Made by a program: the position numbers and the translations under genes. Shown here one piece after another: positions 1 through 64,000 of a stretch of 64,000 bases of DNA (within the stretch, counting starts at the first letter, position 1; every line of letters begins with the position of its first letter). Source of the DNA: [Eubacterium] infirmum (GTDB lineage: Bacteria; Bacillota; Clostridia; Peptostreptococcales; Anaerovoracaceae); contig UGGN01000001.1 of assembly GCA_900450455.1 (NCBI GenBank), positions 1-64,000 on the forward strand. Reading direction: 5' to 3'. The notes below the pieces were generated by a model that searched no databases, had not been told where the DNA came from, and saw nothing but the letters and a program-made list of their open reading frames with translations.

Positions 1-283
1 TTTAAAAAACTTTTCTTCGTATTCATCCGGTAATTCCTTAGGCTTAGTTATAATCCATCCGCTCATATAGTTAATATCTTGTCTATCGCTGTGTATATAT
101 ATTTCATCAAGCCTTTTTTTTAGATATTCAAAACTCCGTCATATTTCTTTCCGGAGCTAAAGAATAATTTAAGTGACTTCTGTTTTTATCGATATCAATA
201 TTTTTAGGATATTTAAGTTCTCTTGATACATGCTTGAGCTGATTATATACAGCATGTTTATTAAACTTTTGATTAGATGCCAT
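1..283 (-). pseudogene. MobV-type relaxase (plasmid recombination protein), 5' part, frameshifted
   Basis: The ATG at 283 has a GAGG ribosome site overlapping the end of the upstream gene. It opens a 51-codon frame that stops at 128-130. The peptide contains IDKNRSHLNYSL, which resembles the N-terminal ID-x-x-R-x-x-x-NY motif of MobV/Pre relaxases. From about 135 downward another frame continues without a stop to the window edge and reads SFEYLKKRLDEIY then GWIITKPKELPDEYE. This matches the next conserved part of the family (the W-V/I-T-x-P-K-x-L-P motif). One base lost or gained around 131-141 explains both halves. The enzyme would nick oriT to start conjugal mobilisation. Seen: the two frames and the motifs. 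Inferred: a single ancestral gene. A sequencing error or programmed frameshifting cannot be excluded, and the 3' part lies outside the window. Confidence 0.7.
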
Positions 284-285
284 AC

Positions 286-621
286 TTACCTCAATCTATA
301 TATTTTTTCAAAAGATATTTGCTTTTTATTAATAGTAATATCTTCACCGTTGAGATTAATAACATAATTTAAAGGATTCTCTTGTATATTGCAATAGTAC
401 ATTAGAAAAGATTCACGGTTATGTTTATCATAATCTGAAGAACCTTGTAATTTTAATATATCTCCATTTGATAATCCTATTTCATATTGATATAGATACT
501 TATATATATCTTGTGATGATATCCTGTGAAGCTTTCTTTTTTTATTGCTATGCAAAATTAATCCTATAATTAAAAGCACAAGAGCCGGTTTAATTAATTT
601 CTTCAAAATATACCAAAACAC
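286..621 (-). CDS. Small membrane protein of the mobile module (111 aa)
   Basis: I chose the GTG at 621 because AAAGGAG lies 7 nt upstream. The longer TTG-initiated frame would place this ribosome site inside the coding region. The protein has a short N-terminal basic stretch, one hydrophobic segment at about residues 10-24 (LIKPALVLLIIGLIL), and a polar, lysine-rich remainder of about 85 residues that is probably cytoplasmic or extracytoplasmic. No family was recognised. It ends 2 nt before the relaxase start and carries that gene's ribosome site, so the two are very likely co-transcribed. A role in mobilisation or in a membrane-linked step of the element is only inferred from position. Confidence 0.6.
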   Translation of the reverse strand: MFWYILKKLIKPALVLLIIGLILHSNKKRKLHRISSQDIYKYLYQYEIGLSNGDILKLQGSSDYDKHNRESFLMYYCNIQENPLNYVINLNGEDITINKKQISFEKIYRLR

Positions 622-644
622 TGTTCTTCTCCTTTTCAATAGAT

Positions 645-1034
645 AAGAGATTAATTTTCACAAAGTGAAAATTTTCCTTGAAAAGCCGTAAGGCTTTTCC
701 CTTAGCATTACAGGCTTAAGGAGCTATGCTGCTTTGGCCGGTAATGCGCTGGGGGTAATCCAAAGGGGGCAGCGCCCCTGCTGGCAACTCGAACTGTCTT
801 CGAGCGACCGATAGGTCGGATATACCATATCTGCCCACCGCAGGTGGGCAGATATGGTATATCTTGTATACGCAAATTGCACGCCCCCTCTATTTAACTG
901 TCTTAAATAGAGCTTATGCAATTTGCAAAGCTGTATAAACATTGAATTATCAATGCTTATACAAAAATACCGAAAGCATTAGCTTTCGGCACACTGACTT
1001 AAACTGTCTTTAAGTCTTGTTTATACTTTCTGAC
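645..1034 (-). ncRNA. Candidate large structured RNA with repeated GACAG pentaloops
   Basis: There is no credible gene here, but the stretch is almost wholly folded. Perfect or near-perfect hairpins lie at 996-1016 (8 bp), 970-989 (8 bp), 932-963 (14 pairs), 872-926 (10-bp outer stem holding a 10-bp hairpin at 888-912), 819-863 (21 bp), 805-818 (5 bp), 788-804 (6 bp), 746-775 (6 bp), 705-747 (7 bp), 680-699 (8 bp) and 653-673 (9 bp). The 5' half is the cleaner part. Three loops (1004-1008, 898-902, 794-798) are identical, reading GACAG on the minus strand inside AAGACAGTT. The one imperfect pair in the 932-963 stem (939/956) is a U-G wobble on the minus strand but an A-C mismatch on the plus strand, which favours minus transcription. 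An extended -10 promoter sits just upstream. Its class is not recognised; ROOL- or GOLLD-like ornate RNAs are the nearest concept. It could instead be a single-strand DNA origin. Confidence 0.6.
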
Positions 1035-1040
1035 ACTAAT

Positions 1041-1049
1041 ACTATATCA
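1041..1049 (-). promoter_or_regulatory. Extended -10 promoter for the structured RNA
   Basis: On the minus strand 1049-1041 reads TG-A-TATAGT, an extended -10 element. No good -35 is seen. Transcription would start near 1034, about 18 nt before the first hairpin. It lies in the AT-rich gap after parB, so the RNA need not depend on the parAB transcript. Confidence 0.45.
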
Positions 1050-1129
1050 CAAGTTTTATGTATTTTTTTGCCTTTTTTTGCTTATGTAAAAAATAACAAA
1101 AAGCTCTATTTTTTGCTATGTTAATTTTT

Positions 1130-1147
1130 TCAAAAATGCATTTTTGA
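1130..1147 (-). terminator. Weak A/T palindrome after parB
   Basis: An 18-nt perfect palindrome centred on TGCA follows the parB stop by about 14 nt and is followed by T-rich sequence on the minus strand. It could be a weak terminator separating parB from the structured RNA, but the stem has only two G-C pairs. Confidence 0.3.
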
Positions 1148-1160
1148 GCAATGTCTATAT

Positions 1161-2345
1161 TTATCTTTCGTTTTCTATTGATGTATCAAAAACATCTATC
1201 TTTTGACTTACTATGTATTTAAGCGCAAGTTCTATATATCTTTGCCGCTCGGATAACTTTACATTCTTTGGAAAAAGCTCATCTGATACATGATATTTTT
1301 TCTTTTCAGCTTTTGCTTTTTTACTTACAGATCTATGCTTTCTCTCTTGCTTTTCTACATTTTCCTGCCCTTGATTAATTACTTCTCTTAAAGCATTCCA
1401 TGGGAAGCTTGCCCTAAGGGGCGGATCTTTCTGCACCTCTTTATACTTATCAATAAGCCCTTTAGCGATTTCTTTTGTCATCTCTTTATTTTCTTTAGTC
1501 ATAATCTCAGATACTTGATCCTGTACCGCTTCCGGAAGCTTAGATATATATTGCACTTCTTCCTGCGTAACCTTACTTCTGTTATATAATCTAACAATTC
1601 CATTTGAACAATTTGCAAGCGCCATCTTTCTTGTTAATGTTCGAGCGGATATACCATATTTCTTAGCAACTTCTTCATCCGTTCGTTTCGAAGTGTCACT
1701 TTGACACTTCGAAAGAGATGTTGAATTTTCAACGTTTTCATTTTTGGAATTTCCAGGACTAAGATTACAGTTTTTATCCTGTACAAGTGCATCATATGTA
1801 GCCTTATATGCTCTTGCAAGCTCTATATCGCTTACTTTTTCTCTTTGGATATTCGACTGATTGATAAGCAGCGTTGCTTCTATATCATCACAGCTTACTA
1901 TGATAGCGTTTACCTTGCTACTTCCTATTTCTTTTAAACACTCAACCCTTGTATGTCCTACAAGGATTTCAAAGTCATTTTCTATAAGCTCTTTATAATG
2001 CTGCACGCACTCTTTAGGTCTAACTATTATAGGGTTAATCTGTCCATAGCTTTTTAAAGAGCCTATCATCTCTTCCCTTTTTTCACCGCTGATTTTTGAA
2101 AAGTGATTTTTAGGAGATTCCGATAATTCCTTTATATCAAGCTCAACAACTTTATCTTTAGCCTTATTAAGGATATTGTCAAAAGCCTTATCATTATTTT
2201 TATTAACGCTACCTAAATCATCAGGTGTAACATCAATCATAAGTTCGCTATACTTACCTGTTATATCGCCCTGTTCAAGAAGTTTTTTGCGTTCTGCTAC
2301 AAGCTTCTTTATCTCTTCTAAATTTTTCCCTGTTTTAAGAGCCAT
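1161..2345 (-). CDS. parB: ParB/Spo0J-family partition protein (394 aa)
   Basis: This is a DNA-binding partition protein that would load on a centromere-like site and act with ParA. A ParB N-terminal nuclease-like domain spans about residues 65-175: a VELDIKELSESPKNHF opening, INPIIVRP, and the GHTRVE box of the family. It is followed by INQSNIQREKVSDIELARAY and a helix-turn-helix stretch around VAKKYGISARTLTRKM. The C-terminal third is lysine-rich and would hold the dimerisation part. A good AAAGGAG site precedes the ATG. The gene follows parA with a 76-codon membrane gene between them. It is longer than chromosomal Spo0J (about 290 aa) because of an N-terminal extension of about 65 residues. 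Plasmid partition is the likely role. Confidence 0.88.
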   Translation of the reverse strand: MALKTGKNLEEIKKLVAERKKLLEQGDITGKYSELMIDVTPDDLGSVNKNNDKAFDNILNKAKDKVVELDIKELSESPKNHFSKISGEKREEMIGSLKSYGQINPIIVRPKECVQHYKELIENDFEILVGHTRVECLKEIGSSKVNAIIVSCDDIEATLLINQSNIQREKVSDIELARAYKATYDALVQDKNCNLSPGNSKNENVENSTSLSKCQSDTSKRTDEEVAKKYGISARTLTRKMALANCSNGIVRLYNRSKVTQEEVQYISKLPEAVQDQVSEIMTKENKEMTKEIAKGLIDKYKEVQKDPPLRASFPWNALREVINQGQENVEKQERKHRSVSKKAKAEKKKYHVSDELFPKNVKLSERQRYIELALKYIVSQKIDVFDTSIENER

Positions 2346-2404
2346 ATTTTTTCTCTCCTTTATGAAATTTATGTAAGCTTTGCAACGATTGTTGCAAGCA
2401 TTTT

Positions 2405-2635
2405 TTATTTAAAAATTATCCAACAAATTACTATTCCAACAGCTACATATAAATATATATCATTATCCTCCATCTTTTCTTCTTGATGATTAGATGAATG
2501 AGAACCTTTATTACTATCGCAAGAGATTATCCTAATTATAATCGTGACCGTAATTAATAAAAAAAAAATCCCCAAAATTGGCAGCACATATTTAGTTAAA
2601 ACCCCTAGAATTTCTGTAAGATTTATATCATTCAT
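2405..2635 (-). CDS. Small membrane protein between parA and parB (76 aa)
   Basis: The ATG at 2635 has AAAGGAG embedded in the last codons of parA, so translation is coupled to it. Two hydrophobic stretches are seen, about residues 10-35 (EILGVLTKYVLPILGIFFLL and on) and 60-75 (YLYVAVGIVICWIIF). A polar, histidine- and serine-rich loop (SNKGSHSSNHQEEK) separates them. No family was recognised. Its place inside the par operon suggests a function tied to maintenance of the element, possibly at the membrane, but that is inference. Confidence 0.65.
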   Translation of the reverse strand: MNDINLTEILGVLTKYVLPILGIFFLLITVTIIIRIISCDSNKGSHSSNHQEEKMEDNDIYLYVAVGIVICWIIFK

Positions 2636-2639
2636 TTCA

Positions 2640-3425
2640 CTAATCTCCTTTACTTAACAATTCTTCAGATAGTTTCTTAAATGCTATTGCAGCTTTACTT
2701 TTAGGCGAATAATCTCCTATAGAAAGTGATTCAAACTCACTTTCAGGTATTGCGATTGCCTTTGGAATAAGTGTGTTAAAAATATATACATCTTCTCCCC
2801 AGGAAACCTTAATAACTTCATTCATCAATTTATGAAAATTAGTCTTTTCTTGTACCTTATTTATTATTACTCCTGCTGCTTTTAAATCTTTGTTAAATTC
2901 ATTTTTTATTTGCTCAATAACCTTATTTATTGTAAAAATTCCATCAGAGCTTGCTACTTCCGGCTCAGTTATAATTAGATATTCATCTGAAGCTACAAGT
3001 GCATTTTGAAAATCAAGATTAACCGACGGAGCATTGTCTATTAATACATAATCATAATTATTTTTTTCTCTTAAAGTTAATATGTATTTTTTTAGTAGCT
3101 TTTCTCTACCCATAGCAGACATTGCATTCATGCTCCAGTACTCTTTTCGTATATCGCAAGTAATTATATCAAGATTATCTTTAACTTTATAAATTGGATC
3201 ATTTAGCAATTCCTGATTTGCCATTATTGAGTTTAGTACATCGACAATATTTTCTTTTATAGTGTTCTCTTTTTCTATACCTGCAAATTTTGTTAGATTT
3301 CCCTGTCCATCAAAATCTATTAACAGCGTATTCTTTCCTGCTTTCGCAAGCTCAGCTCCCAAGTTAAAAGTTACTGTTGTTTTTCCAACGCCGCCTTTGT
3401 AGTTAATTATAGAGATTACTTTCAC
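2640..3425 (-). CDS. parA: ParA/Soj-family partition ATPase (261 aa)
   Basis: This is a Walker-type partition ATPase. The deviant Walker A box KGGVGKTT is at residues 10-17 with both lysines. DFDGQGNLT follows (switch/A' motif), and LIDNAPSVN is the Walker B region. The length is typical of small plasmid or chromosomal ParA without an N-terminal HTH, so autoregulation would need another DNA binder. I used the GTG at 3425, which has GAGGAGG 7-8 nt upstream. It lies upstream of the 76-aa membrane gene and parB in one operon. With ParB it should secure segregation of the replicon. Confidence 0.92.
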   Translation of the reverse strand: MKVISIINYKGGVGKTTVTFNLGAELAKAGKNTLLIDFDGQGNLTKFAGIEKENTIKENIVDVLNSIMANQELLNDPIYKVKDNLDIITCDIRKEYWSMNAMSAMGREKLLKKYILTLREKNNYDYVLIDNAPSVNLDFQNALVASDEYLIITEPEVASSDGIFTINKVIEQIKNEFNKDLKAAGVIINKVQEKTNFHKLMNEVIKVSWGEDVYIFNTLIPKAIAIPESEFESLSIGDYSPKSKAAIAFKKLSEELLSKGD

Positions 3426-3454
3426 TTTCTTTTCCTCCTCAAAAATCTGTAATT

Positions 3455-3796
3455 TTAAAAATCTGTAGTTATCCCAAGCTCTTTAGCAAGGCTATATATC
3501 CACTTGTTTATTTCAGCTTCTATTTCCGCTTTTTCAAACGCCTCTATTTTTATCCTTTTATAAAAATAGTTCCATACTTTTTTCTGCATATCCGGATCTA
3601 CAGCATGGCTGAAGGTTTCTTCTATCGTTTTTAAATGCCTTATTCTAAGCTCATATTCCTTTTGCCTTTCTAAATCAACATCCCTATTCATATTCTGCCA
3701 TCTGTTATACGCATCAGTTGCCGCTTTAATCTCGTAATAGGCGGCTGCAAAACTCCTTGCAGCTTTCTTAGCTTCCTTACATAATATTACTTTCAT
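3455..3796 (-). CDS. Helical hypothetical protein of the module (113 aa)
   Basis: A ribosome site (GGGTAAGGG) lies shortly before the ATG. The protein is highly charged and predicted almost wholly helical (AAKKAARSFAAAYYEIKAA, then long E/K/R-rich helices). It has no membrane segment and no motif I recognise. It sits about 30 nt upstream of parA and 22 nt downstream of the 133-aa gene, in the same operon. Function unknown. Confidence 0.6.
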   Translation of the reverse strand: MKVILCKEAKKAARSFAAAYYEIKAATDAYNRWQNMNRDVDLERQKEYELRIRHLKTIEETFSHAVDPDMQKKVWNYFYKRIKIEAFEKAEIEAEINKWIYSLAKELGITTDF

Positions 3797-3818
3797 AAGC
3801 TGCCCTTACCCTTTCATT

Positions 3819-4220
3819 TTATTCTCTGTGCAAAATGTCATATAAATTTTTCCCTAATAAATTAAAGGCAATATTTTTTACTAAATCAGTTTCAAGTTTC
3901 ATCATTTCCTTTGATGATAGCCTGCAAGGTATATATATTTTTTTAACAATACTTTTAATCAATAAGTAACGGATATCTTCATCTATTTTCTCTAATGCAT
4001 CTGATACCGCTTGAAATTTTTCTTTTATGCTCTTTTCAAAAACAACACATTCATTAATTTTGTTTTGATATCCTGCGTTTCCTGAGATCCCCTTATTTAT
4101 AGCAGTTTCACTAATACCTTTAAGACTATACGCTTCCATCTTCATTTCATTTAGCCTTACAATAGCCATGTAATATGCAGATATATTACACATAACAAGA
4201 TTATAGATCTCTCTTTTCAT
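3819..4220 (-). CDS. Helical protein with weak likeness to DUF1492/ArpU-type regulators (133 aa)
   Basis: The ATG at 4220 was chosen because AAGGAA lies 7-10 nt upstream; the frame could extend 14 codons further. It overlaps the end of the upstream HTH gene by 20 nt, which suggests translational coupling. The pattern (an N-terminal helix with RLNEMKMEAYSLKG, a glycine stretch, then KINECVVFEKSIKEKF and DEDIRYLLIKSIV) recalls phage and element proteins of the DUF1492/RinA/ArpU group. The usual C-terminal HTH is not evident. This family link is a weak inference. Confidence 0.5.
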   Translation of the reverse strand: MKREIYNLVMCNISAYYMAIVRLNEMKMEAYSLKGISETAINKGISGNAGYQNKINECVVFEKSIKEKFQAVSDALEKIDEDIRYLLIKSIVKKIYIPCRLSSKEMMKLETDLVKNIAFNLLGKNLYDILHRE

Positions 4221-4473
4221 AGCATGCTTCCTTGACGACATCCCAACTATCTTCGCCCACATATTTTTTTATTTCGGAAACTATAGCTTTTACAGGACTA
4301 TATTTTACATATTGTCTATTTTGATATTCCTCAGCTGTAAGCCCCCTCTTAAGTTCCGTATAGAGTATGCTTCTTGTAATGTTTAATTTCTTTTGAATTA
4401 TTGTGAGCGAAAACCCATCTGATAGTAAAAACTGTAATTTTTTTCTGTTGTCTAAATCAAAAAACTTATTCAT
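4201..4473 (-). CDS. Small helix-turn-helix protein (90 aa)
   Basis: An AAAGGAG site precedes the ATG. Residues about 10-45 form an HTH (QFLLSDGFSLTIIQKKLNI then TRSILYTELKRG), like the N-terminal DNA-binding part of IS30-type or Fis/homeodomain-like proteins. The rest is short and basic. It follows rep by 18 nt and overlaps the next gene. It is probably a regulator of the rep-par operon, or the remnant of a longer DNA-binding protein; the sequence does not decide. Confidence 0.6.
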   Translation of the reverse strand: MNKFFDLDNRKKLQFLLSDGFSLTIIQKKLNITRSILYTELKRGLTAEEYQNRQYVKYSPVKAIVSEIKKYVGEDSWDVVKEACYEKRDL

Positions 4474-4491
4474 TTACTTTCTCCTTTAAAT

Positions 4492-5085
4492 TTATTCATC
4501 TTCATCTGCAAGCTTAAGAATTAAATCATAATCGCTAATATCATATTCTTTACCCATAGCTTTATCTAAATCTAATTTTTCTATAATACCTTCAAGATTA
4601 ACTATCTCATTTTTTAGATGATTATATTCGTAGTTAGTAAGTTCGACTTTATTATATAGACCATACTTTTTATAGTTTGTATCTATTTTTCCGGCTGTTA
4701 AGAGTTGCTGCTTCATATTGTTATATTTAAGCCTTTTAGCATCAGCTTGTGTGCTGCCTTTTCCAGTATTATTAATAACGTAAGGTACAAGTAGATTAAC
4801 AGAGTATTCATCTTCAACTTTTTCTATAAGACCATTACTTAAAAAGTATGTGAAAGCTTGCCCTACCATTTCTACCTCTTCTCCTATGTCTTTAGCAAGA
4901 AGTGCTATATATGGTACTTCACCGAGCTTTGGTACTTTTAAAATTCCTTGCTCCTCTGTTGCAAGTGCGCATAGCTCCATATAGATTACAACAAAGTGAT
5001 AACCGTATACTGGGATATGCTTCATATTTCTGATAACCTCTTGTCTAAAGAAGTTGTTTATTAATCGATAGTAAAAATACTTCAT
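4492..5085 (-). CDS. Replication initiator with phage replisome-organizer N-terminal domain (197 aa)
   Basis: I chose the ATG at 5085, 5 nt after AAGGTGG; the longer GTG frame begins inside that ribosome site. Residues 1-100 fit the replisome-organizer / RepA N-terminal winged-helix pattern: YFYYRLINNFFRQEVIR, then VVIYMELCALATEEQG, then LAKDIGEEVEMVGQAFTYF and LSNGLIEKVED. The C-terminal half is charged and helical. This family binds origin DNA and recruits helicase in phages and low-copy plasmids. It is the first gene of the minus-strand operon and is preceded by a promoter and a large leader hairpin. Confidence 0.75.
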   Translation of the reverse strand: MKYFYYRLINNFFRQEVIRNMKHIPVYGYHFVVIYMELCALATEEQGILKVPKLGEVPYIALLAKDIGEEVEMVGQAFTYFLSNGLIEKVEDEYSVNLLVPYVINNTGKGSTQADAKRLKYNNMKQQLLTAGKIDTNYKKYGLYNKVELTNYEYNHLKNEIVNLEGIIEKLDLDKAMGKEYDISDYDLILKLADEDE

Positions 5086-5140
5086 ATAAACCACCTTAGA
5101 TCTCTTATTACTTTATTATTTTTCTCTTTTCAAAAAGTAA

Positions 5141-5214
5141 AAGTTAGAGTTATAGTTATAACTATGTGGAGAAATCTCCACTTGGTTTGAAAATCATAAC
5201 TAAAACTCTAACTT
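5141..5214 (-). promoter_or_regulatory. Nested inverted repeat in the rep leader
   Basis: Arms 5141-5151 and 5204-5214 are an exact 11-bp inverted repeat. Inside lie a second pair (5154-5159 with 5196-5201) and a hairpin GTGGAG-AAAT-CTCCAC (5166-5181). It lies between the rep promoter and the rep start, so it could be a leader RNA structure controlling rep, an antisense-RNA target, or part of the origin. I see no U-tract that would make it a simple terminator. Confidence 0.5.
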
Positions 5215-5231
5215 ATTATTTAGTGTTTATC

Positions 5232-5259
5232 ATATTAAATTGTATGTTTGACTGCTCAA
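5232..5259 (-). promoter_or_regulatory. Putative promoter of the rep-par operon
   Basis: On the minus strand TTGAGC (5259-5254) and TAATAT (5237-5232) are separated by 16 nt. Transcription would start near 5225 and run through the leader inverted repeat into rep. Confidence 0.4.
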
Positions 5260-5364
5260 ACTTAGTAATTCCAACGTGTCAGAATTTTAATAGATTTTCA
5301 ATTCCTATTTAATTCTAACATTCAGCCAAAAAATCTTTTTGATTTTTCTTTTTTTTGAACCTCA
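5260..5364. other. AT-rich boundary between mobile module and chromosome
   Basis: The 5086-5498 gap has no gene. Besides the rep leader and two promoters it holds an imperfect inverted repeat (about 5281-5293 with 5305-5316) and a long T-rich run (5333-5357). Composition and gene direction both change here. No recognisable attachment-site duplication can be shown, because the other end of the module is outside the window. Confidence 0.3.
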
Positions 5365-5394
5365 TTGCAAGTCGATACGCCTATATAGTATACT
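5365..5394 (+). promoter_or_regulatory. Putative promoter of the sigma-fusion gene
   Basis: TTGCAA (5365-5370) and TATACT (5389-5394) are spaced 18 nt, giving a start near 5401 and a leader of about 100 nt. No typical ECF-type promoter could be assigned with confidence. Confidence 0.35.
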
Positions 5395-5498
5395 ATTATA
5401 GATGAACCATTGTACCTCGTGTTCAAATTTATTTTTAGTAAAGACACCATAAGTTGACCTGATCGAGATATACCGCAGTTTAACTCAGTGAGGAAGAA

Positions 5499-7745
5499 AT
5501 GCCTAAAGACAATTTGACAAATTTAGTAGAGGAATACAGGAACGGGAACGTCTCTGTATTTGACGAGCTCTATAATCGCACAATAAACGATATGTATCGC
5601 TATGCGCGAAAGCTGACCAGTGATGATTCAATAATTGAGGATGCGATTCAGGATTCATACATCAAAATGGCTGATTCGATAGAAAGTCTGCGCGATTCCT
5701 CAAGTTTTTTGTCGTGGGGATATACCATACTCCGTAACAATATTAACTCAACATACCGCAGAAGAAAAAAAATCGTGCCAATGCCCGTTTCTGTTGATTC
5801 AAACGGCAACGAACTTGAGTTTGTAGAAATGCTGGAGACAAATGACAGCGAGACCATGCCGGGTGCACAAATGGATCGCCGGGAAACCGAACAAATAATT
5901 CGCAACACTCTTTACAAGCTTCCGGAGACTCAGAGACAAACCCTTACATATTTCTACTTTGATGAAATGAGCATCAGGGATATCGCTTTGTTCATGGAAT
6001 GTAGCGAAGGTACAGTTAAAAGCAGGCTCAGTAACGGACGCGAAAAACTTAGACTTGCGATAACAGCTCACGAGGAAGTAAACGGATATAGGCTGCATGC
6101 GCTTCTGAATCTTCCTCTTATCACCTCCGCGCTCAAGGCTACCGATTTAAGCATAGCCTTACCTCTTGCAAAATCAAATACCCTCTTGGGCTGCATCAAA
6201 GCCACCGCCAAGATTTTCTCTCACACTTCATCCTCTATAGGAGCAGCCGGGACAACAAAAGTTTCCAATGTGATGACCGGAGTCGGAAAAAAAGGAACCT
6301 CAAAGACCTTGAACTCCGTTTTGAGTCATGCAATTCCTGCGGTAATCGTGACAACCATGGTATGCAGCGGCGTATTGTTCGCTTTGGAGTCAGGCGGTGA
6401 CCCTCATCCCGAAGAAGGCAATACTACCACAAGTAGTTCATTCGCGGATTTGAATATTTCGGCAAACAAAATAATATCCTCAAATGATGAGTCCAACAAA
6501 AAGTCTATATCATACAAAAATAAAATTATGACGAAAAAAGACAAAAGAAGAATTCCTGACCCGCTCAGCGGTAATTCTGAAGTCGGAGTAAAAAATAAGG
6601 GTATCGACAAATTGAAGGAAAGGTCGGAGCGTCGAATGAACGAGAAGATAAATCCGTTAATTACGCCTGAGACGAACAAGCCCCTGAAACCCGAAAAGCC
6701 GCTAACACCCGGGACCTCGGGAGAAGGTCATCCAAATCTGTCACCTGTCAGCCCGTTTACTTCTCCTGTCCTCTCTTCTAACATAATCAGCTCCGGAAAG
6801 GAGAAGTTCACTTCAAACGGCAAGCTGAGCTTTATAACAAGACCTGACAAGAGTTATTCCATCCTAAAGATATCCGAAAACGGGGTAGAAGAAGTTTGGG
6901 CATCATCAGGCACTGAAGTCGATTCAATTTTGATAGATAAAAATATCCTGTATTTCACCTGCAACTCCGCTGATATGGGCTTTTTGGTATCCATGGACAT
7001 AAACACGTCAAACACGAAGATATGTTATAAGGAATCACGCAGAAAGCTGAGCGATCTTGCATATCATAACGGCTTACTATATTTCAGATCTAAGGCAAAT
7101 GACGGAAATTCAGATGAGCTTGCGTTAAATCCGAATCTGTCCAATTACACCGGCAGTAAGATAACATCCGAAAATGTCAGTGGATTTGAATCTCTCAGCG
7201 GCGCTTACGACGGAAGGATTTATGGAATCAAAGATGGTAAGCTCAAGTCGCTGAATTTGGCGAACGGTGAAATTACAAGCTTTGTCTCTGTGGAATCAGA
7301 AACCCGAATAATCACAACTCCGAGAGCACTCTATTTCACGATGACCTCAGCCTTTGATCCAATGAAGACCGGACTTAAGAAGTACGATTCGAAAACCAAT
7401 TCATTTTCAGAGATACTACAGCTTCCGACGAACAAAGCTAACCTCATGATTGAAGGTGAAAATGATACCATAATTTGTCTAAGTGAAAAAACGGACGGCA
7501 AGATAGAGTTATTTTCACAAAAACCCGTGAAGGATGCCGAAAGACAAATTCTATTTGACGACATCATTACAATTCCCGGAATCGATACGGCAGAATATCA
7601 AAGAAACTGTTACCTTTTAGGCTCTGACCTCGCTAATATCTATGTAGCAACAAGCTTTAAAAAGAGCAACGGCTCATCCAGGACATATCTTCATGCAATA
7701 TCAAAAACCAGCAAAAAAGCGCGCCTGGTTTCCGAGATCAGCTAA
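5499..7745 (+). CDS. Sigma-70 (ECF-like) factor fused to a membrane segment and large extracytoplasmic domain (748 aa)
   Basis: Residues 1-90 are sigma region 2 (FDELYNRTINDMYRYARKL, IEDAIQDSYIKM). About 130-190 is region 4 (LPETQRQTLTYFYFDEMSI with a TVKSRLSNGREKLR recognition helix). A linker of about 85 residues leads to one hydrophobic segment at about 276-298 (IPAVIVTTMVCSGVLFALES). Then come a low-complexity Ser/Lys/Pro-rich stretch to about 430 and a C-terminal part with repeated YxF/LYF strands (ILYFTCNSADMGF, GLLYFRSKAND, ALYFTMTS), like a DUF5050-type beta-propeller. A membrane-tethered sigma factor that senses an outside signal is the straightforward reading. Normal ECF factors have about 180 residues. 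No separate anti-sigma gene is adjacent. The ATG has GAGG 5 nt upstream, and a terminator follows. Confidence 0.8.
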   Translation: MPKDNLTNLVEEYRNGNVSVFDELYNRTINDMYRYARKLTSDDSIIEDAIQDSYIKMADSIESLRDSSSFLSWGYTILRNNINSTYRRRKKIVPMPVSVDSNGNELEFVEMLETNDSETMPGAQMDRRETEQIIRNTLYKLPETQRQTLTYFYFDEMSIRDIALFMECSEGTVKSRLSNGREKLRLAITAHEEVNGYRLHALLNLPLITSALKATDLSIALPLAKSNTLLGCIKATAKIFSHTSSSIGAAGTTKVSNVMTGVGKKGTSKTLNSVLSHAIPAVIVTTMVCSGVLFALESGGDPHPEEGNTTTSSSFADLNISANKIISSNDESNKKSISYKNKIMTKKDKRRIPDPLSGNSEVGVKNKGIDKLKERSERRMNEKINPLITPETNKPLKPEKPLTPGTSGEGHPNLSPVSPFTSPVLSSNIISSGKEKFTSNGKLSFITRPDKSYSILKISENGVEEVWASSGTEVDSILIDKNILYFTCNSADMGFLVSMDINTSNTKICYKESRRKLSDLAYHNGLLYFRSKANDGNSDELALNPNLSNYTGSKITSENVSGFESLSGAYDGRIYGIKDGKLKSLNLANGEITSFVSVESETRIITTPRALYFTMTSAFDPMKTGLKKYDSKTNSFSEILQLPTNKANLMIEGENDTIICLSEKTDGKIELFSQKPVKDAERQILFDDIITIPGIDTAEYQRNCYLLGSDLANIYVATSFKKSNGSSRTYLHAISKTSKKARLVSEIS

Positions 7746-7818
7746 AACTAAATGGAAATACAGGGCTATAGGACAAAAAGTGTTGATGACTAATCCCAGT
7801 ATGCCCTTATCTTCTAAA

Positions 7819-7860
7819 AACCCCGAACAGTCGGTATTTTATACCGATTATCCGGGGTTT
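7819..7860. terminator. Bidirectional terminator between the sigma-fusion gene and the opp operon
   Basis: The sequence holds AACCCCG ... CGGGGTT outer arms, an inner CGGTAT/ATACCG stem, and T-runs on both strands. It serves two convergent genes. Confidence 0.85.
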
Positions 7861-7866
7861 CCGTGT

Positions 7867-8811
7867 CTATATCTCAGATTTATATTTGTTGAACTCCGCC
7901 TTGTTGGCCCAAACAAAGTGATTAGGCCTGATCTCCATCCACTTCGGCTTGTCTACCGAGTAATCGTGCTGTGATGGATCGTAAACCTTCAGCACCTTCT
8001 GCTTCTCATGCTCCGGGTCAGGCATCGGTATGGCCGATAGCAGCGCCTGAGTGTAAGGATGCATAGGATATGCGAATAGCTCCTCAGTATCTGCAAGCTC
8101 AACGAGAACTCCCTTGTGTATTACACAGATTCTGTCGCATATAAATCTCATAACTGAAAGGTCATGTGAAATGAACAGATAGGTGAGCCCCATCTCCCTC
8201 TGCAGCTTCGCCATTAGGTTCAAAACCTGCGCTCTTATTGAAACGTCAAGTGCCGAGATAGGCTCGTCCGCAATGATGAACTCAGGGTTCATAACCATGG
8301 CTCTTGCGATACCGATACGCTGTCTCTGACCACCCGAGAATTCGTGCGGAAACCTGCTTGCAAACTCGGGAAGAAGCCCTACAGAGTCCAGCGCCTCTGA
8401 GATTATTCTGTTGCGCTCTTCCTTGTTGAGCTTCTTAGGCAGGTTTAGAAGTCCCTCAGCGATGATATAGTCAACCTTGGCCCGCTCGTTAAGCGAAGCC
8501 ATAGGGTCCTGGAAAATCATCTGAATCTTGCGTGTTACCTCTTTATCCTTTTCCTTGGATATTTTACCGCTTATGCGCTCACCATCGTAGATGATTTCTC
8601 CGCCGGCCGTAGGATTTATACGAATTATAGCTCGTCCGATTGTCGTCTTACCTGAACCGGACTCTCCAACCAAGCCAAAGGTTTCACCCTTATATATCTG
8701 GAAGCTTGCCTTATCAACGGCTGTAAACGGATTTCTGCGTGAACCGAACTTGACCGTGAGGTCGCGAACGTCGACGAGAACCTTTTTTTCTTTTTTCTCT
8801 TTTTCGTTCAT
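7867..8811 (-). CDS. oppF: Oligopeptide ABC transporter ATP-binding protein, OppF type (314 aa)
   Basis: This is one of two ATPases that power peptide uptake. Walker [11 protein letters not shown]-loop [16 protein letters not shown], signature [15 protein letters not shown], Walker [13 protein letters not shown] and the switch histidine FISHDLSV are all present. A C-terminal oligopeptide/dipeptide extension contains [12 protein letters not shown]. The ATG at 8811 follows GGAGG by 7 nt. It begins 1 nt after oppD stops. The last gene of the opp operon, it ends in a strong terminator. Confidence 0.92.
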
Positions 8812-8812
8812 A

Positions 8813-9880
8813 TTACAACCTCCTCTCCGCAAGTCTTTGTACGGCTTCAGGTGGATCCAGCTTAGGAGCTCGTGGGTCCATCAGCCATGTTCTCACTTTG
8901 TGAGTTGGGCTTACATCAAAGAACGGCGGTCTTTCAACAAAGTCAATATTCAAAGCGTAAGGATTACGAGGTGCAAAGGCATCTCCTTTGATTTCCTGCA
9001 TCAAATTAGGAGGTGTACCCGTAATTGAATAGAGATCCTCACCTTTGATCCCCAACTGTGGCAGAGAGCTTAGCAGTGCCCATGTGTATGGGTGCTTCGC
9101 ATTATAGAAAATCTCATCGCACTTTCCGACTTCAATGATATCCCCTGCATACATTACCGCAATTCTATCGGCAACATTGGCAACTACACCAAGGTCATGA
9201 GTGATGTATATCGTTGTCAGCTCAAGCTTCTGCTGAAGCGTACGAATAAGCTTAAGTATCTGAGCCTGAATCGTTACGTCAAGCGCCGTCGTCGGCTCGT
9301 CACATATCAAAACTCTTGGATCACAAGCAAGCGCTATAGCTATTACAACACGCTGTCTCATGCCGCCTGAAAACTCATGTGGATACTGCTTGCATCGTCT
9401 CTCAGGTTCATTTATCCCAACATCCGTCAAAAGTTCTACAGCCCTCTTGTGAGCCTCTTCCTTGCTCACATCTCTATGAAGAAGAACGGTCTCCTCAAGC
9501 TGATGTCCTATAGTCTTAAGTGGGTTGAGTGAAGTCATAGGGTCCTGCATAATCATAGCGATTTGCTTTCCTCTAATCGTCAGCCACTCCTTCTCCGTTG
9601 CATAAGTGGAAAGGTCAACAATCTTTTCGTTTCCATCCTTGTCTCTATCTCTAAAAAATATATGCCCTGAATCTATCTTGCCGTTTGAATCCAGCATCCC
9701 CAGGAAGGTCTTTGTGAATACGGATTTACCCGAACCCGACTCTCCTACGATAGCAAGGCTCTCACCTCTATGAATATCAAGACTTATACCTCTAATTACA
9801 TTGAGAGTATCACCTCTAAGGCTGAATTTTACATGGAGATCATCAACTGACAATATTACGTTTTTATCCATATTATCCAT
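8813..9880 (-). CDS. oppD: Oligopeptide ABC transporter ATP-binding protein, OppD type (355 aa)
   Basis: Second ATPase of the peptide importer. Walker [22 protein letters not shown], signature [15 protein letters not shown], Walker [13 protein letters not shown], switch ITHDLGVVA, and the Opp-type C-terminal [13 protein letters not shown] region are visible. The ATG at 9880 lies 5 nt after AGGAGGTGG; a longer GTG start would sit inside that site. It pairs with OppF as a heterodimer on the cytoplasmic face of OppB/OppC. Confidence 0.92.
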
Positions 9881-9892
9881 CAAATCCACCTC

Positions 9893-10969
9893 CTACCTGT
9901 GATTTCTTGGGTCTGCAGAATCTGAGAACGCATTACCTATAACATAGAATGAAATGGTTATCAGCGACAGAACTGCCGTTGGGAAAATAAGCTGATACCT
10001 CAGATTTGGACTCATCATAAGGGTACGGCCCGAGTTAACCAGATTACCCAATGAAGGCACATCTGTCGGCAATCCAAGACCTATATATGTTACAAATACC
10101 TCGTTGCTTATAGCCCCCGGAATAGTTAAAGCCATTCTGAGCATGATAACCGAGACTATGTACGGCAATAGATTCTTAAGAATAATCCTGTAAATAGGAG
10201 TCCCCAGACATCTCGAAGCCAAGTTGTAATCGCGGTCTCGAATCATCAAAATTTGATTTCTGATAAACAGTGCCATGGAAAGCCATCCGGTGATACTCAT
10301 TGCAAATATCAAAGTAAATATACTTCTATCCATTACGTATGCGAGTAAAACTAGCACTATTGTCTGAGGTACATTATCAAAAATATTCCAAAGCTCCGTA
10401 AAGAAGAAGTCGAGCTTTCTGACATAACCCCAGAGAAGTCCGATTGTAATACCAACAACTGCTTCAACCAGGGCAACTACAAAGCCTATGAATAGCGATG
10501 TTCGGGTTCCTGCCCAGATACGTGACCACAGATCCTGACCGGCGTTATTCGTACCAAACAGGAACTTTGCACTAGGCTGCTGGTTACTCATAGCATTTCC
10601 ATTGGGATAGAAAAACACATCGTTTGGCTTTGCCTGTCCGGGTAGCAATGGCTGAATAAATGTAAATGCCAATAGGGCAAACATTATTATCAAAAATGCA
10701 ACAGCTACCTTTCTATGAAAAAATGTATTTAGGGTTGAACGCCAGTAGGAGTATCCCTTAAAACCCAGTCTCTCCGAATCCCTAAGGTCATGTGCAGCAA
10801 AGCTGAATTTCTCGGCATCTGACATCTTAGATCTATCTATATTTCCGGCCTTGACAGGTGCATCGCCTAATCCGCCGCTCTCTATACGATCAAGTTCATT
10901 AGCAATAGCCTCGGAAGCTTTGTCCTCTAACTTCTTGGACATATGGTCCTTAATGGAAAACTTGTTCAC
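9893..10969 (-). CDS. oppC: Oligopeptide ABC transporter permease, OppC type (358 aa)
   Basis: Membrane component with about six hydrophobic segments, an N-terminal cytoplasmic extension of about 85 residues, and the EAA-like loop (CLGTPIYRIILKNLLPYI). It starts with GTG overlapping the oppB stop (TAGTG), with GGGAGGTG 7 nt upstream, so it is translationally coupled to oppB. It forms the translocation channel with OppB. Confidence 0.9.
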   Translation of the reverse strand: MNKFSIKDHMSKKLEDKASEAIANELDRIESGGLGDAPVKAGNIDRSKMSDAEKFSFAAHDLRDSERLGFKGYSYWRSTLNTFFHRKVAVAFLIIMFALLAFTFIQPLLPGQAKPNDVFFYPNGNAMSNQQPSAKFLFGTNNAGQDLWSRIWAGTRTSLFIGFVVALVEAVVGITIGLLWGYVRKLDFFFTELWNIFDNVPQTIVLVLLAYVMDRSIFTLIFAMSITGWLSMALFIRNQILMIRDRDYNLASRCLGTPIYRIILKNLLPYIVSVIMLRMALTIPGAISNEVFVTYIGLGLPTDVPSLGNLVNSGRTLMMSPNLRYQLIFPTAVLSLITISFYVIGNAFSDSADPRNHR

Positions 10970-11910
10970 TAGCGAGCACCTCCCTTCTTGCTGAATGAAA
11001 TTCTTGGGTCGATCATAGTCATCATCACATCACCGAGGATGAGACCCGCAATACTCAGCGCTGAATAAATCAAAACCAGTGCCTGAACAACGGTGTTATC
11101 CTGACCCTGAATGCATTTTACCAGAAGTCCACCCATTCCCGGAATCGAGTATAGAGACTCAATGTAGATTGAGCCTACCAGTGTCAAGAGGAATGATGTA
11201 GGTATATATTGTATAAGCGGAACAAAGGCATTACGGAAAATCTGCTTGTTCATAATATCCTTAGATTTCATGCCCTTTGCTACCGCGAGCTTCACGTAAT
11301 CCTTATTGCTCTCATCTATCATATATCTTCTGAGCCACATCGCATAATAGGAAATATTTCCTAGAGACAAGGAGAATACAGGCAATATATATGTAATCCA
11401 TTTGCCTCGCGTAAATAATATAGGTATACCTAAAATGCTCGTACCATACATTTGTATGAACAAATAGTATACTACTGCCGGAACTGCGTTAATAAGTACG
11501 ATAAATACCGTTCCAAGGTGGTCAGGAAGTCTTCCCTTGTAGTGAGCCATAGCTCTTCCTAGCGGAATGCCTAAAAGGAGTGATATTGCAAGTGAAATCG
11601 CACCAAGCCACATGGATACCGGAATCTTGTCTGCCAAGATTTTTGTTATTTCTACACCGGGACGATAACGGGTTGATTTACCTAAATCACCATGAACCAA
11701 ATCGCTATAAAAACGTCCTAGCTGCACAGGTAGCGGATCCTTTAGCCCCTTCATCTCCAGCTGTCTTTGTACCTGTGATTCTGTAAGCTTATCGAAGTTA
11801 TTGAAATAACCCTCGATAGGCATTAGCCTCAGCAAACAAAACACTATCGTACATACGATAAATAGAGTTATAAAGGAACGCAGGATTCTTTTTGTTAAAT
11901 ACGAAGCCAT
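10969..11910 (-). CDS. oppB: Oligopeptide ABC transporter permease, OppB type (313 aa)
   Basis: Six predicted membrane segments start with a first helix near residues 8-28 (ITLFIVCTIVFCLLRLM). The EAA loop reads KLAVAKGMKSKDIMNKQIFRN and is followed by IYIESLYSIPGMGGLL, typical of OppB/DppB. It follows oppA, from which it is separated by an internal hairpin, and overlaps oppC by one base. Confidence 0.9.
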   Translation of the reverse strand: MASYLTKRILRSFITLFIVCTIVFCLLRLMPIEGYFNNFDKLTESQVQRQLEMKGLKDPLPVQLGRFYSDLVHGDLGKSTRYRPGVEITKILADKIPVSMWLGAISLAISLLLGIPLGRAMAHYKGRLPDHLGTVFIVLINAVPAVVYYLFIQMYGTSILGIPILFTRGKWITYILPVFSLSLGNISYYAMWLRRYMIDESNKDYVKLAVAKGMKSKDIMNKQIFRNAFVPLIQYIPTSFLLTLVGSIYIESLYSIPGMGGLLVKCIQGQDNTVVQALVLIYSALSIAGLILGDVMMTMIDPRISFSKKGGAR

Positions 11911-11971
11911 TTATAAGCCTCCAATCCTTAAATTTTATGTCAGTTTATTATGTCAATTCCTGTATCTAATA

Positions 11972-12004
11972 ATAGCCAGAAGGAAGGTAAATCCCTCTGG
12001 CTAT
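11972..12004 (-). terminator. Intra-operon hairpin between oppA and oppB
   Basis: Exact 9-bp arms ATAGCCAGA / TCTGGCTAT with further pairing inside lie in the 143-nt gap after oppA. The T-run is short. It may be a partial terminator or an mRNA-stabilising hairpin that makes binding protein more abundant than permease. Confidence 0.5.
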
Positions 12005-12053
12005 ATTAACACCAATAATCACGCTAATTCTTTATGAAAGTTCTTTTAATAAT

Positions 12054-13961
12054 TTACTTTTCTTCAGTAAGTGCCTTTTCCCATTCCTTAAGCTTCTTAT
12101 TGAATTCCTCTGTGTTTAGAGGTTTCTCCAGGATATGCATGCCCTTGTATCTGAGTGAAGCTACACCGTAAGGAGCATATTGACCTTCGAACGGATCCAG
12201 ATAAGATGCGGTGTATCCTGCATCTAGTCCGTAAGGAACAACCATTGCATGCTCTATCAAAATAGCTTCTGCCTTTGCAAATGCCGCATATCTTTCGGCG
12301 ATCTTATCAGGATCTGTAATCTTGTTAGCCGTCTCAATCTGCTTGAAGTACTCGTCCATGATCTTCTTTGTTGATGAATCGGTACTCATGTATTCGCGTC
12401 CGTACGAGTTATCCTTACCGAAAGGATCTGCATATGTTAGAGGGTCTGCATAGTCGCATCCATAGTTGCACTTCATGAATCCGAACTTGTTGCTCCTTCT
12501 AACATTTGTTAGGAAGCTCTGTGTAGGTCCCTGTTCAACTACTATGTCGATATAGTCGCTTCCCAGTAGTCCCTCAAGCTGCTTCTTTATATACGTGCAT
12601 TCCGAATCCCAATCAGCAACTGAAGGATTGTAAACCATTACAACCTTGACCGGAAGTTTAGCTCCTGAAGCCTGTAGCTCTTTCTTAGCCTTTGCTGCAA
12701 ATTCCTTAGCCTTATCTTCGTTGAAATATGCATCAGCGCCATCCTTATTCACAGCTAAATCCTTAAATACCTTCTGCTGTGTGTAGTCTTTTCCGTCAGC
12801 TGAAACGAAATTTTCCGGGGTAATTGTGTTCAATACCAAAGCATCCGCGTTGTTCTCATTGGAAATCTTCTTGGCACCGACTCTGTTGATGCCGTAGAAT
12901 ATTGACTTACGGAAGTTCTCGTTATTTACTGCAATTTTCCAATTCTCCGGCTCGTACTTCTCGTCGAACTTAGGATCGAACTGGAATGAGAAGAAGTAGC
13001 TGTAATCCGGAGTCACTCTTGTCGGATGATATAAGTCCTTAGTCTTATCGTTCTGGGACCAGCTCTTAGCCATCGTATTTGTGATTGTAGCCTGCTCAAG
13101 CTCACCTCTCTGATACATCTCACCTGAAAGAGTTGCCGCTTCCGCATTATATGTATCTGTAATTTTTTCAATGTATACCTGATCAGCCTCAAAGTAATCC
13201 GGGTTTTTCTGCATTACATACTTCTCACCTGCACTGTATTCGCTTAGGTAGTATGCCCCGCAGTACCATAGCTGCTCAGCTGTTACGCCGTCTAGAGACT
13301 CGGAGAATTTGTTCCAATCCTCAGCTGTCCATTTTTCACGTTTATTCCATTCACCGAACTGTTTAAGCATGTCTGCCGAAGCAGGTGCAAAGCATCCGTA
13401 TGTTAGGCATGATAGGAAGTAAGGACACTCTGCATCCAGTTTGAACACTAGAGTATAGTCATCCTTAGCCTTGATTCCTACATCCTTCCACTTAACTGTA
13501 CCGTTCAGAAGAGCCTCAGAACCAGCATCTGAGTTCTTAATCTTTGCTGATGGGAACATGTAAGCTGCTGCTGCATCGCACTTTAATGCGTATTCTGCTG
13601 CATTTACGAAGTCCTGAGCCTTAACCTCACCCATTTCCTCGTGTTCGGAATTGTACCACTTAACTCCCTTGCGAAGTTTGAACGTCCAGGTCTTCCCATC
13701 CTTGGATGTCTCCCACTTCTCTGCAAGCGCCGGCTGGATATGTCCTGTAGAATCGTACTGGATCAACCATTCCTGTGTATTAGCCGGGATACCCATATCC
13801 CCGGTAAGTGTTGTGTTGAGGTAATTCAGCGTTGTTACGTCAGATGAATACAGTGATCTGAATTCAGTTTTCCCTGAATCGTTGCTTCCGCCTCCACAAG
13901 CGGTCAGCACGCCAGCTACTAGAAGTACGCTGACTAGCGTCACAAAAATCTTTTTCTTCAT
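12054..13961 (-). CDS. oppA: Oligopeptide-binding lipoprotein, OppA type (635 aa)
   Basis: Extracellular substrate-binding lipoprotein of the peptide importer (SBP family 5). A lipoprotein signal starts MKKKIFVTLVSVLLVAG and ends in the lipobox LTAC with GGGS following. The mature part shows the family pattern (LAEKWETSKDGKTWTFKLRK then GVKWYN). The start at 13961 follows AGGAGG by 7 nt; the longer frame includes that site. It is somewhat longer than classical OppA (about 545 aa). It is the first gene of the operon with its own extended -10 promoter. Confidence 0.92.
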   Translation of the reverse strand: MKKKIFVTLVSVLLVAGVLTACGGGSNDSGKTEFRSLYSSDVTTLNYLNTTLTGDMGIPANTQEWLIQYDSTGHIQPALAEKWETSKDGKTWTFKLRKGVKWYNSEHEEMGEVKAQDFVNAAEYALKCDAAAAYMFPSAKIKNSDAGSEALLNGTVKWKDVGIKAKDDYTLVFKLDAECPYFLSCLTYGCFAPASADMLKQFGEWNKREKWTAEDWNKFSESLDGVTAEQLWYCGAYYLSEYSAGEKYVMQKNPDYFEADQVYIEKITDTYNAEAATLSGEMYQRGELEQATITNTMAKSWSQNDKTKDLYHPTRVTPDYSYFFSFQFDPKFDEKYEPENWKIAVNNENFRKSIFYGINRVGAKKISNENNADALVLNTITPENFVSADGKDYTQQKVFKDLAVNKDGADAYFNEDKAKEFAAKAKKELQASGAKLPVKVVMVYNPSVADWDSECTYIKKQLEGLLGSDYIDIVVEQGPTQSFLTNVRRSNKFGFMKCNYGCDYADPLTYADPFGKDNSYGREYMSTDSSTKKIMDEYFKQIETANKITDPDKIAERYAAFAKAEAILIEHAMVVPYGLDAGYTASYLDPFEGQYAPYGVASLRYKGMHILEKPLNTEEFNKKLKEWEKALTEEK

Positions 13962-14055
13962 TCTTTTGCCTCCTACAAACATTTCGTCTTACTAGCGTTT
14001 AGATTTATTAGGTGGTATTTGGACTACATAACAAATGCAGTCATAACTTTCCTGT

Positions 14056-14064
14056 ATTATAACA
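14056..14064 (-). promoter_or_regulatory. Extended -10 promoter of the opp operon
   Basis: On the minus strand TG-T-TATAAT (14064-14056) has a perfect -10 with the TG extension. Transcription would start near 14049, giving an 88-nt leader before oppA. No strong -35 is seen. Confidence 0.55.
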
Positions 14065-14214
14065 CAATTTCATCACATATCTACCTTTTTTTTGAATATT
14101 TCGTTATGAAATTCGGTAATAGAAGCAGTCCCTTCCATTAGAAATTAAGACTTGACTATTTTATTTCTTTAAAGCGTTAAACCCTATCTTCAGATTTCAA
14201 GTTCTACAAGCATT

Positions 14215-14865
14215 TTACTTGCAAATATTCGACTTGAGTTCCTCCATGTTTTCCACCAAAGTTTTCGCTCCGTTTTGCTCCAAAAACTCCCTGTCACGAA
14301 ATCCCCATGTGACTATTATGTGATCTATTTCCGCATTGTTTGCTGTGAGCAAATCCACCTCCGAATCTCCGATATAAACCACCTCATCTTTGCTAAAACC
14401 AAATTTATCAATTATTGCATTTATGGGCTTTGGGTTCGGTTTTCTCGGTATGCCGGGCCTCTCGCCCCGGGCTACATCAAAGGCTCCCTCAAAGAAATTG
14501 TCGCACAGTTCCTTGACCGCACTGTCAATCTTGTTGGAAACAACTGCAGTCTTGATACCGCTTGCTCTAATCTCTTTGATAAGCTCAACTATCCCATCAT
14601 AAGGCCTGGTGTTATCCATGCTGTGAACCTTATAGTATTTTAGAAAATCCTCTTCAACCTTTGATATTCCAGCTTCACTTAGCTCCTTCGGAACGCTTTG
14701 CTCTATCAAAAATCTAACGCCTCGGCCGAGAGCCGCCCTCGTCTCCTGTTTGCTCCTTGGCGGAAGTCCATTCTCATTTAACGCAAAATCCACGCCGCTT
14801 GCAAGGTCGTCCAGTGTCGAAAGAATAGTTCCATCCATATCAAAGATAGCTAATTTGTATTTCAT
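14215..14865 (-). CDS. HAD-family hydrolase, phosphoglycolate phosphatase-like (216 aa)
   Basis: HAD superfamily phosphatase. Motif I FDMDGTIL is at residues 9-16 with both aspartates, motif II is VVSNK (serine), motif III includes the lysine of KPNPKP, and motif IV is YIGDSEVD. A helical cap of subclass C1 lies between motif I and II, as in Gph. The ATG at 14865 follows AGGAGG by 6 nt. It lies 15 nt after the gamma-CA/nitroreductase gene in one operon. The substrate is not determined by sequence. Confidence 0.82.
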   Translation of the reverse strand: MKYKLAIFDMDGTILSTLDDLASGVDFALNENGLPPRSKQETRAALGRGVRFLIEQSVPKELSEAGISKVEEDFLKYYKVHSMDNTRPYDGIVELIKEIRASGIKTAVVSNKIDSAVKELCDNFFEGAFDVARGERPGIPRKPNPKPINAIIDKFGFSKDEVVYIGDSEVDLLTANNAEIDHIIVTWGFRDREFLEQNGAKTLVENMEELKSNICK

Positions 14866-14880
14866 CAAAATCCTCCTGCA

Positions 14881-15993
14881 CTACTCATCAAAGCTAAGAA
14901 CTTCGTTTAGAGGAAGCTTTGGCACGTAGTAGTTTCTTTCTTCATCTATATAGTAGCTAAGTTCACCGGCCTTTCCCTCAACTATGGTGCTGGTATGAGC
15001 CGGCTTTCCAAGCGCTATCGCAAGTCGCATGGTAATATCCTTGCCAAGCCCTAATTCCTCTGCATAGGCCTTAGCATTTATAGATGCTAGTATACAGCTT
15101 CCATATCCCTTTTCATAGCCGGCTATTGCAATGGTATCCGCTGCTATTCCTGTATCTATATCCTTTATCATAGAAGCACTTCCGGCGTAGTAAATCACCA
15201 CAAAAGCTGCCGGCATCTCGTCTTCCTTTGGAGTCCCAATCTCGCTTGGCAGCGATGCTGCCCACTTAACATGGTCGCAGAGAGTTCTTATCTTTTCCTT
15301 ATTTGTCACAACAACAAAGCGAAGCTCCTGAGCATTTCTTCCGCAGCTTCTCTTCGCCGCCATAGAAACGATTTCCTCAAGTTCTTCCTTTGGAATTTCA
15401 TCCTGCTTAAACCTTCTATACGTCCTACAGCCTTCTAGCAGCTGCTTAAGGTTCATTTTTAATCCGCCTGCAGTATCCGGCCCGCCAATCTTTGTTATTG
15501 CAGTCTTCTCAGACGGCTTTCCGAAGTGAGCCTTAGCGGAAGCTACGTAGTGTTCCGCTGCCTTTTGATTGCCGATTATCTCATCCGCAGTCAACTCTCT
15601 GACTACCTTTGCCGGACTTCCGACTATGAGCACGCCCTCCGGGAATTTCTTGTTCTGCGGAATCAGGCTACCTGCCGCTACGAGGGAGTTCTTCCCGATA
15701 TGGCAACCGTTCATCAAAATCGAACCCATGCCTATCATACAGTTATCCTCAATGACTGCACCGTGAACTATCGCCCCGTGTCCAATCGTCACATCATCAC
15801 CTATATTCATAGGATATCCTGCATCAACATGCAAAACTGCGGATTCTTGGATGTTCACCCTCGAGCCCATTTTGAGCTCAGCCGAATCTCCGCGTGCCGT
15901 TGCGTTGTACCAAATGGAACAGTCCTTTCCACATATGACATCGCCGCTTACAACTGCACCTTCTGCTATCATCAAACCCTCAAAACCGTTCAT
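14881..15993 (-). CDS. Fusion of gamma-carbonic-anhydrase-like hexapeptide protein and nitroreductase (370 aa)
   Basis: Residues 1-165 are a left-handed beta-helix of the gamma-CA/PaaY group: SIWYNATARGDSAELKMG, NIQESAVLHVD, GDDVTIGHGAIVHG, DNCMIGMGS. The histidines that bind zinc in this family (HVD, GHG...VHG) are retained. About residues 178-360 form a nitroreductase-family FMN domain: LLEGCRTYRRFKQDEIPKEE near its start, and IAADTIAIAGYEKGYGSCIL. The two are normally separate proteins. The frame is continuous across the join, with no stop. A TAGGAG site precedes the ATG. Activity and coupling of the two halves are unknown. Confidence 0.82.
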   Translation of the reverse strand: MNGFEGLMIAEGAVVSGDVICGKDCSIWYNATARGDSAELKMGSRVNIQESAVLHVDAGYPMNIGDDVTIGHGAIVHGAVIEDNCMIGMGSILMNGCHIGKNSLVAAGSLIPQNKKFPEGVLIVGSPAKVVRELTADEIIGNQKAAEHYVASAKAHFGKPSEKTAITKIGGPDTAGGLKMNLKQLLEGCRTYRRFKQDEIPKEELEEIVSMAAKRSCGRNAQELRFVVVTNKEKIRTLCDHVKWAASLPSEIGTPKEDEMPAAFVVIYYAGSASMIKDIDTGIAADTIAIAGYEKGYGSCILASINAKAYAEELGLGKDITMRLAIALGKPAHTSTIVEGKAGELSYYIDEERNYYVPKLPLNEVLSFDE

Positions 15994-16147
15994 ATATTCA
16001 TCTCCTAATTTATTTATATTCTTTCAACAACCATTATATTATATCATCCGGCGAACTCAAAACAAAACCGGCATACACAGGATAACTACAAATTAATTAA
16101 TATCTTGCATTATCATTATTGAAACTATTCCATCTGCCGGTTTTTAG

Positions 16148-16156
16148 TGATACAAT
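16148..16156 (+). promoter_or_regulatory. Extended -10 promoter for the small membrane gene and symporter
   Basis: TG-A-TACAAT at 16148-16156 gives a likely start near 16163, about 55 nt before the ATG at 16218. Confidence 0.4.
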
Positions 16157-16217
16157 CATATGATATATAAAAACATGAAATTACAGATAAAATGCTTTTG
16201 GACGTAAAGGAGAAGAA

Positions 16218-16415
16218 ATGCGTAAAAAAAATAGAATGAAACTTAAGAAAGCCGAGGAAATCCTATCAAGAGAAAAACAGCGTCAGAGAAATGCATTTCT
16301 AAACATTGCTACAGCTCTAACCCTAACAACGCTAATTGGACTTTCAATAATTGCCCTCGCACCTGTTCGCAAGAGCAATACGGTAAGTTCCGATTTAGAG
16401 TCGGAAAGCAATTAG
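16218..16415 (+). CDS. Small one-TM hypothetical protein (65 aa)
   Basis: It has a good AAAGGAG site 5-6 nt before the ATG. The N-terminal half is strongly basic and helical (KKNRMKLKKAEEILSREKQR). One membrane segment follows at about 27-49 (FLNIATALTLTTLIGLSIIAL), then a short polar tail. It ends 9 nt before the symporter gene, whose own ribosome site is poor, so translational coupling is plausible. No family recognised. Confidence 0.6.
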   Translation: MRKKNRMKLKKAEEILSREKQRQRNAFLNIATALTLTTLIGLSIIALAPVRKSNTVSSDLESESN

Positions 16416-16424
16416 CTTGCAAAC

Positions 16425-17798
16425 ATGAAAAGATCAGATAAACTCGGCTACAGCATTGCTTCGACCGGAGATGCGATTGCCTATACATTTATAGGTACTT
16501 TTTTGATGTTCTTTCTTACCACCGTGGCAAAGATTGACCCGGCAAAGGCCGGTATAATCAGCGCTGTCGGTGCTATTTGGAATGCCATCTTCAATCCCTT
16601 CATGGGGTACTTTTCTGACAAGGTGAGAACGCGCTTTGGAAAGCGCAGACCTGTAATGCTTGCGTTTTCAATTCCGCTTGGGGTTTCACTCTTCTTGCTT
16701 TACACCGTTGTTCCACTTCCGGAAAACCTGAAAGCAATCTACTACGGTCTAATTCTCATGCTGTTTTGGACATCCTACACTGGTTTCTTCGTTCCGTATC
16801 TGGCGCTCGGTGCCGAATACACTACAAACTACGACGACAGAATCTTGCTCAGGCTCTACGCTTCTTTCTTTAATATGATGGGCATTCTGATTTGTATGTT
16901 CTCACCGACACTTTTGATAGATTTCCTAAAATCAAAGGGAGTTGAAACCGATCACGCATGGTCGCTAACTGCAGGAATGCTCGGGCTGATTATCATGACC
17001 GTGATATTTATCACGGTTCATCTATCAAAGAGTAAGGACCTTCCATGTTCTAAGGAAGACGCTCCGATAAAGGATAAGGGCACGGGAATTCCGGGTATAT
17101 TTGCCGAATACCTGTCGGTTGCAAAGCTTAGACCCATGATATACCTGACCATCGCAAGCCTCGCATCGCTTATTTGCTATGCGATTTTGATGTCAGATAT
17201 GCTCTACTTTATGACGTACAATCTGAGATTTTCCCCTAAGATTATTGCACTTCTTCTTTTGATCAGACCTCTTCTTGCTGTGGCTATTATTCCTCTTGTT
17301 GGAAGAATAGCAATCAAAACAGACAAGCGCCTGGCTATAATCGCCTTTTACTTTATCGGTATCGCTTTGATGGTGCTGCTTCACTTTATCGGTATAGAGA
17401 GCAAGTTTACCATTGCGCTATACCTTCTCGCTTTGATGCTCTGCACATGTATCTACTGGCAACTGATGCCTGCAATCTACTACGACGTGTGCGATTACGA
17501 CCGGCTTCACAGCGGTAAGTCCAGACAGGGAACCATAGTATCCTTTCAAGGACTCATCGAAGCGGTGGCTGTCGGCGCGGGCTCGCTGATACTTGGTACA
17601 CTGCTTAAACTTTCCGGCTTTGATGGGAATGCCACCGTGCAAAATTCAGAGACTTTAGCTCGAATCGAGACCTGTACAACCATAATTCCTGTCATCTTTC
17701 TAGCAGTTGCGGCAGTTTCTGTATACCTTTACCCGATAACAAAGCGCGCGCACGAAGAAATTCTAAGAGATTTAGCCAATAATAAGCGAAAAGATTAG
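16425..17798 (+). CDS. GPH-family (glycoside-pentoside-hexuronide) cation symporter (457 aa)
   Basis: This MFS-type sugar:cation symporter has about 12 hydrophobic segments. It begins KLGYSIASTGDAIAYTFIGTF, as GPH proteins do, and has NAIFNPFMGYFSDKVRTRFGKRRP at the loop 2-3 motif and YDDRILLRLYASFF. The substrate (a glycoside, pentose or uronate) cannot be told. There is no clear ribosome site at the expected distance. It is likely coupled to the 65-aa gene. Confidence 0.82.
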   Translation: MKRSDKLGYSIASTGDAIAYTFIGTFLMFFLTTVAKIDPAKAGIISAVGAIWNAIFNPFMGYFSDKVRTRFGKRRPVMLAFSIPLGVSLFLLYTVVPLPENLKAIYYGLILMLFWTSYTGFFVPYLALGAEYTTNYDDRILLRLYASFFNMMGILICMFSPTLLIDFLKSKGVETDHAWSLTAGMLGLIIMTVIFITVHLSKSKDLPCSKEDAPIKDKGTGIPGIFAEYLSVAKLRPMIYLTIASLASLICYAILMSDMLYFMTYNLRFSPKIIALLLLIRPLLAVAIIPLVGRIAIKTDKRLAIIAFYFIGIALMVLLHFIGIESKFTIALYLLALMLCTCIYWQLMPAIYYDVCDYDRLHSGKSRQGTIVSFQGLIEAVAVGAGSLILGTLLKLSGFDGNATVQNSETLARIETCTTIIPVIFLAVAAVSVYLYPITKRAHEEILRDLANNKRKD

Positions 17799-17835
17799 TA
17801 AATCTAATAAAATTGTCTTAAATTATTGGTTTTAT

Positions 17836-17864
17836 TTTACAATAAATGGATAATATGTTAATAT
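17836..17864 (+). promoter_or_regulatory. thrS promoter
   Basis: TTTACA (17836-17841) and TAATAT (17859-17864) are spaced 17 nt, with a TG one base before the -10. The leader is only about 60 nt, too short for a T-box. Confidence 0.6.
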
Positions 17865-17930
17865 AAGGGGTACAATTAAAATACCTTTTTAATACTAATT
17901 AATGCTAAATTTTATATGAGGGATAGTTTT

Positions 17931-19700
17931 ATGAATAAAGAAGAATTTGCAAAAGTATATCGCCATTCCCTTGCACATATCCTGGCAAAAGCTGTTATGG
18001 AAATTTACGGCAAGGAGAATGTACAGATAGCCATCGGTCCGGAGATTGCCGACGGATTTTACTACGATTTCGTTTTACCTAAGAATGTGACAAACGACGA
18101 CTTCCCTGCAATAGAGGAGAAGATGCGTGAGATTATCAAGCGCAGAGAAGATTGGGTATGTAAGGAACTCTCCAAGAGCGAAGCTCTGGAGGTATTCAAG
18201 GATCAGAGATTCAAGCTTGAGCTAATCAATGAGCTTCCGGAAGATGAGAGGCTCACAGTTTACTACACAGGTGATGACTTCGTTGACCTATGTCGTGGCC
18301 CACACATCAACAATTCTCAGGAATTGATGAACTGCGCTTTCAAGATTAAGTCAGCCTCCGGCTCATATTGGAGAGGCGACGAAAAGCGCGATCAATTACA
18401 GCGCATCTACGTTTACGCATTCCTAAACAAGCAGGATCTCAAGGAACATCTAAGATTAGTTAAGGAAGCTATGGAGCGCGACCACAAGAAGATTGGGCCG
18501 GCACTTGATTTATTTATGTTCCAACCAAGTGCTCCCGGTATGCCTTACTGGCTACCAAGAGGATGGAAACTCTTCAATGCACTTAAGTCATTCTGGTCAG
18601 ACATCCATGATGAGCATGGATATCAGGAGATTTCAGGTCCTGTACTCAGCAGCAGTGAGCTTTGGGAGATAAGCGGACACTGGGGTCACTACAAGGAGAA
18701 CATGTTTGTCGTTCCTCCGGCAAACGAAGGTGACAAGATTTATGCGCTCAAGCCAATGAACTGCCCTAATGCAATACTGGCATATAAGAGAAGTCTTCAC
18801 AGCTACAAGGACCTTCCAATTAGAATCAGCCAGACAGATACCATCCATCGTAAGGAGAAGTCAGGTGAACTTAACGGTCTGTTCCGTGTTCAGATGTTCC
18901 GTCAGGACGATGCACACACAATCCTAGCCGAGAATCAGGTGGCTGATGAAATCGCTGATATCATGAAGATTGCTGATGAAATCTATGGAACACTTGGACT
19001 AAAGTATCGTGCAGAGCTTTCAACAAGACCTGATGACTACATGGGAGATATCGAGTCATGGAACAAGGCTGAGGCAGGTCTAAAGGCAATTTTGGACAAT
19101 CAGTATGGAGAAGGCAACTACGAGATCAATGAAGGCGACGGAGCTTTCTACGGTCCGAAGATTGACCTTCAGATGACAGACGCTCTAGGTCGTGAATGGC
19201 AGATGGGTACAATACAGCTTGACTTCCAGCTACCTTTGAACTTTGATTTGAAGTACACTGCAGCTGACGGAAGCCAGCAGCGCCCGGTTATGGTTCACCG
19301 TGCGATTTTCGGTTCATTTGAGCGTTTCATCGGCATTCTAATCGAGAACTTCAAGGGTGCATTTCCATTCTGGCTCTCACCTGTTCAGGTAGGCATAGTT
19401 CCTATCCGTCCTGAGCACAACGAGTATGCTGAGAAAGTTGCTAAGCTTCTACGTAGAAACCGCATCAGATTTGAGGTTGACTACGAGAACCGCAACATGA
19501 AGGAGAAGATTAAGGCTTACAAGAATTACAAGACTCCATATATCATCGTCCTCGGTGATAAGGAAGCCGGTGAAAACACTGTTTCTGTAAATGTTCGCGG
19601 AAGCAACAAGCAAATTCAGAACGTTCCACTGGAGAAGTTCATCGAAATGTGTAACGAGATGAATCTCGAGCATAATCTTGAACTAATTGAGGAGCTGTAA
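17931..19700 (+). CDS. thrS: Threonyl-tRNA synthetase lacking the TGS domain (589 aa)
   Basis: This enzyme charges tRNA-Thr. The start at 17931 follows GAGGG by 8 nt. The protein begins at the N2 editing domain (HSLAHILAKAVMEIYG near residue 11; the zinc/editing HxxxH pattern). It continues through class II motifs (motif 2 FRVQMFRQDDAH, motif 3 HRAIFGSFERFI) and the anticodon-binding domain (VGIVPIRPEHNEYAEKV). The usual N-terminal TGS domain of about 60 residues is missing, and no open frame upstream could encode it. Expression from its own promoter; strong terminator after it. Confidence 0.95.
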   Translation: MNKEEFAKVYRHSLAHILAKAVMEIYGKENVQIAIGPEIADGFYYDFVLPKNVTNDDFPAIEEKMREIIKRREDWVCKELSKSEALEVFKDQRFKLELINELPEDERLTVYYTGDDFVDLCRGPHINNSQELMNCAFKIKSASGSYWRGDEKRDQLQRIYVYAFLNKQDLKEHLRLVKEAMERDHKKIGPALDLFMFQPSAPGMPYWLPRGWKLFNALKSFWSDIHDEHGYQEISGPVLSSSELWEISGHWGHYKENMFVVPPANEGDKIYALKPMNCPNAILAYKRSLHSYKDLPIRISQTDTIHRKEKSGELNGLFRVQMFRQDDAHTILAENQVADEIADIMKIADEIYGTLGLKYRAELSTRPDDYMGDIESWNKAEAGLKAILDNQYGEGNYEINEGDGAFYGPKIDLQMTDALGREWQMGTIQLDFQLPLNFDLKYTAADGSQQRPVMVHRAIFGSFERFIGILIENFKGAFPFWLSPVQVGIVPIRPEHNEYAEKVAKLLRRNRIRFEVDYENRNMKEKIKAYKNYKTPYIIVLGDKEAGENTVSVNVRGSNKQIQNVPLEKFIEMCNEMNLEHNLELIEEL

Positions 19701-19752
19701 GGTTTTGGATTGAATTGTTAATAGACGATTTATATAGGTGTTAAAAAATACC

Positions 19753-19792
19753 AAAAAGAGGGGGTAAGTATCATACTTTCCCCCTCTTTTTT
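19753..19792. terminator. Bidirectional terminator after thrS
   Basis: AGAGGGGG ... CCCCCTCT arms are flanked by an A-run on the left and T6 on the right. It serves thrS and the convergent aldolase gene. Confidence 0.9.
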
Positions 19793-20381
19793 ACTCTATG
19801 TATTTACTAATTCTCGCCTCTATGTACTGCTCGGCAGCCTTTTCCATTGCGAGGCAGATATCAAGTGCCTCCTTAAGGTCCTTGCCACAGGCAATCATGC
19901 CGTGGTTTGATATTATACATCCGGAGCGGTCGCCAAGTGCCTTTACGACGTTTCTCGTCAGCTTTCGGCTTCCGGCAAAGGCATAGTCGCTTATGTAAAT
20001 CAGCTCGCCTGTAATCTTTGCCAGTTCCTCATCTAGAACCTGAAGTGGCTTTCTTGCCGCTGCAAAGATAGAGCAATATTTGGAATGCGTATGTATTATA
20101 GCTCCGATATCACTTCTGCTCTCATATATTCCCGCATGCAAACCTTTCTCGGTTGTCGGAACGTTTCCGTCTCCATATGTCAGCGTTCTAATTGCAACCT
20201 TTACCATGTCCCCGGCATCTATCATTTTATAATCAAGCCCTGATGGAGTAACAAGCATATAGTTTGCAGAAAGCCTTATTGAGATATTCCCCCAGGTCCC
20301 CTGAACAAGGCCGAGCTCAAGAAGCTTACGTCCGTATTCAGCCATGGATCGTCTGGATTGCCATTCATCATTTTTTCTCAT
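19791..20381 (-). CDS. Class II aldolase/adducin family protein (196 aa)
   Basis: Zinc-dependent aldolase/epimerase family (fuculose- or ribulose-phosphate type). The family pattern is intact: GNISIRL near residue 35, TPSGLDYK, the THSKYC metal-ligand stretch with HTH histidines, and the third histidine in ISNHGMIACG. The ATG at 20381 follows GAGGAGG by 7 nt. It overlaps the end of the upstream paralogue by 14 nt. The sugar-phosphate substrate is not determined. Confidence 0.82.
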   Translation of the reverse strand: MRKNDEWQSRRSMAEYGRKLLELGLVQGTWGNISIRLSANYMLVTPSGLDYKMIDAGDMVKVAIRTLTYGDGNVPTTEKGLHAGIYESRSDIGAIIHTHSKYCSIFAAARKPLQVLDEELAKITGELIYISDYAFAGSRKLTRNVVKALGDRSGCIISNHGMIACGKDLKEALDICLAMEKAAEQYIEARISKYIE

Positions 20382-20982
20382 CTGCAATCCTCCTCTCTGC
20401 CCTGGAGTACTTGTTCAAATACTTCCTTCTATTTGTACTCACTATAAAGAAGCCCAGCTCCTTCGCTCCGCCTATTGCAGAAGCTTTTAGGACGATTTCT
20501 GCGGATTTCTCGAGTACCGTCATAGCAACGACAGCCTCGTATGGATTTCTGCCCACGGTTATAGCATAGCCGGGAGATAGTTCTCCCTGCTCTTCTACAA
20601 GCACCGCCGAGTCACCCCTAAGATAGGCGGCAATCTTGTGTGCCTCTTTCTTTAGTATCGGAGCCCTATGTCCAATGATCTGTGCGAAGTCGTCGAGCAC
20701 TGCTGTTACGGGCATGCCGACTTTGATACACTCCTTACAGTATTTAGGCGCGCTAAGCATAAGAGCCTCATAGTTCTTGAGGCTCATTAGTATTTCGGCT
20801 TCCGTTGTATACTCGCCAGGAACTTCCGAGAAGTCCTCGTATCCCAGTTTGTCGAGTTCGGTCTCCACTTTTGATATGTAGCATTTCCCGTCCAATTTAA
20901 CGAGCAATCTGTCGCCATCTTGTAAATGGTATTCAAGCTCTCTTATCTTTTTGATATATTTTGAAAGCTCTTCCGATTTCAT
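20368..20982 (-). CDS. Degenerate class II aldolase-like protein (204 aa)
   Basis: The C-terminal half lines up with the next gene. LMLSAPKYCKEC stands where the active paralogue has THSKYC; AVLDDFAQIIGHRAPI and NPYEAVVAMTVLEKSAEIVL match the late helices. The HxH metal ligands and the NHG histidine are replaced (LSAP and EQGEL), so it is predicted to be non-catalytic. The start at 20982 follows AAAGG by 8 nt. It sits in an operon TetR - this gene - active aldolase. It may be a partner subunit or a ligand-binding protein. Confidence 0.6.
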   Translation of the reverse strand: MKSEELSKYIKKIRELEYHLQDGDRLLVKLDGKCYISKVETELDKLGYEDFSEVPGEYTTEAEILMSLKNYEALMLSAPKYCKECIKVGMPVTAVLDDFAQIIGHRAPILKKEAHKIAAYLRGDSAVLVEEQGELSPGYAITVGRNPYEAVVAMTVLEKSAEIVLKASAIGGAKELGFFIVSTNRRKYLNKYSRAERRIADEKK

Positions 20983-21004
20983 CCAATAATCCTTTCCCTC
21001 AAAA

Positions 21005-21547
21005 TCAACCAATACACTCTACCTGACGAATAATGTTATCCATCTTGTCCATCATCTTATTTGCGTCAATCTTGCCATCGTGCAGATATGTATGATTTAG
21101 AACCGCGTAAAAACCACCGGTTAAAAATGTCAGTTTTGTCTCATCTCCGTCGATTCTATCCAGTATCATCTGCTCTATTTCTAAAATTGGATTGCAGCCG
21201 CCCGGTTCGACTATTGATGCTGAAATTACCCTGATTATCAGCGCCGGGAAATCAGCTGCATCTTTAATCAGCTGTTCGAAGACATGTCTCACATCCGGAC
21301 GATTGTCTTCCCTTTTCTCTTTCCTTTCGCAGTATTCCCTTACTGCGTTAACCTCATCCTCACAAAGTGCGTCTAGCACACCTTTAACACTCCCAAAGTA
21401 GTTGAAAACCGTTGTCCTGGAAACATTCGCAGCATCTGCAATGTCCTGCATTGTGACATGCTCAATTCCATGAGTTTCTAATAATGCCTTAGAATTCTGC
21501 ATTATTAGTCTTCGGGTCTTTCCTCTCTTGCCATAAAATACACTCAT
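21005..21547 (-). CDS. TetR/AcrR-family regulator (180 aa)
   Basis: The N-terminal HTH contains TRRLIMQNSKALLETHGIEH then VTMQDIADAANVSRTTVFNYF, a standard TetR signature. The ligand domain is divergent. The start at 21547 follows GGGGAG by 7 nt. It is first in the operon with the two aldolase-family genes, so it probably represses them in response to a substrate; the ligand is unknown. Confidence 0.85.
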   Translation of the reverse strand: MSVFYGKRGKTRRLIMQNSKALLETHGIEHVTMQDIADAANVSRTTVFNYFGSVKGVLDALCEDEVNAVREYCERKEKREDNRPDVRHVFEQLIKDAADFPALIIRVISASIVEPGGCNPILEIEQMILDRIDGDETKLTFLTGGFYAVLNHTYLHDGKIDANKMMDKMDNIIRQVECIG

Positions 21548-21686
21548 TCTTTTTCTCCCCACTTAGGCACAATATTATGTTTTTATATACAGTCTAACGC
21601 ATAGTTAAACCCACATATTTAATATTATCTCATCTCCCATAAAATATCAATGTAAAAATCGTATAACACAATAATTTCTCATTTCT

Positions 21687-24056
21687 CTATGCCCCATTCT
21701 TGCGTCTTCTTCCCCTGCGTCTTTCTAACTTGCGAGCCTTACGCTTCTCCGAAATCCACTTGCCGATCCCCACGCCTTTGTGTATGTATCTGAATAGACC
21801 TTCTGTGGCAATCAAAAATACTACGAGCAGCATAGCAGCCTCGGTCGTAATGCTGTTAATACCGAAGAGCTTAGGCATAAATATAACACTGTAAGCCATG
21901 CCTGCTATCAAAATCGTCATCATTCCAAGGTGAAGCCTGTTTATTGGCTGTGCTACCTTGCCTAAATATAGGAAGCCTACCAGAGCGACAAGCATTGTGC
22001 TCGAGGTTGAAATACACTCTGAGGTTATGTGGAACACCTGACCGAATACAACTAGAGAACTTACACTTATGAACATCGTAATGCCCGCCGGCAAGGCCAT
22101 CTTAAACACATTCGACAGGAACCTTCCTTTGATTCTATCGAAGTTTGGCTCAAGTGAAAGTACGAACGACGGAACGCCAATTGTAAACATGCTTATCAAA
22201 GTAATCTGCGAAGGCTTTAGCGGATACTTCAGTACACTAATTACCGAAAACACTGCAAGAAGCAGCGAAAATATATTTTTAGTCAAATACAAGGATGCCG
22301 CCTTCTGGATATTGTTTACTACTCTTCTTCCCTCGGAAACCACAGAAGGCATCTTGGAGAAATCCGAATCCATCAAAACGAGCATAGAAGCATTGGATGC
22401 CGCCTCGCTTCCCGAAGCCATCGCTACCGAACAATCTGCATCTCTTAGAGCGAGGACATCATTCACACCATCACCTGTCATACCTACTGTCTTGCCCTGC
22501 TTCTTGAGAGCCTTGACAAATGCAAGCTTCTGTTCAGGCGTAACTCTACCAAATACCGTAAACCTCTCGACAGCCTCGTATATCGACTGCTCATCGGTCA
22601 AATCTCCGGCATCAACATAGTGGTCTCCGCCTATGATTCCGGCTTCCATCGCAACATGAGATACTGTCTCAGGATTGTCTCCCGAGATAACTTTAATCTC
22701 AACGCCGTTTGCTGAAAAATACTCAAATGTCTCTTTTGCAGACTCCCTGACAGGGTTGTCCAGAAAGACAAGTCCGAGAAGTCTCACAGGTGCCTCTAAT
22801 CTGCCTCCGTTTGGAACCTCACCGGTCTTTGCAATAGCAAGGACTCTGTAGCCCTGATTACTCATGTTACTTATGTATTTTTCGTATCTTGTAAAATCAT
22901 TTCTCAGTACGAACTCAGGCGCTCCGATTACGAAATTTCCTTCAACAAAGCAGGTTGCACTGTACTTATATTTTGATGAGAATCCGCAAACAGATGTTGC
23001 CTCTCTTCCACTCAGTTTCGTAAAGTAATCTTGAAGTGCTGCCATAGTCGAGTTGTCCTTACTCTGGTATCTCACGACATCACCGATAAGTGTCTCAAGT
23101 TCCTCATCGTTAATACCCTTGTCCATCTTTACAAAGCCCTCAACCCTCATGTCCGGACCCGTTATCGTACCCGTCTTATCGACGCAGAGTACATCTACGC
23201 GCGCAAGAGCTTCTATGCACTTCATATTCTGTACGAGAACATCCTTCTTTGCAAGTTTCAAAGCCGAAACTACCATGGCTATACTTGCTGTCATATATAG
23301 ACCTTCAGGAATCATTCCAAGGATAGCTGCAACCATTGAAGTTACACTACTTCTGAATGTTCCACCGAGTATATACCACTCCTGAAATACAAGTGTAAGT
23401 CCCATAGGAATAATCAAGACACCAATGACCTTTACGAGCTTGTCGAGCGACTTGATCATCTCGGATTCTTCCTGCTTGTCCTTGGTTGCTTCTATTGTAA
23501 GCTTTGATATATATGAGCTGGCTCCAACTGCTGTGAGAACTGCCATGCACTCTCCGGAAACCACATAGCTTCCTGAAAGTAGCACATCCCCTTGGGATTT
23601 TCCAATCTCGTCAGCTTCACCTGTCAAAAGCGATTCGTTTACCTGAATCGAACCTTCCACAACTTCTGCATCCGCAGGAATCTGGTTACCTGAACTCAAG
23701 ATTACCACATCATCGATGACGAGCTTCTCAGTTGGAACCTCGGTTCTCTTACCCTCTCTCAAAACCTGAACCTTCGGCATCTTGAGTATCTTTAGGCTAT
23801 CTAAGGTACGCTTTGATCTTATCTCCTGCAGTATCCCTATCGCTGTATTAGCCAATACGATGAGCATGAAAGTCAGATCTTTGAGAGAACCCGCAATCAC
23901 AAGCAGAAGTGCGAGCACAGTAAATATAAGGTTAAAGTAGGTAAAAACGTTATCCTTCACTATCTGCTTAACCGTCCTTGTCGACGAGCTTACCTTTACA
24001 TTCACCTTCCCGGCTTGTTCTCTGTCTTTTACTTCTTGCTTTGTTAAACCCTGCAT
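21687..24056 (-). CDS. Cation P-type ATPase, CtpE-like (789 aa)
   Basis: It has the phosphorylation motif DKTGTITGPD, the TGEADEIGK actuator motif (TGE), GDGVNDVLAL hinge and about 10 membrane segments. IPEGLYMTAS in the fourth segment is the ion-site motif of CtpE-type pumps, which have been linked to calcium uptake in mycobacteria. No N-terminal metal-binding CXXC domain is present, which argues against copper or cadmium transport. The C-terminus is very basic (RKARKLERRRGRRRK). An AAAGGG site precedes the ATG. The ion is inferred. Confidence 0.85.
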   Translation of the reverse strand: MQGLTKQEVKDREQAGKVNVKVSSSTRTVKQIVKDNVFTYFNLIFTVLALLLVIAGSLKDLTFMLIVLANTAIGILQEIRSKRTLDSLKILKMPKVQVLREGKRTEVPTEKLVIDDVVILSSGNQIPADAEVVEGSIQVNESLLTGEADEIGKSQGDVLLSGSYVVSGECMAVLTAVGASSYISKLTIEATKDKQEESEMIKSLDKLVKVIGVLIIPMGLTLVFQEWYILGGTFRSSVTSMVAAILGMIPEGLYMTASIAMVVSALKLAKKDVLVQNMKCIEALARVDVLCVDKTGTITGPDMRVEGFVKMDKGINDEELETLIGDVVRYQSKDNSTMAALQDYFTKLSGREATSVCGFSSKYKYSATCFVEGNFVIGAPEFVLRNDFTRYEKYISNMSNQGYRVLAIAKTGEVPNGGRLEAPVRLLGLVFLDNPVRESAKETFEYFSANGVEIKVISGDNPETVSHVAMEAGIIGGDHYVDAGDLTDEQSIYEAVERFTVFGRVTPEQKLAFVKALKKQGKTVGMTGDGVNDVLALRDADCSVAMASGSEAASNASMLVLMDSDFSKMPSVVSEGRRVVNNIQKAASLYLTKNIFSLLLAVFSVISVLKYPLKPSQITLISMFTIGVPSFVLSLEPNFDRIKGRFLSNVFKMALPAGITMFISVSSLVVFGQVFHITSECISTSSTMLVALVGFLYLGKVAQPINRLHLGMMTILIAGMAYSVIFMPKLFGINSITTEAAMLLVVFLIATEGLFRYIHKGVGIGKWISEKRKARKLERRRGRRRKNGA

Positions 24057-24077
24057 ACTTTCCCTTTTCTAAACAAA

Positions 24078-24818
24078 CTATATTATATCCATTGAAGATT
24101 TGAGTTCCTTCTCGATTTCCTCGAGGTTACTGCCTTCCTTCGATGCCTCATTTGGAAGCTGTCTGTAGTTTTCCATCATGCTGGCAAATATATCCGCTGT
24201 CGAAGGCGGTGTGTAGCTTATTGTATTTGCCCCCGCTTCAATTGTCTCCGCTATCGATTCATCTGTCGGACCGCCGGTTGCAATGATAGGAATCCTTGGA
24301 AAGTCCTTACGAATTGCACGCACAACCTGAGGTGTTTTCGCAGCCGCAGAAACGTTCAAAATTGAAGCTCCGGCATCCAACCTAGCTTGAATATCCGTAT
24401 CGCTGTTCAGCACGGTTACGATAATCGGAATATCAATGGTCTTCTTTATCATCATGATAGTGTCATTTTTTGTCGGAGCATTCACGACAACCCCGAAGGC
24501 GCCGTGTGCTTCAGCATCTCTTGCAATTAAAACCGAGCGAAGTCCCGTAGTTGTTCCTCCGCCAACACCTGCAAATACAGGAATAGACGATGCGTTTACT
24601 ATGGTCTGAGAAATTATCTGCTGTGGTGTAAAAGGATATACTGCCAGCACCGCATCTGCGTTACAATTTCTGATTATAGCCAAATCCGTAGTAAATATAA
24701 CCGACTTTATTCTTCGTCCAAGCACAACTATGCCCTTTGCTTTCCATATATTCTCCGGAATCTGCAAGCTGTGTGATCGTAAAGTTCCATTTAGGCGTGG
24801 AATATCTTTTTTATTCAT
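24078..24818 (-). CDS. Ribulose-phosphate-binding-barrel-like protein, function unknown (246 aa)
   Basis: TIM-barrel features: VFAGVGGGTTTG after strand 3, GAFGVVVNAPT, DIPIIVTVLNSDTD, DAGASILNVSAAA and the late phosphate-binding IIATGGPTDESI then EAGANTISYTPPS. It is often annotated only as a hydrolase or barrel protein in Firmicutes. I used the second of two adjacent ATGs (24818), 5 nt after GGGGTG. It lies 21 nt upstream of the P-type ATPase gene and is likely co-transcribed. Confidence 0.6.
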   Translation of the reverse strand: MNKKDIPRLNGTLRSHSLQIPENIWKAKGIVVLGRRIKSVIFTTDLAIIRNCNADAVLAVYPFTPQQIISQTIVNASSIPVFAGVGGGTTTGLRSVLIARDAEAHGAFGVVVNAPTKNDTIMMIKKTIDIPIIVTVLNSDTDIQARLDAGASILNVSAAAKTPQVVRAIRKDFPRIPIIATGGPTDESIAETIEAGANTISYTPPSTADIFASMMENYRQLPNEASKEGSNLEEIEKELKSSMDII

Positions 24819-24969
24819 CATATCACCCCATTCTTAATTTATTAGGTACACGCTATCGTGTCTGTAATGCTGTATTGACACTTCACACCGCCAATCAAAT
24901 ATTGCTCTTAGTCAAAATCACAAAACTATGCTATAATGCCATAAGCAATGTAATATTCGGAGGTATAAA

Positions 24970-25236
24970 ATGTCATATAAATTCAAAACTCACGGAACAT
25001 GTGCTTCATTTATCGACGTTGAGATGGACGGCGACAAAATCAAAGAAGTCAAATTCACCGGTGGTTGCAATGGAAACCTCAAAGCAATCTCAAGCCTTGT
25101 TAAGGGAATGACCCTCGAAGAGGTAAGAGAAAAGCTTCAGGGAATTACCTGCGGTTCCAAGGACACCTCTTGTGCCGACCAGCTCGTTCATGCTATCGAA
25201 GAAGCCAGCAAAAGCAAAAATAGCAGCTCCCTATAG
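24970..25236 (+). CDS. TSCPD-domain protein, TIGR03905 type (88 aa)
   Basis: A small single-domain protein with the pattern FTGGCNGNLKAISSLVKGM, GITCGSKDTSCADQLVHAI. The conserved cysteines suggest metal or redox binding, and the TSCPD domain is also found at the end of some ribonucleotide reductases. CGGAGG lies 6 nt before the ATG. Its last 6 bases overlap the end of the convergent kinase gene, with no terminator between them. Confidence 0.85.
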   Translation: MSYKFKTHGTCASFIDVEMDGDKIKEVKFTGGCNGNLKAISSLVKGMTLEEVREKLQGITCGSKDTSCADQLVHAIEEASKSKNSSSL

Positions 25237-26676
25237 ATGATTTCCCGCATTATCGGTCTCGTCTGAATTCTTTATTTCGGCTTCATCAACTTTAATTTCA
25301 CCTTCCGGCGTTCCCTCAAATACCGGAAGATTTATTTTTACCGTAAACAGCGTACCCTCATCCTTATAGGAAAACATTCCGCCCATGTTGCGGCAAATTC
25401 TCTCACATGTCTTGAGACCAATCTTGTTGCTCTCGACATCGCGGGAATCCGGACGCGATCTGTTTATAATTCTAATTATGATTTCCGAAAGTTCCTGTAC
25501 AGCGCTTATGCGCACGTGGTACGCCTTGTCAGCATACTTTATTATGTTCGATGACACATTATCAAAAAGCCTCTTCAAGCCCGAAACATCAGCTTTTATG
25601 TCAATCTCAGGAACCGAATACTCAAAGTCAATCTTATATCCATAGTTTATCAGCTCAGCTGCATGCTCAGAAATAAGCTGCTGCAAGAGGATTCCGGCGT
25701 TGTAGATTTCGAGTTCCTTATCTTTGTGGCTTCCGAATACCAAGAAATATTGAAATAGCTTGTCGGACAAATCCTTAAGCTGAAAAGCCTTCTCTCTGCT
25801 CGAAACGATATACTTAAGCATCTCCTCATCGGAATTGTACTTATGACTCTCAATAATATCCAAATAGCCTATTAACGATGTGAGCGGAGTCCTGATATCA
25901 TGCGACATAGCAGTTATCAGTTGGGTGTTTGCATCCCAAGCCGCCTTCTCGCTCTGGAGCCTTTCGACAATTGAGTTACGCATGTTGTCGACATTTACAG
26001 CAAGCCGTCCAATCTCATCATTTGACATTGGATTAATCTCAGCATCGAGGTTTCCGTCGATAACCTCTTGAACTTCCTTTGATAGCCTAATCATCCTCTT
26101 AAGAACCCTGCTGTTATATATCAAAAGGCTTCCAAAAACTGCAAGACCGCAAATAATTATCTTGACGAAGAGCATAATCTTCGAAAAGTGCTCTTCCTTG
26201 TAAACATCTATAAATACGTAGTATTTCTTGTCAGCAAACTTTACGATTCTATTTTTGAAATTCGTCTTAAAGTTCTCGTCTAAAATTGTCGCCTGCTGAG
26301 AGTTTTGATCATTTATCGTTATCTTCTTATCGTCCTTGGTTCTTTTATCCGAGGATGGCGTATAAGACCAGCCTCCGTCGAATACCGTATTCGTATCATC
26401 AGAAACTGTGAGATAGGTGTAATCGTTTTTCTTTACCCACTTCTGCAGCTTTTCGGTATCGGTTCCTTTGACATTATTGTTCGCTATATATTCCTCAAGC
26501 CCACTGTATGCCTTACCGACATTCTTTTCGATTGCGGTATCGCTCTTATAGAACTTCTCAATCAAGATGTTCTCCAGCCAATCGGAGATTCCGTAAAGCG
26601 AGATGGCAAGTGTAATAGTCGCGAGTACGACGATGGTAAGCCTAAGGTTAAGCGAAATAAACTTTTTCTTACTCAA
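25231..26676 (-). CDS. Sensor histidine kinase (481 aa)
   Basis: It starts with TTG at 26676, 7 nt after GAAGGGG, overlapping the response regulator by 8 nt. First membrane segment at about residues 8-30, an outside sensor part to about 165, a second segment (IMLFVKIIICGLAVFGSLLI), HAMP, then the H-box AMSHDIRTPLTSLIGYLDII. An N-box-like FDNVSSNIIKYAD follows. The G1 box (DxGxG) is not recognisable: IIRIINRSRPDSRD runs straight into IGLKTCERICRNMGG. The ATP site is therefore divergent or short. It pairs with the adjacent OmpR-type regulator. Confidence 0.85.
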   Translation of the reverse strand: MSKKKFISLNLRLTIVVLATITLAISLYGISDWLENILIEKFYKSDTAIEKNVGKAYSGLEEYIANNNVKGTDTEKLQKWVKKNDYTYLTVSDDTNTVFDGGWSYTPSSDKRTKDDKKITINDQNSQQATILDENFKTNFKNRIVKFADKKYYVFIDVYKEEHFSKIMLFVKIIICGLAVFGSLLIYNSRVLKRMIRLSKEVQEVIDGNLDAEINPMSNDEIGRLAVNVDNMRNSIVERLQSEKAAWDANTQLITAMSHDIRTPLTSLIGYLDIIESHKYNSDEEMLKYIVSSREKAFQLKDLSDKLFQYFLVFGSHKDKELEIYNAGILLQQLISEHAAELINYGYKIDFEYSVPEIDIKADVSGLKRLFDNVSSNIIKYADKAYHVRISAVQELSEIIIRIINRSRPDSRDVESNKIGLKTCERICRNMGGMFSYKDEGTLFTVKINLPVFEGTPEGEIKVDEAEIKNSDETDNAGNHL

Positions 26677-27370
26677 CCTTATACCCCTTCCCCCATATAG
26701 TCTTTATCAGCTTAGGGTGATTTGCATCGTCCTCGAGTTTCTTGCGCAGATTAAGCACGTGAACCATAACCGTGTTTCCGTCGGATGGACGATATTCACC
26801 GTTCCAAACCCCTTCATAGAGATCCTTATTGCCGACAATTTCACCGCGATGCTCAACGAAATATCTCATGATTGCATATTCCTTCTCGGTCAAAGGAATG
26901 CGTTTTCCCTCTTTGATTATGCAGCGTTTCTTAGAATCAAGTCTAATGCTCTCGTTCAGTGCCGTGACACCGGAAGCCTGAGATACGACCCTTTGGTACT
27001 CCGTGTATCTTCGCAGAAGAGATTTTACTTTCATCAAAAGTTCCGCCTGTGAAAAAGGCTTAACAAGGTAGTCGTCACCACCCTCCGAATATGCGTCTAT
27101 CTTATCCTTCTCCTGCGATTTTGCCGTCAAAAACATAATAGGCACATTGGATCTGCGTCGAATCATCTCGCAAGTTTCAACACCCGTAAGCCCCGGCATC
27201 ATTATGTCGAGAATCACGAGATCTATTTCCTTATCAGCGTATACCATCTCAACAGCATCACCGCCATTACCCGCTTGAAGGACATTGTACCCTTCACTTC
27301 CGAGCAAAATGGATACTACCTCTCTAATATCTTGATCATCATCAACAATCAAAATCTTGTTCTGTGACAT
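26669..27370 (-). CDS. OmpR/PhoB-family response regulator (233 aa)
   Basis: Receiver domain at 1-115 with phospho-acceptor LVILDIMMPG, acidic pair VDDDQD and the lysine of LVKPFSQ. A winged-helix DNA-binding domain at 135-232 contains LTEKEYAIMRYFVEH and VMVHVLNLRKKLEDD. I chose ATG 27370 (MSQNKIL...), after an AAGGG site; the longer frame lacks a sensible site. It begins right at the end of the MFS gene and overlaps the kinase. Confidence 0.92.
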   Translation of the reverse strand: MSQNKILIVDDDQDIREVVSILLGSEGYNVLQAGNGGDAVEMVYADKEIDLVILDIMMPGLTGVETCEMIRRRSNVPIMFLTAKSQEKDKIDAYSEGGDDYLVKPFSQAELLMKVKSLLRRYTEYQRVVSQASGVTALNESIRLDSKKRCIIKEGKRIPLTEKEYAIMRYFVEHRGEIVGNKDLYEGVWNGEYRPSDGNTVMVHVLNLRKKLEDDANHPKLIKTIWGKGYKVE

Positions 27371-27371
27371 C

Positions 27372-28580
27372 TTAACAATCCCTTTCCTTGTTTTCCTCTG
27401 TCGCCTTATCGATATACATGAAAACGAATATAGCACCGATAATGGTGAGCGCAGATGACACGCAAAGAAGAATCTTTGCTGAAAAAATATCCAATATAAA
27501 GCCGCCCATTAAACTGGTTACAACACCTGCTGTTGTAGTCATCGTCGTAAACAGCATATGTCCCTTTATCTCCTCGCCTTTTCTCATATTCTCATCAATA
27601 TACTTGACCATAGCCGGAAGAAATACAGCTAGCGAGCAAAGCTGTGTAGCCTGCACCACAAGAAGCATCGTCACATTAGGCGAAAGCGTGCATCCGACGA
27701 GCCATACGCAGAACACGACAGCTGAAAATTTGAGAAGCTTGCTACATTCTATCCTCTTGCTATACTTATCAAATGTCATCATCGCCGGAACTTCAAGGAA
27801 TGCCAAAACTGAAAGTACCAGCCCGACCTCTCCGTTGTTTCCGCCAACCGATCTGACAATCTGAGCCATAAAGGTATTAACGGTTGCGTTACCGACATAT
27901 AGCCCGAGAACTCCTATATTGACCATGAAAAACATCCTGTGACCTTTTAGAAATTCTCTAAGGTTTATCTTCTCCGCCAGTATCTCGCGCCCCACGAGAT
28001 TTTCCACTACATCCGATGTATTCTGATTGTGTGCCCTATACGAGAACCAAACGACTGCCAAAAGAACCAGAGCTGTTAGAATTCCGGCCTTAGGAATTAT
28101 ATCGACAGTGTATGAATCCACCATATATCCGAGCACTACAACTACTATGCTGTACACCAAAGAGCCTATGCTCCTGCAAAATCCGAAATAGATTTTATTT
28201 CCGCCATCCTCGAGAACTCGGTTAAGACCATTACAGAAAGGCTGCATAACTGATTGAAGCATGAAAGCTGCCACATAAAAAGCCCCTAGCAAAAGGTGAT
28301 TCTTAGCCACAAGAATTATATTCGTAAACAAAACCAATGCGATGCACATACTTGCCATTACGCTGAATATTGCAGTTCTTCCGGATCCGTCAACATAGTC
28401 AGCTAGATATGGCTGTATTATTACCGCAAGGATATTGGCGAGTGCTATGATAATTCCAATCTGTGAATTTGAAAAGCCTCTAGCAAGCAAAAATACCGAT
28501 GAAAAGCTCGAAATCACACCGTAGTAAACCCAATATGCACCGTGTATCGAAGAGTAAAGGAAGTTCAGTTTCTTTTCCAT
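27372..28580 (-). CDS. MFS transporter, MFS_1-like/LacY-type group (402 aa)
   Basis: About 12 hydrophobic segments. The N-terminal part (YSSIHGAYWVYYGVISSFSS, RGFSNSQIGIIIALANI) is typical of the nucleoside/phenylpropionate-like MFS_1_like group. The ribosome site is weak and the start is 3 nt after the HAD gene ends, suggesting coupling. The substrate is unknown. It lies in an operon with a phosphatase and a two-component system, which could control or sense its substrate. Confidence 0.8.
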   Translation of the reverse strand: MEKKLNFLYSSIHGAYWVYYGVISSFSSVFLLARGFSNSQIGIIIALANILAVIIQPYLADYVDGSGRTAIFSVMASMCIALVLFTNIILVAKNHLLLGAFYVAAFMLQSVMQPFCNGLNRVLEDGGNKIYFGFCRSIGSLVYSIVVVVLGYMVDSYTVDIIPKAGILTALVLLAVVWFSYRAHNQNTSDVVENLVGREILAEKINLREFLKGHRMFFMVNIGVLGLYVGNATVNTFMAQIVRSVGGNNGEVGLVLSVLAFLEVPAMMTFDKYSKRIECSKLLKFSAVVFCVWLVGCTLSPNVTMLLVVQATQLCSLAVFLPAMVKYIDENMRKGEEIKGHMLFTTMTTTAGVVTSLMGGFILDIFSAKILLCVSSALTIIGAIFVFMYIDKATEENKERDC

Positions 28581-28583
28581 ATT

Positions 28584-29246
28584 CTAACATTCCAACCCTT
28601 CTATTAAAGTTGCAAGGCTCTCACCCTCATCGACATACAAATCCGCAAGTTCCTTGAGCTCCTTTTGATTTGAGAGGCTAACTTCATCAAAGATGCCAAC
28701 TGTCTTCATGCCAAGAGCTGCAGCAGTTCTTAGCGAGTACAGACCATCCTCAAAAACGATAGTCTCATCCGGGGAGCTTTCCATAAACTCCATAGCCTGA
28801 ATAAACAAATCCGGCTTCTCCTTTGATTTTCCGACCTCTGTCGAAGTGTAAATTCTGTCAAAATACGCAGAAATCCCCGTCCGCTCAAGTCCCACCTCTA
28901 TGCAGTCTCTATCGGTTGAAGTTCCAATAACCATCGGTATTCCGCGCGACTTAAAAAACTCCAAAAGCTCACCGGCACCATCCTTTAATTTAACATCATT
29001 CTTATAGAACTCTCTGATTATAGCATCCATCCCCTCAACGGCTTCTTCCACCGTCACGGAAAGCTCATACTCATCTATTATGAACTCGGCAGCTTCCGAA
29101 ATCGTCATGGTAAAAAGTTTTTCGGCGATGTTCTCATCAGCAGCTACTCCGAGTGATTTTACGTATTTATACGGCACCAAATTCCACTGACCCATCGAAT
29201 CGAGAAGCGTACCGTCGGCATCAAATATTGCTGCCTTTATCTTCAT
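28584..29246 (-). CDS. HAD-family phosphatase/phosphomutase-like (220 aa)
   Basis: HAD motifs: FDADGTLLDS (motif I), VIGTSTDRD (II), GKSKEKPD (III lysine) and VFEDGLYSL (IV). A C1-type cap suggests the beta-phosphoglucomutase/phosphatase branch. First gene of the four-gene operon with the MFS transporter and two-component system. Substrate unknown. Confidence 0.82.
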   Translation of the reverse strand: MKIKAAIFDADGTLLDSMGQWNLVPYKYVKSLGVAADENIAEKLFTMTISEAAEFIIDEYELSVTVEEAVEGMDAIIREFYKNDVKLKDGAGELLEFFKSRGIPMVIGTSTDRDCIEVGLERTGISAYFDRIYTSTEVGKSKEKPDLFIQAMEFMESSPDETIVFEDGLYSLRTAAALGMKTVGIFDEVSLSNQKELKELADLYVDEGESLATLIEGLEC

Positions 29247-29404
29247 TTTTTTCCTCTCATGTGCTGTAAATTTCTGTATAATTATCCTATATTACTTTAC
29301 CACGATATCCCTTTGATGTCCATTTATATGGTAGAAATATATCAATCTGGGTATTAATAAAATGTAATTTTGGCTGTTCGTTTTTCTTCTCAAAGGAGGC
29401 TAAT

Positions 29405-30109
29405 GTGGCAACTATCAAAAATATCTCAGGGCAGGCTTTGGATGTGCTCGCCGGCTGTCCGCTTTTTAAGACTTTAAGCCGCGACGAAATTTCTGAATAC
29501 CTTGCAAACAGCAGTTCCAAGCTCTACAGCTTCGAAAAGGGCGAGCTCATATTTGACATGGACGATGCTCCTGACAATCTTTTGATTTTGATCAAGGGCT
29601 CCGTCGACATAGGCAAGATTTTTCTAGACGGAAGACGCAGTATAGTCACTCATTTTGATGAACCGGGCGAGATATTCGGTGAAGTTCTCCTATTTTTAAA
29701 CAAAGATAGCTACAACCACTTCGGCGAAGCAGTTGGACGATCAGAAGTTTTGATGATTCCTAAGAAATATATCCTCAGCGATATAGGAATCGGCATCAGA
29801 ATACACCAGATTCTATCGTCTAATATGATTAATATTTTGGCACAGAAGGCATTCTACCTAAATGGCAGAGTTAGACTTTTGCTGGGTTCAACTCTTAGGT
29901 CAAAGATTGCATATCTGATAGTAAATGAGACGAAGTGTGACCCGAATACTCCACTCGTAATCGGACGCGAAAAACTATCCGAGCTTCTGGGTGCTGCGAG
30001 ACCGTCTGTTTCACGCGAGCTCATGAAAATGCACGACGAGGGGCTAATAAATGTCGACGGAAGGAAGATTTACGGAGTTGATTTCAACAGTCTGGCGGAT
30101 TTAATTTAG
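29405..30109 (+). CDS. Crp/Fnr-family transcriptional regulator (234 aa)
   Basis: The start is GTG 29405, 5 nt after AAAGGAGG. Residues about 15-130 are a cyclic-nucleotide-binding-like sensor domain (CPLFKTLSRDEISEYL, PGEIFGEVLLF). The C-terminal winged helix contains GREKLSELLGAARPSVSREL then MKMHDEGLI. No cysteine cluster for an Fnr-type iron-sulfur centre is seen. A Crp-type palindrome and a DUF1858 gene lie directly downstream, so it probably activates that gene. HcpR-like nitrosative-stress regulation is one possible role, not proven. Confidence 0.85.
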   Translation: MATIKNISGQALDVLAGCPLFKTLSRDEISEYLANSSSKLYSFEKGELIFDMDDAPDNLLILIKGSVDIGKIFLDGRRSIVTHFDEPGEIFGEVLLFLNKDSYNHFGEAVGRSEVLMIPKKYILSDIGIGIRIHQILSSNMINILAQKAFYLNGRVRLLLGSTLRSKIAYLIVNETKCDPNTPLVIGREKLSELLGAARPSVSRELMKMHDEGLINVDGRKIYGVDFNSLADLI

Positions 30110-30116
30110 TTGAATT

Positions 30117-30158
30117 GTAACATTTGTTACCTACCGGGTCCCAAATATATGTTAAAAT
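30117..30158 (+). promoter_or_regulatory. Crp/Fnr-type operator and extended -10 promoter of the DUF1858 gene
   Basis: GTAAC-ATTT-GTTAC (30117-30130) is a perfect palindrome. TG-T-TAAAAT ends at 30158, which puts the start near 30165 and the operator centre at about -41.5. That is the classic class II activator position for Crp/Fnr proteins. There is no good -35, as expected for an activated promoter. Confidence 0.6.
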
Positions 30159-30200
30159 ACGTTTATATTAAACAGATTAGAATAAATGGAGGAAATAAAT

Positions 30201-30404
30201 ATGGAGAATAAAGTAACTAAGGACATGCTAATCGGTGAGCTTGTATCAAAGTATCCGGAAACAATCGAGATTTTAATGGGTGCAGGAATGCATTGTCTAG
30301 GTTGCCCGTCATCACAGATGGAGTCACTTTCAGATGCTTGCGCCGTTCACGGAATCAGCTCAGATGCTCTTCTCGCAACTATTAACGAAAAACTATCAAA
30401 ATAA
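30201..30404 (+). CDS. DUF1858 redox-disulfide protein (67 aa)
   Basis: Start at 30201, 7 nt after GGAGG. It matches the DUF1858 / hybrid-cluster-protein-associated disulfide domain (TIGR03980 type): MLIGELVSKYPETIEILMGA, then MHCLGCPSSQMESL with the CxxC pair. Such proteins accompany the hybrid cluster protein or other anaerobic redox systems. Its Crp-type operator links it to the regulator gene just upstream. Confidence 0.85.
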   Translation: MENKVTKDMLIGELVSKYPETIEILMGAGMHCLGCPSSQMESLSDACAVHGISSDALLATINEKLSK

Positions 30405-30408
30405 GACG

Positions 30409-30443
30409 AAAACTGCTGTCAGCTAAGTACAGCAGTTTTATTT
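30409..30443 (+). terminator. Terminator after the DUF1858 gene
   Basis: AAAACTGCTGT / ACAGCAGTTTT arms with a 9-nt loop, then TATTTTAT. Confidence 0.85.
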
Positions 30444-30473
30444 TATAACGCCCGGGCGCCATGTCTATCTTCA

Positions 30474-31535
30474 TCATTTAATTGCATTGTCTACGAGCGC
30501 AGTAATCATATCCGTATATCTTATTCCCTTGTCCATGATAAGCTTAGGATACATGCTGTGCTCCGTGAATCCGGGCATGGTATTTATCTCATTAAAGCAA
30601 ATCTCCCCCTCATCAGTGTAGAAGAAATCAACTCTCGAAAGACCCTTACACTCCAGAGCCCGAAATACTTTCTTAGCCTGTTCCTGGATTTCATGGACTT
30701 GCTCATCGCTGAGATCTTCGACAATCCTTATCTTAGTTCTTATAGAATCCTTGTATTTTTCATCAAATGAGTAGAACCTGTCATCGTTGATGATTTGGCC
30801 TATAGCCGACGCAATCAGCTCACCATCACCTCTATCCAAAATAGCTACCTCTATCTCACGACCAAATATACCCTCCTCAACAACCAGCTTGTCATGGTGT
30901 TTATATGCTTCGCAAACCGCATTCATAATCTCTGAAACATCGTTTACCTTACTGACTCCTATGGACGATCCCGCATTAGCCGGCTTAACAAATATAGGAT
31001 ACCTATCCTCAAAATAGTTTGCTATATCTTTGCACTGTGCCTCGATATGCCGCTCTCCATATTTAAACTCCAGATAATCAGCTTGCATAAGACCCAGTCC
31101 TTTGACCAATCTCTTGGTTATCGCCTTATCTATTGCAGCTGCTGAAGACATTATTTCCGGACCTATATACGGGATGTCTGCATACTTGAAAAGCCCCTGA
31201 ATTGAACCATCTTCGCCATATTCACCATGTAATATCGGTAATAGGCAATCCGGAACATAGATAGGATTCCTCGCATCATCCCAGCGATACAGCCCCTTTC
31301 TGCACCTGTTCGTAGATAAAAATACCGGTATATTATTTGTTCTTTTTTTCCAAGCACCTGATTTTATCTCCTTGCCGGTCGCCTCCGTCAAAAGCCATTC
31401 GCCTTCTCTTGTTATGCCTACGCATTTCACTTCAAATATGTTTAAGTCCAAATGTTCTATTACAGATGCTGCCGAAAGGCAGGAAACATCATGCTCTGGT
31501 GATAGTCCACCGAATATTACTAAAAGCTTTTCCAA
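30474..31535 (-). CDS. ddl: D-alanine--D-alanine ligase (353 aa)
   Basis: ATP-grasp ligase that makes the D-Ala-D-Ala end of peptidoglycan precursors. IFGGLSPEHDVSCLSAASVI is the N-terminal signature; LPILHGEYGEDGSIQGLF, FVKPANAGSSIGVSKV and CFNEINTMPGF complete the active site. The omega loop has EKY, which fits D-Ala rather than D-lactate use (inference). It starts with TTG, 5 nt after GGAGG. Confidence 0.92.
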   Translation of the reverse strand: MEKLLVIFGGLSPEHDVSCLSAASVIEHLDLNIFEVKCVGITREGEWLLTEATGKEIKSGAWKKRTNNIPVFLSTNRCRKGLYRWDDARNPIYVPDCLLPILHGEYGEDGSIQGLFKYADIPYIGPEIMSSAAAIDKAITKRLVKGLGLMQADYLEFKYGERHIEAQCKDIANYFEDRYPIFVKPANAGSSIGVSKVNDVSEIMNAVCEAYKHHDKLVVEEGIFGREIEVAILDRGDGELIASAIGQIINDDRFYSFDEKYKDSIRTKIRIVEDLSDEQVHEIQEQAKKVFRALECKGLSRVDFFYTDEGEICFNEINTMPGFTEHSMYPKLIMDKGIRYTDMITALVDNAIK

Positions 31536-31571
31536 AATATCCTCCAGAGGGTAGATTTGATGTATTGAATG

Positions 31572-31958
31572 TTAGATAATATTTCTTATTATAGCAAACA
31601 CTATGAGTGCCACGCAGTAAATTACAAGCAAGAGTTTATTCCACCCGGGCATAGGTTTCTGCTTATAGCCTAAATACGCATTATATATTATCTCAAACAG
31701 AATGAACGGAATAGTTGTGAATATAAAAGGATTCGCATAGAATGCCTCAGAAAATCTGAACCTCAAAATATCAACGCACATCGTTGTTACGCCACAACCC
31801 GGACATTTACAACCTGTGAAGTGCCTGAAAACGCAAGGTATATATATGTTCGTCATTCTAAGCCATATATAGTAAATGACTCCCAATATTACAAAGGGAG
31901 CCGTTTTCCTAACTAGATAGCGGAGAAATCCACCTTTTCGCTTATTACATGGTTGCAT
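31572..31958 (-). CDS. DUF2752 membrane protein (128 aa)
   Basis: Three to four hydrophobic segments with the DUF2752 core CKCPGCGVTTMCVDILRF. The ATG overlaps the end of the upstream DUF4234 gene by 14 nt, so the two are translated together. Such pairs are common next to each other in Clostridia. Function unknown. Confidence 0.78.
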   Translation of the reverse strand: MQPCNKRKGGFLRYLVRKTAPFVILGVIYYIWLRMTNIYIPCVFRHFTGCKCPGCGVTTMCVDILRFRFSEAFYANPFIFTTIPFILFEIIYNAYLGYKQKPMPGWNKLLLVIYCVALIVFAIIRNII

Positions 31959-32484
31959 GGTTATTTATGTTATCCTGCATTATTGCGTATGATACAATAC
32001 CAAGTCCAAATATACCCAGTATTACGTAGAGAATTCCTGAGTTTGAACCTCCGTTAACCCCATCTATCTTTGTGCCCATGCTGTACATCCAATAAAGTCC
32101 GTAGATTCCACACGTTAGCAACGAGAATAGGAATACCATTCCGCCTGATGTAGCCTCTCTATCCCCTACTATTTCGTTTACATCGTCGTTAATTATAATC
32201 ATCCAGTAGATGCCATAAATTCCGCATGTCAATAGAGTGAAAATGATGCAAAGCGCAATCTCTCTTCTTCTAATCGGTCTTCTGTACTGGTTGAAATCGT
32301 TTCCACCAAACTGTCCATATCCCTGGTTGAACTGAGCATTATTTCCACCAAACTGTCCGTTATCCTGATTAAACTGACCATTATTTCCGTTGAATTGACC
32401 ATTGTTTGTGGTGAACTGACCATTGCTCCCATTTGTCTGCCCGTTATTTGGGGTAGAATTATAATCCTGCATATTGTTCTCCAT
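31945..32484 (-). CDS. DUF4234-type membrane protein with Asn/Gln/Gly-rich repeat head (179 aa)
   Basis: ATG at 32484, 7 nt after AAGGAG. Residues about 8-70 are low-complexity, with repeats of the form N-N-G-Q-F encoded by short tandem repeats. The C-terminal part has two similar membrane hairpins with LLTCGIYGIYWM and LLTCGIYGLYWM (DUF4234). Co-expressed with the DUF2752 gene. Confidence 0.78.
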   Translation of the reverse strand: MENNMQDYNSTPNNGQTNGSNGQFTTNNGQFNGNNGQFNQDNGQFGGNNAQFNQGYGQFGGNDFNQYRRPIRRREIALCIIFTLLTCGIYGIYWMIIINDDVNEIVGDREATSGGMVFLFSLLTCGIYGLYWMYSMGTKIDGVNGGSNSGILYVILGIFGLGIVSYAIMQDNINNHATM

Positions 32485-32652
32485 CAAAATTCTCCTTTTT
32501 AATCTCAATCTACTATCTACATACTCATTTAAAATCTTTGTCTATTATATCACAACAAAACTGTTTTTCGGGGAATTTTTCCTTTAAGTGTAAAATTAAA
32601 GCTTTCTTAAGTTTTTAAGTCTCTTGTAATAAATTTAAAACAAATGTAAATA

Positions 32653-32689
32653 AAAAAGGACTACGTCCGGCATACACCTAACATAGTCC
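32653..32689 (-). terminator. Terminator after hbd
   Basis: On the minus strand GGACTA ... TAGTCC arms, with extra pairing inside the loop, are followed by T6. It lies about 84 nt past the hbd stop. Confidence 0.75.
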
Positions 32690-32772
32690 CTGAAATTCAA
32701 CAGTCACCCGCTATCCAGTCGATTGCTGTTATAATCTTGTATCCGGTACTACTGAATAGCACCTGTTTCAGA

Positions 32773-33621
32773 CTACTTGCTGTAGTCGTAGAAACCTTCT
32801 CCGCTCTTGCGACCGAGCTTGCCGCCTCTTACCATCTTTCTTAGAAGTGGGTGAGGTCTATACTTTGTATCGCCAAATTCTGTGTAAAGAACTTCCATGA
32901 TTGCCAGGCAAACGTCCAGTCCAATTAAGTCACCCAGTTCTAGAGGTCCCATTGGATGGTTTGCACCAAGCTTCATAGCAGAGTCGATACCCTTTGCATC
33001 AGCAACGCCGTCAGCTAGGATTCCGATACCTTCGTTGATCATTGGAATAAGGATTCTGTTAACAACGAATCCAGGAGCCTCTGCAACCTCTACAGGAGTC
33101 TTGCCAAGCTTCTCTGCAAGCTCAACGATTGTCTTGTTTGTCTCAGCTGATGTTGTTAGTCCGTTGATAATCTCAACAAGCTTCATTGCTGGAACAGGGT
33201 TGAAGAAGTGCATTCCGATAACCTTGTCAGCTCTCTTTGTTGCTGCTGCAATCTCTGTGATTGAAAGCGATGATGTGTTTGTTGCGATGATGCAATCCGG
33301 CTTTACCAGCTCATCAAGCTCAGCAAATAGAGCCTTCTTAGCTTCCATATCCTCTGTAGCAGCTTCGATGATAAGGTCAGCATCCTTGATAACCTCAAGC
33401 TCTGTAGCTCCTGTAATACGTCCAAGAATAGCAGCCTTATCTTCTTCTGTAATCTTTTCCTTAGCTACCATCTTAGATAGGTTCTTCTCAACAGTTGCCA
33501 TACCCTTGTCGATTGAGCTCTGACGTCTAGCTCTCATTACTACTTCGTAGCCATTCTGTGCAAGTACCTGAATAATGCCGGCACCCATTGTGCCTGTACC
33601 TAAAACACCAATCTTTTTCAT
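32773..33621 (-). CDS. hbd: 3-hydroxybutyryl-CoA dehydrogenase (282 aa)
   Basis: NAD(P)-binding Rossmann domain [20 protein letters not shown] at the N-terminus; [13 protein letters not shown] and [18 protein letters not shown] with the catalytic histidine; [19 protein letters not shown]; and a helical C-terminal domain with [15 protein letters not shown]. It catalyses acetoacetyl-CoA to 3-hydroxybutyryl-CoA in butyrate-type fermentation. No other butyrate genes are adjacent; it has its own terminator, so it is probably monocistronic. Confidence 0.93.
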
Positions 33622-33777
33622 TGTAACCCTCCTGTGTGGATATTAAATAATATAATTCACTCACTTGGTAATTTTGTTAAAAAATTAACCTTTATACAAT
33701 ATATTATAACACACTCGAAAATAATGTAAACCTTAAAATTTACAAATAAGCACTCAAAGTCTCATTTTATTTTCTTT

Positions 33778-34851
33778 TTATATTAGGAACTCGATTGATT
33801 GCGTCATTTGCAAAAACGCAACAAGCTCACCGATATCCTCAGCGTCGTTTGTATCTAGTTCCACAGCGAAGCTTTCGCACTCAAGAGCAGCAAAATGCTC
33901 ATCTCTCTCCCTGTTTAGAAGTAGCTGGAGTGATCCGTCCTCGTCACATCCATCAAAAGAAGGAGTCATCAAATCCTCATATGCTTCTCTTCCCCCGATG
34001 CAGATTCTTAAGCATTCATTATCCAAGCTTGGTGACGGCATCTGTATCTGCCTGTGTGAAGCTCTGATATCAGGTCTTGCAAACCATTTTGCAATTTCCT
34101 CATATTCCTTCTGCCAACTTTCTACAATAATTCCCTTATTCTCAAATTCTATCATCCTAGATGCAATTAAAGGTAGATTTGTATCCCACTCCGGTGCTGA
34201 AATACAGTCGTAAAATCCCCTAATGTAGGCCTCAACATCAGCACCCATGAGCTTAAGAATGAAAATGACCGGTTCTGTGTTCGCAAGGTATGAAGGATCT
34301 GTACTATGTGAAACCTCTATCTTAGTATACTCATTTTCAAAAGCATCCTCTTTGATTGTTCGGCTTCTTTCTGAATATATTACGCAGATTTCCGGGCTAA
34401 TCTTGGCTTTATTTGCCTGAGATGTAACGAAATGCTTGGCAACGCTATACGCACATCTAAGCTCAAGGCTCTCCTCCATAATAGAAACTGCCAAAAGCGC
34501 AACTGTTTTATTCTCTAGTCTTCTCAAAACCGAGGCGTAATCACTAATAGAAAAATTGAGTGGCATAAAAACGATTTCAGGATACCCTTCCTTAGGATCA
34601 AAAAGATCTATTACTGCTTTAATAGATGCCCTCTCTTCTCTTCCCGCAACCACGAGAATTACTTCATAAGTCTGAGTAAGAGTTGATACATATTCGTTAT
34701 ATGTTTCGATTTTGGCCTCATCCTTCTTGTGTATACAGTCACTAAGCCATTGCATCGCCCAAATCTTGTCAAGCGCTGGGTTTGCAATATCGTTAGCCCT
34801 CCTAATCTCCTCTGCACTATATGTTTTGTTATTCTTAATGTTTATTCTCAT
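33778..34851 (-). CDS. Degenerate glucose-6-phosphate-isomerase-like protein (357 aa)
   Basis: No strong signature, but the order of elements resembles PGI. VILVVAGREERASIKAVIDL stands where PGI has its IGIGGSxLG loop; SDYASVLRRLENKTVALLAV resembles its second SIS part; and TDPSYLANTEPVIFILKLMG resembles the PGI motif RYSVLTPVGLLP. The glycine loop and the catalytic Glu/His/Lys stretches are lost, so catalysis is unlikely. GGAGG lies before the ATG. It follows an XRE regulator by 22 nt. The PGI relation is inference. Confidence 0.45.
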   Translation of the reverse strand: MRINIKNNKTYSAEEIRRANDIANPALDKIWAMQWLSDCIHKKDEAKIETYNEYVSTLTQTYEVILVVAGREERASIKAVIDLFDPKEGYPEIVFMPLNFSISDYASVLRRLENKTVALLAVSIMEESLELRCAYSVAKHFVTSQANKAKISPEICVIYSERSRTIKEDAFENEYTKIEVSHSTDPSYLANTEPVIFILKLMGADVEAYIRGFYDCISAPEWDTNLPLIASRMIEFENKGIIVESWQKEYEEIAKWFARPDIRASHRQIQMPSPSLDNECLRICIGGREAYEDLMTPSFDGCDEDGSLQLLLNRERDEHFAALECESFAVELDTNDAEDIGELVAFLQMTQSIEFLI

Positions 34852-34873
34852 TCTTTTCCTCCACTCCGAATGA

Positions 34874-35317
34874 CTACTCGGAGCTTTTATTTGTCATTCG
34901 TATCATGGAATTTACTGCATCTATTAGGTTCATTAGCTGTTCGTCATCCAGCCTTTCCGTAAGTTCCATTAGTTTTGCTTCTGACAATCTGCGCTTTTGA
35001 GCACTGCCGGCGTCCTTTCCCTCTATGGCATTGACGTTCTGACGCCTTTTATATCCACGTGATTCCTCGACCACAGCCTTTGAGCTATGATCATATCCGT
35101 TTATCAGGTAGTCTATCCCTACATCAAAATACTGAGCTATATGATACAGATTGCTTAGCTTCGTTCCGTATATACCCGACTCAATATTTCTCATAGTCTT
35201 GTCTGAAAGCTCAAGAAGTTCGCCCAGTTTTTCGCGTGTTATATCACGCTTTTCTCGTAAGTTTCTAATCCTCTTTCCTACCTCTGCATTGTTGATTTCT
35301 TTGAATCTATCGCTCAT
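34874..35317 (-). CDS. XRE-family regulator (147 aa)
   Basis: Start at 35317, 8 nt after GGGGAG. Residues about 10-65 are a Cro/C1-type HTH (IRNLREKRDITREKLGELL, SDKTMRNIESGIYGTKLSNL). The rest is a charged linker and a C-terminal helical tail (LMELTERLDDEQLMNLIDAV). It lies in an operon with the PGI-like gene and diverges from another XRE gene. Tandem operators lie between them. Confidence 0.82.
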   Translation of the reverse strand: MSDRFKEINNAEVGKRIRNLREKRDITREKLGELLELSDKTMRNIESGIYGTKLSNLYHIAQYFDVGIDYLINGYDHSSKAVVEESRGYKRRQNVNAIEGKDAGSAQKRRLSEAKLMELTERLDDEQLMNLIDAVNSMIRMTNKSSE

Positions 35318-35379
35318 CAAGCTTTCTCCCCACAAAATAGTATCACTTTTATTTTATGGGTATTGAAATACATCTTAAA

Positions 35380-35415
35380 GGAAGCTGGGTTTCCTGTTTC
35401 GGAAGTTTAACTTCC
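35380..35415. promoter_or_regulatory. Two tandem 15-bp operators between divergent XRE genes
   Basis: GGAAGCTGGGTTTCC (35380-35394) and GGAAGTTTAACTTCC (35401-35415) share GGAAG and TTCC ends. The second is a perfect palindrome around one central base. Their centres are 21 bp apart, two helical turns, so dimers would bind the same face. They are probable sites for one of the two XRE proteins. Confidence 0.6.
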
Positions 35416-35444
35416 TTTTCATGGCGTACGTATTGTTGTATAAT
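35416..35444 (+). promoter_or_regulatory. Promoter of the rightward XRE gene
   Basis: TTTTCA (35416-35421) and TATAAT (35439-35444) are spaced 17 nt. The second operator abuts the -35, a position that could repress or activate. Confidence 0.5.
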
Positions 35445-35516
35445 TCAAATAGTTAAGTCTCTGGTGTCGTTATACATTTGATACAATGCAAAAAATCAAT
35501 ACTATAAGGAGTATCT

Positions 35517-35798
35517 ATGGACTATTTGGAATTCAACTTCAAGGTTTGCAACAACCTGCGGCTGCTCAGATCAGCCACAAGCATGTCCCAACACGCAATA
35601 GCATCGGCACTTGGCATAAGTCGCTCCTCTTACGGCGCAATTGAAGCGGGTAGACAGACATTAAGCCTCTATCACGCAATAAAGCTTTCTGAAATCTTCA
35701 GAGTCAACTGTGATAAACTCTGGTCAGACGATTTACAGAAAACAATATTCAACGATTTGCGCGAATCAAGTTTCTTCAAATCGAGCAAATCCGGTTAA
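35517..35798 (+). CDS. Small XRE-family regulator (93 aa)
   Basis: A nearly bare Cro/C1 HTH: VCNNLRLLRSATSMSQHAIA then LGISRSSYGAIEAGRQTLSL. AAGGAG lies 6 nt before the ATG. It ends a few bases before the convergent prfB stop, with no clear terminator between them. It probably acts on the tandem operators upstream. Confidence 0.8.
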   Translation: MDYLEFNFKVCNNLRLLRSATSMSQHAIASALGISRSSYGAIEAGRQTLSLYHAIKLSEIFRVNCDKLWSDDLQKTIFNDLRESSFFKSSKSG

Positions 35799-35808
35799 TC
35801 AAAGCGAT

Positions 35809-36916
35809 TTAACTTTGAATTCTGGCTTTCAGCAACTCATTTATAAAGTAGTCTATGTCGCCATCCATGACAGATGCGACATTTCCTACTTCAGTACCCG
35901 TTCTATGGTCTTTAACCATAGTGTACGGTTGAAAAACGTAGGATCTAATCTGAGAACCCCAAGTAATCTGTGAAAAATCGCCCTTTAATTCGGCAAGATT
36001 TTCCTTGTGCTCTCTTTCGGCGAGCTCGGTTAGTTTTGATGCGAGAATTCTCATCGCAACCTCACGATTCTGGTGCTGGCTTCTCTCGTTTTGGCATGTA
36101 ACTACTATGTTAGTAGGCAGATGTGTGATTCTTATCGCAGAATCCGTTGTGTTTACATGCTGTCCACCGGCACCGGTTGACCTATAGGTGTCTATTCTCA
36201 AATCCTGAGGATTTATTTCAATGTTAAAATCTTCGTCCATCTCCGGCATAACCTCAACTGATGAGAATGATGTCTGCCTCTTTCCTGCTGCATTAAACGG
36301 TGAAATTCTAACAAGTCTATGCACTCCATTCTCTCTTCTGAGATATCCGTATGCATTTTCCCCGTCGATTATCATCGTACAACTTTTAATTCCCGCCTCA
36401 GCGTCATCCTGAAGATCTACAATTTTGACTGCATAGCCGTGCTTGTCTGCCCATCTGGTATACATGCGCATAAGCATCTGCGCCCAGTCCATGGCATCGA
36501 CACCACCGGTTCCGGCGTGAATTGAAAGAATCGCGCTGTTGTGGTCGTACTTTCCGTCCAGTAGGAGTTTGAGTCTAAAAGTCTCAGCATCCTTACGCAG
36601 TTCATCAAAAGACTCCACCACCGCCATCGCCTCGTCTTCATCCTCTAGCTCCTCTGCAATTTCAACCATTTCAGAGATATCCTCAAAGCCTGAGCTAAGC
36701 CTGTCATACTCATTTACGGTACTCTCGAGAGTCTTTTTCTTTTTGAGCAAGCTTTGCGCCTTGTCGGGGGCATCCCAAAAGTCGCTTTGCTCACTTTGTT
36801 TATTCATTGAATCTATCTTCGCCCTGAGACCTGCGAGGTCAAAGGGACTCACCTGCCTCTTTGAGCCTTGCTTCAGCCTTCGGTAAATCCATCTTTACCA
36901 TATCAAGCATCAACAT
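35809..36916 (-). CDS. prfB: Peptide chain release factor 2 with programmed +1 frameshift (368 aa)
   Basis: Stop-codon release at UGA/UAA. The first frame starts at ATG 36916, 5 nt after GAGGAGAGG, and runs 25 codons to UGA at 36841-36839. The slippery CUU (36844-36842) precedes UGA-C, and an SD-like AGGTGAG lies just upstream: the classic RF2 autoregulatory shift. The second frame carries the SPF anticodon-like tripeptide (RISPFNAAG) and GGQ (GAGGQHVNTTDSAIRI). Total length fits the family. It lies 44 nt downstream of secA, in the same direction. Confidence 0.95.
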
Positions 36917-36960
36917 TGAATCCTCTCCTCTCTGTGCTTAAATCTGTTCCGAGAACCTAT

Positions 36961-39753
36961 TTATTCTCTGCCGGCCATATCCTTCTTCATGCAGCAGTTC
37001 TTGTACTTCTTACCGCTTCCACATGGGCACGGATCGTTTCTGCCTATCTTTGGACTTTCTCTTCTTACTGTCTCCTGCTTATGCTCTCTTTTCTCTCTAT
37101 ACTGATTAGGCTCACCGCTCTGTGGTTCTTCATCATGATACTCTAACTTACTTGCAGTCATGCTACCGCCTGTAACGGATTTACGCTCAGCCTTTGTGTC
37201 GATAGAAACATTATAGCAATATCTTACCGTATCCTCCTGAATAGCTCCAATCATCTGCTCGAACATATCAAAGCCTTCCTTACCGTATTCAGCGGCAGGA
37301 TCCTGCTGACCGATAGCTCTTAGACCGATACCGGACTTAAGCTGATCCATAGCATCAATGTGATCCATCCAGAGGCTGTCAACAACTCTGAGAAGTATAA
37401 CTCGCTCGATTTCACGCATGTGCTCTGCACCGATTTCCTCTTCCTTCTTAGTGTAGAGTTCATCCAGCTGTGCACATATATCATCAACAAGTGACTCTTG
37501 AGTCATATCTCTAAGCTCATCAGCGCTGTAATCCACTCTCATATCAAAGTTTGGAATTAACTTGTTCAGATTACGTTTCATCTCAGCGAAATTCCACTCC
37601 TCAGGGAACTTGCTGTCCATGGTCGACGGTCCTATGATTGCAGCAACAAGGCCATCTTTCATATTCATGATGTCACTGCGAATGTCTTCACCGAAGAGTA
37701 CCTTTCTTCTCTCACCGTAGATAATCGTTCTCTGCTTATTCATTACGTTGTCGTACTGGAGAACGTATTTTCTGATGCCGAAGTTCTTGCCCTCAACCTT
37801 CTTCTGCGCATTTTCAATTCTTCTTGAGAGAACGTTTGCCTCAAGAGGCTCGTCTTCTGCAAGGCCAAATCTACTAACGATATTCTGCATCATCTCTCCA
37901 CCGAAGCGGCGCATCAAATCGTCCTCAAGTGAGATAAAGAACTGAGTTGTACCAGGGTCACCCTGTCTACCGGCTCTTCCTCGCAACTGGTTATCTATAC
38001 GTCTTGACTCATGTCTTTCACTACCTAGAATACAAAGGCCACCAAGCTCTACTACCTGCTCATGCTCAGGCTGTCTCTCAGCCTTATATTTCTCGTGGAG
38101 CTCAGCAAACTTTTGTCTGGCTGCATTTAGCTCCTTGTCATCGCTCTTTACAAAGCTTGTCGCAAATAAAATCTGCTCATCTGTATAGCCAAGTTTTTTC
38201 AACTCGCGCTTTGCTTCAAACTCAGGGTTACCACCGAGGATAATATCCGTACCTCTACCTGCCATATTGGTTGCGATAGTTACCTGCCCGAGCCTACCTG
38301 CTTCAGCAACGATTTCCGCTTCTCGCTCGTGCTGTTTAGCATTTAAAACATTGTGCTTAACACCCTTCTTTGTTAAAAGCTTGCTCAAAAGCTCAGATTT
38401 TTCGATTGAAATTGTACCTACAAGCACCGGCTGTCCTGTTGCGTGAACCTCTGCAACCTTGTCAGCAAGAGCCTTGTACTTTCCATTTTCCTTTAGGTAA
38501 ACAGAATCCGGAAGGTCTTCTCTCATAGGTGGCTTATTCGTTGGAACTACAACTACGTCCATGTTGTAGATATCACGGAATTCCTCTTCTTCTGTCTTCG
38601 CAGTACCGGTCATACCCGAGAGCTTGTTATACATACGGAAGTAGTTTTGAAGTGTTATAGTAGCCATTGTCTTTGATTCAGATCTAACCGATACGTGCTC
38701 CTTAGCCTCTATCGCCTGGTGCAGACCGTTGCTGAATCGTCTTCCGACCATTAGACGACCGGTGAACTCATCGACAATCAAAATTTCTCCGTCGCTAACT
38801 ATATAGTCAACATCTCTCTCCATGATGTTGTGGGCCTTCAAAGCCTGAAGAACATGGTGGTTAATCTCCATATTCTCAGGATCACCGAAGTTCTCAACTC
38901 CAAAAAACGCTTCGGCCTTGCTTACGCCGGCATCCGTCAAAGAAACCTGCTTGTCTTTTTCATCTACGACAAAATCGCCTGTAGGATTTGCATCCTTCTC
39001 GTCAATTTGCTCTCCTCTCGTGAGGGTCTTAACAAATCGATCCGCCTTTTGATATAGGTCTGTGGACTTGTCGCCCTGTCCCGATATAATCAAAGGTGTT
39101 CTCGCCTCATCGATAAGTATGGAGTCGACCTCGTCTATGATTGCATAGTTTAACTTACGCTGTAAAAGTTCTTCCTGATAGATAACCATGTTGTCTCTCA
39201 GGTAGTCAAAACCGAATTCATTGTTTGTTCCGTAAGTGATGTCGCAGTTATATGCATCCTTTCTCTCCTCACCGGTTATGCTGTTGATAACACAGCCTAC
39301 GGTGAGTCCAAGGAAGGTGTAAAGTTTACCCATCCACTCCGCGTCACGCTTTGCCAGGTAGTCGTTGACTGTAACTACGTGCACACCTTCACCTGAAAGC
39401 GCGTTTAGGTATACAGGAAGTGTAGCCATCAAAGTCTTACCTTCACCTGTCTTCATCTCAGCTATACGACCTTGATGAAGAACAATACCACCTATAATCT
39501 GTACGTGAAAGTGTTTCATTCCGAGGCTTCTAACCGCAGCCTCACGGCAAACGGCGAAGGCTTCAGGCAAAAGGTCATCCATAGTTTCACCCTCTGCAAG
39601 TCTTCCCTTAAATTCATCTGTCTTAGCGCGAAGTTCATCATCGCTAAGTTTGGAAGTTTCCTCGTCTAGGGCTTCAACCTTATCCGCGATTTTTTCAAGC
39701 TTCTTGACTTCCTTCGCATTAAGGTTGCCAAATATTTTTTCCATTAGGCTCAT
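36961..39753 (-). CDS. secA: Preprotein translocase ATPase SecA (930 aa)
   Basis: This motor drives protein export through SecYEG. Walker [16 protein letters not shown]-type [19 protein letters not shown]; second nucleotide domain with [16 protein letters not shown] and [13 protein letters not shown]; a long helical scaffold; and a C-terminal zinc-binding SEC-C tail [13 protein letters not shown]. The ATG overlaps the stop of the CNNM/CorC-like gene (ATGA), with AAGGGG upstream. Confidence 0.97.
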
Positions 39754-41036
39754 TTCTTTTCCCCTTCTCCGGCGCCTTCATCGAGGTCCTCGACTCTTAT
39801 TGTTAGCTCAAGCGCCTTTCTATCATCTGCTTTTGTTACTATTGCTTTAAATATCTTCTTACCGGCCACATATTCAAAACGGTCGCCTCTACGCGGCAGT
39901 TTATCAAGCTGTAGAGCGGCCCATCCGTTCACTGTAGTCGCATCTATTTCGGCTTCCTCGCCGAAATAGTCCATCATCTTCTCAAAGTTCGCTGAACCGA
40001 GCACTCTATAGCTTCCATTTTGCTGCAAGGTTATCTCCCTCATAGCCACTGTGTCGCTCTCGTCGTATATCTCACCGACAAGTTCTTCAATGATATCCTC
40101 AGATGTTACTATACCCTCAGTTCCACCATATTCATCAACTATAATCGCCATTCTGCACTTGTTTTCCTGTAGCTTTCTTAACAGGTCAACAGCCTTCATT
40201 GAACCGGCAACATAAATTACCGGTTTAACCATATTAACTATGCCGGCACCACGCTTATATACATAGTTGTGAAAATCTTTTTGATTTAGGACACCAATTA
40301 TGCGATCCAGTTCATCCTCATATACCGGAAGTCTCGAAAATCCGGTCTTTCGGAATATCTCATCGACTTCTTCTTCAGGCGTTTCAACCTCGACAGCCTG
40401 TATATTTACACGCGGTGTCAAAATATCTTGAGCCTCAAGTTCCCTGAAACTTATTGCGTTTTGAATCATCTCGTTTTGTTCTTTATCAATACCTCCCGTG
40501 ACGAAGGCTTCATCGACTATAGTTACGAGCTCGTCCTCCGTTATGCTGGGCGCAACTTCAGTCTTAAATATCACTGAAAGCAGCTTTTTCCACTGTGCAA
40601 AAATCCAGTTTATCGGAGTGAGGATTATTCTCAGCAAATTTATAGCCGGTGCAGCAAATGCGGCAAATTTCTCCGGATGTTCCTTCGCAAGGCTCTTCGG
40701 AGTAATCTCGCCGAATATTAGAACAGTAAGAGTTGTAACTATCGTCGAAATCGTTGCGCCATATTGCCCGTAGAGGTTCATGAACAAAACCGTAGCGACC
40801 GCTGTACTTGCAATGTTTACAAGATTGTTTCCGACTAGAATCGTCGAAAGCAGATTGTCATAGTTCTGTTCAAGTGCCAAAACTCTTTTCGCACTTGGAT
40901 TGCCCGCATCGGCCTTATTTTTTATTCGTATTCTATTTAGTGAAGTAAACGCCGTTTCCGTCGCGGAAAAAAAGGCGGAGCAAAGCAGTAATACTATAAT
41001 TCCTATTACTGATGACGTTATACCGTGGCTTCCCAT
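39750..41036 (-). CDS. CNNM/CorC-like hemolysin-family membrane protein (428 aa)
   Basis: DUF21 membrane domain at about 1-190 ([35 protein letters not shown]). A CBS pair follows at about 205-330 ([40 protein letters not shown]), then a CorC/HlyC C-terminal domain ([14 protein letters not shown]). Such proteins are linked to magnesium or cobalt efflux. Start at 41036, 4 nt after AGGGAGAG. Translationally coupled to secA. Confidence 0.88.
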
Positions 41037-41209
41037 ATTTCTCTCCCTAAATCTCAAAGTGAGCCCACTCGCCCAATTTACCCGATAATTCTATCATATA
41101 AATGTGAAAAAATAAAGGAGATAGCCCCAAAAATCAATGTGTTTTCAAAAAGCTCAAAACAATGTATAATATGCTTATCTAAAACGAACTTATCTGCATG
41201 GAGGTCAGC

Positions 41210-42178
41210 ATGTCAACTAAGATAGAACTTCTAAAATTTTTAGATGAAAACTACGGTTCTTTTGTTTCAGGCGAATGCCTTGCCCAAACATTGGGCATTT
41301 CTCGAGCTGCCGTTAATAAGGCTGCCTCTGCTCTCAAAAAGTCCGGCTACAAGATACTGAGCAGACCAAGCCAAGGCTATAAGTTACTTGAGAAAATCGA
41401 CATTCTCACCGAAGAATCCATCGGTTCTAAGATAAACGAGGATTGCAAACTCATAGTTTTTGACGAGATTGACTCGACAAATAACTTTGCACATTCCTTG
41501 CCGGCATCAGATGTTCCGCAGGTAATAGTAGCAAACAGTCAGACCGCAGGCAAAGGCAGGCTCGGAAGAAGCTTTATGTCGCCATCTGACAACGGAATTT
41601 ATCTAACTGTGGCCTTTAGTCCAAGCTTTGATCTCAATAAATCACCTTTCATAACCATGGCATCTGCGCTAGCGGTTTGCAAGGCGCTTGAGAGCGTTTG
41701 CGAAATAAGTCCTAAGATAAAGTGGGTCAATGACATTTTCTACAAGAACAAGAAGGTATGCGGTATCCTAAGCGAGGCACAGACTAACCTTGAGACAGGC
41801 CGAATCGATAAGCTGATCATCGGAATCGGAATAAACTGTTTTCCAAGCAAATTTCCTGATGAAATTGCCGATATTGCCGGGAGCATCGCAGATGAGGCGG
41901 GAGCATTTTCAAGAAGTGCACTTGCCGGTGCTGTAGCAGATAATATTCTTGCCATGATTAAAAAATTTCCAAACACGCACTTCCTTCCTGAGTACAGAAG
42001 AAAGTGCTTCATCCTCGGTAAGAACATCTACGTACACACAATTGCTGACGGTAAACGCATCAAAGCACGCGCCCTCGACATCGACGACAAGGGCGGACTT
42101 GTTGTAGAGTACATGGAAGGTTTGAGAATGAGAGAGATAGAAACTCTATCTTCGGGTGAGGTTTCCATAAGGCAATAG
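41210..42178 (+). CDS. birA: Bifunctional biotin ligase / biotin operon repressor BirA (322 aa)
   Basis: An N-terminal winged helix (GECLAQTLGISRAAVNKAAS) makes it the repressor type. The ligase domain follows with FDEIDSTNNFAHSL, ANSQTAGKGRLGRSFMSP (biotinyl-AMP loop GRGRxGR-like), IKWVNDIFYKNKKVCGILSE and GIGINC. A C-terminal SH3-like domain is present. Start at 41210, 5 nt after GGAGG. It attaches biotin to carboxylases. No biotin synthesis genes are near. Confidence 0.93.
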   Translation: MSTKIELLKFLDENYGSFVSGECLAQTLGISRAAVNKAASALKKSGYKILSRPSQGYKLLEKIDILTEESIGSKINEDCKLIVFDEIDSTNNFAHSLPASDVPQVIVANSQTAGKGRLGRSFMSPSDNGIYLTVAFSPSFDLNKSPFITMASALAVCKALESVCEISPKIKWVNDIFYKNKKVCGILSEAQTNLETGRIDKLIIGIGINCFPSKFPDEIADIAGSIADEAGAFSRSALAGAVADNILAMIKKFPNTHFLPEYRRKCFILGKNIYVHTIADGKRIKARALDIDDKGGLVVEYMEGLRMREIETLSSGEVSIRQ

Positions 42179-42287
42179 TGTGGATACAGATTTTGATATA
42201 GCAGAAACACCATATAATACAAGTATTATATATCGCAAATCGACGATTCTCATAAGCCTTGAATTTCAGCCGAATTACGTCAACTAT

Positions 42288-42320
42288 AAAGACCGATTCA
42301 GTCTAAATCGGTCTTTTGAT
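42288..42320. terminator. Bidirectional terminator between birA and the sortase gene
   Basis: AAAGACCGATT / AATCGGTCTTT arms with a 7-nt loop, followed by TTGATTTTT. Confidence 0.85.
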
Positions 42321-42343
42321 TTTTCCCTATAATCCTTGATAAA

Positions 42344-43138
42344 CTACTTGCTTTCACCTGTCTTTTCTACGAGCTTTCCCCAAACAACAATTCTGTCATC
42401 GCCCGGATCATATGTACATGTACTTAGCATAACAATCTTGTCATCAGGTGTCACATCGACTGTTCCCTTATAGCCTGCGAGCTCGTTTTTGCTGAGTATG
42501 TTGTTGATATATGCTTCTTTTGTTGCTACATCGCCCTCGGCAATATTCAGGTTATATATCGACTCGTTTGTCGCTTTCACATTTGCCGCACCGAAAATCT
42601 CCAGCTTATAGTTTTTCTCAGGTGTATAAATATCGATAATCTTGTGCTTCTTATAATACTTTTCGTCCTCAAAATACTTTCCGAGACTGTTGAACATACT
42701 ATCATCCAGCATTCTGTGACCGTAAACTATGGTCAAAAAGCTATTAAACGGATTCTTAATGTTACTGTCTATGAAGATTGAGCCCTTACGGCTGTACTCT
42801 CCTGTCATGATGTGATGGAGGTAGTAGTCGTTATCGCTTCCCTGCATTATAGGGTAGTTTATGACTGTACCCTTGGATCTGATCCAGCCCTTGACATTCT
42901 TACTTATCTTAGATAAAGCATCCCAGTTAATATTGAGGTCCTTCTCTTCCTTGTCAACAGATTCTCCGACCCCCGCAATTTGTGCAAGCTTGTCATAGGC
43001 AACCGTACCCTTGTGATATTCCATATAAATAGTAAAAACCTTGTAGCCACTGAAAATCATGACGCAAAGTAGTGCAAGCATTACAAGTCTGTAAAGCCAT
43101 GTACCAAGCCCGGCTTTTTTCTTTTCTTTTTTGCTCAT
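42344..43138 (-). CDS. srtB: Class B sortase (264 aa)
   Basis: Membrane transpeptidase anchoring surface proteins. One N-terminal membrane segment (LYRLVMLALLCVMIFSGYKV). Catalytic His in FLTIVYGHRMLDDSMF, Cys in MLSTCTYDPGDDRIVVWG, and the Arg just after. The extra helix between the strands (YFEDEKYYKKHKIIDIYTP) is typical of class B. It lies after the cobC-like gene and before a terminator. No obvious sortase substrate is in the window. Confidence 0.9.
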   Translation of the reverse strand: MSKKEKKKAGLGTWLYRLVMLALLCVMIFSGYKVFTIYMEYHKGTVAYDKLAQIAGVGESVDKEEKDLNINWDALSKISKNVKGWIRSKGTVINYPIMQGSDNDYYLHHIMTGEYSRKGSIFIDSNIKNPFNSFLTIVYGHRMLDDSMFNSLGKYFEDEKYYKKHKIIDIYTPEKNYKLEIFGAANVKATNESIYNLNIAEGDVATKEAYINNILSKNELAGYKGTVDVTPDDKIVMLSTCTYDPGDDRIVVWGKLVEKTGESK

Positions 43139-43154
43139 ATCATCCTCTCAATCC

Positions 43155-43814
43155 TTATTTCCCCTCATTCTCGGACTCATACTCGTCTATCACAGTCTGA
43201 AGATTATCCCCAATTCTGCCTATAGCCTTATACTTTACCGGTTTCCCATCCGTCAAAAATATCTCATATCCGCAGCCCGGCTCAGGCATCCAGTCCCACA
43301 TAGACCTTCCGTCGCCGAAGAGATGATCCATGAAACTGGAAATCACACCACCGTGGCATATCATAACAGTCATAGGGGTATTGCTCGCGATGTGTTCATC
43401 TATCAAGCTCTTTCCTCCTCGAGTTGCTCTATCACGAAACTCATTTCTGGACTCGGCGTTTGGTAGCTTAATTTCACCGGTCTGATCATATCCCCACTCT
43501 AGGAAAACCTCATCATCCTTAAGCGAATCAAAGGCTCTGCACTCGTAGTCACCGAAGTTCATCTCCTTCATGTCGGTAATCCTACCGTGCTCTACATCTC
43601 CGAACAAAATCCCTAGAGTCTCCTCTGTACGCTTCATTCCTGTAGTAAAGAACCTGGCATCTTCAGGGACATCAGGATAGAACCCGCTATCCCTTTGCTC
43701 CTCAAGTTCTATGATTCCCTCATCACTGAGTCCAATATCAGTAGCTCCGTAAAACCACTTCTTCTTATTCCCTTCCGTTATACCGTGCCTTATAATCAAA
43801 ATCTTAGATTCCAA
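43155..43814 (-). CDS. cobC: Histidine phosphatase, alpha-ribazole phosphatase-like (219 aa)
   Basis: Phosphoglycerate-mutase-type fold: LIIRHGITEGN at the N-terminus (catalytic RHG), a second histidine in MICHGGVISSFM, and MKEMNFGDYECRAFDSL. Its place after cobT-cobU-cobS and a CobU-like gene suggests alpha-ribazole-5'-phosphate (or cobalamin phosphate) dephosphorylation. The family alone would not decide the substrate. It begins 1 nt after the CobU-like gene ends. Confidence 0.72.
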   Translation of the reverse strand: MESKILIIRHGITEGNKKKWFYGATDIGLSDEGIIELEEQRDSGFYPDVPEDARFFTTGMKRTEETLGILFGDVEHGRITDMKEMNFGDYECRAFDSLKDDEVFLEWGYDQTGEIKLPNAESRNEFRDRATRGGKSLIDEHIASNTPMTVMICHGGVISSFMDHLFGDGRSMWDWMPEPGCGYEIFLTDGKPVKYKAIGRIGDNLQTVIDEYESENEGK

Positions 43815-44195
43815 CTATTTTATCCTACTTTCAATTCCGCAAAAAACCGTATATACCTCGTCCGCCTCAGCTGCGATTGCATTGACTACCCTGCCGTTCG
43901 TCTCACGCCAGGCTCTCTCGACCTTGTCCATCGGAACAAGGCCGCGAGATATATCCTCACAAATTATTATCTTATCCCTCATCAAAGGAAGCTGCGCCCT
44001 TATGTACTCACTTGCGCTCTGCCCCCTCATCTGATACCCATATATAAATTTCTCCAAACCGTAGATTAGTTTTTTCCCAAAGTCTATAGACTTCATATCA
44101 CTATTGCAATAGAAGATATCTTCATCCTTAATTCCGAAGTTTTTTCTGGCAAAATCGAGCTTGCCCTGATAAGCTCCTGCATATATCAAAATCAT
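43815..44195 (-). CDS. Divergent CobU-like protein (126 aa)
   Basis: Start at ATG 44195, 6 nt after AAAGGG. It shares with CobU an opening strand and loop (IYAGAYQGKLDFARKNF) and the late motif EDISRGLVPMDKVERAW / NGRVVNAIAAEADEVYTVF, which matches the CobU pattern NExGxGIVP...R..D..G..N. The P-loop serine/threonine of GKS is missing (GKLD) and the guanylylation histidine region is shortened. A full cobU lies two genes upstream. It may be a truncated or repurposed kinase in cobalamin salvage. Confidence 0.6.
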   Translation of the reverse strand: MILIYAGAYQGKLDFARKNFGIKDEDIFYCNSDMKSIDFGKKLIYGLEKFIYGYQMRGQSASEYIRAQLPLMRDKIIICEDISRGLVPMDKVERAWRETNGRVVNAIAAEADEVYTVFCGIESRIK

Positions 44196-44222
44196 AGCTG
44201 TCCCTTTCGCATCCACCATTTA

Positions 44223-45014
44223 CTACACTGTTATCATCGCTGCCAAAATCATTCCGCCAAGTTCACCCATACAGATGCTGTAACCTGCAATGTCACCATT
44301 CATTCCACCTAGGTTATGACGCGCATAAAGACAAGAAAGAAGTGTCACGCATGCAGTTCCAAGAGTTGAAACAACAAGTCTGATTATGCCCTCCGGTCTT
44401 GCAACTATAATCGCTATGACTAATATTACCAAAAAGTAAATAAAAGTCATTAGTGCTACACTCTTAATATATTTTTGGCGTGGTTTTTCGTGATCCTTTA
44501 GATACTGGCTTGTCTCTAAAGGCTTAAATCCCAAAACACAACCACCTGACGTACCTCGTGAAGCAACCGGAATTGTCAAAAGAGGAAACAGTCCGCTTAT
44601 CTCCATCGGTTTTATGAAGAAACTCAAAGTCGAAACGTACATACCTAAAACAAGGAAAATCAAAGTCACAACCGCAAATGCACCAACAGTCGAATCCTTG
44701 AGAATCCTCAGCCTGTCCTCCAAAGGTCTGCGCGACATAATCGCATCGTTAACATCCATGAATCCGTCCATATGCATAAAGCCACAAATTGCGTAGATGA
44801 AAAAGCAGATGACCAGTGCGGAAATTAGAGGACTGAATGTGAGTTTAAGCAAAACACATCCTAATACGAACCAAAGCAGTCCCGCAACTGCTCCTACGGC
44901 AGGCAGAAATGCCAACATCATATTCTTCTGTTCACTGTCCCATCTCTTATATGGACAAGGCAGGGTCAAGAAATTGCCCCAAGCCATGAAAAATCCAACA
45001 ACAAAATTATTCAT
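44223..45014 (-). CDS. cobS: Adenosylcobinamide-GDP ribazoletransferase CobS (263 aa)
   Basis: Polytopic membrane enzyme joining adenosylcobinamide-GDP to alpha-ribazole, the last main step of cobalamin assembly. It begins with the family pattern FMAWGNFLTLPCPYK. ICGFMHMDGFMDVNDAIMS (the HxDG..D. motif) is the key conserved stretch, followed by RLRILKDSTVGAFAVVTL. Located after cobU. Confidence 0.9.
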   Translation of the reverse strand: MNNFVVGFFMAWGNFLTLPCPYKRWDSEQKNMMLAFLPAVGAVAGLLWFVLGCVLLKLTFSPLISALVICFFIYAICGFMHMDGFMDVNDAIMSRRPLEDRLRILKDSTVGAFAVVTLIFLVLGMYVSTLSFFIKPMEISGLFPLLTIPVASRGTSGGCVLGFKPLETSQYLKDHEKPRQKYIKSVALMTFIYFLVILVIAIIVARPEGIIRLVVSTLGTACVTLLSCLYARHNLGGMNGDIAGYSICMGELGGMILAAMITV

Positions 45015-45042
45015 AACATCAGTCTCTCATTTAAATCAAAAG

Positions 45043-45582
45043 CTATAAACTTCCCTTACGTGCGATGACATTACCGCAAATAACCTCACACACCAGCTCG
45101 CACTTATGTGCTAAGGCCCTGTCTATCAGAGCGAGCCCTCGCCTGTAACTCTCCGTAAAGTCATCAAAAATTCTGGACTCGGAATATATGTAATCGGAAA
45201 CGAAAACTACATTACCGCTGAGCTCAGCAAATTTCGACAAATCATTCGAGACCTTCTCAGCCGCGTGCTCATCAAAATCTCCAATTCCAAACATCGCATT
45301 AGCAAGCTGTGCTGTAACGCTGTCTAAAAGGAAGACTCCATCTCTATCCAAACTATATGGTTCTTCAAATAGCTCGCACATGTTCAAGGGTTTCTCAACA
45401 GTGATAAAACCCATACCATCGCGATCTGCCACATGTCTTTGGATCCTGAGTTCATCCTCATCGTCTGTTGCAACCATGGTGGCAAGATAGTATAGCTTTT
45501 TCCCCTTTGCCATGTCAAATGCATATCTTTGGGCAAACGAGGACTTGCCGTTCTTTGCACCTCCGCTTACAAAAACATTCAT
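45043..45582 (-). CDS. cobU: Adenosylcobinamide kinase / guanylyltransferase CobU (179 aa)
   Basis: P-loop GGAKNGKSSFAQRYA; ATMVATDDEDELRIQRHVADRD with the histidine that is guanylylated in the family; LLDSVTAQLANAMF; FVSDYIYSESRI. It phosphorylates adenosylcobinamide and attaches GMP. It starts 1 nt after cobT ends, so the two are coupled. Confidence 0.88.
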   Translation of the reverse strand: MNVFVSGGAKNGKSSFAQRYAFDMAKGKKLYYLATMVATDDEDELRIQRHVADRDGMGFITVEKPLNMCELFEEPYSLDRDGVFLLDSVTAQLANAMFGIGDFDEHAAEKVSNDLSKFAELSGNVVFVSDYIYSESRIFDDFTESYRRGLALIDRALAHKCELVCEVICGNVIARKGSL

Positions 45583-45583
45583 A

Positions 45584-46732
45584 TTAAAACAAGCTCTTTT
45601 CTCTCAACTCATCGAGATACTCCGCATCTATCTGCCCTTCTTCCAGGCTCTTCATCTCGTTCATAACAGCACAGGATGCTTCCATAATCTTAAAAGCTAT
45701 AGGGCATCCGCTGGCCTCACCGAGCTTCATCTCAAGGTCGAACATCGGTCTGATTCCAAGCTTCTTAACCGCCGCCTTGTATCCCGGCTCCTGTGAAAAA
45801 TGCGATGTGAACATGAAATTCTTAACCCTAGGATCAATCTCCGCAGCAAGAAGAGCTGCCGCAATAGAAATATATCCGTCCACAACAACCGGAATTCTGT
45901 TAATCGCTGCACCTAGGAAGGCACCGGCCATAGCACAGATATCATAGCCACCGAAAGCCGCTGCGCGGTCTATCGGGTCCGGCATGTTGTATTTTGCTAC
46001 AGCATCTGCAACAATCTTACACTTTTTGTTCAGGGATTCATCATTGAGACCACCGCCTCTTCCGACAACCTCCTCTGCGCTCATGCCTGTAAATGAGCTG
46101 ATTATGCAAGCTGCTGTCGTTGAGTTTCCTATACCCATCTCACCGACGCCGTAGATGTTCTTTCCTGCCTCGCGAACCGCATCGGAAGCCTCAATTCCTG
46201 TCATTATCGCAGCGATAGCTTCATTTCTGGTCAAAGCCGGTTCCTTTGCAAGGTTTCTGCTTCCGTCAGCTATCCTTCTGTCAACGACTAGCCTCTGAAT
46301 CTTCCCGTCAACCAGCATGTCCTCAGCCAAAGTATCCGCCGGTATGGGCAACCTAACGCCGACATCTATATCCAAAATATCTATTCCAAAGTACTTCGCC
46401 TGTGCGCCTACACCCGTAATACGCTTGGTAAAGTTGATAGTCTGCATCAAAGTAACCGTCTGAGGAGCTGAAGCTACACCTTCCTCGACCACACCGTTAT
46501 CTGCGCACATCAAAACAAGAGCTTGTTTATCCACCATATTCCCGTAGACTTTTCCGGTAATACCTGCAAGCCTGATGCTCATCTCCTCAAGTCTTCCCAG
46601 GCTTGTCGGAACCTTGAGCCTGTAATCCTGTCTCTCCTTGGCATCCTTCATCGCCTGCTCGTCGAGAGGCTTGATTTCAGATAAACGTTCTCTAAGCATT
46701 GATTCATCTGCACAACAAATCCATTTATTCAT
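45584..46732 (-). CDS. cobT: Nicotinate-nucleotide--dimethylbenzimidazole phosphoribosyltransferase CobT (382 aa)
   Basis: Makes alpha-ribazole phosphate, the lower ligand of cobalamin. Family stretches: LGRLEEMSIRLAGITGK, LVLMCADNGVVEEGVASAP, VGEMGIGNSTTAACIISSFT, GRGGGLNDESLNKK, GGYDICAMAGAFLGAA and VVDGYISIAAALLAA, with the C-terminal catalytic-glutamate region LGEASGCPIAFKIME. First gene of the salvage operon. I see no cobalamin riboswitch in the short upstream region. Confidence 0.93.
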   Translation of the reverse strand: MNKWICCADESMLRERLSEIKPLDEQAMKDAKERQDYRLKVPTSLGRLEEMSIRLAGITGKVYGNMVDKQALVLMCADNGVVEEGVASAPQTVTLMQTINFTKRITGVGAQAKYFGIDILDIDVGVRLPIPADTLAEDMLVDGKIQRLVVDRRIADGSRNLAKEPALTRNEAIAAIMTGIEASDAVREAGKNIYGVGEMGIGNSTTAACIISSFTGMSAEEVVGRGGGLNDESLNKKCKIVADAVAKYNMPDPIDRAAAFGGYDICAMAGAFLGAAINRIPVVVDGYISIAAALLAAEIDPRVKNFMFTSHFSQEPGYKAAVKKLGIRPMFDLEMKLGEASGCPIAFKIMEASCAVMNEMKSLEEGQIDAEYLDELREKSLF

Positions 46733-46902
46733 TACTTATAGACCTCATTCTTCAAAGTTTCGTTGTAAAATATACAATAATTCTATCATATCTTTGTGTC
46801 GAATAAAAGAAGGCCTTATTGCGCCTACAAAGATTCAAATATATAATGTTCTTACAAGATAAAGTAGCGATTTATTATTTTGATTATGAAAAGGAATTAT
46901 TT

Positions 46903-47799
46903 ATGAACAAGCGAATCATCAGCAACATCTTATTGCTAGTAACGGCACTGATTTGGGGCTCTTCCTTCGTTGCGCAGAAGGCGGGTACAGTACTGGAACC
47001 ATTCACATACAACGGCATCCGTACACTGGTTGGCGGAATTTCACTAGTCCCGGTCATACTGATTTTATCAAAGGCCGGCAAGGGCAAAACAGCCGAAGCT
47101 GTTCCTAAAGACAAGAAGTCCTTTATTATTGGTGGAATTGTCTGCGGAACTTTTTTGGCTATTGCCTCAAATCTTCAGCAGTTCGGCATGTACTTTGATG
47201 CTGACGCCGGCAAAGCAGGATTTATAACAGCGCTATACATAATGATAGTACCTATTTTAGGAATGTTCCTCGGAAAAAGAGTCCGTCCACTCGTTTGGTT
47301 CTGCGTACTTCTCGGAGCATGTGGTTTCTACCTCCTGACCATTGCAGGCAAGGGAGTCGGACTTACAATAGAAAAAGGAGATCTCTTCATTTTGCTTTGT
47401 GCGGTTTTGTTCTCCTGCCACATACTCGCCATCGACCACTTCTCGCCTAAGTGCGATGGTGTTAAACTATCCTGCCTTCAGTTCTTTGTTGCAGGCGGAC
47501 TTAGTTTCATCATGATGCTTGTGTTTGAGTCACCGAGCCTGAACCAAATTCTGGACTGCTGGTTTCCTATCATATATGCCGGTGTGTTCTCCTGTGGCAT
47601 CGCCTACACTCTTCAAGTCGTTGCCCAAAAGAACGCAGAGCCTACAGCTGCATCTTTAATCCTCAGCCTTGAGTCTGTGTTTGCGGTTATCTCAGGTGCG
47701 ATTCTGCTCGGCGAGAGAATGACAGGTTATGAGATCTTAGGTTGTATAGTAATCTTTGTTGCCGTTATCCTAGCCCAGCTACCCAAAAATGAAAAGTAG
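46903..47799 (+). CDS. EamA/DMT-family transporter (298 aa)
   Basis: Ten hydrophobic segments in two EamA repeats: ALIWGSSFVAQKAG with FTYNGIRTLVGGI in the first, and SLILSLESVFAVISGAILLG with ILGCIVIFVAVILAQLP in the second. The start at 46903 (MNKRIIS) follows AAGGAA by 7 nt; the longer frame has a non-membrane head without support. Substrate unknown (metabolite export is common). Confidence 0.85.
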   Translation: MNKRIISNILLLVTALIWGSSFVAQKAGTVLEPFTYNGIRTLVGGISLVPVILILSKAGKGKTAEAVPKDKKSFIIGGIVCGTFLAIASNLQQFGMYFDADAGKAGFITALYIMIVPILGMFLGKRVRPLVWFCVLLGACGFYLLTIAGKGVGLTIEKGDLFILLCAVLFSCHILAIDHFSPKCDGVKLSCLQFFVAGGLSFIMMLVFESPSLNQILDCWFPIIYAGVFSCGIAYTLQVVAQKNAEPTAASLILSLESVFAVISGAILLGERMTGYEILGCIVIFVAVILAQLPKNEK

Positions 47800-48010
47800 C
47801 GCTTTAGACTTAAGAAAACTCGAACATTGCATTCGAGCTTATTCCAATATGTTCGTCTTTTCGCCGGATTTACGATAAAATTAATCAAAAGCTTCGTTTT
47901 TTTGTGTACAAGAAAATTTTTCTTATAGTCAATCGCAACTCTGCTACATTATAATTACAGTGTATTTATTTTAACTATTTAGTAGATGTATTAAAGGAGA
48001 ACAATCAATT

Positions 48011-49381
48011 ATGGAAAAGCTTTTCAAATTGAAGGAACACGGCACCGACCCGCGTACTGAGGTCATCGCCGGCTTTACTACCTTCCTGTCAATGGTTTAC
48101 ATCTTGGCAGTTAACCCTAACATTCTTTCGGCGGCCGGCATGGACCGAGCAGGAATCTTTACCGCTACAGCAGTTTCTGCAGCATTTGCGACACTATGTA
48201 TGGCATTCTTTGCTAACTATCCGGTTGCGCTCGCTTCAGGAATGGGTCTAAACGCATACTTCGCTTACTCGGTTTGTATTCCTATGGCTAAGGCAGGAAT
48301 CAAGAATCCATGGACAATTGCTCTTGCCGCCGTATTAGTTGAAGGTATCGCATTCATCCTTCTATCTCTAACAAACTTCAGAGAAAAGCTCGTTAACGAT
48401 ATTCCGGAAAGTCTCAAGTACGGGATCACTGCAGGTATAGGACTATTCATCACCATAATAGGTCTAAAGGGTGCAGGAATCACAGTTGCAAGCAGCTCAA
48501 CACTCGTTGACCTTGGCCCGGTAAACAAACCTCAGTTCATACTTGCACTTGTCGGACTTCTAATGATTGCGGTATTGCACCACTTCAAAGTAAAGGGCGA
48601 CATTCTAATAGGTATTCTTGGAACATGGATTCTAGGTATGATTGCACAGGCTGCAGGTTGGTATGTCGTGAATCCTGAGGCCGGCGCATTCTCTCTATAT
48701 CCAAGCTTCGCGGGAAGCAACTTCATACCTAAGGCCCCTGAGCTGTTTTCATTTGACTTCGCATGGATTGGACATCACATCATAAGCTTCGCAACAATCG
48801 TATTCTCATTCCTATTCGTTGATATCTTTGATACAGTAGGAACTCTTATCGGTGTTGCATCAAAGGGTAACCTGCTAGATGAAAACGGCAAGCTTCCAAA
48901 CGCAAAGGGTGCACTCCTTGCAGACGCTGTCGGTACAGTTGCAGGTGCCTGCCTGGGCACATCGACAGTAACCAGCTATGTTGAATCATCAGCGGGTGTT
49001 GCAGCAGGTGGACGTACGGGTATGACAGCATTCACAACCGCCATACTCTTCATCGTAGCGCTGTTCTTCTCACCAATCTTCCTTGCAATCCCATCATTTG
49101 CAACGACTCCTGCTCTTGTTTGGGTTGGACTTTTAATGATGAGTACAGTTAAAAAGATGTCATTTGACGGAGATATCGCAGATGTACTCGGAGGTTTCCT
49201 CGCAATAATCATGATGCCATTTACATATTCAATCGCAAACGGAATCATGTTTGGAATGCTGGCATGGGTAATCCTAAAGGTTCTCACAGGAAACGCAAAG
49301 AAGGTTCCGGTTGTTATGTGGATATCAGCAGTGCTGTTCGCATTCAGATTCTACACACTTGTAAAAGGACTTTCATTCTAA
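48011..49381 (+). CDS. NCS2-family purine permease, AzgA/PbuG type (456 aa)
   Basis: Guanine/hypoxanthine-type permease. EVIAGFTTFLSMVYILAVNP is the diagnostic AzgA start; GMGLNAYFAYSV, FLFVDIFDTVGTLIGVASKG and GTSTVTSYVESSAGVAAGGRT carry the substrate-site motifs; about 14 segments. AAAGGAG precedes the ATG. A phosphoribosyltransferase gene follows, consistent with purine salvage. I see no purine riboswitch upstream. Confidence 0.92.
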   Translation: MEKLFKLKEHGTDPRTEVIAGFTTFLSMVYILAVNPNILSAAGMDRAGIFTATAVSAAFATLCMAFFANYPVALASGMGLNAYFAYSVCIPMAKAGIKNPWTIALAAVLVEGIAFILLSLTNFREKLVNDIPESLKYGITAGIGLFITIIGLKGAGITVASSSTLVDLGPVNKPQFILALVGLLMIAVLHHFKVKGDILIGILGTWILGMIAQAAGWYVVNPEAGAFSLYPSFAGSNFIPKAPELFSFDFAWIGHHIISFATIVFSFLFVDIFDTVGTLIGVASKGNLLDENGKLPNAKGALLADAVGTVAGACLGTSTVTSYVESSAGVAAGGRTGMTAFTTAILFIVALFFSPIFLAIPSFATTPALVWVGLLMMSTVKKMSFDGDIADVLGGFLAIIMMPFTYSIANGIMFGMLAWVILKVLTGNAKKVPVVMWISAVLFAFRFYTLVKGLSF

Positions 49382-49409
49382 TAATAGGTGAATATAATAT
49401 AATGTTATC

Positions 49410-49445
49410 AAAGCTCGACCGGTACTGCACCGTCTCGAGCTTTTT
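49410..49445 (+). terminator. Terminator after the purine permease gene
   Basis: AAAGCTCGA ... TCGAGCTTTTT with an inner CGGT/ACCG stem. Confidence 0.85.
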
Positions 49446-49480
49446 CTATATCATCAAAGGTATGAAATAGAAGCCATATA

Positions 49481-49489
49481 TGATATAAT
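49481..49489 (+). promoter_or_regulatory. Extended -10 promoter of the phosphoribosyltransferase gene
   Basis: TG-A-TATAAT at 49481-49489, giving a start near 49496 and a leader of about 43 nt. Confidence 0.5.
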
Positions 49490-49538
49490 ATATCCGCATG
49501 TTCAAGCGAACAAATTAAATAGTAAAGAGGAAATCAAA

Positions 49539-50093
49539 ATGCATTATGAAATGAAAATTGCCGGTCTGACAAGGCAACTACCACTTTGTCCAATAAATGA
49601 CGAGCTCTATATCGCAGCCTTCGTAATGTTTGGAGACGTTGATATAACAGAAGCAGCAGCAAAGGAGCTACTCACTAAGGCCCCGGACTTTGATGTTATC
49701 GTAACAGCTGAATCCAAGGGGATTCCTTTGGCTTACGAAATGGCAAGGTTAAGCGGCGGCAAGGACTACGTCGTATTCAGAAAGGCAGCAAAGCTGTACA
49801 TGCAGAACATTATAGAAACAAGCGTCGATTCGATAACAACCGACCACGTGCAGACACTCTGCATAGGCGAAAAGGAAGCAAGCCTGATTAAAGGCAGAAG
49901 AGTTTTGATTGTCGATGATGTTATCAGCACAGGTGAATCTCTGCGTTCCATGGAGAAACTCGTAGATGCTGCCGGCGGAAATATAGTTTGTCGCATGGCA
50001 GTTCTGGCTGAGGGTGAGGCTGCGGGTAGAGATGATATCAAGTATCTTGAGAAGCTACCTCTATTCAATGCAGACGGCTCAATCAAAGAGTAA
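49539..50093 (+). CDS. Purine phosphoribosyltransferase-like protein (184 aa)
   Basis: Type I PRTase with the PRPP-binding loop VLIVDDVISTGESL and an earlier VIVTAESKGIPLAYEMARL, as in adenine and xanthine PRTases. AGAGGAAA site before the ATG. Close to the NCS2 permease, so it probably traps an imported purine base as its nucleotide; the base is not fixed by sequence. Confidence 0.82.
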   Translation: MHYEMKIAGLTRQLPLCPINDELYIAAFVMFGDVDITEAAAKELLTKAPDFDVIVTAESKGIPLAYEMARLSGGKDYVVFRKAAKLYMQNIIETSVDSITTDHVQTLCIGEKEASLIKGRRVLIVDDVISTGESLRSMEKLVDAAGGNIVCRMAVLAEGEAAGRDDIKYLEKLPLFNADGSIKE

Positions 50094-50112
50094 AAGCACA
50101 TAAGGAGAACAA

Positions 50113-51645
50113 ATGGCTTACGATTACTCAAAATTGCAAAACGGAAGCGATATACGAGGCGTTGCTATCGGAAACAATGCAGAAGCTATAAATCTCGATT
50201 CTGAGGCTGTTTCACGTCTGGCTAAGGGCTTTCTGTATCTGCTATCACATAACACCGAAAAAGAACCACATGAGCTTTGCATAGCAGTTGGACGTGACTC
50301 CAGAATATCAGGTCCCAATCTAGTCCGCGATATAGTCGCTGCACTCATTCCATACGGAGCTAAGGTTTTGGATTCAGGTCTTTCATCCACACCGGCTATG
50401 TTCATGTCCACGGTTTTTGAAGAATTTAAGTGTGACGGTGCCATAATGGTCACCGCAAGTCACATGCCTTCAGACAGAAACGGAATGAAGTTCTTTGATG
50501 TGGACGGCGGACTGGACAAGGGCGACATAGCTGATATCATCACCTTTGCAGAATCCAATTCGGTCCTAGGTAGATTGAGCCCAAGAACAGCTTCTGAACC
50601 AATCAAAATTAATCTTATGGACGTTTACAGTGCTCACCTAAGAAAGAAAATCGTAGACGCTCTTGATGCCGGAGAAACTCCCCTTTCAGGACTTTCCATT
50701 ACAGTCGATGCCGGAAACGGCGCAGGCGGTTTCTATGCATATAAGGTTCTCGCACCACTTGGTGCAGATGTCAGCAGTTCGCAGTTTCTGGAGCCGGACG
50801 GAAGTTTCCCAAATCACATCCCTAATCCCGAGGATAAGACAGCGATAGAATCTATTCGTGCAAAGGTTCGCGAGGCAAAGACTGATTTAGGTCTCATCTT
50901 TGATACAGATGTCGATAGAGTTTCCGCAGTCGATGAAAGTGCTAAGGAAATAAACAGAAACGCTATAGTGGCACTTGCTGCTGCTCTCATAGCAGATTCA
51001 CATCCAAACTCAACAGTCGTCACAGACAGTGTTACCTCTCGCGGGCTGACAGCCTTCCTTGAGGGAAGCCTCGGTCTCAAACACCTACGATTTAAGAGAG
51101 GATATAGGAATGTAATAAACAAGTCCATAGAGCTCAACGAACAAGGCATAGAAAGCGATCTTGCGATAGAGACATCGGGACATGCAGCATATAAGGAAAA
51201 CTTCTTCCTAGACGACGGTGCATATCTTGCAACGAAGATAGTAATTGCCACGGCTAAATGCAAAAAAGCGGGAAACGGAATCTCATCGTTAATAAGCGAT
51301 TTATCTGAACCATTGGAAAGCCAAGAAGTTCGCCTTCCAATCCAAGGAAATAACTTCGCTGCCGTAGGTGACAATATAATAGAAGACTTACGAGCGCTAA
51401 CATCTTCCGGCGAGCTTGCTGAATGCACTCTCGAAGAACCTAACTACGAAGGTGTACGCATCAACTTTAACAATCCATCAATCAAAGGTTGGATGCTCCT
51501 GCGCAAGTCCCTGCACGAACCTATCATGCCATTGAACTTTGAGAGCGATGTAGAGGGAGGATGCCTCAAAATAGCTGAATTACTCATCCCGCTTCTATCA
51601 AAATACGAAGATCTTGATATAGGAAAGCTAAAAGAATTAGTTTAA
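50113..51645 (+). CDS. Phosphomannomutase/phosphoglucomutase family protein (510 aa)
   Basis: Alpha-D-phosphohexomutase. The phosphoserine loop is TASHMPSDRNGMKFF (usual TASHNP), the metal loop LIFDTDVDRVSAVDE, the sugar-binding loop ETSGHAAYKENFFLDDGAYL, and the C-terminal phosphate-binding domain ends in EGGCLKIAELL. AAGGAG precedes the ATG; only 19 nt follow the PRTase stop. The exact sugar is not decided. Confidence 0.87.
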   Translation: MAYDYSKLQNGSDIRGVAIGNNAEAINLDSEAVSRLAKGFLYLLSHNTEKEPHELCIAVGRDSRISGPNLVRDIVAALIPYGAKVLDSGLSSTPAMFMSTVFEEFKCDGAIMVTASHMPSDRNGMKFFDVDGGLDKGDIADIITFAESNSVLGRLSPRTASEPIKINLMDVYSAHLRKKIVDALDAGETPLSGLSITVDAGNGAGGFYAYKVLAPLGADVSSSQFLEPDGSFPNHIPNPEDKTAIESIRAKVREAKTDLGLIFDTDVDRVSAVDESAKEINRNAIVALAAALIADSHPNSTVVTDSVTSRGLTAFLEGSLGLKHLRFKRGYRNVINKSIELNEQGIESDLAIETSGHAAYKENFFLDDGAYLATKIVIATAKCKKAGNGISSLISDLSEPLESQEVRLPIQGNNFAAVGDNIIEDLRALTSSGELAECTLEEPNYEGVRINFNNPSIKGWMLLRKSLHEPIMPLNFESDVEGGCLKIAELLIPLLSKYEDLDIGKLKELV

Positions 51646-51652
51646 GATATTG

Positions 51653-51677
51653 AACCGGCATAAGCCGGTTTTTTATT
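51653..51677 (+). terminator. Terminator after the phosphohexomutase gene
   Basis: AACCGGC-ATAA-GCCGGTT followed by TTTTATT. Confidence 0.88.
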
Positions 51678-51759
51678 GAAATTACAAGCATTTAGTCTTA
51701 AAGTTTTGACCTATTTTGATGCTTATGTGAAGAAATTTAAAAAAACGTGAAAAAATATC

Positions 51760-51788
51760 TTGTGATTTTAAACAAATTATGTTACAAT
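51760..51788 (+). promoter_or_regulatory. brnQ promoter
   Basis: TTGTGA (51760-51765) and TACAAT (51783-51788), 17-nt spacer, with a TG extension one base before the -10. Start near 51795. Confidence 0.6.
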
Positions 51789-51835
51789 CCTTATTATTTC
51801 CAAACAAAAACTAAAATGAAAAGGGGACAAAACAT

Positions 51836-53194
51836 ATGGATAAGAAACTTTCCACAAAAAATTATGTATTACTTGCCTCCCTCCTATTCGGACTGTTCTT
51901 TGGAGCGGGAAATCTGATATTCCCGGCACTTATGGGGCAGATGGCAGGCGAACACACAGCAGCGGCTACTCTTGGCTTCGTTATTACGGGCGTTGGATTA
52001 CCACTGCTGGGTATTATCGCAATTTCACTGTCTCGAAGTGAGGGTCTTTACGACCTGGGTTGCAAAGTATCCAGACCGTACAGTTTATTTTTTACTTGCC
52101 TTCTATATCTAACAATAGGACCATTCTTCGCAATTCCCAGAACTGCGACAGTTCCTTACACAGTAGGTGTAGTACCGGCACTTCATAAGGATTCACCTGT
52201 AGTGCTTGGAATCTTCTCACTCTGCTTCTTTGCAGTAGTTCTATGGTTCGCGCTAAGACCATCGAACATCCTTGATAATGTAGGTAAGTACATAAATCCA
52301 ATATTTCTGGTATTCCTGGCAGTGCTTCTGGTTATGTGTTTCGTTAACCCGATGGGTTCGATTTCGAGCGCAAAGCCAACAGGTGAATATGTAACACACC
52401 CATTCTTCAGGGGCTTTGTTGAAGGTTACAACACAATGGATGCACTGGCTTCGCTGGCATTCGGAATAATCATCATCAACTCTGTGAGAAATCTTGGAGT
52501 TAAGGAGCCTAAGAACATAGCTAAATCAACTGCTTTCGCAGGTGTGGGATGTGCGGTTCTCATGGCAGTTATCTACTTCGCGCTTGTATTTGCCGGTGCA
52601 CAGTCAAGAGGAATCTTTAAAGTTCAGCCGGATGGTGGAACACTGCTTAACAAAATAGCTGACCACTACATGGGTGGCCTAGGTGCAACATTCCTAGCTA
52701 TAACAATCACTCTTGCCTGTCTTAAAACTGCAATCGGTCTCGTTACAGCATGTGCAGAAACTTTCGGAAAGATGTTTCCTAACAAGCTTTCCTACAAGGC
52801 GTGGGCAACACTGTTTACAGCAGTCTCATTCCTGTTTGCTAACTTCGGACTTGTTAAGATTATCGCATATTCAATACCGGTATTGATGTTCCTATATCCA
52901 CTGACAATAGCTATCATCTTAGTCAGTGTGATTGGCGGACTATTCAAGTATAATCCGACAGTTTACAGATGGACTATCGGATTCACAATGATTCCTGCCA
53001 TCTTCGACGGACTTAAGAGCCTCCCAGCAGAGACTGTTGCTGCTCTTCACCTAGACGGAGCTTTGAAAAAAATCGCCGAAATTCTTCCGCTTTCAGACAT
53101 CGGAATGGATTGGGTAGTACCATCACTAATCGGTTTCGTAGTCGGATTACTGCTCTATCTTGTAAAGAAGGATAAAGGTACAGCAACCGCTTAA
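51836..53194 (+). CDS. brnQ: Branched-chain amino acid:cation symporter BrnQ (452 aa)
   Basis: LIVCS family. SLLFGLFFGAGNLIFPALMGQ region at the first helix, GVGLPLLGIIAISLSRSEG, RTATVPYTVGVVP, and about 12 segments. AAAGGGG lies before the ATG. It imports leucine, isoleucine and valine with Na+ or H+. Single-gene unit with its own promoter and terminator. No leucine T-box is seen in the 150-nt leader. Confidence 0.92.
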   Translation: MDKKLSTKNYVLLASLLFGLFFGAGNLIFPALMGQMAGEHTAAATLGFVITGVGLPLLGIIAISLSRSEGLYDLGCKVSRPYSLFFTCLLYLTIGPFFAIPRTATVPYTVGVVPALHKDSPVVLGIFSLCFFAVVLWFALRPSNILDNVGKYINPIFLVFLAVLLVMCFVNPMGSISSAKPTGEYVTHPFFRGFVEGYNTMDALASLAFGIIIINSVRNLGVKEPKNIAKSTAFAGVGCAVLMAVIYFALVFAGAQSRGIFKVQPDGGTLLNKIADHYMGGLGATFLAITITLACLKTAIGLVTACAETFGKMFPNKLSYKAWATLFTAVSFLFANFGLVKIIAYSIPVLMFLYPLTIAIILVSVIGGLFKYNPTVYRWTIGFTMIPAIFDGLKSLPAETVAALHLDGALKKIAEILPLSDIGMDWVVPSLIGFVVGLLLYLVKKDKGTATA

Positions 53195-53222
53195 TTAGAG
53201 AAAATCCTAATACGATTAAAAG

Positions 53223-53260
53223 AAAAATAGTGCAACTGTATGAAGTGCACTATTTTTTTC
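53223..53260. terminator. Bidirectional terminator between brnQ and the ClC gene
   Basis: AAAAATAGTGCA / TGCACTATTTTT arms with an 11-nt loop and a T7 tract. The ClC stop codon lies inside it. Confidence 0.88.
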
Positions 53261-54638
53261 TTCTCTTTATATGTTTATTCTTCTTTGCTGCGCTGAGCAT
53301 CTTTCTATACGCTCTCTTGCTCTTCTGGCTTACAAGCCTTCCTATGGCCTCCGGCTCATGTCTCCTAACCATTTGATTTTGATTTGTCCACATCTCTATA
53401 GGTTTTGCCTGAAGCTTCGAATAGAGTATCTTCTGACTCGAGTAAAGCCCGTTATATCCCGAACAGAGGTAGCCCATGAAGCTTGCTATGGCAAACATTT
53501 GCACTCCTCCCCCTCCAAAGCACTCTATGGCTAGACATATCGGTGCTATCATCGTATTTGTCGCTCCGCCGAATAATGCTACCATTGCGAGCGCTGCACC
53601 GAAAGATGATGGTATACCCAGCAGTGGTGCGAAAACTGCGCCGAAGCTGCTTCCGATGAAGAATAGCGGCAGAATTTCTCCGCCTTTGAATCCTGCCCCG
53701 AGCGTTATTGCTGTGAACAGAATTTTAAGTATGAACGCGAAATAGCCTTCATTGCCACCTGAAAGCATCGTTGCTATTGTTTCACCACCTGCTCCGTTAT
53801 AGGTGTCTTTACCTACTAAAAGACTTAAAATGATTATAATTATCGCTCCTGTGACTACTCTTATATATGCATTGTTGAATAACTCATCATACATTGCGTG
53901 TATCAGCCTATAGCTATTACACATAAGTGTGGATACAAGTCCGCAAAGAGATGCTAAAACAAGAATTTTGAGCATCAGATATGGCGTTGTCGCAGGTATG
54001 TTTATGTGGAAGCAAAAGGAAACTACACCGAGCTTTGTTGCAATCCAGTAAGCCGTATACGAAGACATGAAACATGGGAAGACAGCCATCTGGTAGAGGT
54101 GTCCGACTTTGATAAACATTACGACAAACACAGTTGCAGCTAGTGGTGTGCCGAATATGGCGGCAAAGAATGCTGCCATGCCTGCCATGGTTGCTATTCT
54201 GAGGTTCTCTGCACGAAGCCGTGACTTTCTGCCTATGAAATTACCTATACCACCGCCTAGCTGGAGTGCTGCCCCCTCCTTGCCGGCAGAACCGCCGCAC
54301 AGGTGAGTCAAAACCGTAGCTACAAAAATAGCAGGAACCAGCCTGGTCCTAACCGGCGCACTATCATGCACGGAATCTATGATATCATCGGTTCCCTTGC
54401 CCTCAAGCCCCAGTTTTCGGTACATATAGACTATTATTATTCCTGCAAACGGAAGTAAATATAGCAGCCAATCATGCTTCTTGCGAAATATATTCGCATA
54501 TAACACACCGTTGTAAAACAAAGCCCCGACAATACCGCAAATAATTCCGATTACAATCGCAATAAGGCTCCATCGAAGGATGAGTTTTACATACTGCTTA
54601 ACGTATTCAGTCTGGGTATATCGTTGATTTTGTTTCAA
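53250..54638 (-). CDS. ClC-family chloride channel / antiporter (462 aa)
   Basis: About 10-12 membrane segments. CGGSAGKEGAALQLGGGIGN corresponds to the ClC GxGREGP-type selectivity stretch and keeps the gating glutamate; GAGFKGGEILPLFFIG is the second conserved loop (GxFxP-like but with GE-I-LP). The classical GSGIP motif is not evident. TTG start, 5 nt after AAGGAG. The C-terminus is long and basic with no CBS domains. Confidence 0.85.
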   Translation of the reverse strand: MKQNQRYTQTEYVKQYVKLILRWSLIAIVIGIICGIVGALFYNGVLYANIFRKKHDWLLYLLPFAGIIIVYMYRKLGLEGKGTDDIIDSVHDSAPVRTRLVPAIFVATVLTHLCGGSAGKEGAALQLGGGIGNFIGRKSRLRAENLRIATMAGMAAFFAAIFGTPLAATVFVVMFIKVGHLYQMAVFPCFMSSYTAYWIATKLGVVSFCFHINIPATTPYLMLKILVLASLCGLVSTLMCNSYRLIHAMYDELFNNAYIRVVTGAIIIIILSLLVGKDTYNGAGGETIATMLSGGNEGYFAFILKILFTAITLGAGFKGGEILPLFFIGSSFGAVFAPLLGIPSSFGAALAMVALFGGATNTMIAPICLAIECFGGGGVQMFAIASFMGYLCSGYNGLYSSQKILYSKLQAKPIEMWTNQNQMVRRHEPEAIGRLVSQKSKRAYRKMLSAAKKNKHIKRRKK

Positions 54639-54656
54639 GACCGCTCCTTATATTAT

Positions 54657-56171
54657 TTAATTACTGTATAAATTTGTTGTGACATATTCCGGATCGCATG
54701 TAACGTCGATTCCAAGAGAGGAAAGCGTCTGCTCATCCCTGTCCGAAAGTATTGCCGTGCAGTGCGCCCTGCATCCGTGAAGCAATGAAAGTTTACTAGC
54801 CGCAATCCTGGCCTTTTCATCCGTAACTCCGGAAACCGTGAGAGCCATCAAAATTTCCTCGCAGTTCAGGCTGCTCCTGTCGTAGCCTAGCACATCCGTC
54901 TTAAGATGCTGCGTCGTTTCAAGAACCTTCGGCTCTATCAAAAGCAGCTCGTCATTCATGTCCGCCAGATATTTAATTGAGTTCAAAACTACAGCTGCTG
55001 CCGCAACCATTCGTCTTGAGCTTCTTCCCGTTATAACATGTCCATCCGGCATCTCCATGGCCATGACCACAGCGTTCTCGTACTTATCACAAAGTTCCCT
55101 CTTGTACTCTGCGTAGTCTCTAGCCTCCTGAACAACGACTCTGTCTCCTACGGACTTGCCTACTTCCTTCATCAAAAGCTCCGCCCTGTCTAGGGAATCA
55201 CTATCAATCTTACCCTTCTTGAAGTCGACTGCCGCTATCAGAAATCTTCTAATTATCTCTTGGCACGAAGCCTCCTGACATACCTCATCATCGGTTATGC
55301 AAAATCCTACACGGTTTACACCCATATCTGTTGGAGACTGATATTCCGCTTTTTCGCCTGTAATCTTTTCGATTATACGCTTAACTACCGGAAATACCTC
55401 AATATCTCTATTGTAGTTAATAGCCTTCTCTCCATAGGCCTCCAGATGGAAAGGATCTATCATGTTCACATCTTTAAGATCTACTGTTGCCGATTCATAA
55501 GCGAGGTTAACAGGATGCTTTAGTGGTAGGTTCCAAACCGGGAAGGTCTCAAACTTTGCATATCTAACCTTATGTCCACGCATGTAGTCGTGATATAGCT
55601 GAGATAAACATGTTGCAAGCTTTCCTGAGCCTCCACCGGGTCCGGTTACGACGACTAGTGGCTTTGTAACTTCTATATATGGATTTGCACCATAGCCCTC
55701 TTCACTTACAATTGTATCTACATCCGTAGGATATCCCTTAGTGAAGTAATGTTTATAGGTCTTAATTCCGCGTCTTTCGAGCTTTTTGATGAACATGTCC
55801 ACCGCCGGAGCATGTTCATATCTCGTTATAACCACACTGTTTATATCTAAATCGTACTTTCTGAATGTATCTATAAGTCTCAGTACCTCAAGGTCATATG
55901 TTATGCCGAAGTCATGTCTCGTTTTGTTCGTCGTTATATCTCCGGAATAGATGCAAATAATCACCTCTGCCGAATTCTTCATCTTCTGCAGAAGCTTAAT
56001 CTTCGCATTCTCATCAAAGCCCGGAAGCACCCTCATCGCATGCTTATCGTGAACCAGCTTGCCACCAAACTCAAGGTAAAGCCTCTCTCCTTGCTTTTCG
56101 TTGATTCTCTGCATTATGTAATGCGATTGTTCTTCTAAATATTTTTCTGAATCAAAACCTAATTTGTACAT
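54657..56171 (-). CDS. DUF1846 family protein (504 aa)
   Basis: It matches the DUF1846 family throughout: [60 protein letters not shown] (a P-loop-like stretch), [20 protein letters not shown]. The family is conserved in Firmicutes; a nucleotide-binding role has been suggested but its function is not established. GGGAGG lies before the ATG. It is about 15 nt downstream of the small membrane ORF. Confidence 0.85.
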
Positions 56172-56186
56172 AGAGACGCCTCCCGC

Positions 56187-56288
56187 CTACACTAACAATT
56201 GGAAAGAAAGAACTACTGTGGTTCCAACCATAGTAAGTATGATAACCACTACTACTATTCTTGCCACCCATCTTTGAAATCTGTTCAT
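56187..56288 (-). CDS. 33-residue single-span membrane peptide, DUF4044-like
   Basis: A short frame (ATG 56288, stop 56187-56189) encodes MNRFQRWVARIVVVVIILTM followed by about 13 more hydrophobic residues. The site AGGTG lies 5 nt upstream, beginning at the last base of the DUF1934 stop codon. A short basic head with one membrane helix resembles the tiny DUF4044 proteins. It sits between the DUF1934 and DUF1846 genes in the same direction. Too short for routine gene finding, so easily missed. Confidence 0.6.
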   Translation of the reverse strand: MNRFQRWVARIVVVVIILTMVGTTVVLSFQLLV

Positions 56289-56296
56289 AACCACAC

Positions 56297-56725
56297 CTAC
56301 TGCATTATCTCTATCGCAAGTTCATTGCGACCTTCTATCATTCCCCTAAGACTGATATCGTATTCAAGGGTTATCTTGCCGTAGCCCTCCGGCGAAAGCT
56401 CTCTTTTGATGCTGTTCGTCAAAACCTCAAGCGACATAGGCCCATACGGTGTACTGTAATTGCTTTTAAAACGTTTTCCGGTCTCAAATTCCAGTACCGA
56501 ACCGTATTCGCTTGAATCTCCTATTCTCTTCATTCTCAAGCTTGTATCCGTCAGCTTAAGACTGGTCTTGCATCCCGGGAACCCCGAAAACTCACTCTCC
56601 TCATATATATAATACTTAGCTCCGCCTTTATCGAACATCATGCCGTCACTCACAAATTCGAGTTCTTCTTCAACATTGTCGCCGACAAAACGCTTACCTG
56701 TAATCTTTATCGTGATATCCTTCAT
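56297..56725 (-). CDS. DUF1934 calycin-like protein (142 aa)
   Basis: Beta-rich lipocalin-like protein (YwiB/DUF1934). ELEFVSDGMMFDKGGAKYYI, YEESEFSGFPGCKTSLKLTD and TPYGPMSLEVLTNSIKREL are typical. No signal peptide. First gene of a unit with the 33-aa peptide and DUF1846. Function unknown. Confidence 0.85.
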   Translation of the reverse strand: MKDITIKITGKRFVGDNVEEELEFVSDGMMFDKGGAKYYIYEESEFSGFPGCKTSLKLTDTSLRMKRIGDSSEYGSVLEFETGKRFKSNYSTPYGPMSLEVLTNSIKRELSPEGYGKITLEYDISLRGMIEGRNELAIEIMQ

Positions 56726-56965
56726 ATCATTACTGTCCTTTCACAAACTCAATTTGCTATTATACCACAAATAAAAGATTTTTGTCATTTAGCAAGCAAA
56801 AAACTTCTGTGTTAATCAAATATTTTGCTTTTATAAACAGCTAAACTCTGATAATATCAAAATATATGAAATCATTGCACAGGGTTAACCCTTTTATCAC
56901 AAAAAAGCCATATATCTTAATTATAATCATACCATAAATTAGTAAACTAACAAGGAGGTAAGCTT

Positions 56966-58531
56966 ATGGATCACAACAATGATTACATACCACCATTTGG
57001 CAACAATGATGAAATAACTCCCCTAGATGAAAATCCATCGGATGTAACAGAAGCCAGCAGTAGTGAGCCATCGGATGTAACAGAAGCTAGCAGTAGCGAG
57101 CCATCAAATGTAGATGGTACTTTTTATAACGATACGGCACCAACAGATTCTGAGCAAGACTCAACATCTGACTTTGAATTTGATTCTGACTCGACATCCA
57201 CAAATACATCATATAATGCTTCGCACACCGAATGGGAGCCTGTACCTGAAATTCCCGGCTATGAAAGAGCCTCATTTTCAAATACATCGTTTAATGAGTC
57301 AAGCAACCCTTTCGAACAGGAAAGACAGTTTAATACATCGAGAAGTTTTGAAAACTACTCATATGATCCTTCGCAACTTCGGAGCTTTGACAGAAAATCC
57401 ACAAACGATAACGGTGGCAATCCTAAACCAAAGTCAAAGAAATCTCCTGCTTACATTACAAAGAAAGCTTTTATTATCTGCTTAATCTGCGCAATGCTGG
57501 GAACTTCCGGCATAACAATCGGAGGACTTAAGCTAGCGGGTGCATTTAACGGTTCATCCGGCGGAAACCATATTTCTGCTACAGACTACAAACTAACAAA
57601 ATCCACCGGAACGACCAGGCCTGTCAAAGAAATCGTTTCAATGAACGAAAATGCTGTCGTTGAAATACAAACCGAAAAGTCAAGTGGCGACTCGTGGATT
57701 AAGAACTACGTAACCAAGGGCGCAGGTTCAGGTGTAATAATTGACAGCGACGGCTACATAATGACTTGTAATCATGTAATTGACGGTGCTTCAAACATAA
57801 TCGTAAAGCTGAAGGATGGTACGACCAAGAAGGCAAAGGTTGTCGGTGCCGACAGTCAGAGCGACATTGCAGTTCTTAAGATAGATGGTTCAGGCTATAC
57901 AGCAGCAAAGTACGGTGATAGCGACTCTATATCAGTAGGTGATCAGGCAGTTGCCATCGGGAACCCACTTGGTGAACTTGGAGGAAGCGTTTCAGCAGGT
58001 ATCATCAGCGCACGCGATAGACAAATTGAAGTTGATGGAAAGACAATGAAGCTCTTGCAGACCGACACTTCAATCAATCCGGGAAATTCGGGCGGCGGTC
58101 TCTTTGATGGTCAAGGTAACTTAATCGGAATTGTAGTTGCCAAGTCATCCGGTTCCAACGTTGAAGGCCTTGGATTTGCAATCCCAATTAACACCGCCTC
58201 TAAAATCGCAAAGGATTTAATTCAAAACGGTAAAGTTACAGGACGCGCAATGATAGGAGTTAAAATCGTAGATTTAACGAAAACAGAAGATGCACAAAAG
58301 TATGGTGTAAATACACCCGGTGTGTATATAGATGATGTTGTTTCGAACCGGGCAAAACAAGCGGGACTAAAGTCCGGAGACATGATTCAGTCTGTTGGAA
58401 AGACAAAGATAACGTCGGCTTCCAGCCTTAGGGCAGAACTCGACAAGTACAAGCCCGGCGACCGGGTAAAAATAACAGTTTTGCGGAATGAAAAGTCCGT
58501 AGAAATCACTCTAGTCCTCTCGGAAGGTTAA
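56966..58531 (+). CDS. HtrA/DegP-type membrane serine protease with PDZ domain (521 aa)
   Basis: Envelope quality-control protease. Residues 1-165 are a cytoplasmic, Ser/Asn/Asp-rich head that begins with 11-residue tandem repeats. A membrane segment lies at about 168-192 (KAFIICLICAMLGTSGITIG). The trypsin-like domain has His in MTCNHVIDGAS, Asp in SDIAVLKID and Ser in NPGNSGGGLFD. One PDZ domain follows (VVSNRAKQAGLKSGDMIQSV). AAGGAGG lies before the ATG. A strong terminator follows. Confidence 0.92.
   Translation: MDHNNDYIPPFGNNDEITPLDENPSDVTEASSSEPSDVTEASSSEPSNVDGTFYNDTAPTDSEQDSTSDFEFDSDSTSTNTSYNASHTEWEPVPEIPGYERASFSNTSFNESSNPFEQERQFNTSRSFENYSYDPSQLRSFDRKSTNDNGGNPKPKSKKSPAYITKKAFIICLICAMLGTSGITIGGLKLAGAFNGSSGGNHISATDYKLTKSTGTTRPVKEIVSMNENAVVEIQTEKSSGDSWIKNYVTKGAGSGVIIDSDGYIMTCNHVIDGASNIIVKLKDGTTKKAKVVGADSQSDIAVLKIDGSGYTAAKYGDSDSISVGDQAVAIGNPLGELGGSVSAGIISARDRQIEVDGKTMKLLQTDTSINPGNSGGGLFDGQGNLIGIVVAKSSGSNVEGLGFAIPINTASKIAKDLIQNGKVTGRAMIGVKIVDLTKTEDAQKYGVNTPGVYIDDVVSNRAKQAGLKSGDMIQSVGKTKITSASSLRAELDKYKPGDRVKITVLRNEKSVEITLVLSEG
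57035..57112 (+). repeat. 33-bp tandem repeat in the HtrA head
   Basis: Two 33-bp units (57035-57067 and 57068-57100) differ at only two positions, and a partial third follows. They encode PSDVTEASSSE repeats in the disordered cytoplasmic head. Confidence 0.85.
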
Positions 58532-58555
58532 TATAAATTAATATAGCTGTATTGC

Positions 58556-58597
58556 AAAAGCCTCAAGATTTCAGTGTCTTGAGGCTTTTGTTTTGTT
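58556..58597 (+). terminator. Terminator after the HtrA gene
   Basis: AAAAGCCTCAAGA / TCTTGAGGCTTTT arms, then GTTTTGTTT. Confidence 0.9.
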
Positions 58598-58676
58598 TAT
58601 ATTAAGTTTAGATTTCAGATTCTTAATCTTAGGCGCAGTTTTCTATGGATAGTTTTGTTACTAAATTCCCCTTAGA

Positions 58677-59372
58677 TTAGAATTCTCTCTTATCGCGAAA
58701 GCCGGTTTTACCGCCCTCGATAACAAATGCTCTGAGTGCCTTGATATGCTCTGAAACAACTCGTCTTGCCTCTGTGCTGTCACCACTCTTGAGCGCTGCA
58801 ATAATACCTCTGTGTTCGCTAGGCATGTTCTCATAGCGCGAAAAATCGTCATAGTATATATATCTGAATCTCAAAGCCAGTTCCTGAGCCATTGTGCTGA
58901 ACTTTACAAGAGTGTTGTTTCCCGTAATCTCGACAATTTCCTTGTGGAACTGCTCGTCACAGAAAATCATTTGCTCTGTATCGTTGTGCTTAACAGCAAG
59001 TTCATAGTTGTCTGTAATATTCTCCAAACGATTGATTTCTTCAGGAGTGATACGCTTTGCCGCAAGCTCAGCCGAAAAACCTTCAAGTTCTTCTCTAACA
59101 TCCAGCAAATCCACCATCTCATCTATAGAAACATCAGATGCATAAGCACCGTGTCTTGGCTGAATCGTAACTAAGCCTTCCTTCTCGAGCTTACGAATCG
59201 CTTCTCTAATCGGCGTACGGCTAACCCCCATCTGATTTGAGAGGTCTACCTCCATAAGCCTCGTGCCGGGAACAATGCGACCCGTCATAATATTCCTCTT
59301 CAATTCCTCATATACAACTTCTCTGAGAGGTCTGTGGCTACCAATATCCATTTTTACATCCTGTAGGTCCAT
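58677..59372 (-). CDS. GntR-family regulator, FadR/FCD subfamily (231 aa)
   Basis: N-terminal winged helix (VVYEELKRNIMTGRIVPGTR, VSRTPIREAIRKLEKEGLV). A helical FCD domain follows at about 85-220 (LLDVREELEGFSAELAAKRI, DEQFHKEIVEITGN) with the Asp/His metal-site pattern. Start at 59372, 6 nt after GGAG. It follows ispE by 28 nt and is last in the operon. Ligand unknown (often an organic acid). Confidence 0.88.
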   Translation of the reverse strand: MDLQDVKMDIGSHRPLREVVYEELKRNIMTGRIVPGTRLMEVDLSNQMGVSRTPIREAIRKLEKEGLVTIQPRHGAYASDVSIDEMVDLLDVREELEGFSAELAAKRITPEEINRLENITDNYELAVKHNDTEQMIFCDEQFHKEIVEITGNNTLVKFSTMAQELALRFRYIYYDDFSRYENMPSEHRGIIAALKSGDSTEARRVVSEHIKALRAFVIEGGKTGFRDKREF

Positions 59373-59400
59373 AAAAATCTCCATTCTGATTCAATAAGTT

Positions 59401-60378
59401 CTATATCATTGTCCTTGCCCAAAAAGCAAAACAAGATTTCTCTTTAAAAGTTGCCGCATACTTCTTAGCCTGATTATTGCTATCAAAGATTGCAAACACC
59501 GTCGGCCCGCTACCACTCATCAGCACTTTCTTCGCACCCTCGCATGTCTCACTCATAAAGTGCTTCAGCTCCGCAACCTCCGGATACTCCTTCAGCGTAA
59601 ATTCCTCCAAAACATTTATCATCTCAGAATATGCTGCAGACTTATCCCCATATCTCAAAGCTCTACAAAGCTTATCATTATTAGGTCTATCGCTTATCGT
59701 ACATTCATCAATCCCGGCAAACACTGTTCTGGTGGAAATGCTAAGCCTTGGTGTTACGACAAGTATGCTTGACTTCAGCGGTCTCACCTTGCTTAACTCA
59801 GTACCTGTTCCCCTTGCTCTCGCACAAGTCGAAGCAATATCAGAATACCTGATATTCTCAGGCAAGACCCGGTTGCTCTTTGCCTGTGCAATCAAGCAAA
59901 ATGGTATATCAGATCCAAGCTTTGCGCCCTGTTCACAGAGTTCCTCCAGAGAAAGCCCCAGCTCCCACATAGCATTTAGTCCGTGCATTATTGCCGCTGC
60001 ATTTCCACTTCCACCGGCCATACCGGCAGCAACCGGAATTCTCTTCTTTATGAAGATTTCGATGAGGCCTTTAGGCTCCACTCTGTCTCCATATTCATTT
60101 ATCATCAGCTCTGCTGCCTTCCATGCAAGGTTGTACCTGTTGTTTGGTAGATATCTAAGGTTTGTTCTGAGATAGATTTGAAAGCCATCCGGATTTACTT
60201 CAAAGCTATCAATCGCCTCTGCCGTTATTTCATCTGTAAATCTAATGCTTATCTCATCCCTGAGCGATATCTGTTGCATCACCATGTCTACCGGATGCAT
60301 GCCATTTTTCATTACATCTCCGACATCGATAGAAAGGTTAATCTTCGCGTAGGAAAAAAGCATAATCGTCTTTTCCAC
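59401..60378 (-). CDS. ispE: 4-diphosphocytidyl-2-C-methyl-D-erythritol kinase IspE (325 aa)
   Basis: GHMP kinase of the MEP isoprenoid pathway. SYAKINLSIDV at the N-terminus, ATP loop PVAAGMAGGSGNAAAIMHGL, and MSGSGPTVFAIFD in the C-terminal domain. It starts with GTG, 6 nt after GGAGG. The length is slightly above the usual 280-300. In an operon with tadA and the Ig-like protein upstream and gntR downstream. Confidence 0.92.
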   Translation of the reverse strand: MEKTIMLFSYAKINLSIDVGDVMKNGMHPVDMVMQQISLRDEISIRFTDEITAEAIDSFEVNPDGFQIYLRTNLRYLPNNRYNLAWKAAELMINEYGDRVEPKGLIEIFIKKRIPVAAGMAGGSGNAAAIMHGLNAMWELGLSLEELCEQGAKLGSDIPFCLIAQAKSNRVLPENIRYSDIASTCARARGTGTELSKVRPLKSSILVVTPRLSISTRTVFAGIDECTISDRPNNDKLCRALRYGDKSAAYSEMINVLEEFTLKEYPEVAELKHFMSETCEGAKKVLMSGSGPTVFAIFDSNNQAKKYAATFKEKSCFAFWARTMI

Positions 60379-60417
60379 TTATTGCCTCCAAATACGCTCT
60401 ACTGCAAAATCAAAATC

Positions 60418-61275
60418 TTACTTCTTCTTGTTCTTAGCTCTTCTCTTAGCGAGACGCTCTTCCTCTGCAGCCTTTGCCTCTGCAATAGCCTTACGTCCCG
60501 TTATATATCTTCCGCCTGCTTCAGATATAGGTCTTGGTCTCTTTACCTTGAAGTTACCGTTATCCTCTTCCTCATACTCCTCGTAATCATCCTCTTCAGC
60601 TTCCTTAGCGGCCTTTCTGGCAGCCTTCTTAGCAGCCTTAGCCTCTTCTTTTTCGTGCTGAGCGATTACCTCGCTAACAGGTCTGCCCGTTCTCTTCGCT
60701 TCCTTGTATGGGTTAAACGGAGCATTTGCCGTATCTGAGTCTTCATCCTCTTCCTGATGTTTCTTAGCTTGTCTGCTTGTAAAGAAGAACATACCGAACA
60801 TCATAACCACCATCATAACTAGGTAAATCTTAGTATTTAGACTCTGGTTCAGTGTCTTAAATGTAATCTTCTGATCCTTACCAAGCGTATTTCCATCATT
60901 ATCGACGAATTTCTTCGAAATAACCAGCGTGTACTTGCTGTCACCCTTTATAGCATTCTTCTTAGCATTTACTGTATCGTAAAGCACTAGAACCTGCCCC
61001 TTAACATCAGGATTGTAATACACCTTGATAGGAAGTGCCTTTCCCTTTGAATCTAGAATCTTAAAACACTTTGAGTTAGCTTTCTGATTCTCCTTCTTGT
61101 TCACCTTATTGTTAAAAGTGAGCTTGACGCCGACGTTCTCTATAGATGTATTCTTCTGTCCATCCTTAGGGTAACTTTCCTTTAGCTCAAGCTTACCGCT
61201 TTCTGCAAATGCAAACGAGGTAAATATCATCACAATCAATGCTGTTAGGCAAATTCTGATACTCGTTTTCTTCAT
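60418..61275 (-). CDS. Exported Ig-like (Big_5) domain protein with membrane anchor and charged tail (285 aa)
   Basis: Signal peptide at 1-24 (CLTALIVMIFTSFAFA). One Ig-like domain follows at about 30-140 with the Big_5 pattern SYPKDGQKNTSIENVGVKLT, FNNKV and DNDGNTLGKDQKITF. A membrane segment lies at about 150-167 (IYLVMMVVMMFGMFFF). The tail of about 115 residues is cytoplasmic and extremely charged, rich in Lys, Ala and Glu, with an acidic EEDDYEEYEEED block. The ATG overlaps the tadA stop by one base. Function unknown. Confidence 0.78.
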   Translation of the reverse strand: MKKTSIRICLTALIVMIFTSFAFAESGKLELKESYPKDGQKNTSIENVGVKLTFNNKVNKKENQKANSKCFKILDSKGKALPIKVYYNPDVKGQVLVLYDTVNAKKNAIKGDSKYTLVISKKFVDNDGNTLGKDQKITFKTLNQSLNTKIYLVMMVVMMFGMFFFTSRQAKKHQEEDEDSDTANAPFNPYKEAKRTGRPVSEVIAQHEKEEAKAAKKAARKAAKEAEEDDYEEYEEEDNGNFKVKRPRPISEAGGRYITGRKAIAEAKAAEEERLAKRRAKNKKK

Positions 61276-61742
61276 TATTCTTCCTCCGGTTTTTTCGTTT
61301 TATTTCGTAGGTTGCGAAAGAATTCGCGTACAAGCTGCGAACTTTCCTCTGCCATTATCCCTCTATCCACTGCAATTTGGTGATTTAATCTGTCATCCTG
61401 CACGATATTGAAAACCGATCCACAAGCTCCGGTCTTCAGATCATCCGCGCCTATATATAGATGTTCGATTCGCGACCACACGAGCGCACCCGCACACATA
61501 CTGCACGGCTCCATAGTCACATACATATCGCAGCCTGTCAGTCTCCAGCCTCGCAAAAGCTTAGCCGCCTCCCTAATTGCTATCATCTCAGCATGCGCTG
61601 TCGGATCCTTCGTAGTTTCGGTCAAATTATGGCCTCTCGAAATGATTTCGCCATCCTTAACAATAACTGCACCAACAGGTATTTCTCCCATCTCGGCAGC
61701 TTTCCTAGCCTCCTTAAGAGCCTCTTTCATATAATTACTCAT
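61275..61742 (-). CDS. tadA: tRNA-adenosine(34) deaminase TadA (155 aa)
   Basis: Converts A34 to inosine in tRNA-Arg. Zinc deaminase motifs are complete: TAHAEMIAIREAAK (HAE) and MEPCSMCAGALVWSRI (PCxxC). I used ATG 61742 (MSNYMKEAL); the ribosome site is weak, and 61730 or an upstream codon are possible. Coupled to the Ig-like gene. Confidence 0.88.
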   Translation of the reverse strand: MSNYMKEALKEARKAAEMGEIPVGAVIVKDGEIISRGHNLTETTKDPTAHAEMIAIREAAKLLRGWRLTGCDMYVTMEPCSMCAGALVWSRIEHLYIGADDLKTGACGSVFNIVQDDRLNHQIAVDRGIMAEESSQLVREFFRNLRNKTKKPEEE

Positions 61743-61923
61743 ATACTTAACAATCTTATCATAGATACGTGTATTATTCAAGATACAAAATCTACACTAA
61801 CGTGATATTATCAGTCAAAACAGGACCACGCTTTGATAACAGATAAAGCCAAAGGTAAGTTGCACAAATCACATTTATGAGGTATCATTTACGTATTAAT
61901 TCATCAAAAAGAGAGGAGGAAAC

Positions 61924-62598
61924 ATGAGCCTTTTTAGCATTGCCATGATAAGTAAAATATCAGATATTCTAGTCATCGCCATCATAGTTACATCAGCAGT
62001 TCGCGGCTATCGCAGGGGCCTTCTTAACTCCTTTTTTAATTTCTTTCGCTGGTCGCTATGTGCCGTTTGTGGAATTGTATTTGCACTTCCCATCAAAAAT
62101 TTCATATTGAAACACACAAGCCTTCAGCTCAATATATCAAAGAGTATCAAAGAAACCATGGATTCATCCATAACAGCTAACAAATTCATCATGAGTCTAC
62201 CTCGCCAGATTCGGCTGTTTTGGGACGACATCCGAAACGAAGCAACATCAAAAATTTCGGTATCTTTAGCAGACACTTTGATTTCCATGCTTTCATTTAT
62301 CCTTCTCTTTGCTATTCTATTCATTCTGGCACGTTTTGCACTTCGTAGCCTAGAGCTGAAGAAGCCTGGCGTTCTAAGTCTCTCCAACAGACTTTGTGGA
62401 ATGTTCTTCGGCGCTCTCAAAGGTGCTTTGCTCGTAAGTATCATAATGCTGATTTCATTTCCGCTTCTAAGCCTTTTGGATCCTGACACGTCAGCAACTA
62501 TTGCGAAAGGTCTAAGCCACGGCAGACTATCAGGCTTCTTCTACGACTCAAATCCAATCACTGAAGGCATTTCCTTAATTTCAAGGTATTCGGTCTAG
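61924..62598 (+). CDS. CvpA-family membrane protein (224 aa)
   Basis: Four hydrophobic segments; the opening IAIIVTSAVRGYRRGLLNSF is the CvpA pattern, and LSNRLCGMFFGALKGALLVS is the second conserved part. GAGGAGG lies 4-5 nt before the ATG. CvpA proteins relate to colicin V production in enterobacteria and to envelope homeostasis elsewhere; the role here is not determined. Confidence 0.82.
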   Translation: MSLFSIAMISKISDILVIAIIVTSAVRGYRRGLLNSFFNFFRWSLCAVCGIVFALPIKNFILKHTSLQLNISKSIKETMDSSITANKFIMSLPRQIRLFWDDIRNEATSKISVSLADTLISMLSFILLFAILFILARFALRSLELKKPGVLSLSNRLCGMFFGALKGALLVSIIMLISFPLLSLLDPDTSATIAKGLSHGRLSGFFYDSNPITEGISLISRYSV

Positions 62599-62663
62599 AT
62601 GGCGGTTCAGTATTATAAATATGGCAAAGCTGATAGTAAGACACATAGAAACCTAACACAAAA

Positions 62664-62699
62664 GGGGCGTTAAGCAAAAGCTTAACGCCCCATCTCTAT
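62664..62699. terminator. Terminator between cvpA and the carboxypeptidase gene
   Basis: A perfect 12-bp stem (GGGGCGTTAAGC with its complement) with an AAAA loop, then a T-rich run. Confidence 0.85.
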
Positions 62700-62724
62700 T
62701 TCTCTCGAGTTATATGTACTTTCT

Positions 62725-63882
62725 CTACTTAGAGTATACACTCGAAATTCCAAAGTATTCCTCTAGTGTAATCCATTCCCCGTTGTTATATAACTTTGTT
62801 GCAAGCTCAGGTCCTACATACCTGATATGCCACGGCTGATACTCCCTGCCTGTCACAGATTCCTTTCCCTTAGGGTATCTGATAATAAATCCGTACTTTG
62901 CACAATTCGCCGCGAGCCACTTACCCTCTGCCGTATTTCCAAAGCTCTCATCAGCATTGTTTAGGTCAAGCGCATACCCTGTCTGGTGCTCCGAATAGCC
63001 GGCTCTGGCAACCGCCTTGTCAGCTGCTTCCTTTCCGTGCTTGGAAACATAATCGTCATAGATTTCCTTCTGCACGCGATATGATCTATATCCACTTAGC
63101 AAGCTGAAGTGAACTCCATCCGCCCTAGCGTCAGCGAGCAGTTTCTTAAACTCATCATATGCGTCTTTTTGTATAGCGCCTATGCCATAGCCCTCCGGAA
63201 GTGAGAAGCTGTTATTTACAATCAAAATACCATCTATGCTTGTGAGTCCATCAACACGTGTCAGCTTAAAACCCTTACCCGTTACAAAGCTCATATCACC
63301 TTCCGTCTGATTCATATCGATAACATTGACCTTAATCTTCTTCTCTGTCTTATTTCCACTGTCGTCAGTTGCAATCAGAGTCAAGTTATAGCTTCCGGGC
63401 TTTTGGGCATCGTAGCTTCCCTTGAGCTGTGTCTTAAACTTTCCTGAGTTATCGCTCACCTTAGCCATATCCTCAATCTTGCTTGTATTACCAATCAATA
63501 CATTAACTTCACTTTCCATATTAATTGTCGGCGCCTTGGTATCTACAACTTTGACTTCAAAATCATAGTTCTTTTCTTCACCTTTTATAATAAGAACCAG
63601 CTTGCATTTCTTTTTACCTAGCTTGGACGTATCAATCTGAACATCCTTCTTAAGCTTACCACCGTCTATATTCTCGATATAGTCTGATGCCATAGCCTTG
63701 CTGTTAATCTCAGCGTTTAGGCTATCCTTCAGCTTAACCCTGCTCGCCGTACCAAAGAAGTTAAAATATATGAACAGGAACACTAAGAAAGCTAAAAATA
63801 GAATTATAACTCCGATTACGATGTCCCTTATATACTGAATTCGCGTTTTTCTCGCAAAGAGGTATTTCTTTCTTCCAAACAT
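62725..63882 (-). CDS. D-alanyl-D-alanine carboxypeptidase, VanY/M15B type (385 aa)
   Basis: Start at 63882, 6 nt after AAAGGG. Membrane anchor at about residues 22-45 (VIGVIILFLAFLVFLFIYF). Bacterial Ig-like repeats follow to about 200 (KAPTINMESEVNVLIGNTSK, then KPGSYNLTLIATDDSGNK). The M15B peptidase domain has zinc and catalytic motifs LLSGYRSYRVQKEIYDDYV, AGYSEHQTGYALDLN and QPWHIRYVG. It trims the terminal D-Ala from peptidoglycan stems outside the membrane. Confidence 0.9.
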   Translation of the reverse strand: MFGRKKYLFARKTRIQYIRDIVIGVIILFLAFLVFLFIYFNFFGTASRVKLKDSLNAEINSKAMASDYIENIDGGKLKKDVQIDTSKLGKKKCKLVLIIKGEEKNYDFEVKVVDTKAPTINMESEVNVLIGNTSKIEDMAKVSDNSGKFKTQLKGSYDAQKPGSYNLTLIATDDSGNKTEKKIKVNVIDMNQTEGDMSFVTGKGFKLTRVDGLTSIDGILIVNNSFSLPEGYGIGAIQKDAYDEFKKLLADARADGVHFSLLSGYRSYRVQKEIYDDYVSKHGKEAADKAVARAGYSEHQTGYALDLNNADESFGNTAEGKWLAANCAKYGFIIRYPKGKESVTGREYQPWHIRYVGPELATKLYNNGEWITLEEYFGISSVYSK

Positions 63883-63977
63883 AGATGTCCCTTTCGGCAC
63901 ATAGCCTATCTAAAATCTTCGTTTAATGCTGCCTATATAATACCATAACTCTCTCATATTTTAAAGTTCTAGAAAAA

Positions 63978-64000
63978 GCAAAAGAACCGCAGATGCGGTC
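63978..64000 (-). terminator. Terminator of a leftward gene beyond the right edge
   Basis: On the minus strand ACCGC-ATCT-GCGGT is followed by TCTTTTGCTTTTT. It lies upstream of the carboxypeptidase gene, so it most likely ends a leftward gene whose body is outside the window. Confidence 0.6.

Follow-up and report, generated by a model that had tools for sequence, protein, structure and literature searches.

The segment between parB and a mobilisation gene in this stretch of DNA (the window, 64 kb in all) raises the question of what an array of hairpins set almost end to end does on a mobile element. The preliminary description took it for a possible large structured RNA of the ornate ROOL or GOLLD kind. 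Our analysis favours another answer, with a probability of roughly 0.7: the region is an extended origin of transfer (oriT) of a MobV integrative and conjugative element, with unusual structural elaboration. Of these two readings, a new ornate RNA is the less likely.

The hairpin cluster and its host element

The inverted-repeat listing contained 11 hairpins at 653-1016, almost head-to-tail and in the majority perfect, which confirms the earlier account of a cluster of about 390 nt with at least eleven mostly perfect hairpins, including the nested arrangement at 872-926, and its coordinates. When perfect hairpins were defined by a stem of at least 8 bp and a loop of 3-8, five fell in the tile 601-1000, compared with a mean of 0.11 per tile across 318 tiles of 400 nt from the whole 64-kb window; hairpin density at 653-1016 was far above that of the rest of the window. 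The minimum free energy z-scores of 640-1040 against dinucleotide shuffles were −13.9 (minus strand) and −13.5 (plus strand) for RNA, and −15.3 (minus) and −15.6 (plus) for DNA. The observed fold energy was reached by none of the shuffles, on either strand, as RNA or as DNA. The covariance-model search of Rfam that the preliminary description had suggested found no family at or above the gathering threshold in the window, ROOL and GOLLD included. Matches below the threshold were chance-like, e.g., mir-6644 on the long palindrome on both strands, as a perfect stem would yield by chance. The features of the structured region are as follows.

653-747, plus strand: distal hairpins H11 (653-673), H10 (680-699) and H9 (705-747); sequence not conserved, a comparable hairpin run in Mogibacterium timidum
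760-784, plus strand: H8, G/C-rich hairpin; by eye, some plasmid oriTs have similar GGGG..CCCC hairpins 5' of their nick
788-804, plus strand: H7, A-CTGTC-T pentaloop hairpin; in M. timidum the loop is the same and the stem compensated
805-818, plus strand: H6, CGACC/GGTCG hairpin, invariant in M. timidum
819-863, plus strand: H5, perfect 21-bp stem directly 5' of the predicted nick, IR1/IR3-like; two compensatory changes and no broken pairs in M. timidum
856-871 (arms 857-871), plus strand: predicted oriT nic core, GGTATATCTTG followed by TATAC, with the inverted repeat GTATA-TCTTG-TATAC; matches plasmid oriTs, predicted nick 866/867
867-937, plus strand: H4, branched post-nick domain; outer stem 872-881/917-926, inner CTGTC-loop hairpin 888-912
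867-872/932-937, plus strand: possible closing pairs of H4; 6 bp alone, could be chance, compete with H3
931-1016, plus strand: H3 (931-964), H2 (968-991) and H1 (996-1016, A-CTGTC-T loop), on the leading side of the predicted nick
1032-1054, minus strand: conserved ACTTGTG-(9 nt)-TAGTGTC, containing the promoter-like match TG-A-TATAGT; common to the window and M. timidum, not a scored promoter

Hairpins with the A-CTGTC-T pentaloop (A-GACAG-U on the other strand) occurred three times in the window (788-804, 888-912 and 996-1016) and flank the predicted nick on both sides. M. timidum has two hairpins with this invariant loop (locus L020, about 8591-8609 and 8787-8809), and CTGTC/GACAG hairpins were absent from the other ParB-bearing elements (L056-L061). 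An unpaired G-run and C-run at 751-760 and 881-887 of the plus strand have counterparts at the matching places of M. timidum; they could form a pseudoknot joining the H8 side with the H4 junction.

The region occurs identically in three places of the 1.9-Mb genome, each belonging to a copy of the same element. At C2:436051-464551 the assembly runs through a whole copy, a conjugative element of about 28.5 kb. The part of the element within the window contains the following.

1-5330: element portion inside the window, between the contig break (1) and the end of the element (near 5330)
1-286, minus strand: 5' portion of the gene for the MobV-type relaxase, with a frameshift in this copy as assembled; an intact copy (267 aa) is at L015:11097-11900
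286-639, minus strand: 117-aa ORF with no Pfam match, separating the structured region from mob
1161-2345, minus strand: parB (ParB_N), on the predicted leading side
2640-3425, minus strand: parA (AAA_31)
4492-5094, minus strand: replication-organiser-like gene (Phage_rep_org_N), left end of the element

On the right the region adjoins parB; on the left the 117-aa ORF (286-639) comes first, and only then the MobV-type relaxase gene. The relaxase matched Pfam Mob_Pre (E 6e-23) and scored 89.8 bits with the NCBIfam MobV model, just below its cut-off of 100. In two of the three assembled copies (window 1-286 and L014 10736-11538) mob is frameshifted near a T run, through either a sequencing error or real inactivation. 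The element also encodes the ATPases VirB4 (nearest model: mycoplasma ICE, Mbov_0397) and VirD4, a Toprim primase-like protein and, near its right end, an IS30-family transposase. This transposase (L073:14184-15281) was the only recombinase seen in the element, whose ends, near C2:436051 and C2:464551, carry apparent imperfect inverted repeats AATGT..GGAATT (by eye). The element is flanked by target duplications of 13-14 bp, much longer than is usual for elements of the IS30 type. Shared 13-14-bp repeats match the left flank of one copy to the right flank of another, and contigs break inside the element; the crosswise pairing points to recombination between copies or an assembly join error.

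Among 350 genomes of the same family, blastn found one clear relative of the region, in Mogibacterium timidum ATCC 33093 (79% over 122 nt). The covariance model matched the window's genome and M. timidum only among 347 family genomes, and a pattern search of 84,980 genomes returned 11 matches, with a like fold in M. timidum only. Comparison of the region with plasmids and phages by blastn gave no match, that of the short core with plasmids gave chance matches only, and searches of viral contigs for the structure patterns, ParB and MobV gave none. Weak blastn matches at L017-L019 and a pattern match at L021 were set aside as unrelated, from their context or by eye. The gene order in M. timidum is alike: rep, parA, parB, structured region, mob and surface proteins, which we read from their sequence as Cna-B-type. 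The relaxases are 53% and the ParBs 39% identical. Beyond an IS30-like transposase, the same M. timidum locus has a second relaxase, of the MobL family (L020 15196-16542).

From H1 to H8, order and junctions are kept in M. timidum and many stems are different; H1-H3 appear in the same order with diverged stems. In the alignable core, all 29 pairs form in both sequences and the five pairs that vary are all changed on both sides. This compensation was equalled by 15 of 500 shuffles, and sliding the partners abolished pairing. Covariation was judged on a single homologue, with every variable core pair compensated, and the evidence for conservation comes from two distinct sequences only, those of the window and M. 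timidum. On this evidence, the preliminary description is partly supported: the region is structured, conserved and non-coding, lies on a mobile element and has no Rfam match.

The predicted nic core and MobV plasmid origins of transfer

The oriT of pMV158 consists of the IR1/IR3 hairpin, the nick TAGTGTG/TTA (the slash marks the nick) and the IR2 arms around the nick (PMC5863519, PMC5090054). The plasmid relaxases closest to that of the element were of the MobV type. In five of the six plasmids first read, GGTATAWCTTGCTAYACC stood just upstream of mobV, following a hairpin and lying between inverted-repeat arms; the sixth had the related core GGTATACCGTGTTATACC. Eight further plasmids were divided between four with the same layout and related cores and four in which a simple repeat search gave no match. 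The consensus GGTATAWCTTG is the mobV-upstream core in rumen, C. difficile and Peptostreptococcaceae plasmids. The window's GGTATATCTTG matches it at 11 of 11 positions, once in 64 kb (0.06 expected), and GGTATATCTTG/TATAC is placed directly at the end of the 21-bp stem H5. In M. timidum the corresponding sequence is CCATATCTTG/TATGAC, with the inverted repeat CATA-TCTTG-TATG. The repeat flanking the nick therefore changes as a pair, GTATA/TATAC in the window versus CATA/TATG in M. timidum, which is a compensatory change.

The match was also sought in both directions. A covariance model (R1), built from the window and M. timidum only and run on 21 plasmid and element loci, returned one match in 94 kb (E 0.0095), and this was the mobV-upstream oriT of pRGI00631 in the right orientation. 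Conversely, an nhmmer profile of eight plasmid oriTs had its best match at 848-871 of the window, plus strand (E 0.09 in 83 kb, comprising the window and the M. timidum locus); it did not recover M. timidum. These reciprocal E-values are modest, and their weight lies in both pointing to the same 16 bases beside a MobV gene. An adjoining MobV/Mob_Pre relaxase gene, a hairpin 5' of the predicted nick, a flanking inverted repeat and a shared nic core, features of a MobV oriT, were found here. The MOBV1 nick TAGTG(T/C)G/TTA was not: ATAGTGTG is absent from 601-1100 on either strand. The TAGTGTC near 1034 (1032-1038, minus strand) was considered as a MobV nick and set aside because arms around it are not clear and comparison with the plasmids indicates 857-871. 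By alignment to the pMV158 type (PMC5863519, PMC5090054), the nick is most likely at 866/867.

The window thus resembles the MobV plasmid oriTs (pMV158/MOBV1 and the GGTATAWCTTG/CTAYACC variant) in its adjoining mobV, its hairpin 5' of the nick, the flanking arms and a predicted nick in an unpaired linker. It differs from them in its structured surroundings of about 400 nt, its CTGTC-loop hairpins and the placement of the predicted oriT on the strand opposite to mob. Several of the differences count against an oriT: the putative nic is not the canonical MOBV1 TAGTGTG/TTA and lacks the C that follows the nick in the plasmid variant, the long perfect stem lacks the 3-nt bulge typical of pMV158 IR3, and the matches are short. 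Known oriT cores are also far shorter than this region, e.g., 42 bp in IMESag-rpsI (PMC5090054), and nicking can be explained without the distal hairpins. Nevertheless, since the core matches a MobV oriT in sequence, architecture and gene context, the proposal that the region is primarily an ornate RNA of the ROOL or GOLLD kind was not upheld.

The structure, its conservation, the match to MobV oriTs and the gene context were computed; the nick position, the direction of transfer and every biochemical step are extrapolated from them. In the proposed course of events, the MobV-type relaxase would recognise the inverted repeats at 819-871 and nick the plus strand, most likely at 866/867. The plus strand would then be transferred 5' to 3', with the hairpin-rich leading DNA and parB/parA entering first and mob last. 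All three of parB, parA and rep are minus-strand genes, so the transferred plus strand would be their template, which fits the usual gene orientation of leading regions (PMC11541004). The DNA fold places the nick site in an unpaired linker between the H5 and H4 domains. On the transferred single strand, H5 and H4 would fold on either side of it and may position the relaxase for cutting and subsequently, in the recipient, for rejoining of the strand. The leading hairpins H1-H3 are a candidate sso or primer site, where synthesis of the second strand probably begins, in the role of a single-strand origin; the A-CTGTC-T hairpins (H1, H4 inner and H7) probably bind an accessory protein or primase.

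Strand polarity and RNA readings

Which strand the structure serves was approached through wobble pairs, fold energies and transcription signals. In the 932-963 stem the irregular pair reads G.U in the minus strand and A.C in the plus strand, in agreement with the earlier claim. The internal wobble pairs of the two sequences all belonged to the minus strand (3 to 0), a tiny count; this leans towards the minus strand, not the predicted transferred strand, and is a point against the oriT. The fold energies favour neither strand in the window, and the conserved stems are as compatible with folded single-stranded DNA as with RNA. The extended −10 proposed earlier, TG-A-TATAGT, is present at 1049-1041 of the minus strand; as a promoter it fared less well, having no matching −35 and not being listed by the consensus scan, which found no more promoters than in shuffles. 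Its register is not kept in M. timidum, where ACTTGTG-(9 nt)-TAGTGTC is kept instead. Terminator-like minus-strand sites are internal (992-967 and 778-766). Since mob lies downstream, a minus-strand transcript may well exist.

Such a transcript could act in more than one way. It is rather unlikely, in our estimate, that the region is oriT DNA whose minus-strand transcript forms a structured 5' leader of the mob/transfer operon and controls read-through or translation, e.g., by binding the relaxase. The mob and transfer genes do lie downstream in the same direction, the two internal terminator-like hairpins and the wobble polarity would suit a leader, and in pMV158 the oriT and the promoters of mob overlap, with MobM acting as a repressor of its own gene (PMC5863519); however, the 117-aa ORF intervenes between leader and mob, and in MobV elements with TAGTGTG nicks the nick strand folds better in every case. 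A dual use of the same 400 nt is similarly doubtful: an oriT on the transferred strand together with a large structured minus-strand RNA that would share the A-GACAG-U loops and bind the relaxosome or control the transfer operon.

A free-standing large structured RNA, starting near 1034 on the minus strand and acting in trans for the element, is distinctly unlikely. It would account for the strong minus-strand fold (z −13.9), the compensatory changes, the internal wobbles, all of them on the minus strand, and the promoter-like TG-A-TATAGT just upstream. It also has a precedent in sgm-sRNA, an RNA encoded beside the oriT of Salmonella Genomic Island 1 (SGI1) and needed for transfer (PMC9299015), although SGI1 has a tyrosine-recombinase-like mobilisation protein and no MobV relaxase, so the relation is one of analogy only. 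Against this RNA, the oriT explains the core better, there is no −35, the −10 register is not conserved, no convincing terminator was found at the 3' end, the terminator-like sites being internal, and Rfam gave no match. ROOL and GOLLD are likewise large, densely folded and found on mobile DNA, but no covariance-model match to them was obtained here and the core is explained by an oriT. Lastly, a functionless palindrome cluster produced by chance or decay, e.g., nested repeats left by insertions, is highly improbable: only two distinct sequences are known, yet z is about −14, helix order and loops are kept while stems diverge, and the variable core pairs are compensated to a degree that few shuffles equalled.

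Comparison with transfer origins elsewhere

The reading as an extended oriT was compared with other MobV genes of the bacterial family, several of which have TAGTGTG/TTA oriTs. These oriTs too are surrounded by ornate folding over about 400 nt (z −7 to −19). In this class, the bases just past the nick pair 100-145 nt downstream and close a branched domain, and the nested three-way arrangement at 872-926 of the window takes the same post-nick place. M. timidum has an equivalent post-nick stem of 8 bp, and the other MobV elements have stems of 8-17 bp there. The nick strand folded better in 7 of 7 loci of the TAGTGTG class, several of which are closely related. The oriTs at L098 and L101 share with the predicted one in the window a place upstream of mob, on the strand opposite to this gene. 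The family oriTs at L096, L098, L101, L104 and L109 share with the window the multi-hairpin fold of about 400 nt and the branched post-nick domain; they differ in their TAGTGTG/TTA core, in having other stems and in that no CTGTC-loop hairpins were seen, and no sequence similarity to the window was found outside the core. Three small plasmids were also folded. L077 gave a z of −8.1, and L080 (−0.4) and L081 (−1.8) were weak; as these two have no strong surrounding fold, ornate surroundings are not general to MobV oriTs.

The single-strand origins sso1 of ICEBs1 and sso of pBAA1 and the Frpo/ssi single-stranded promoters likewise have several stem-loops next to oriT or downstream of it, on the strand that is transferred. 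The conserved loop motif of the ssoA type, TAGCG(A/T), was absent from the region. The sso of ICEBs1 is located downstream of oriT, a placement like that of the leading hairpins H1-H3, and for sso function the stem-loops matter more than the sequence (PMC4595007). If the extended oriT is read correctly, ornate intergenic hairpin arrays of conjugative elements may not be RNAs but origins of transfer, and the discovery of structured RNAs could err on this account. Under this reading, a branched post-nick domain is to be expected in MobV elements and, in the window's group, also repeated hairpins with one invariant pentaloop. On the transferred strand, such domains and hairpins would be read as signals for rejoining or for priming of the second strand. 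Large multi-hairpin oriT regions were also observed at L096, L098, L101, L104, L109 and L135, in another class of MobV elements; this class has a close relative in the Enterococcus faecalis records LR962153 and LR962508 (84% over about 377 nt).
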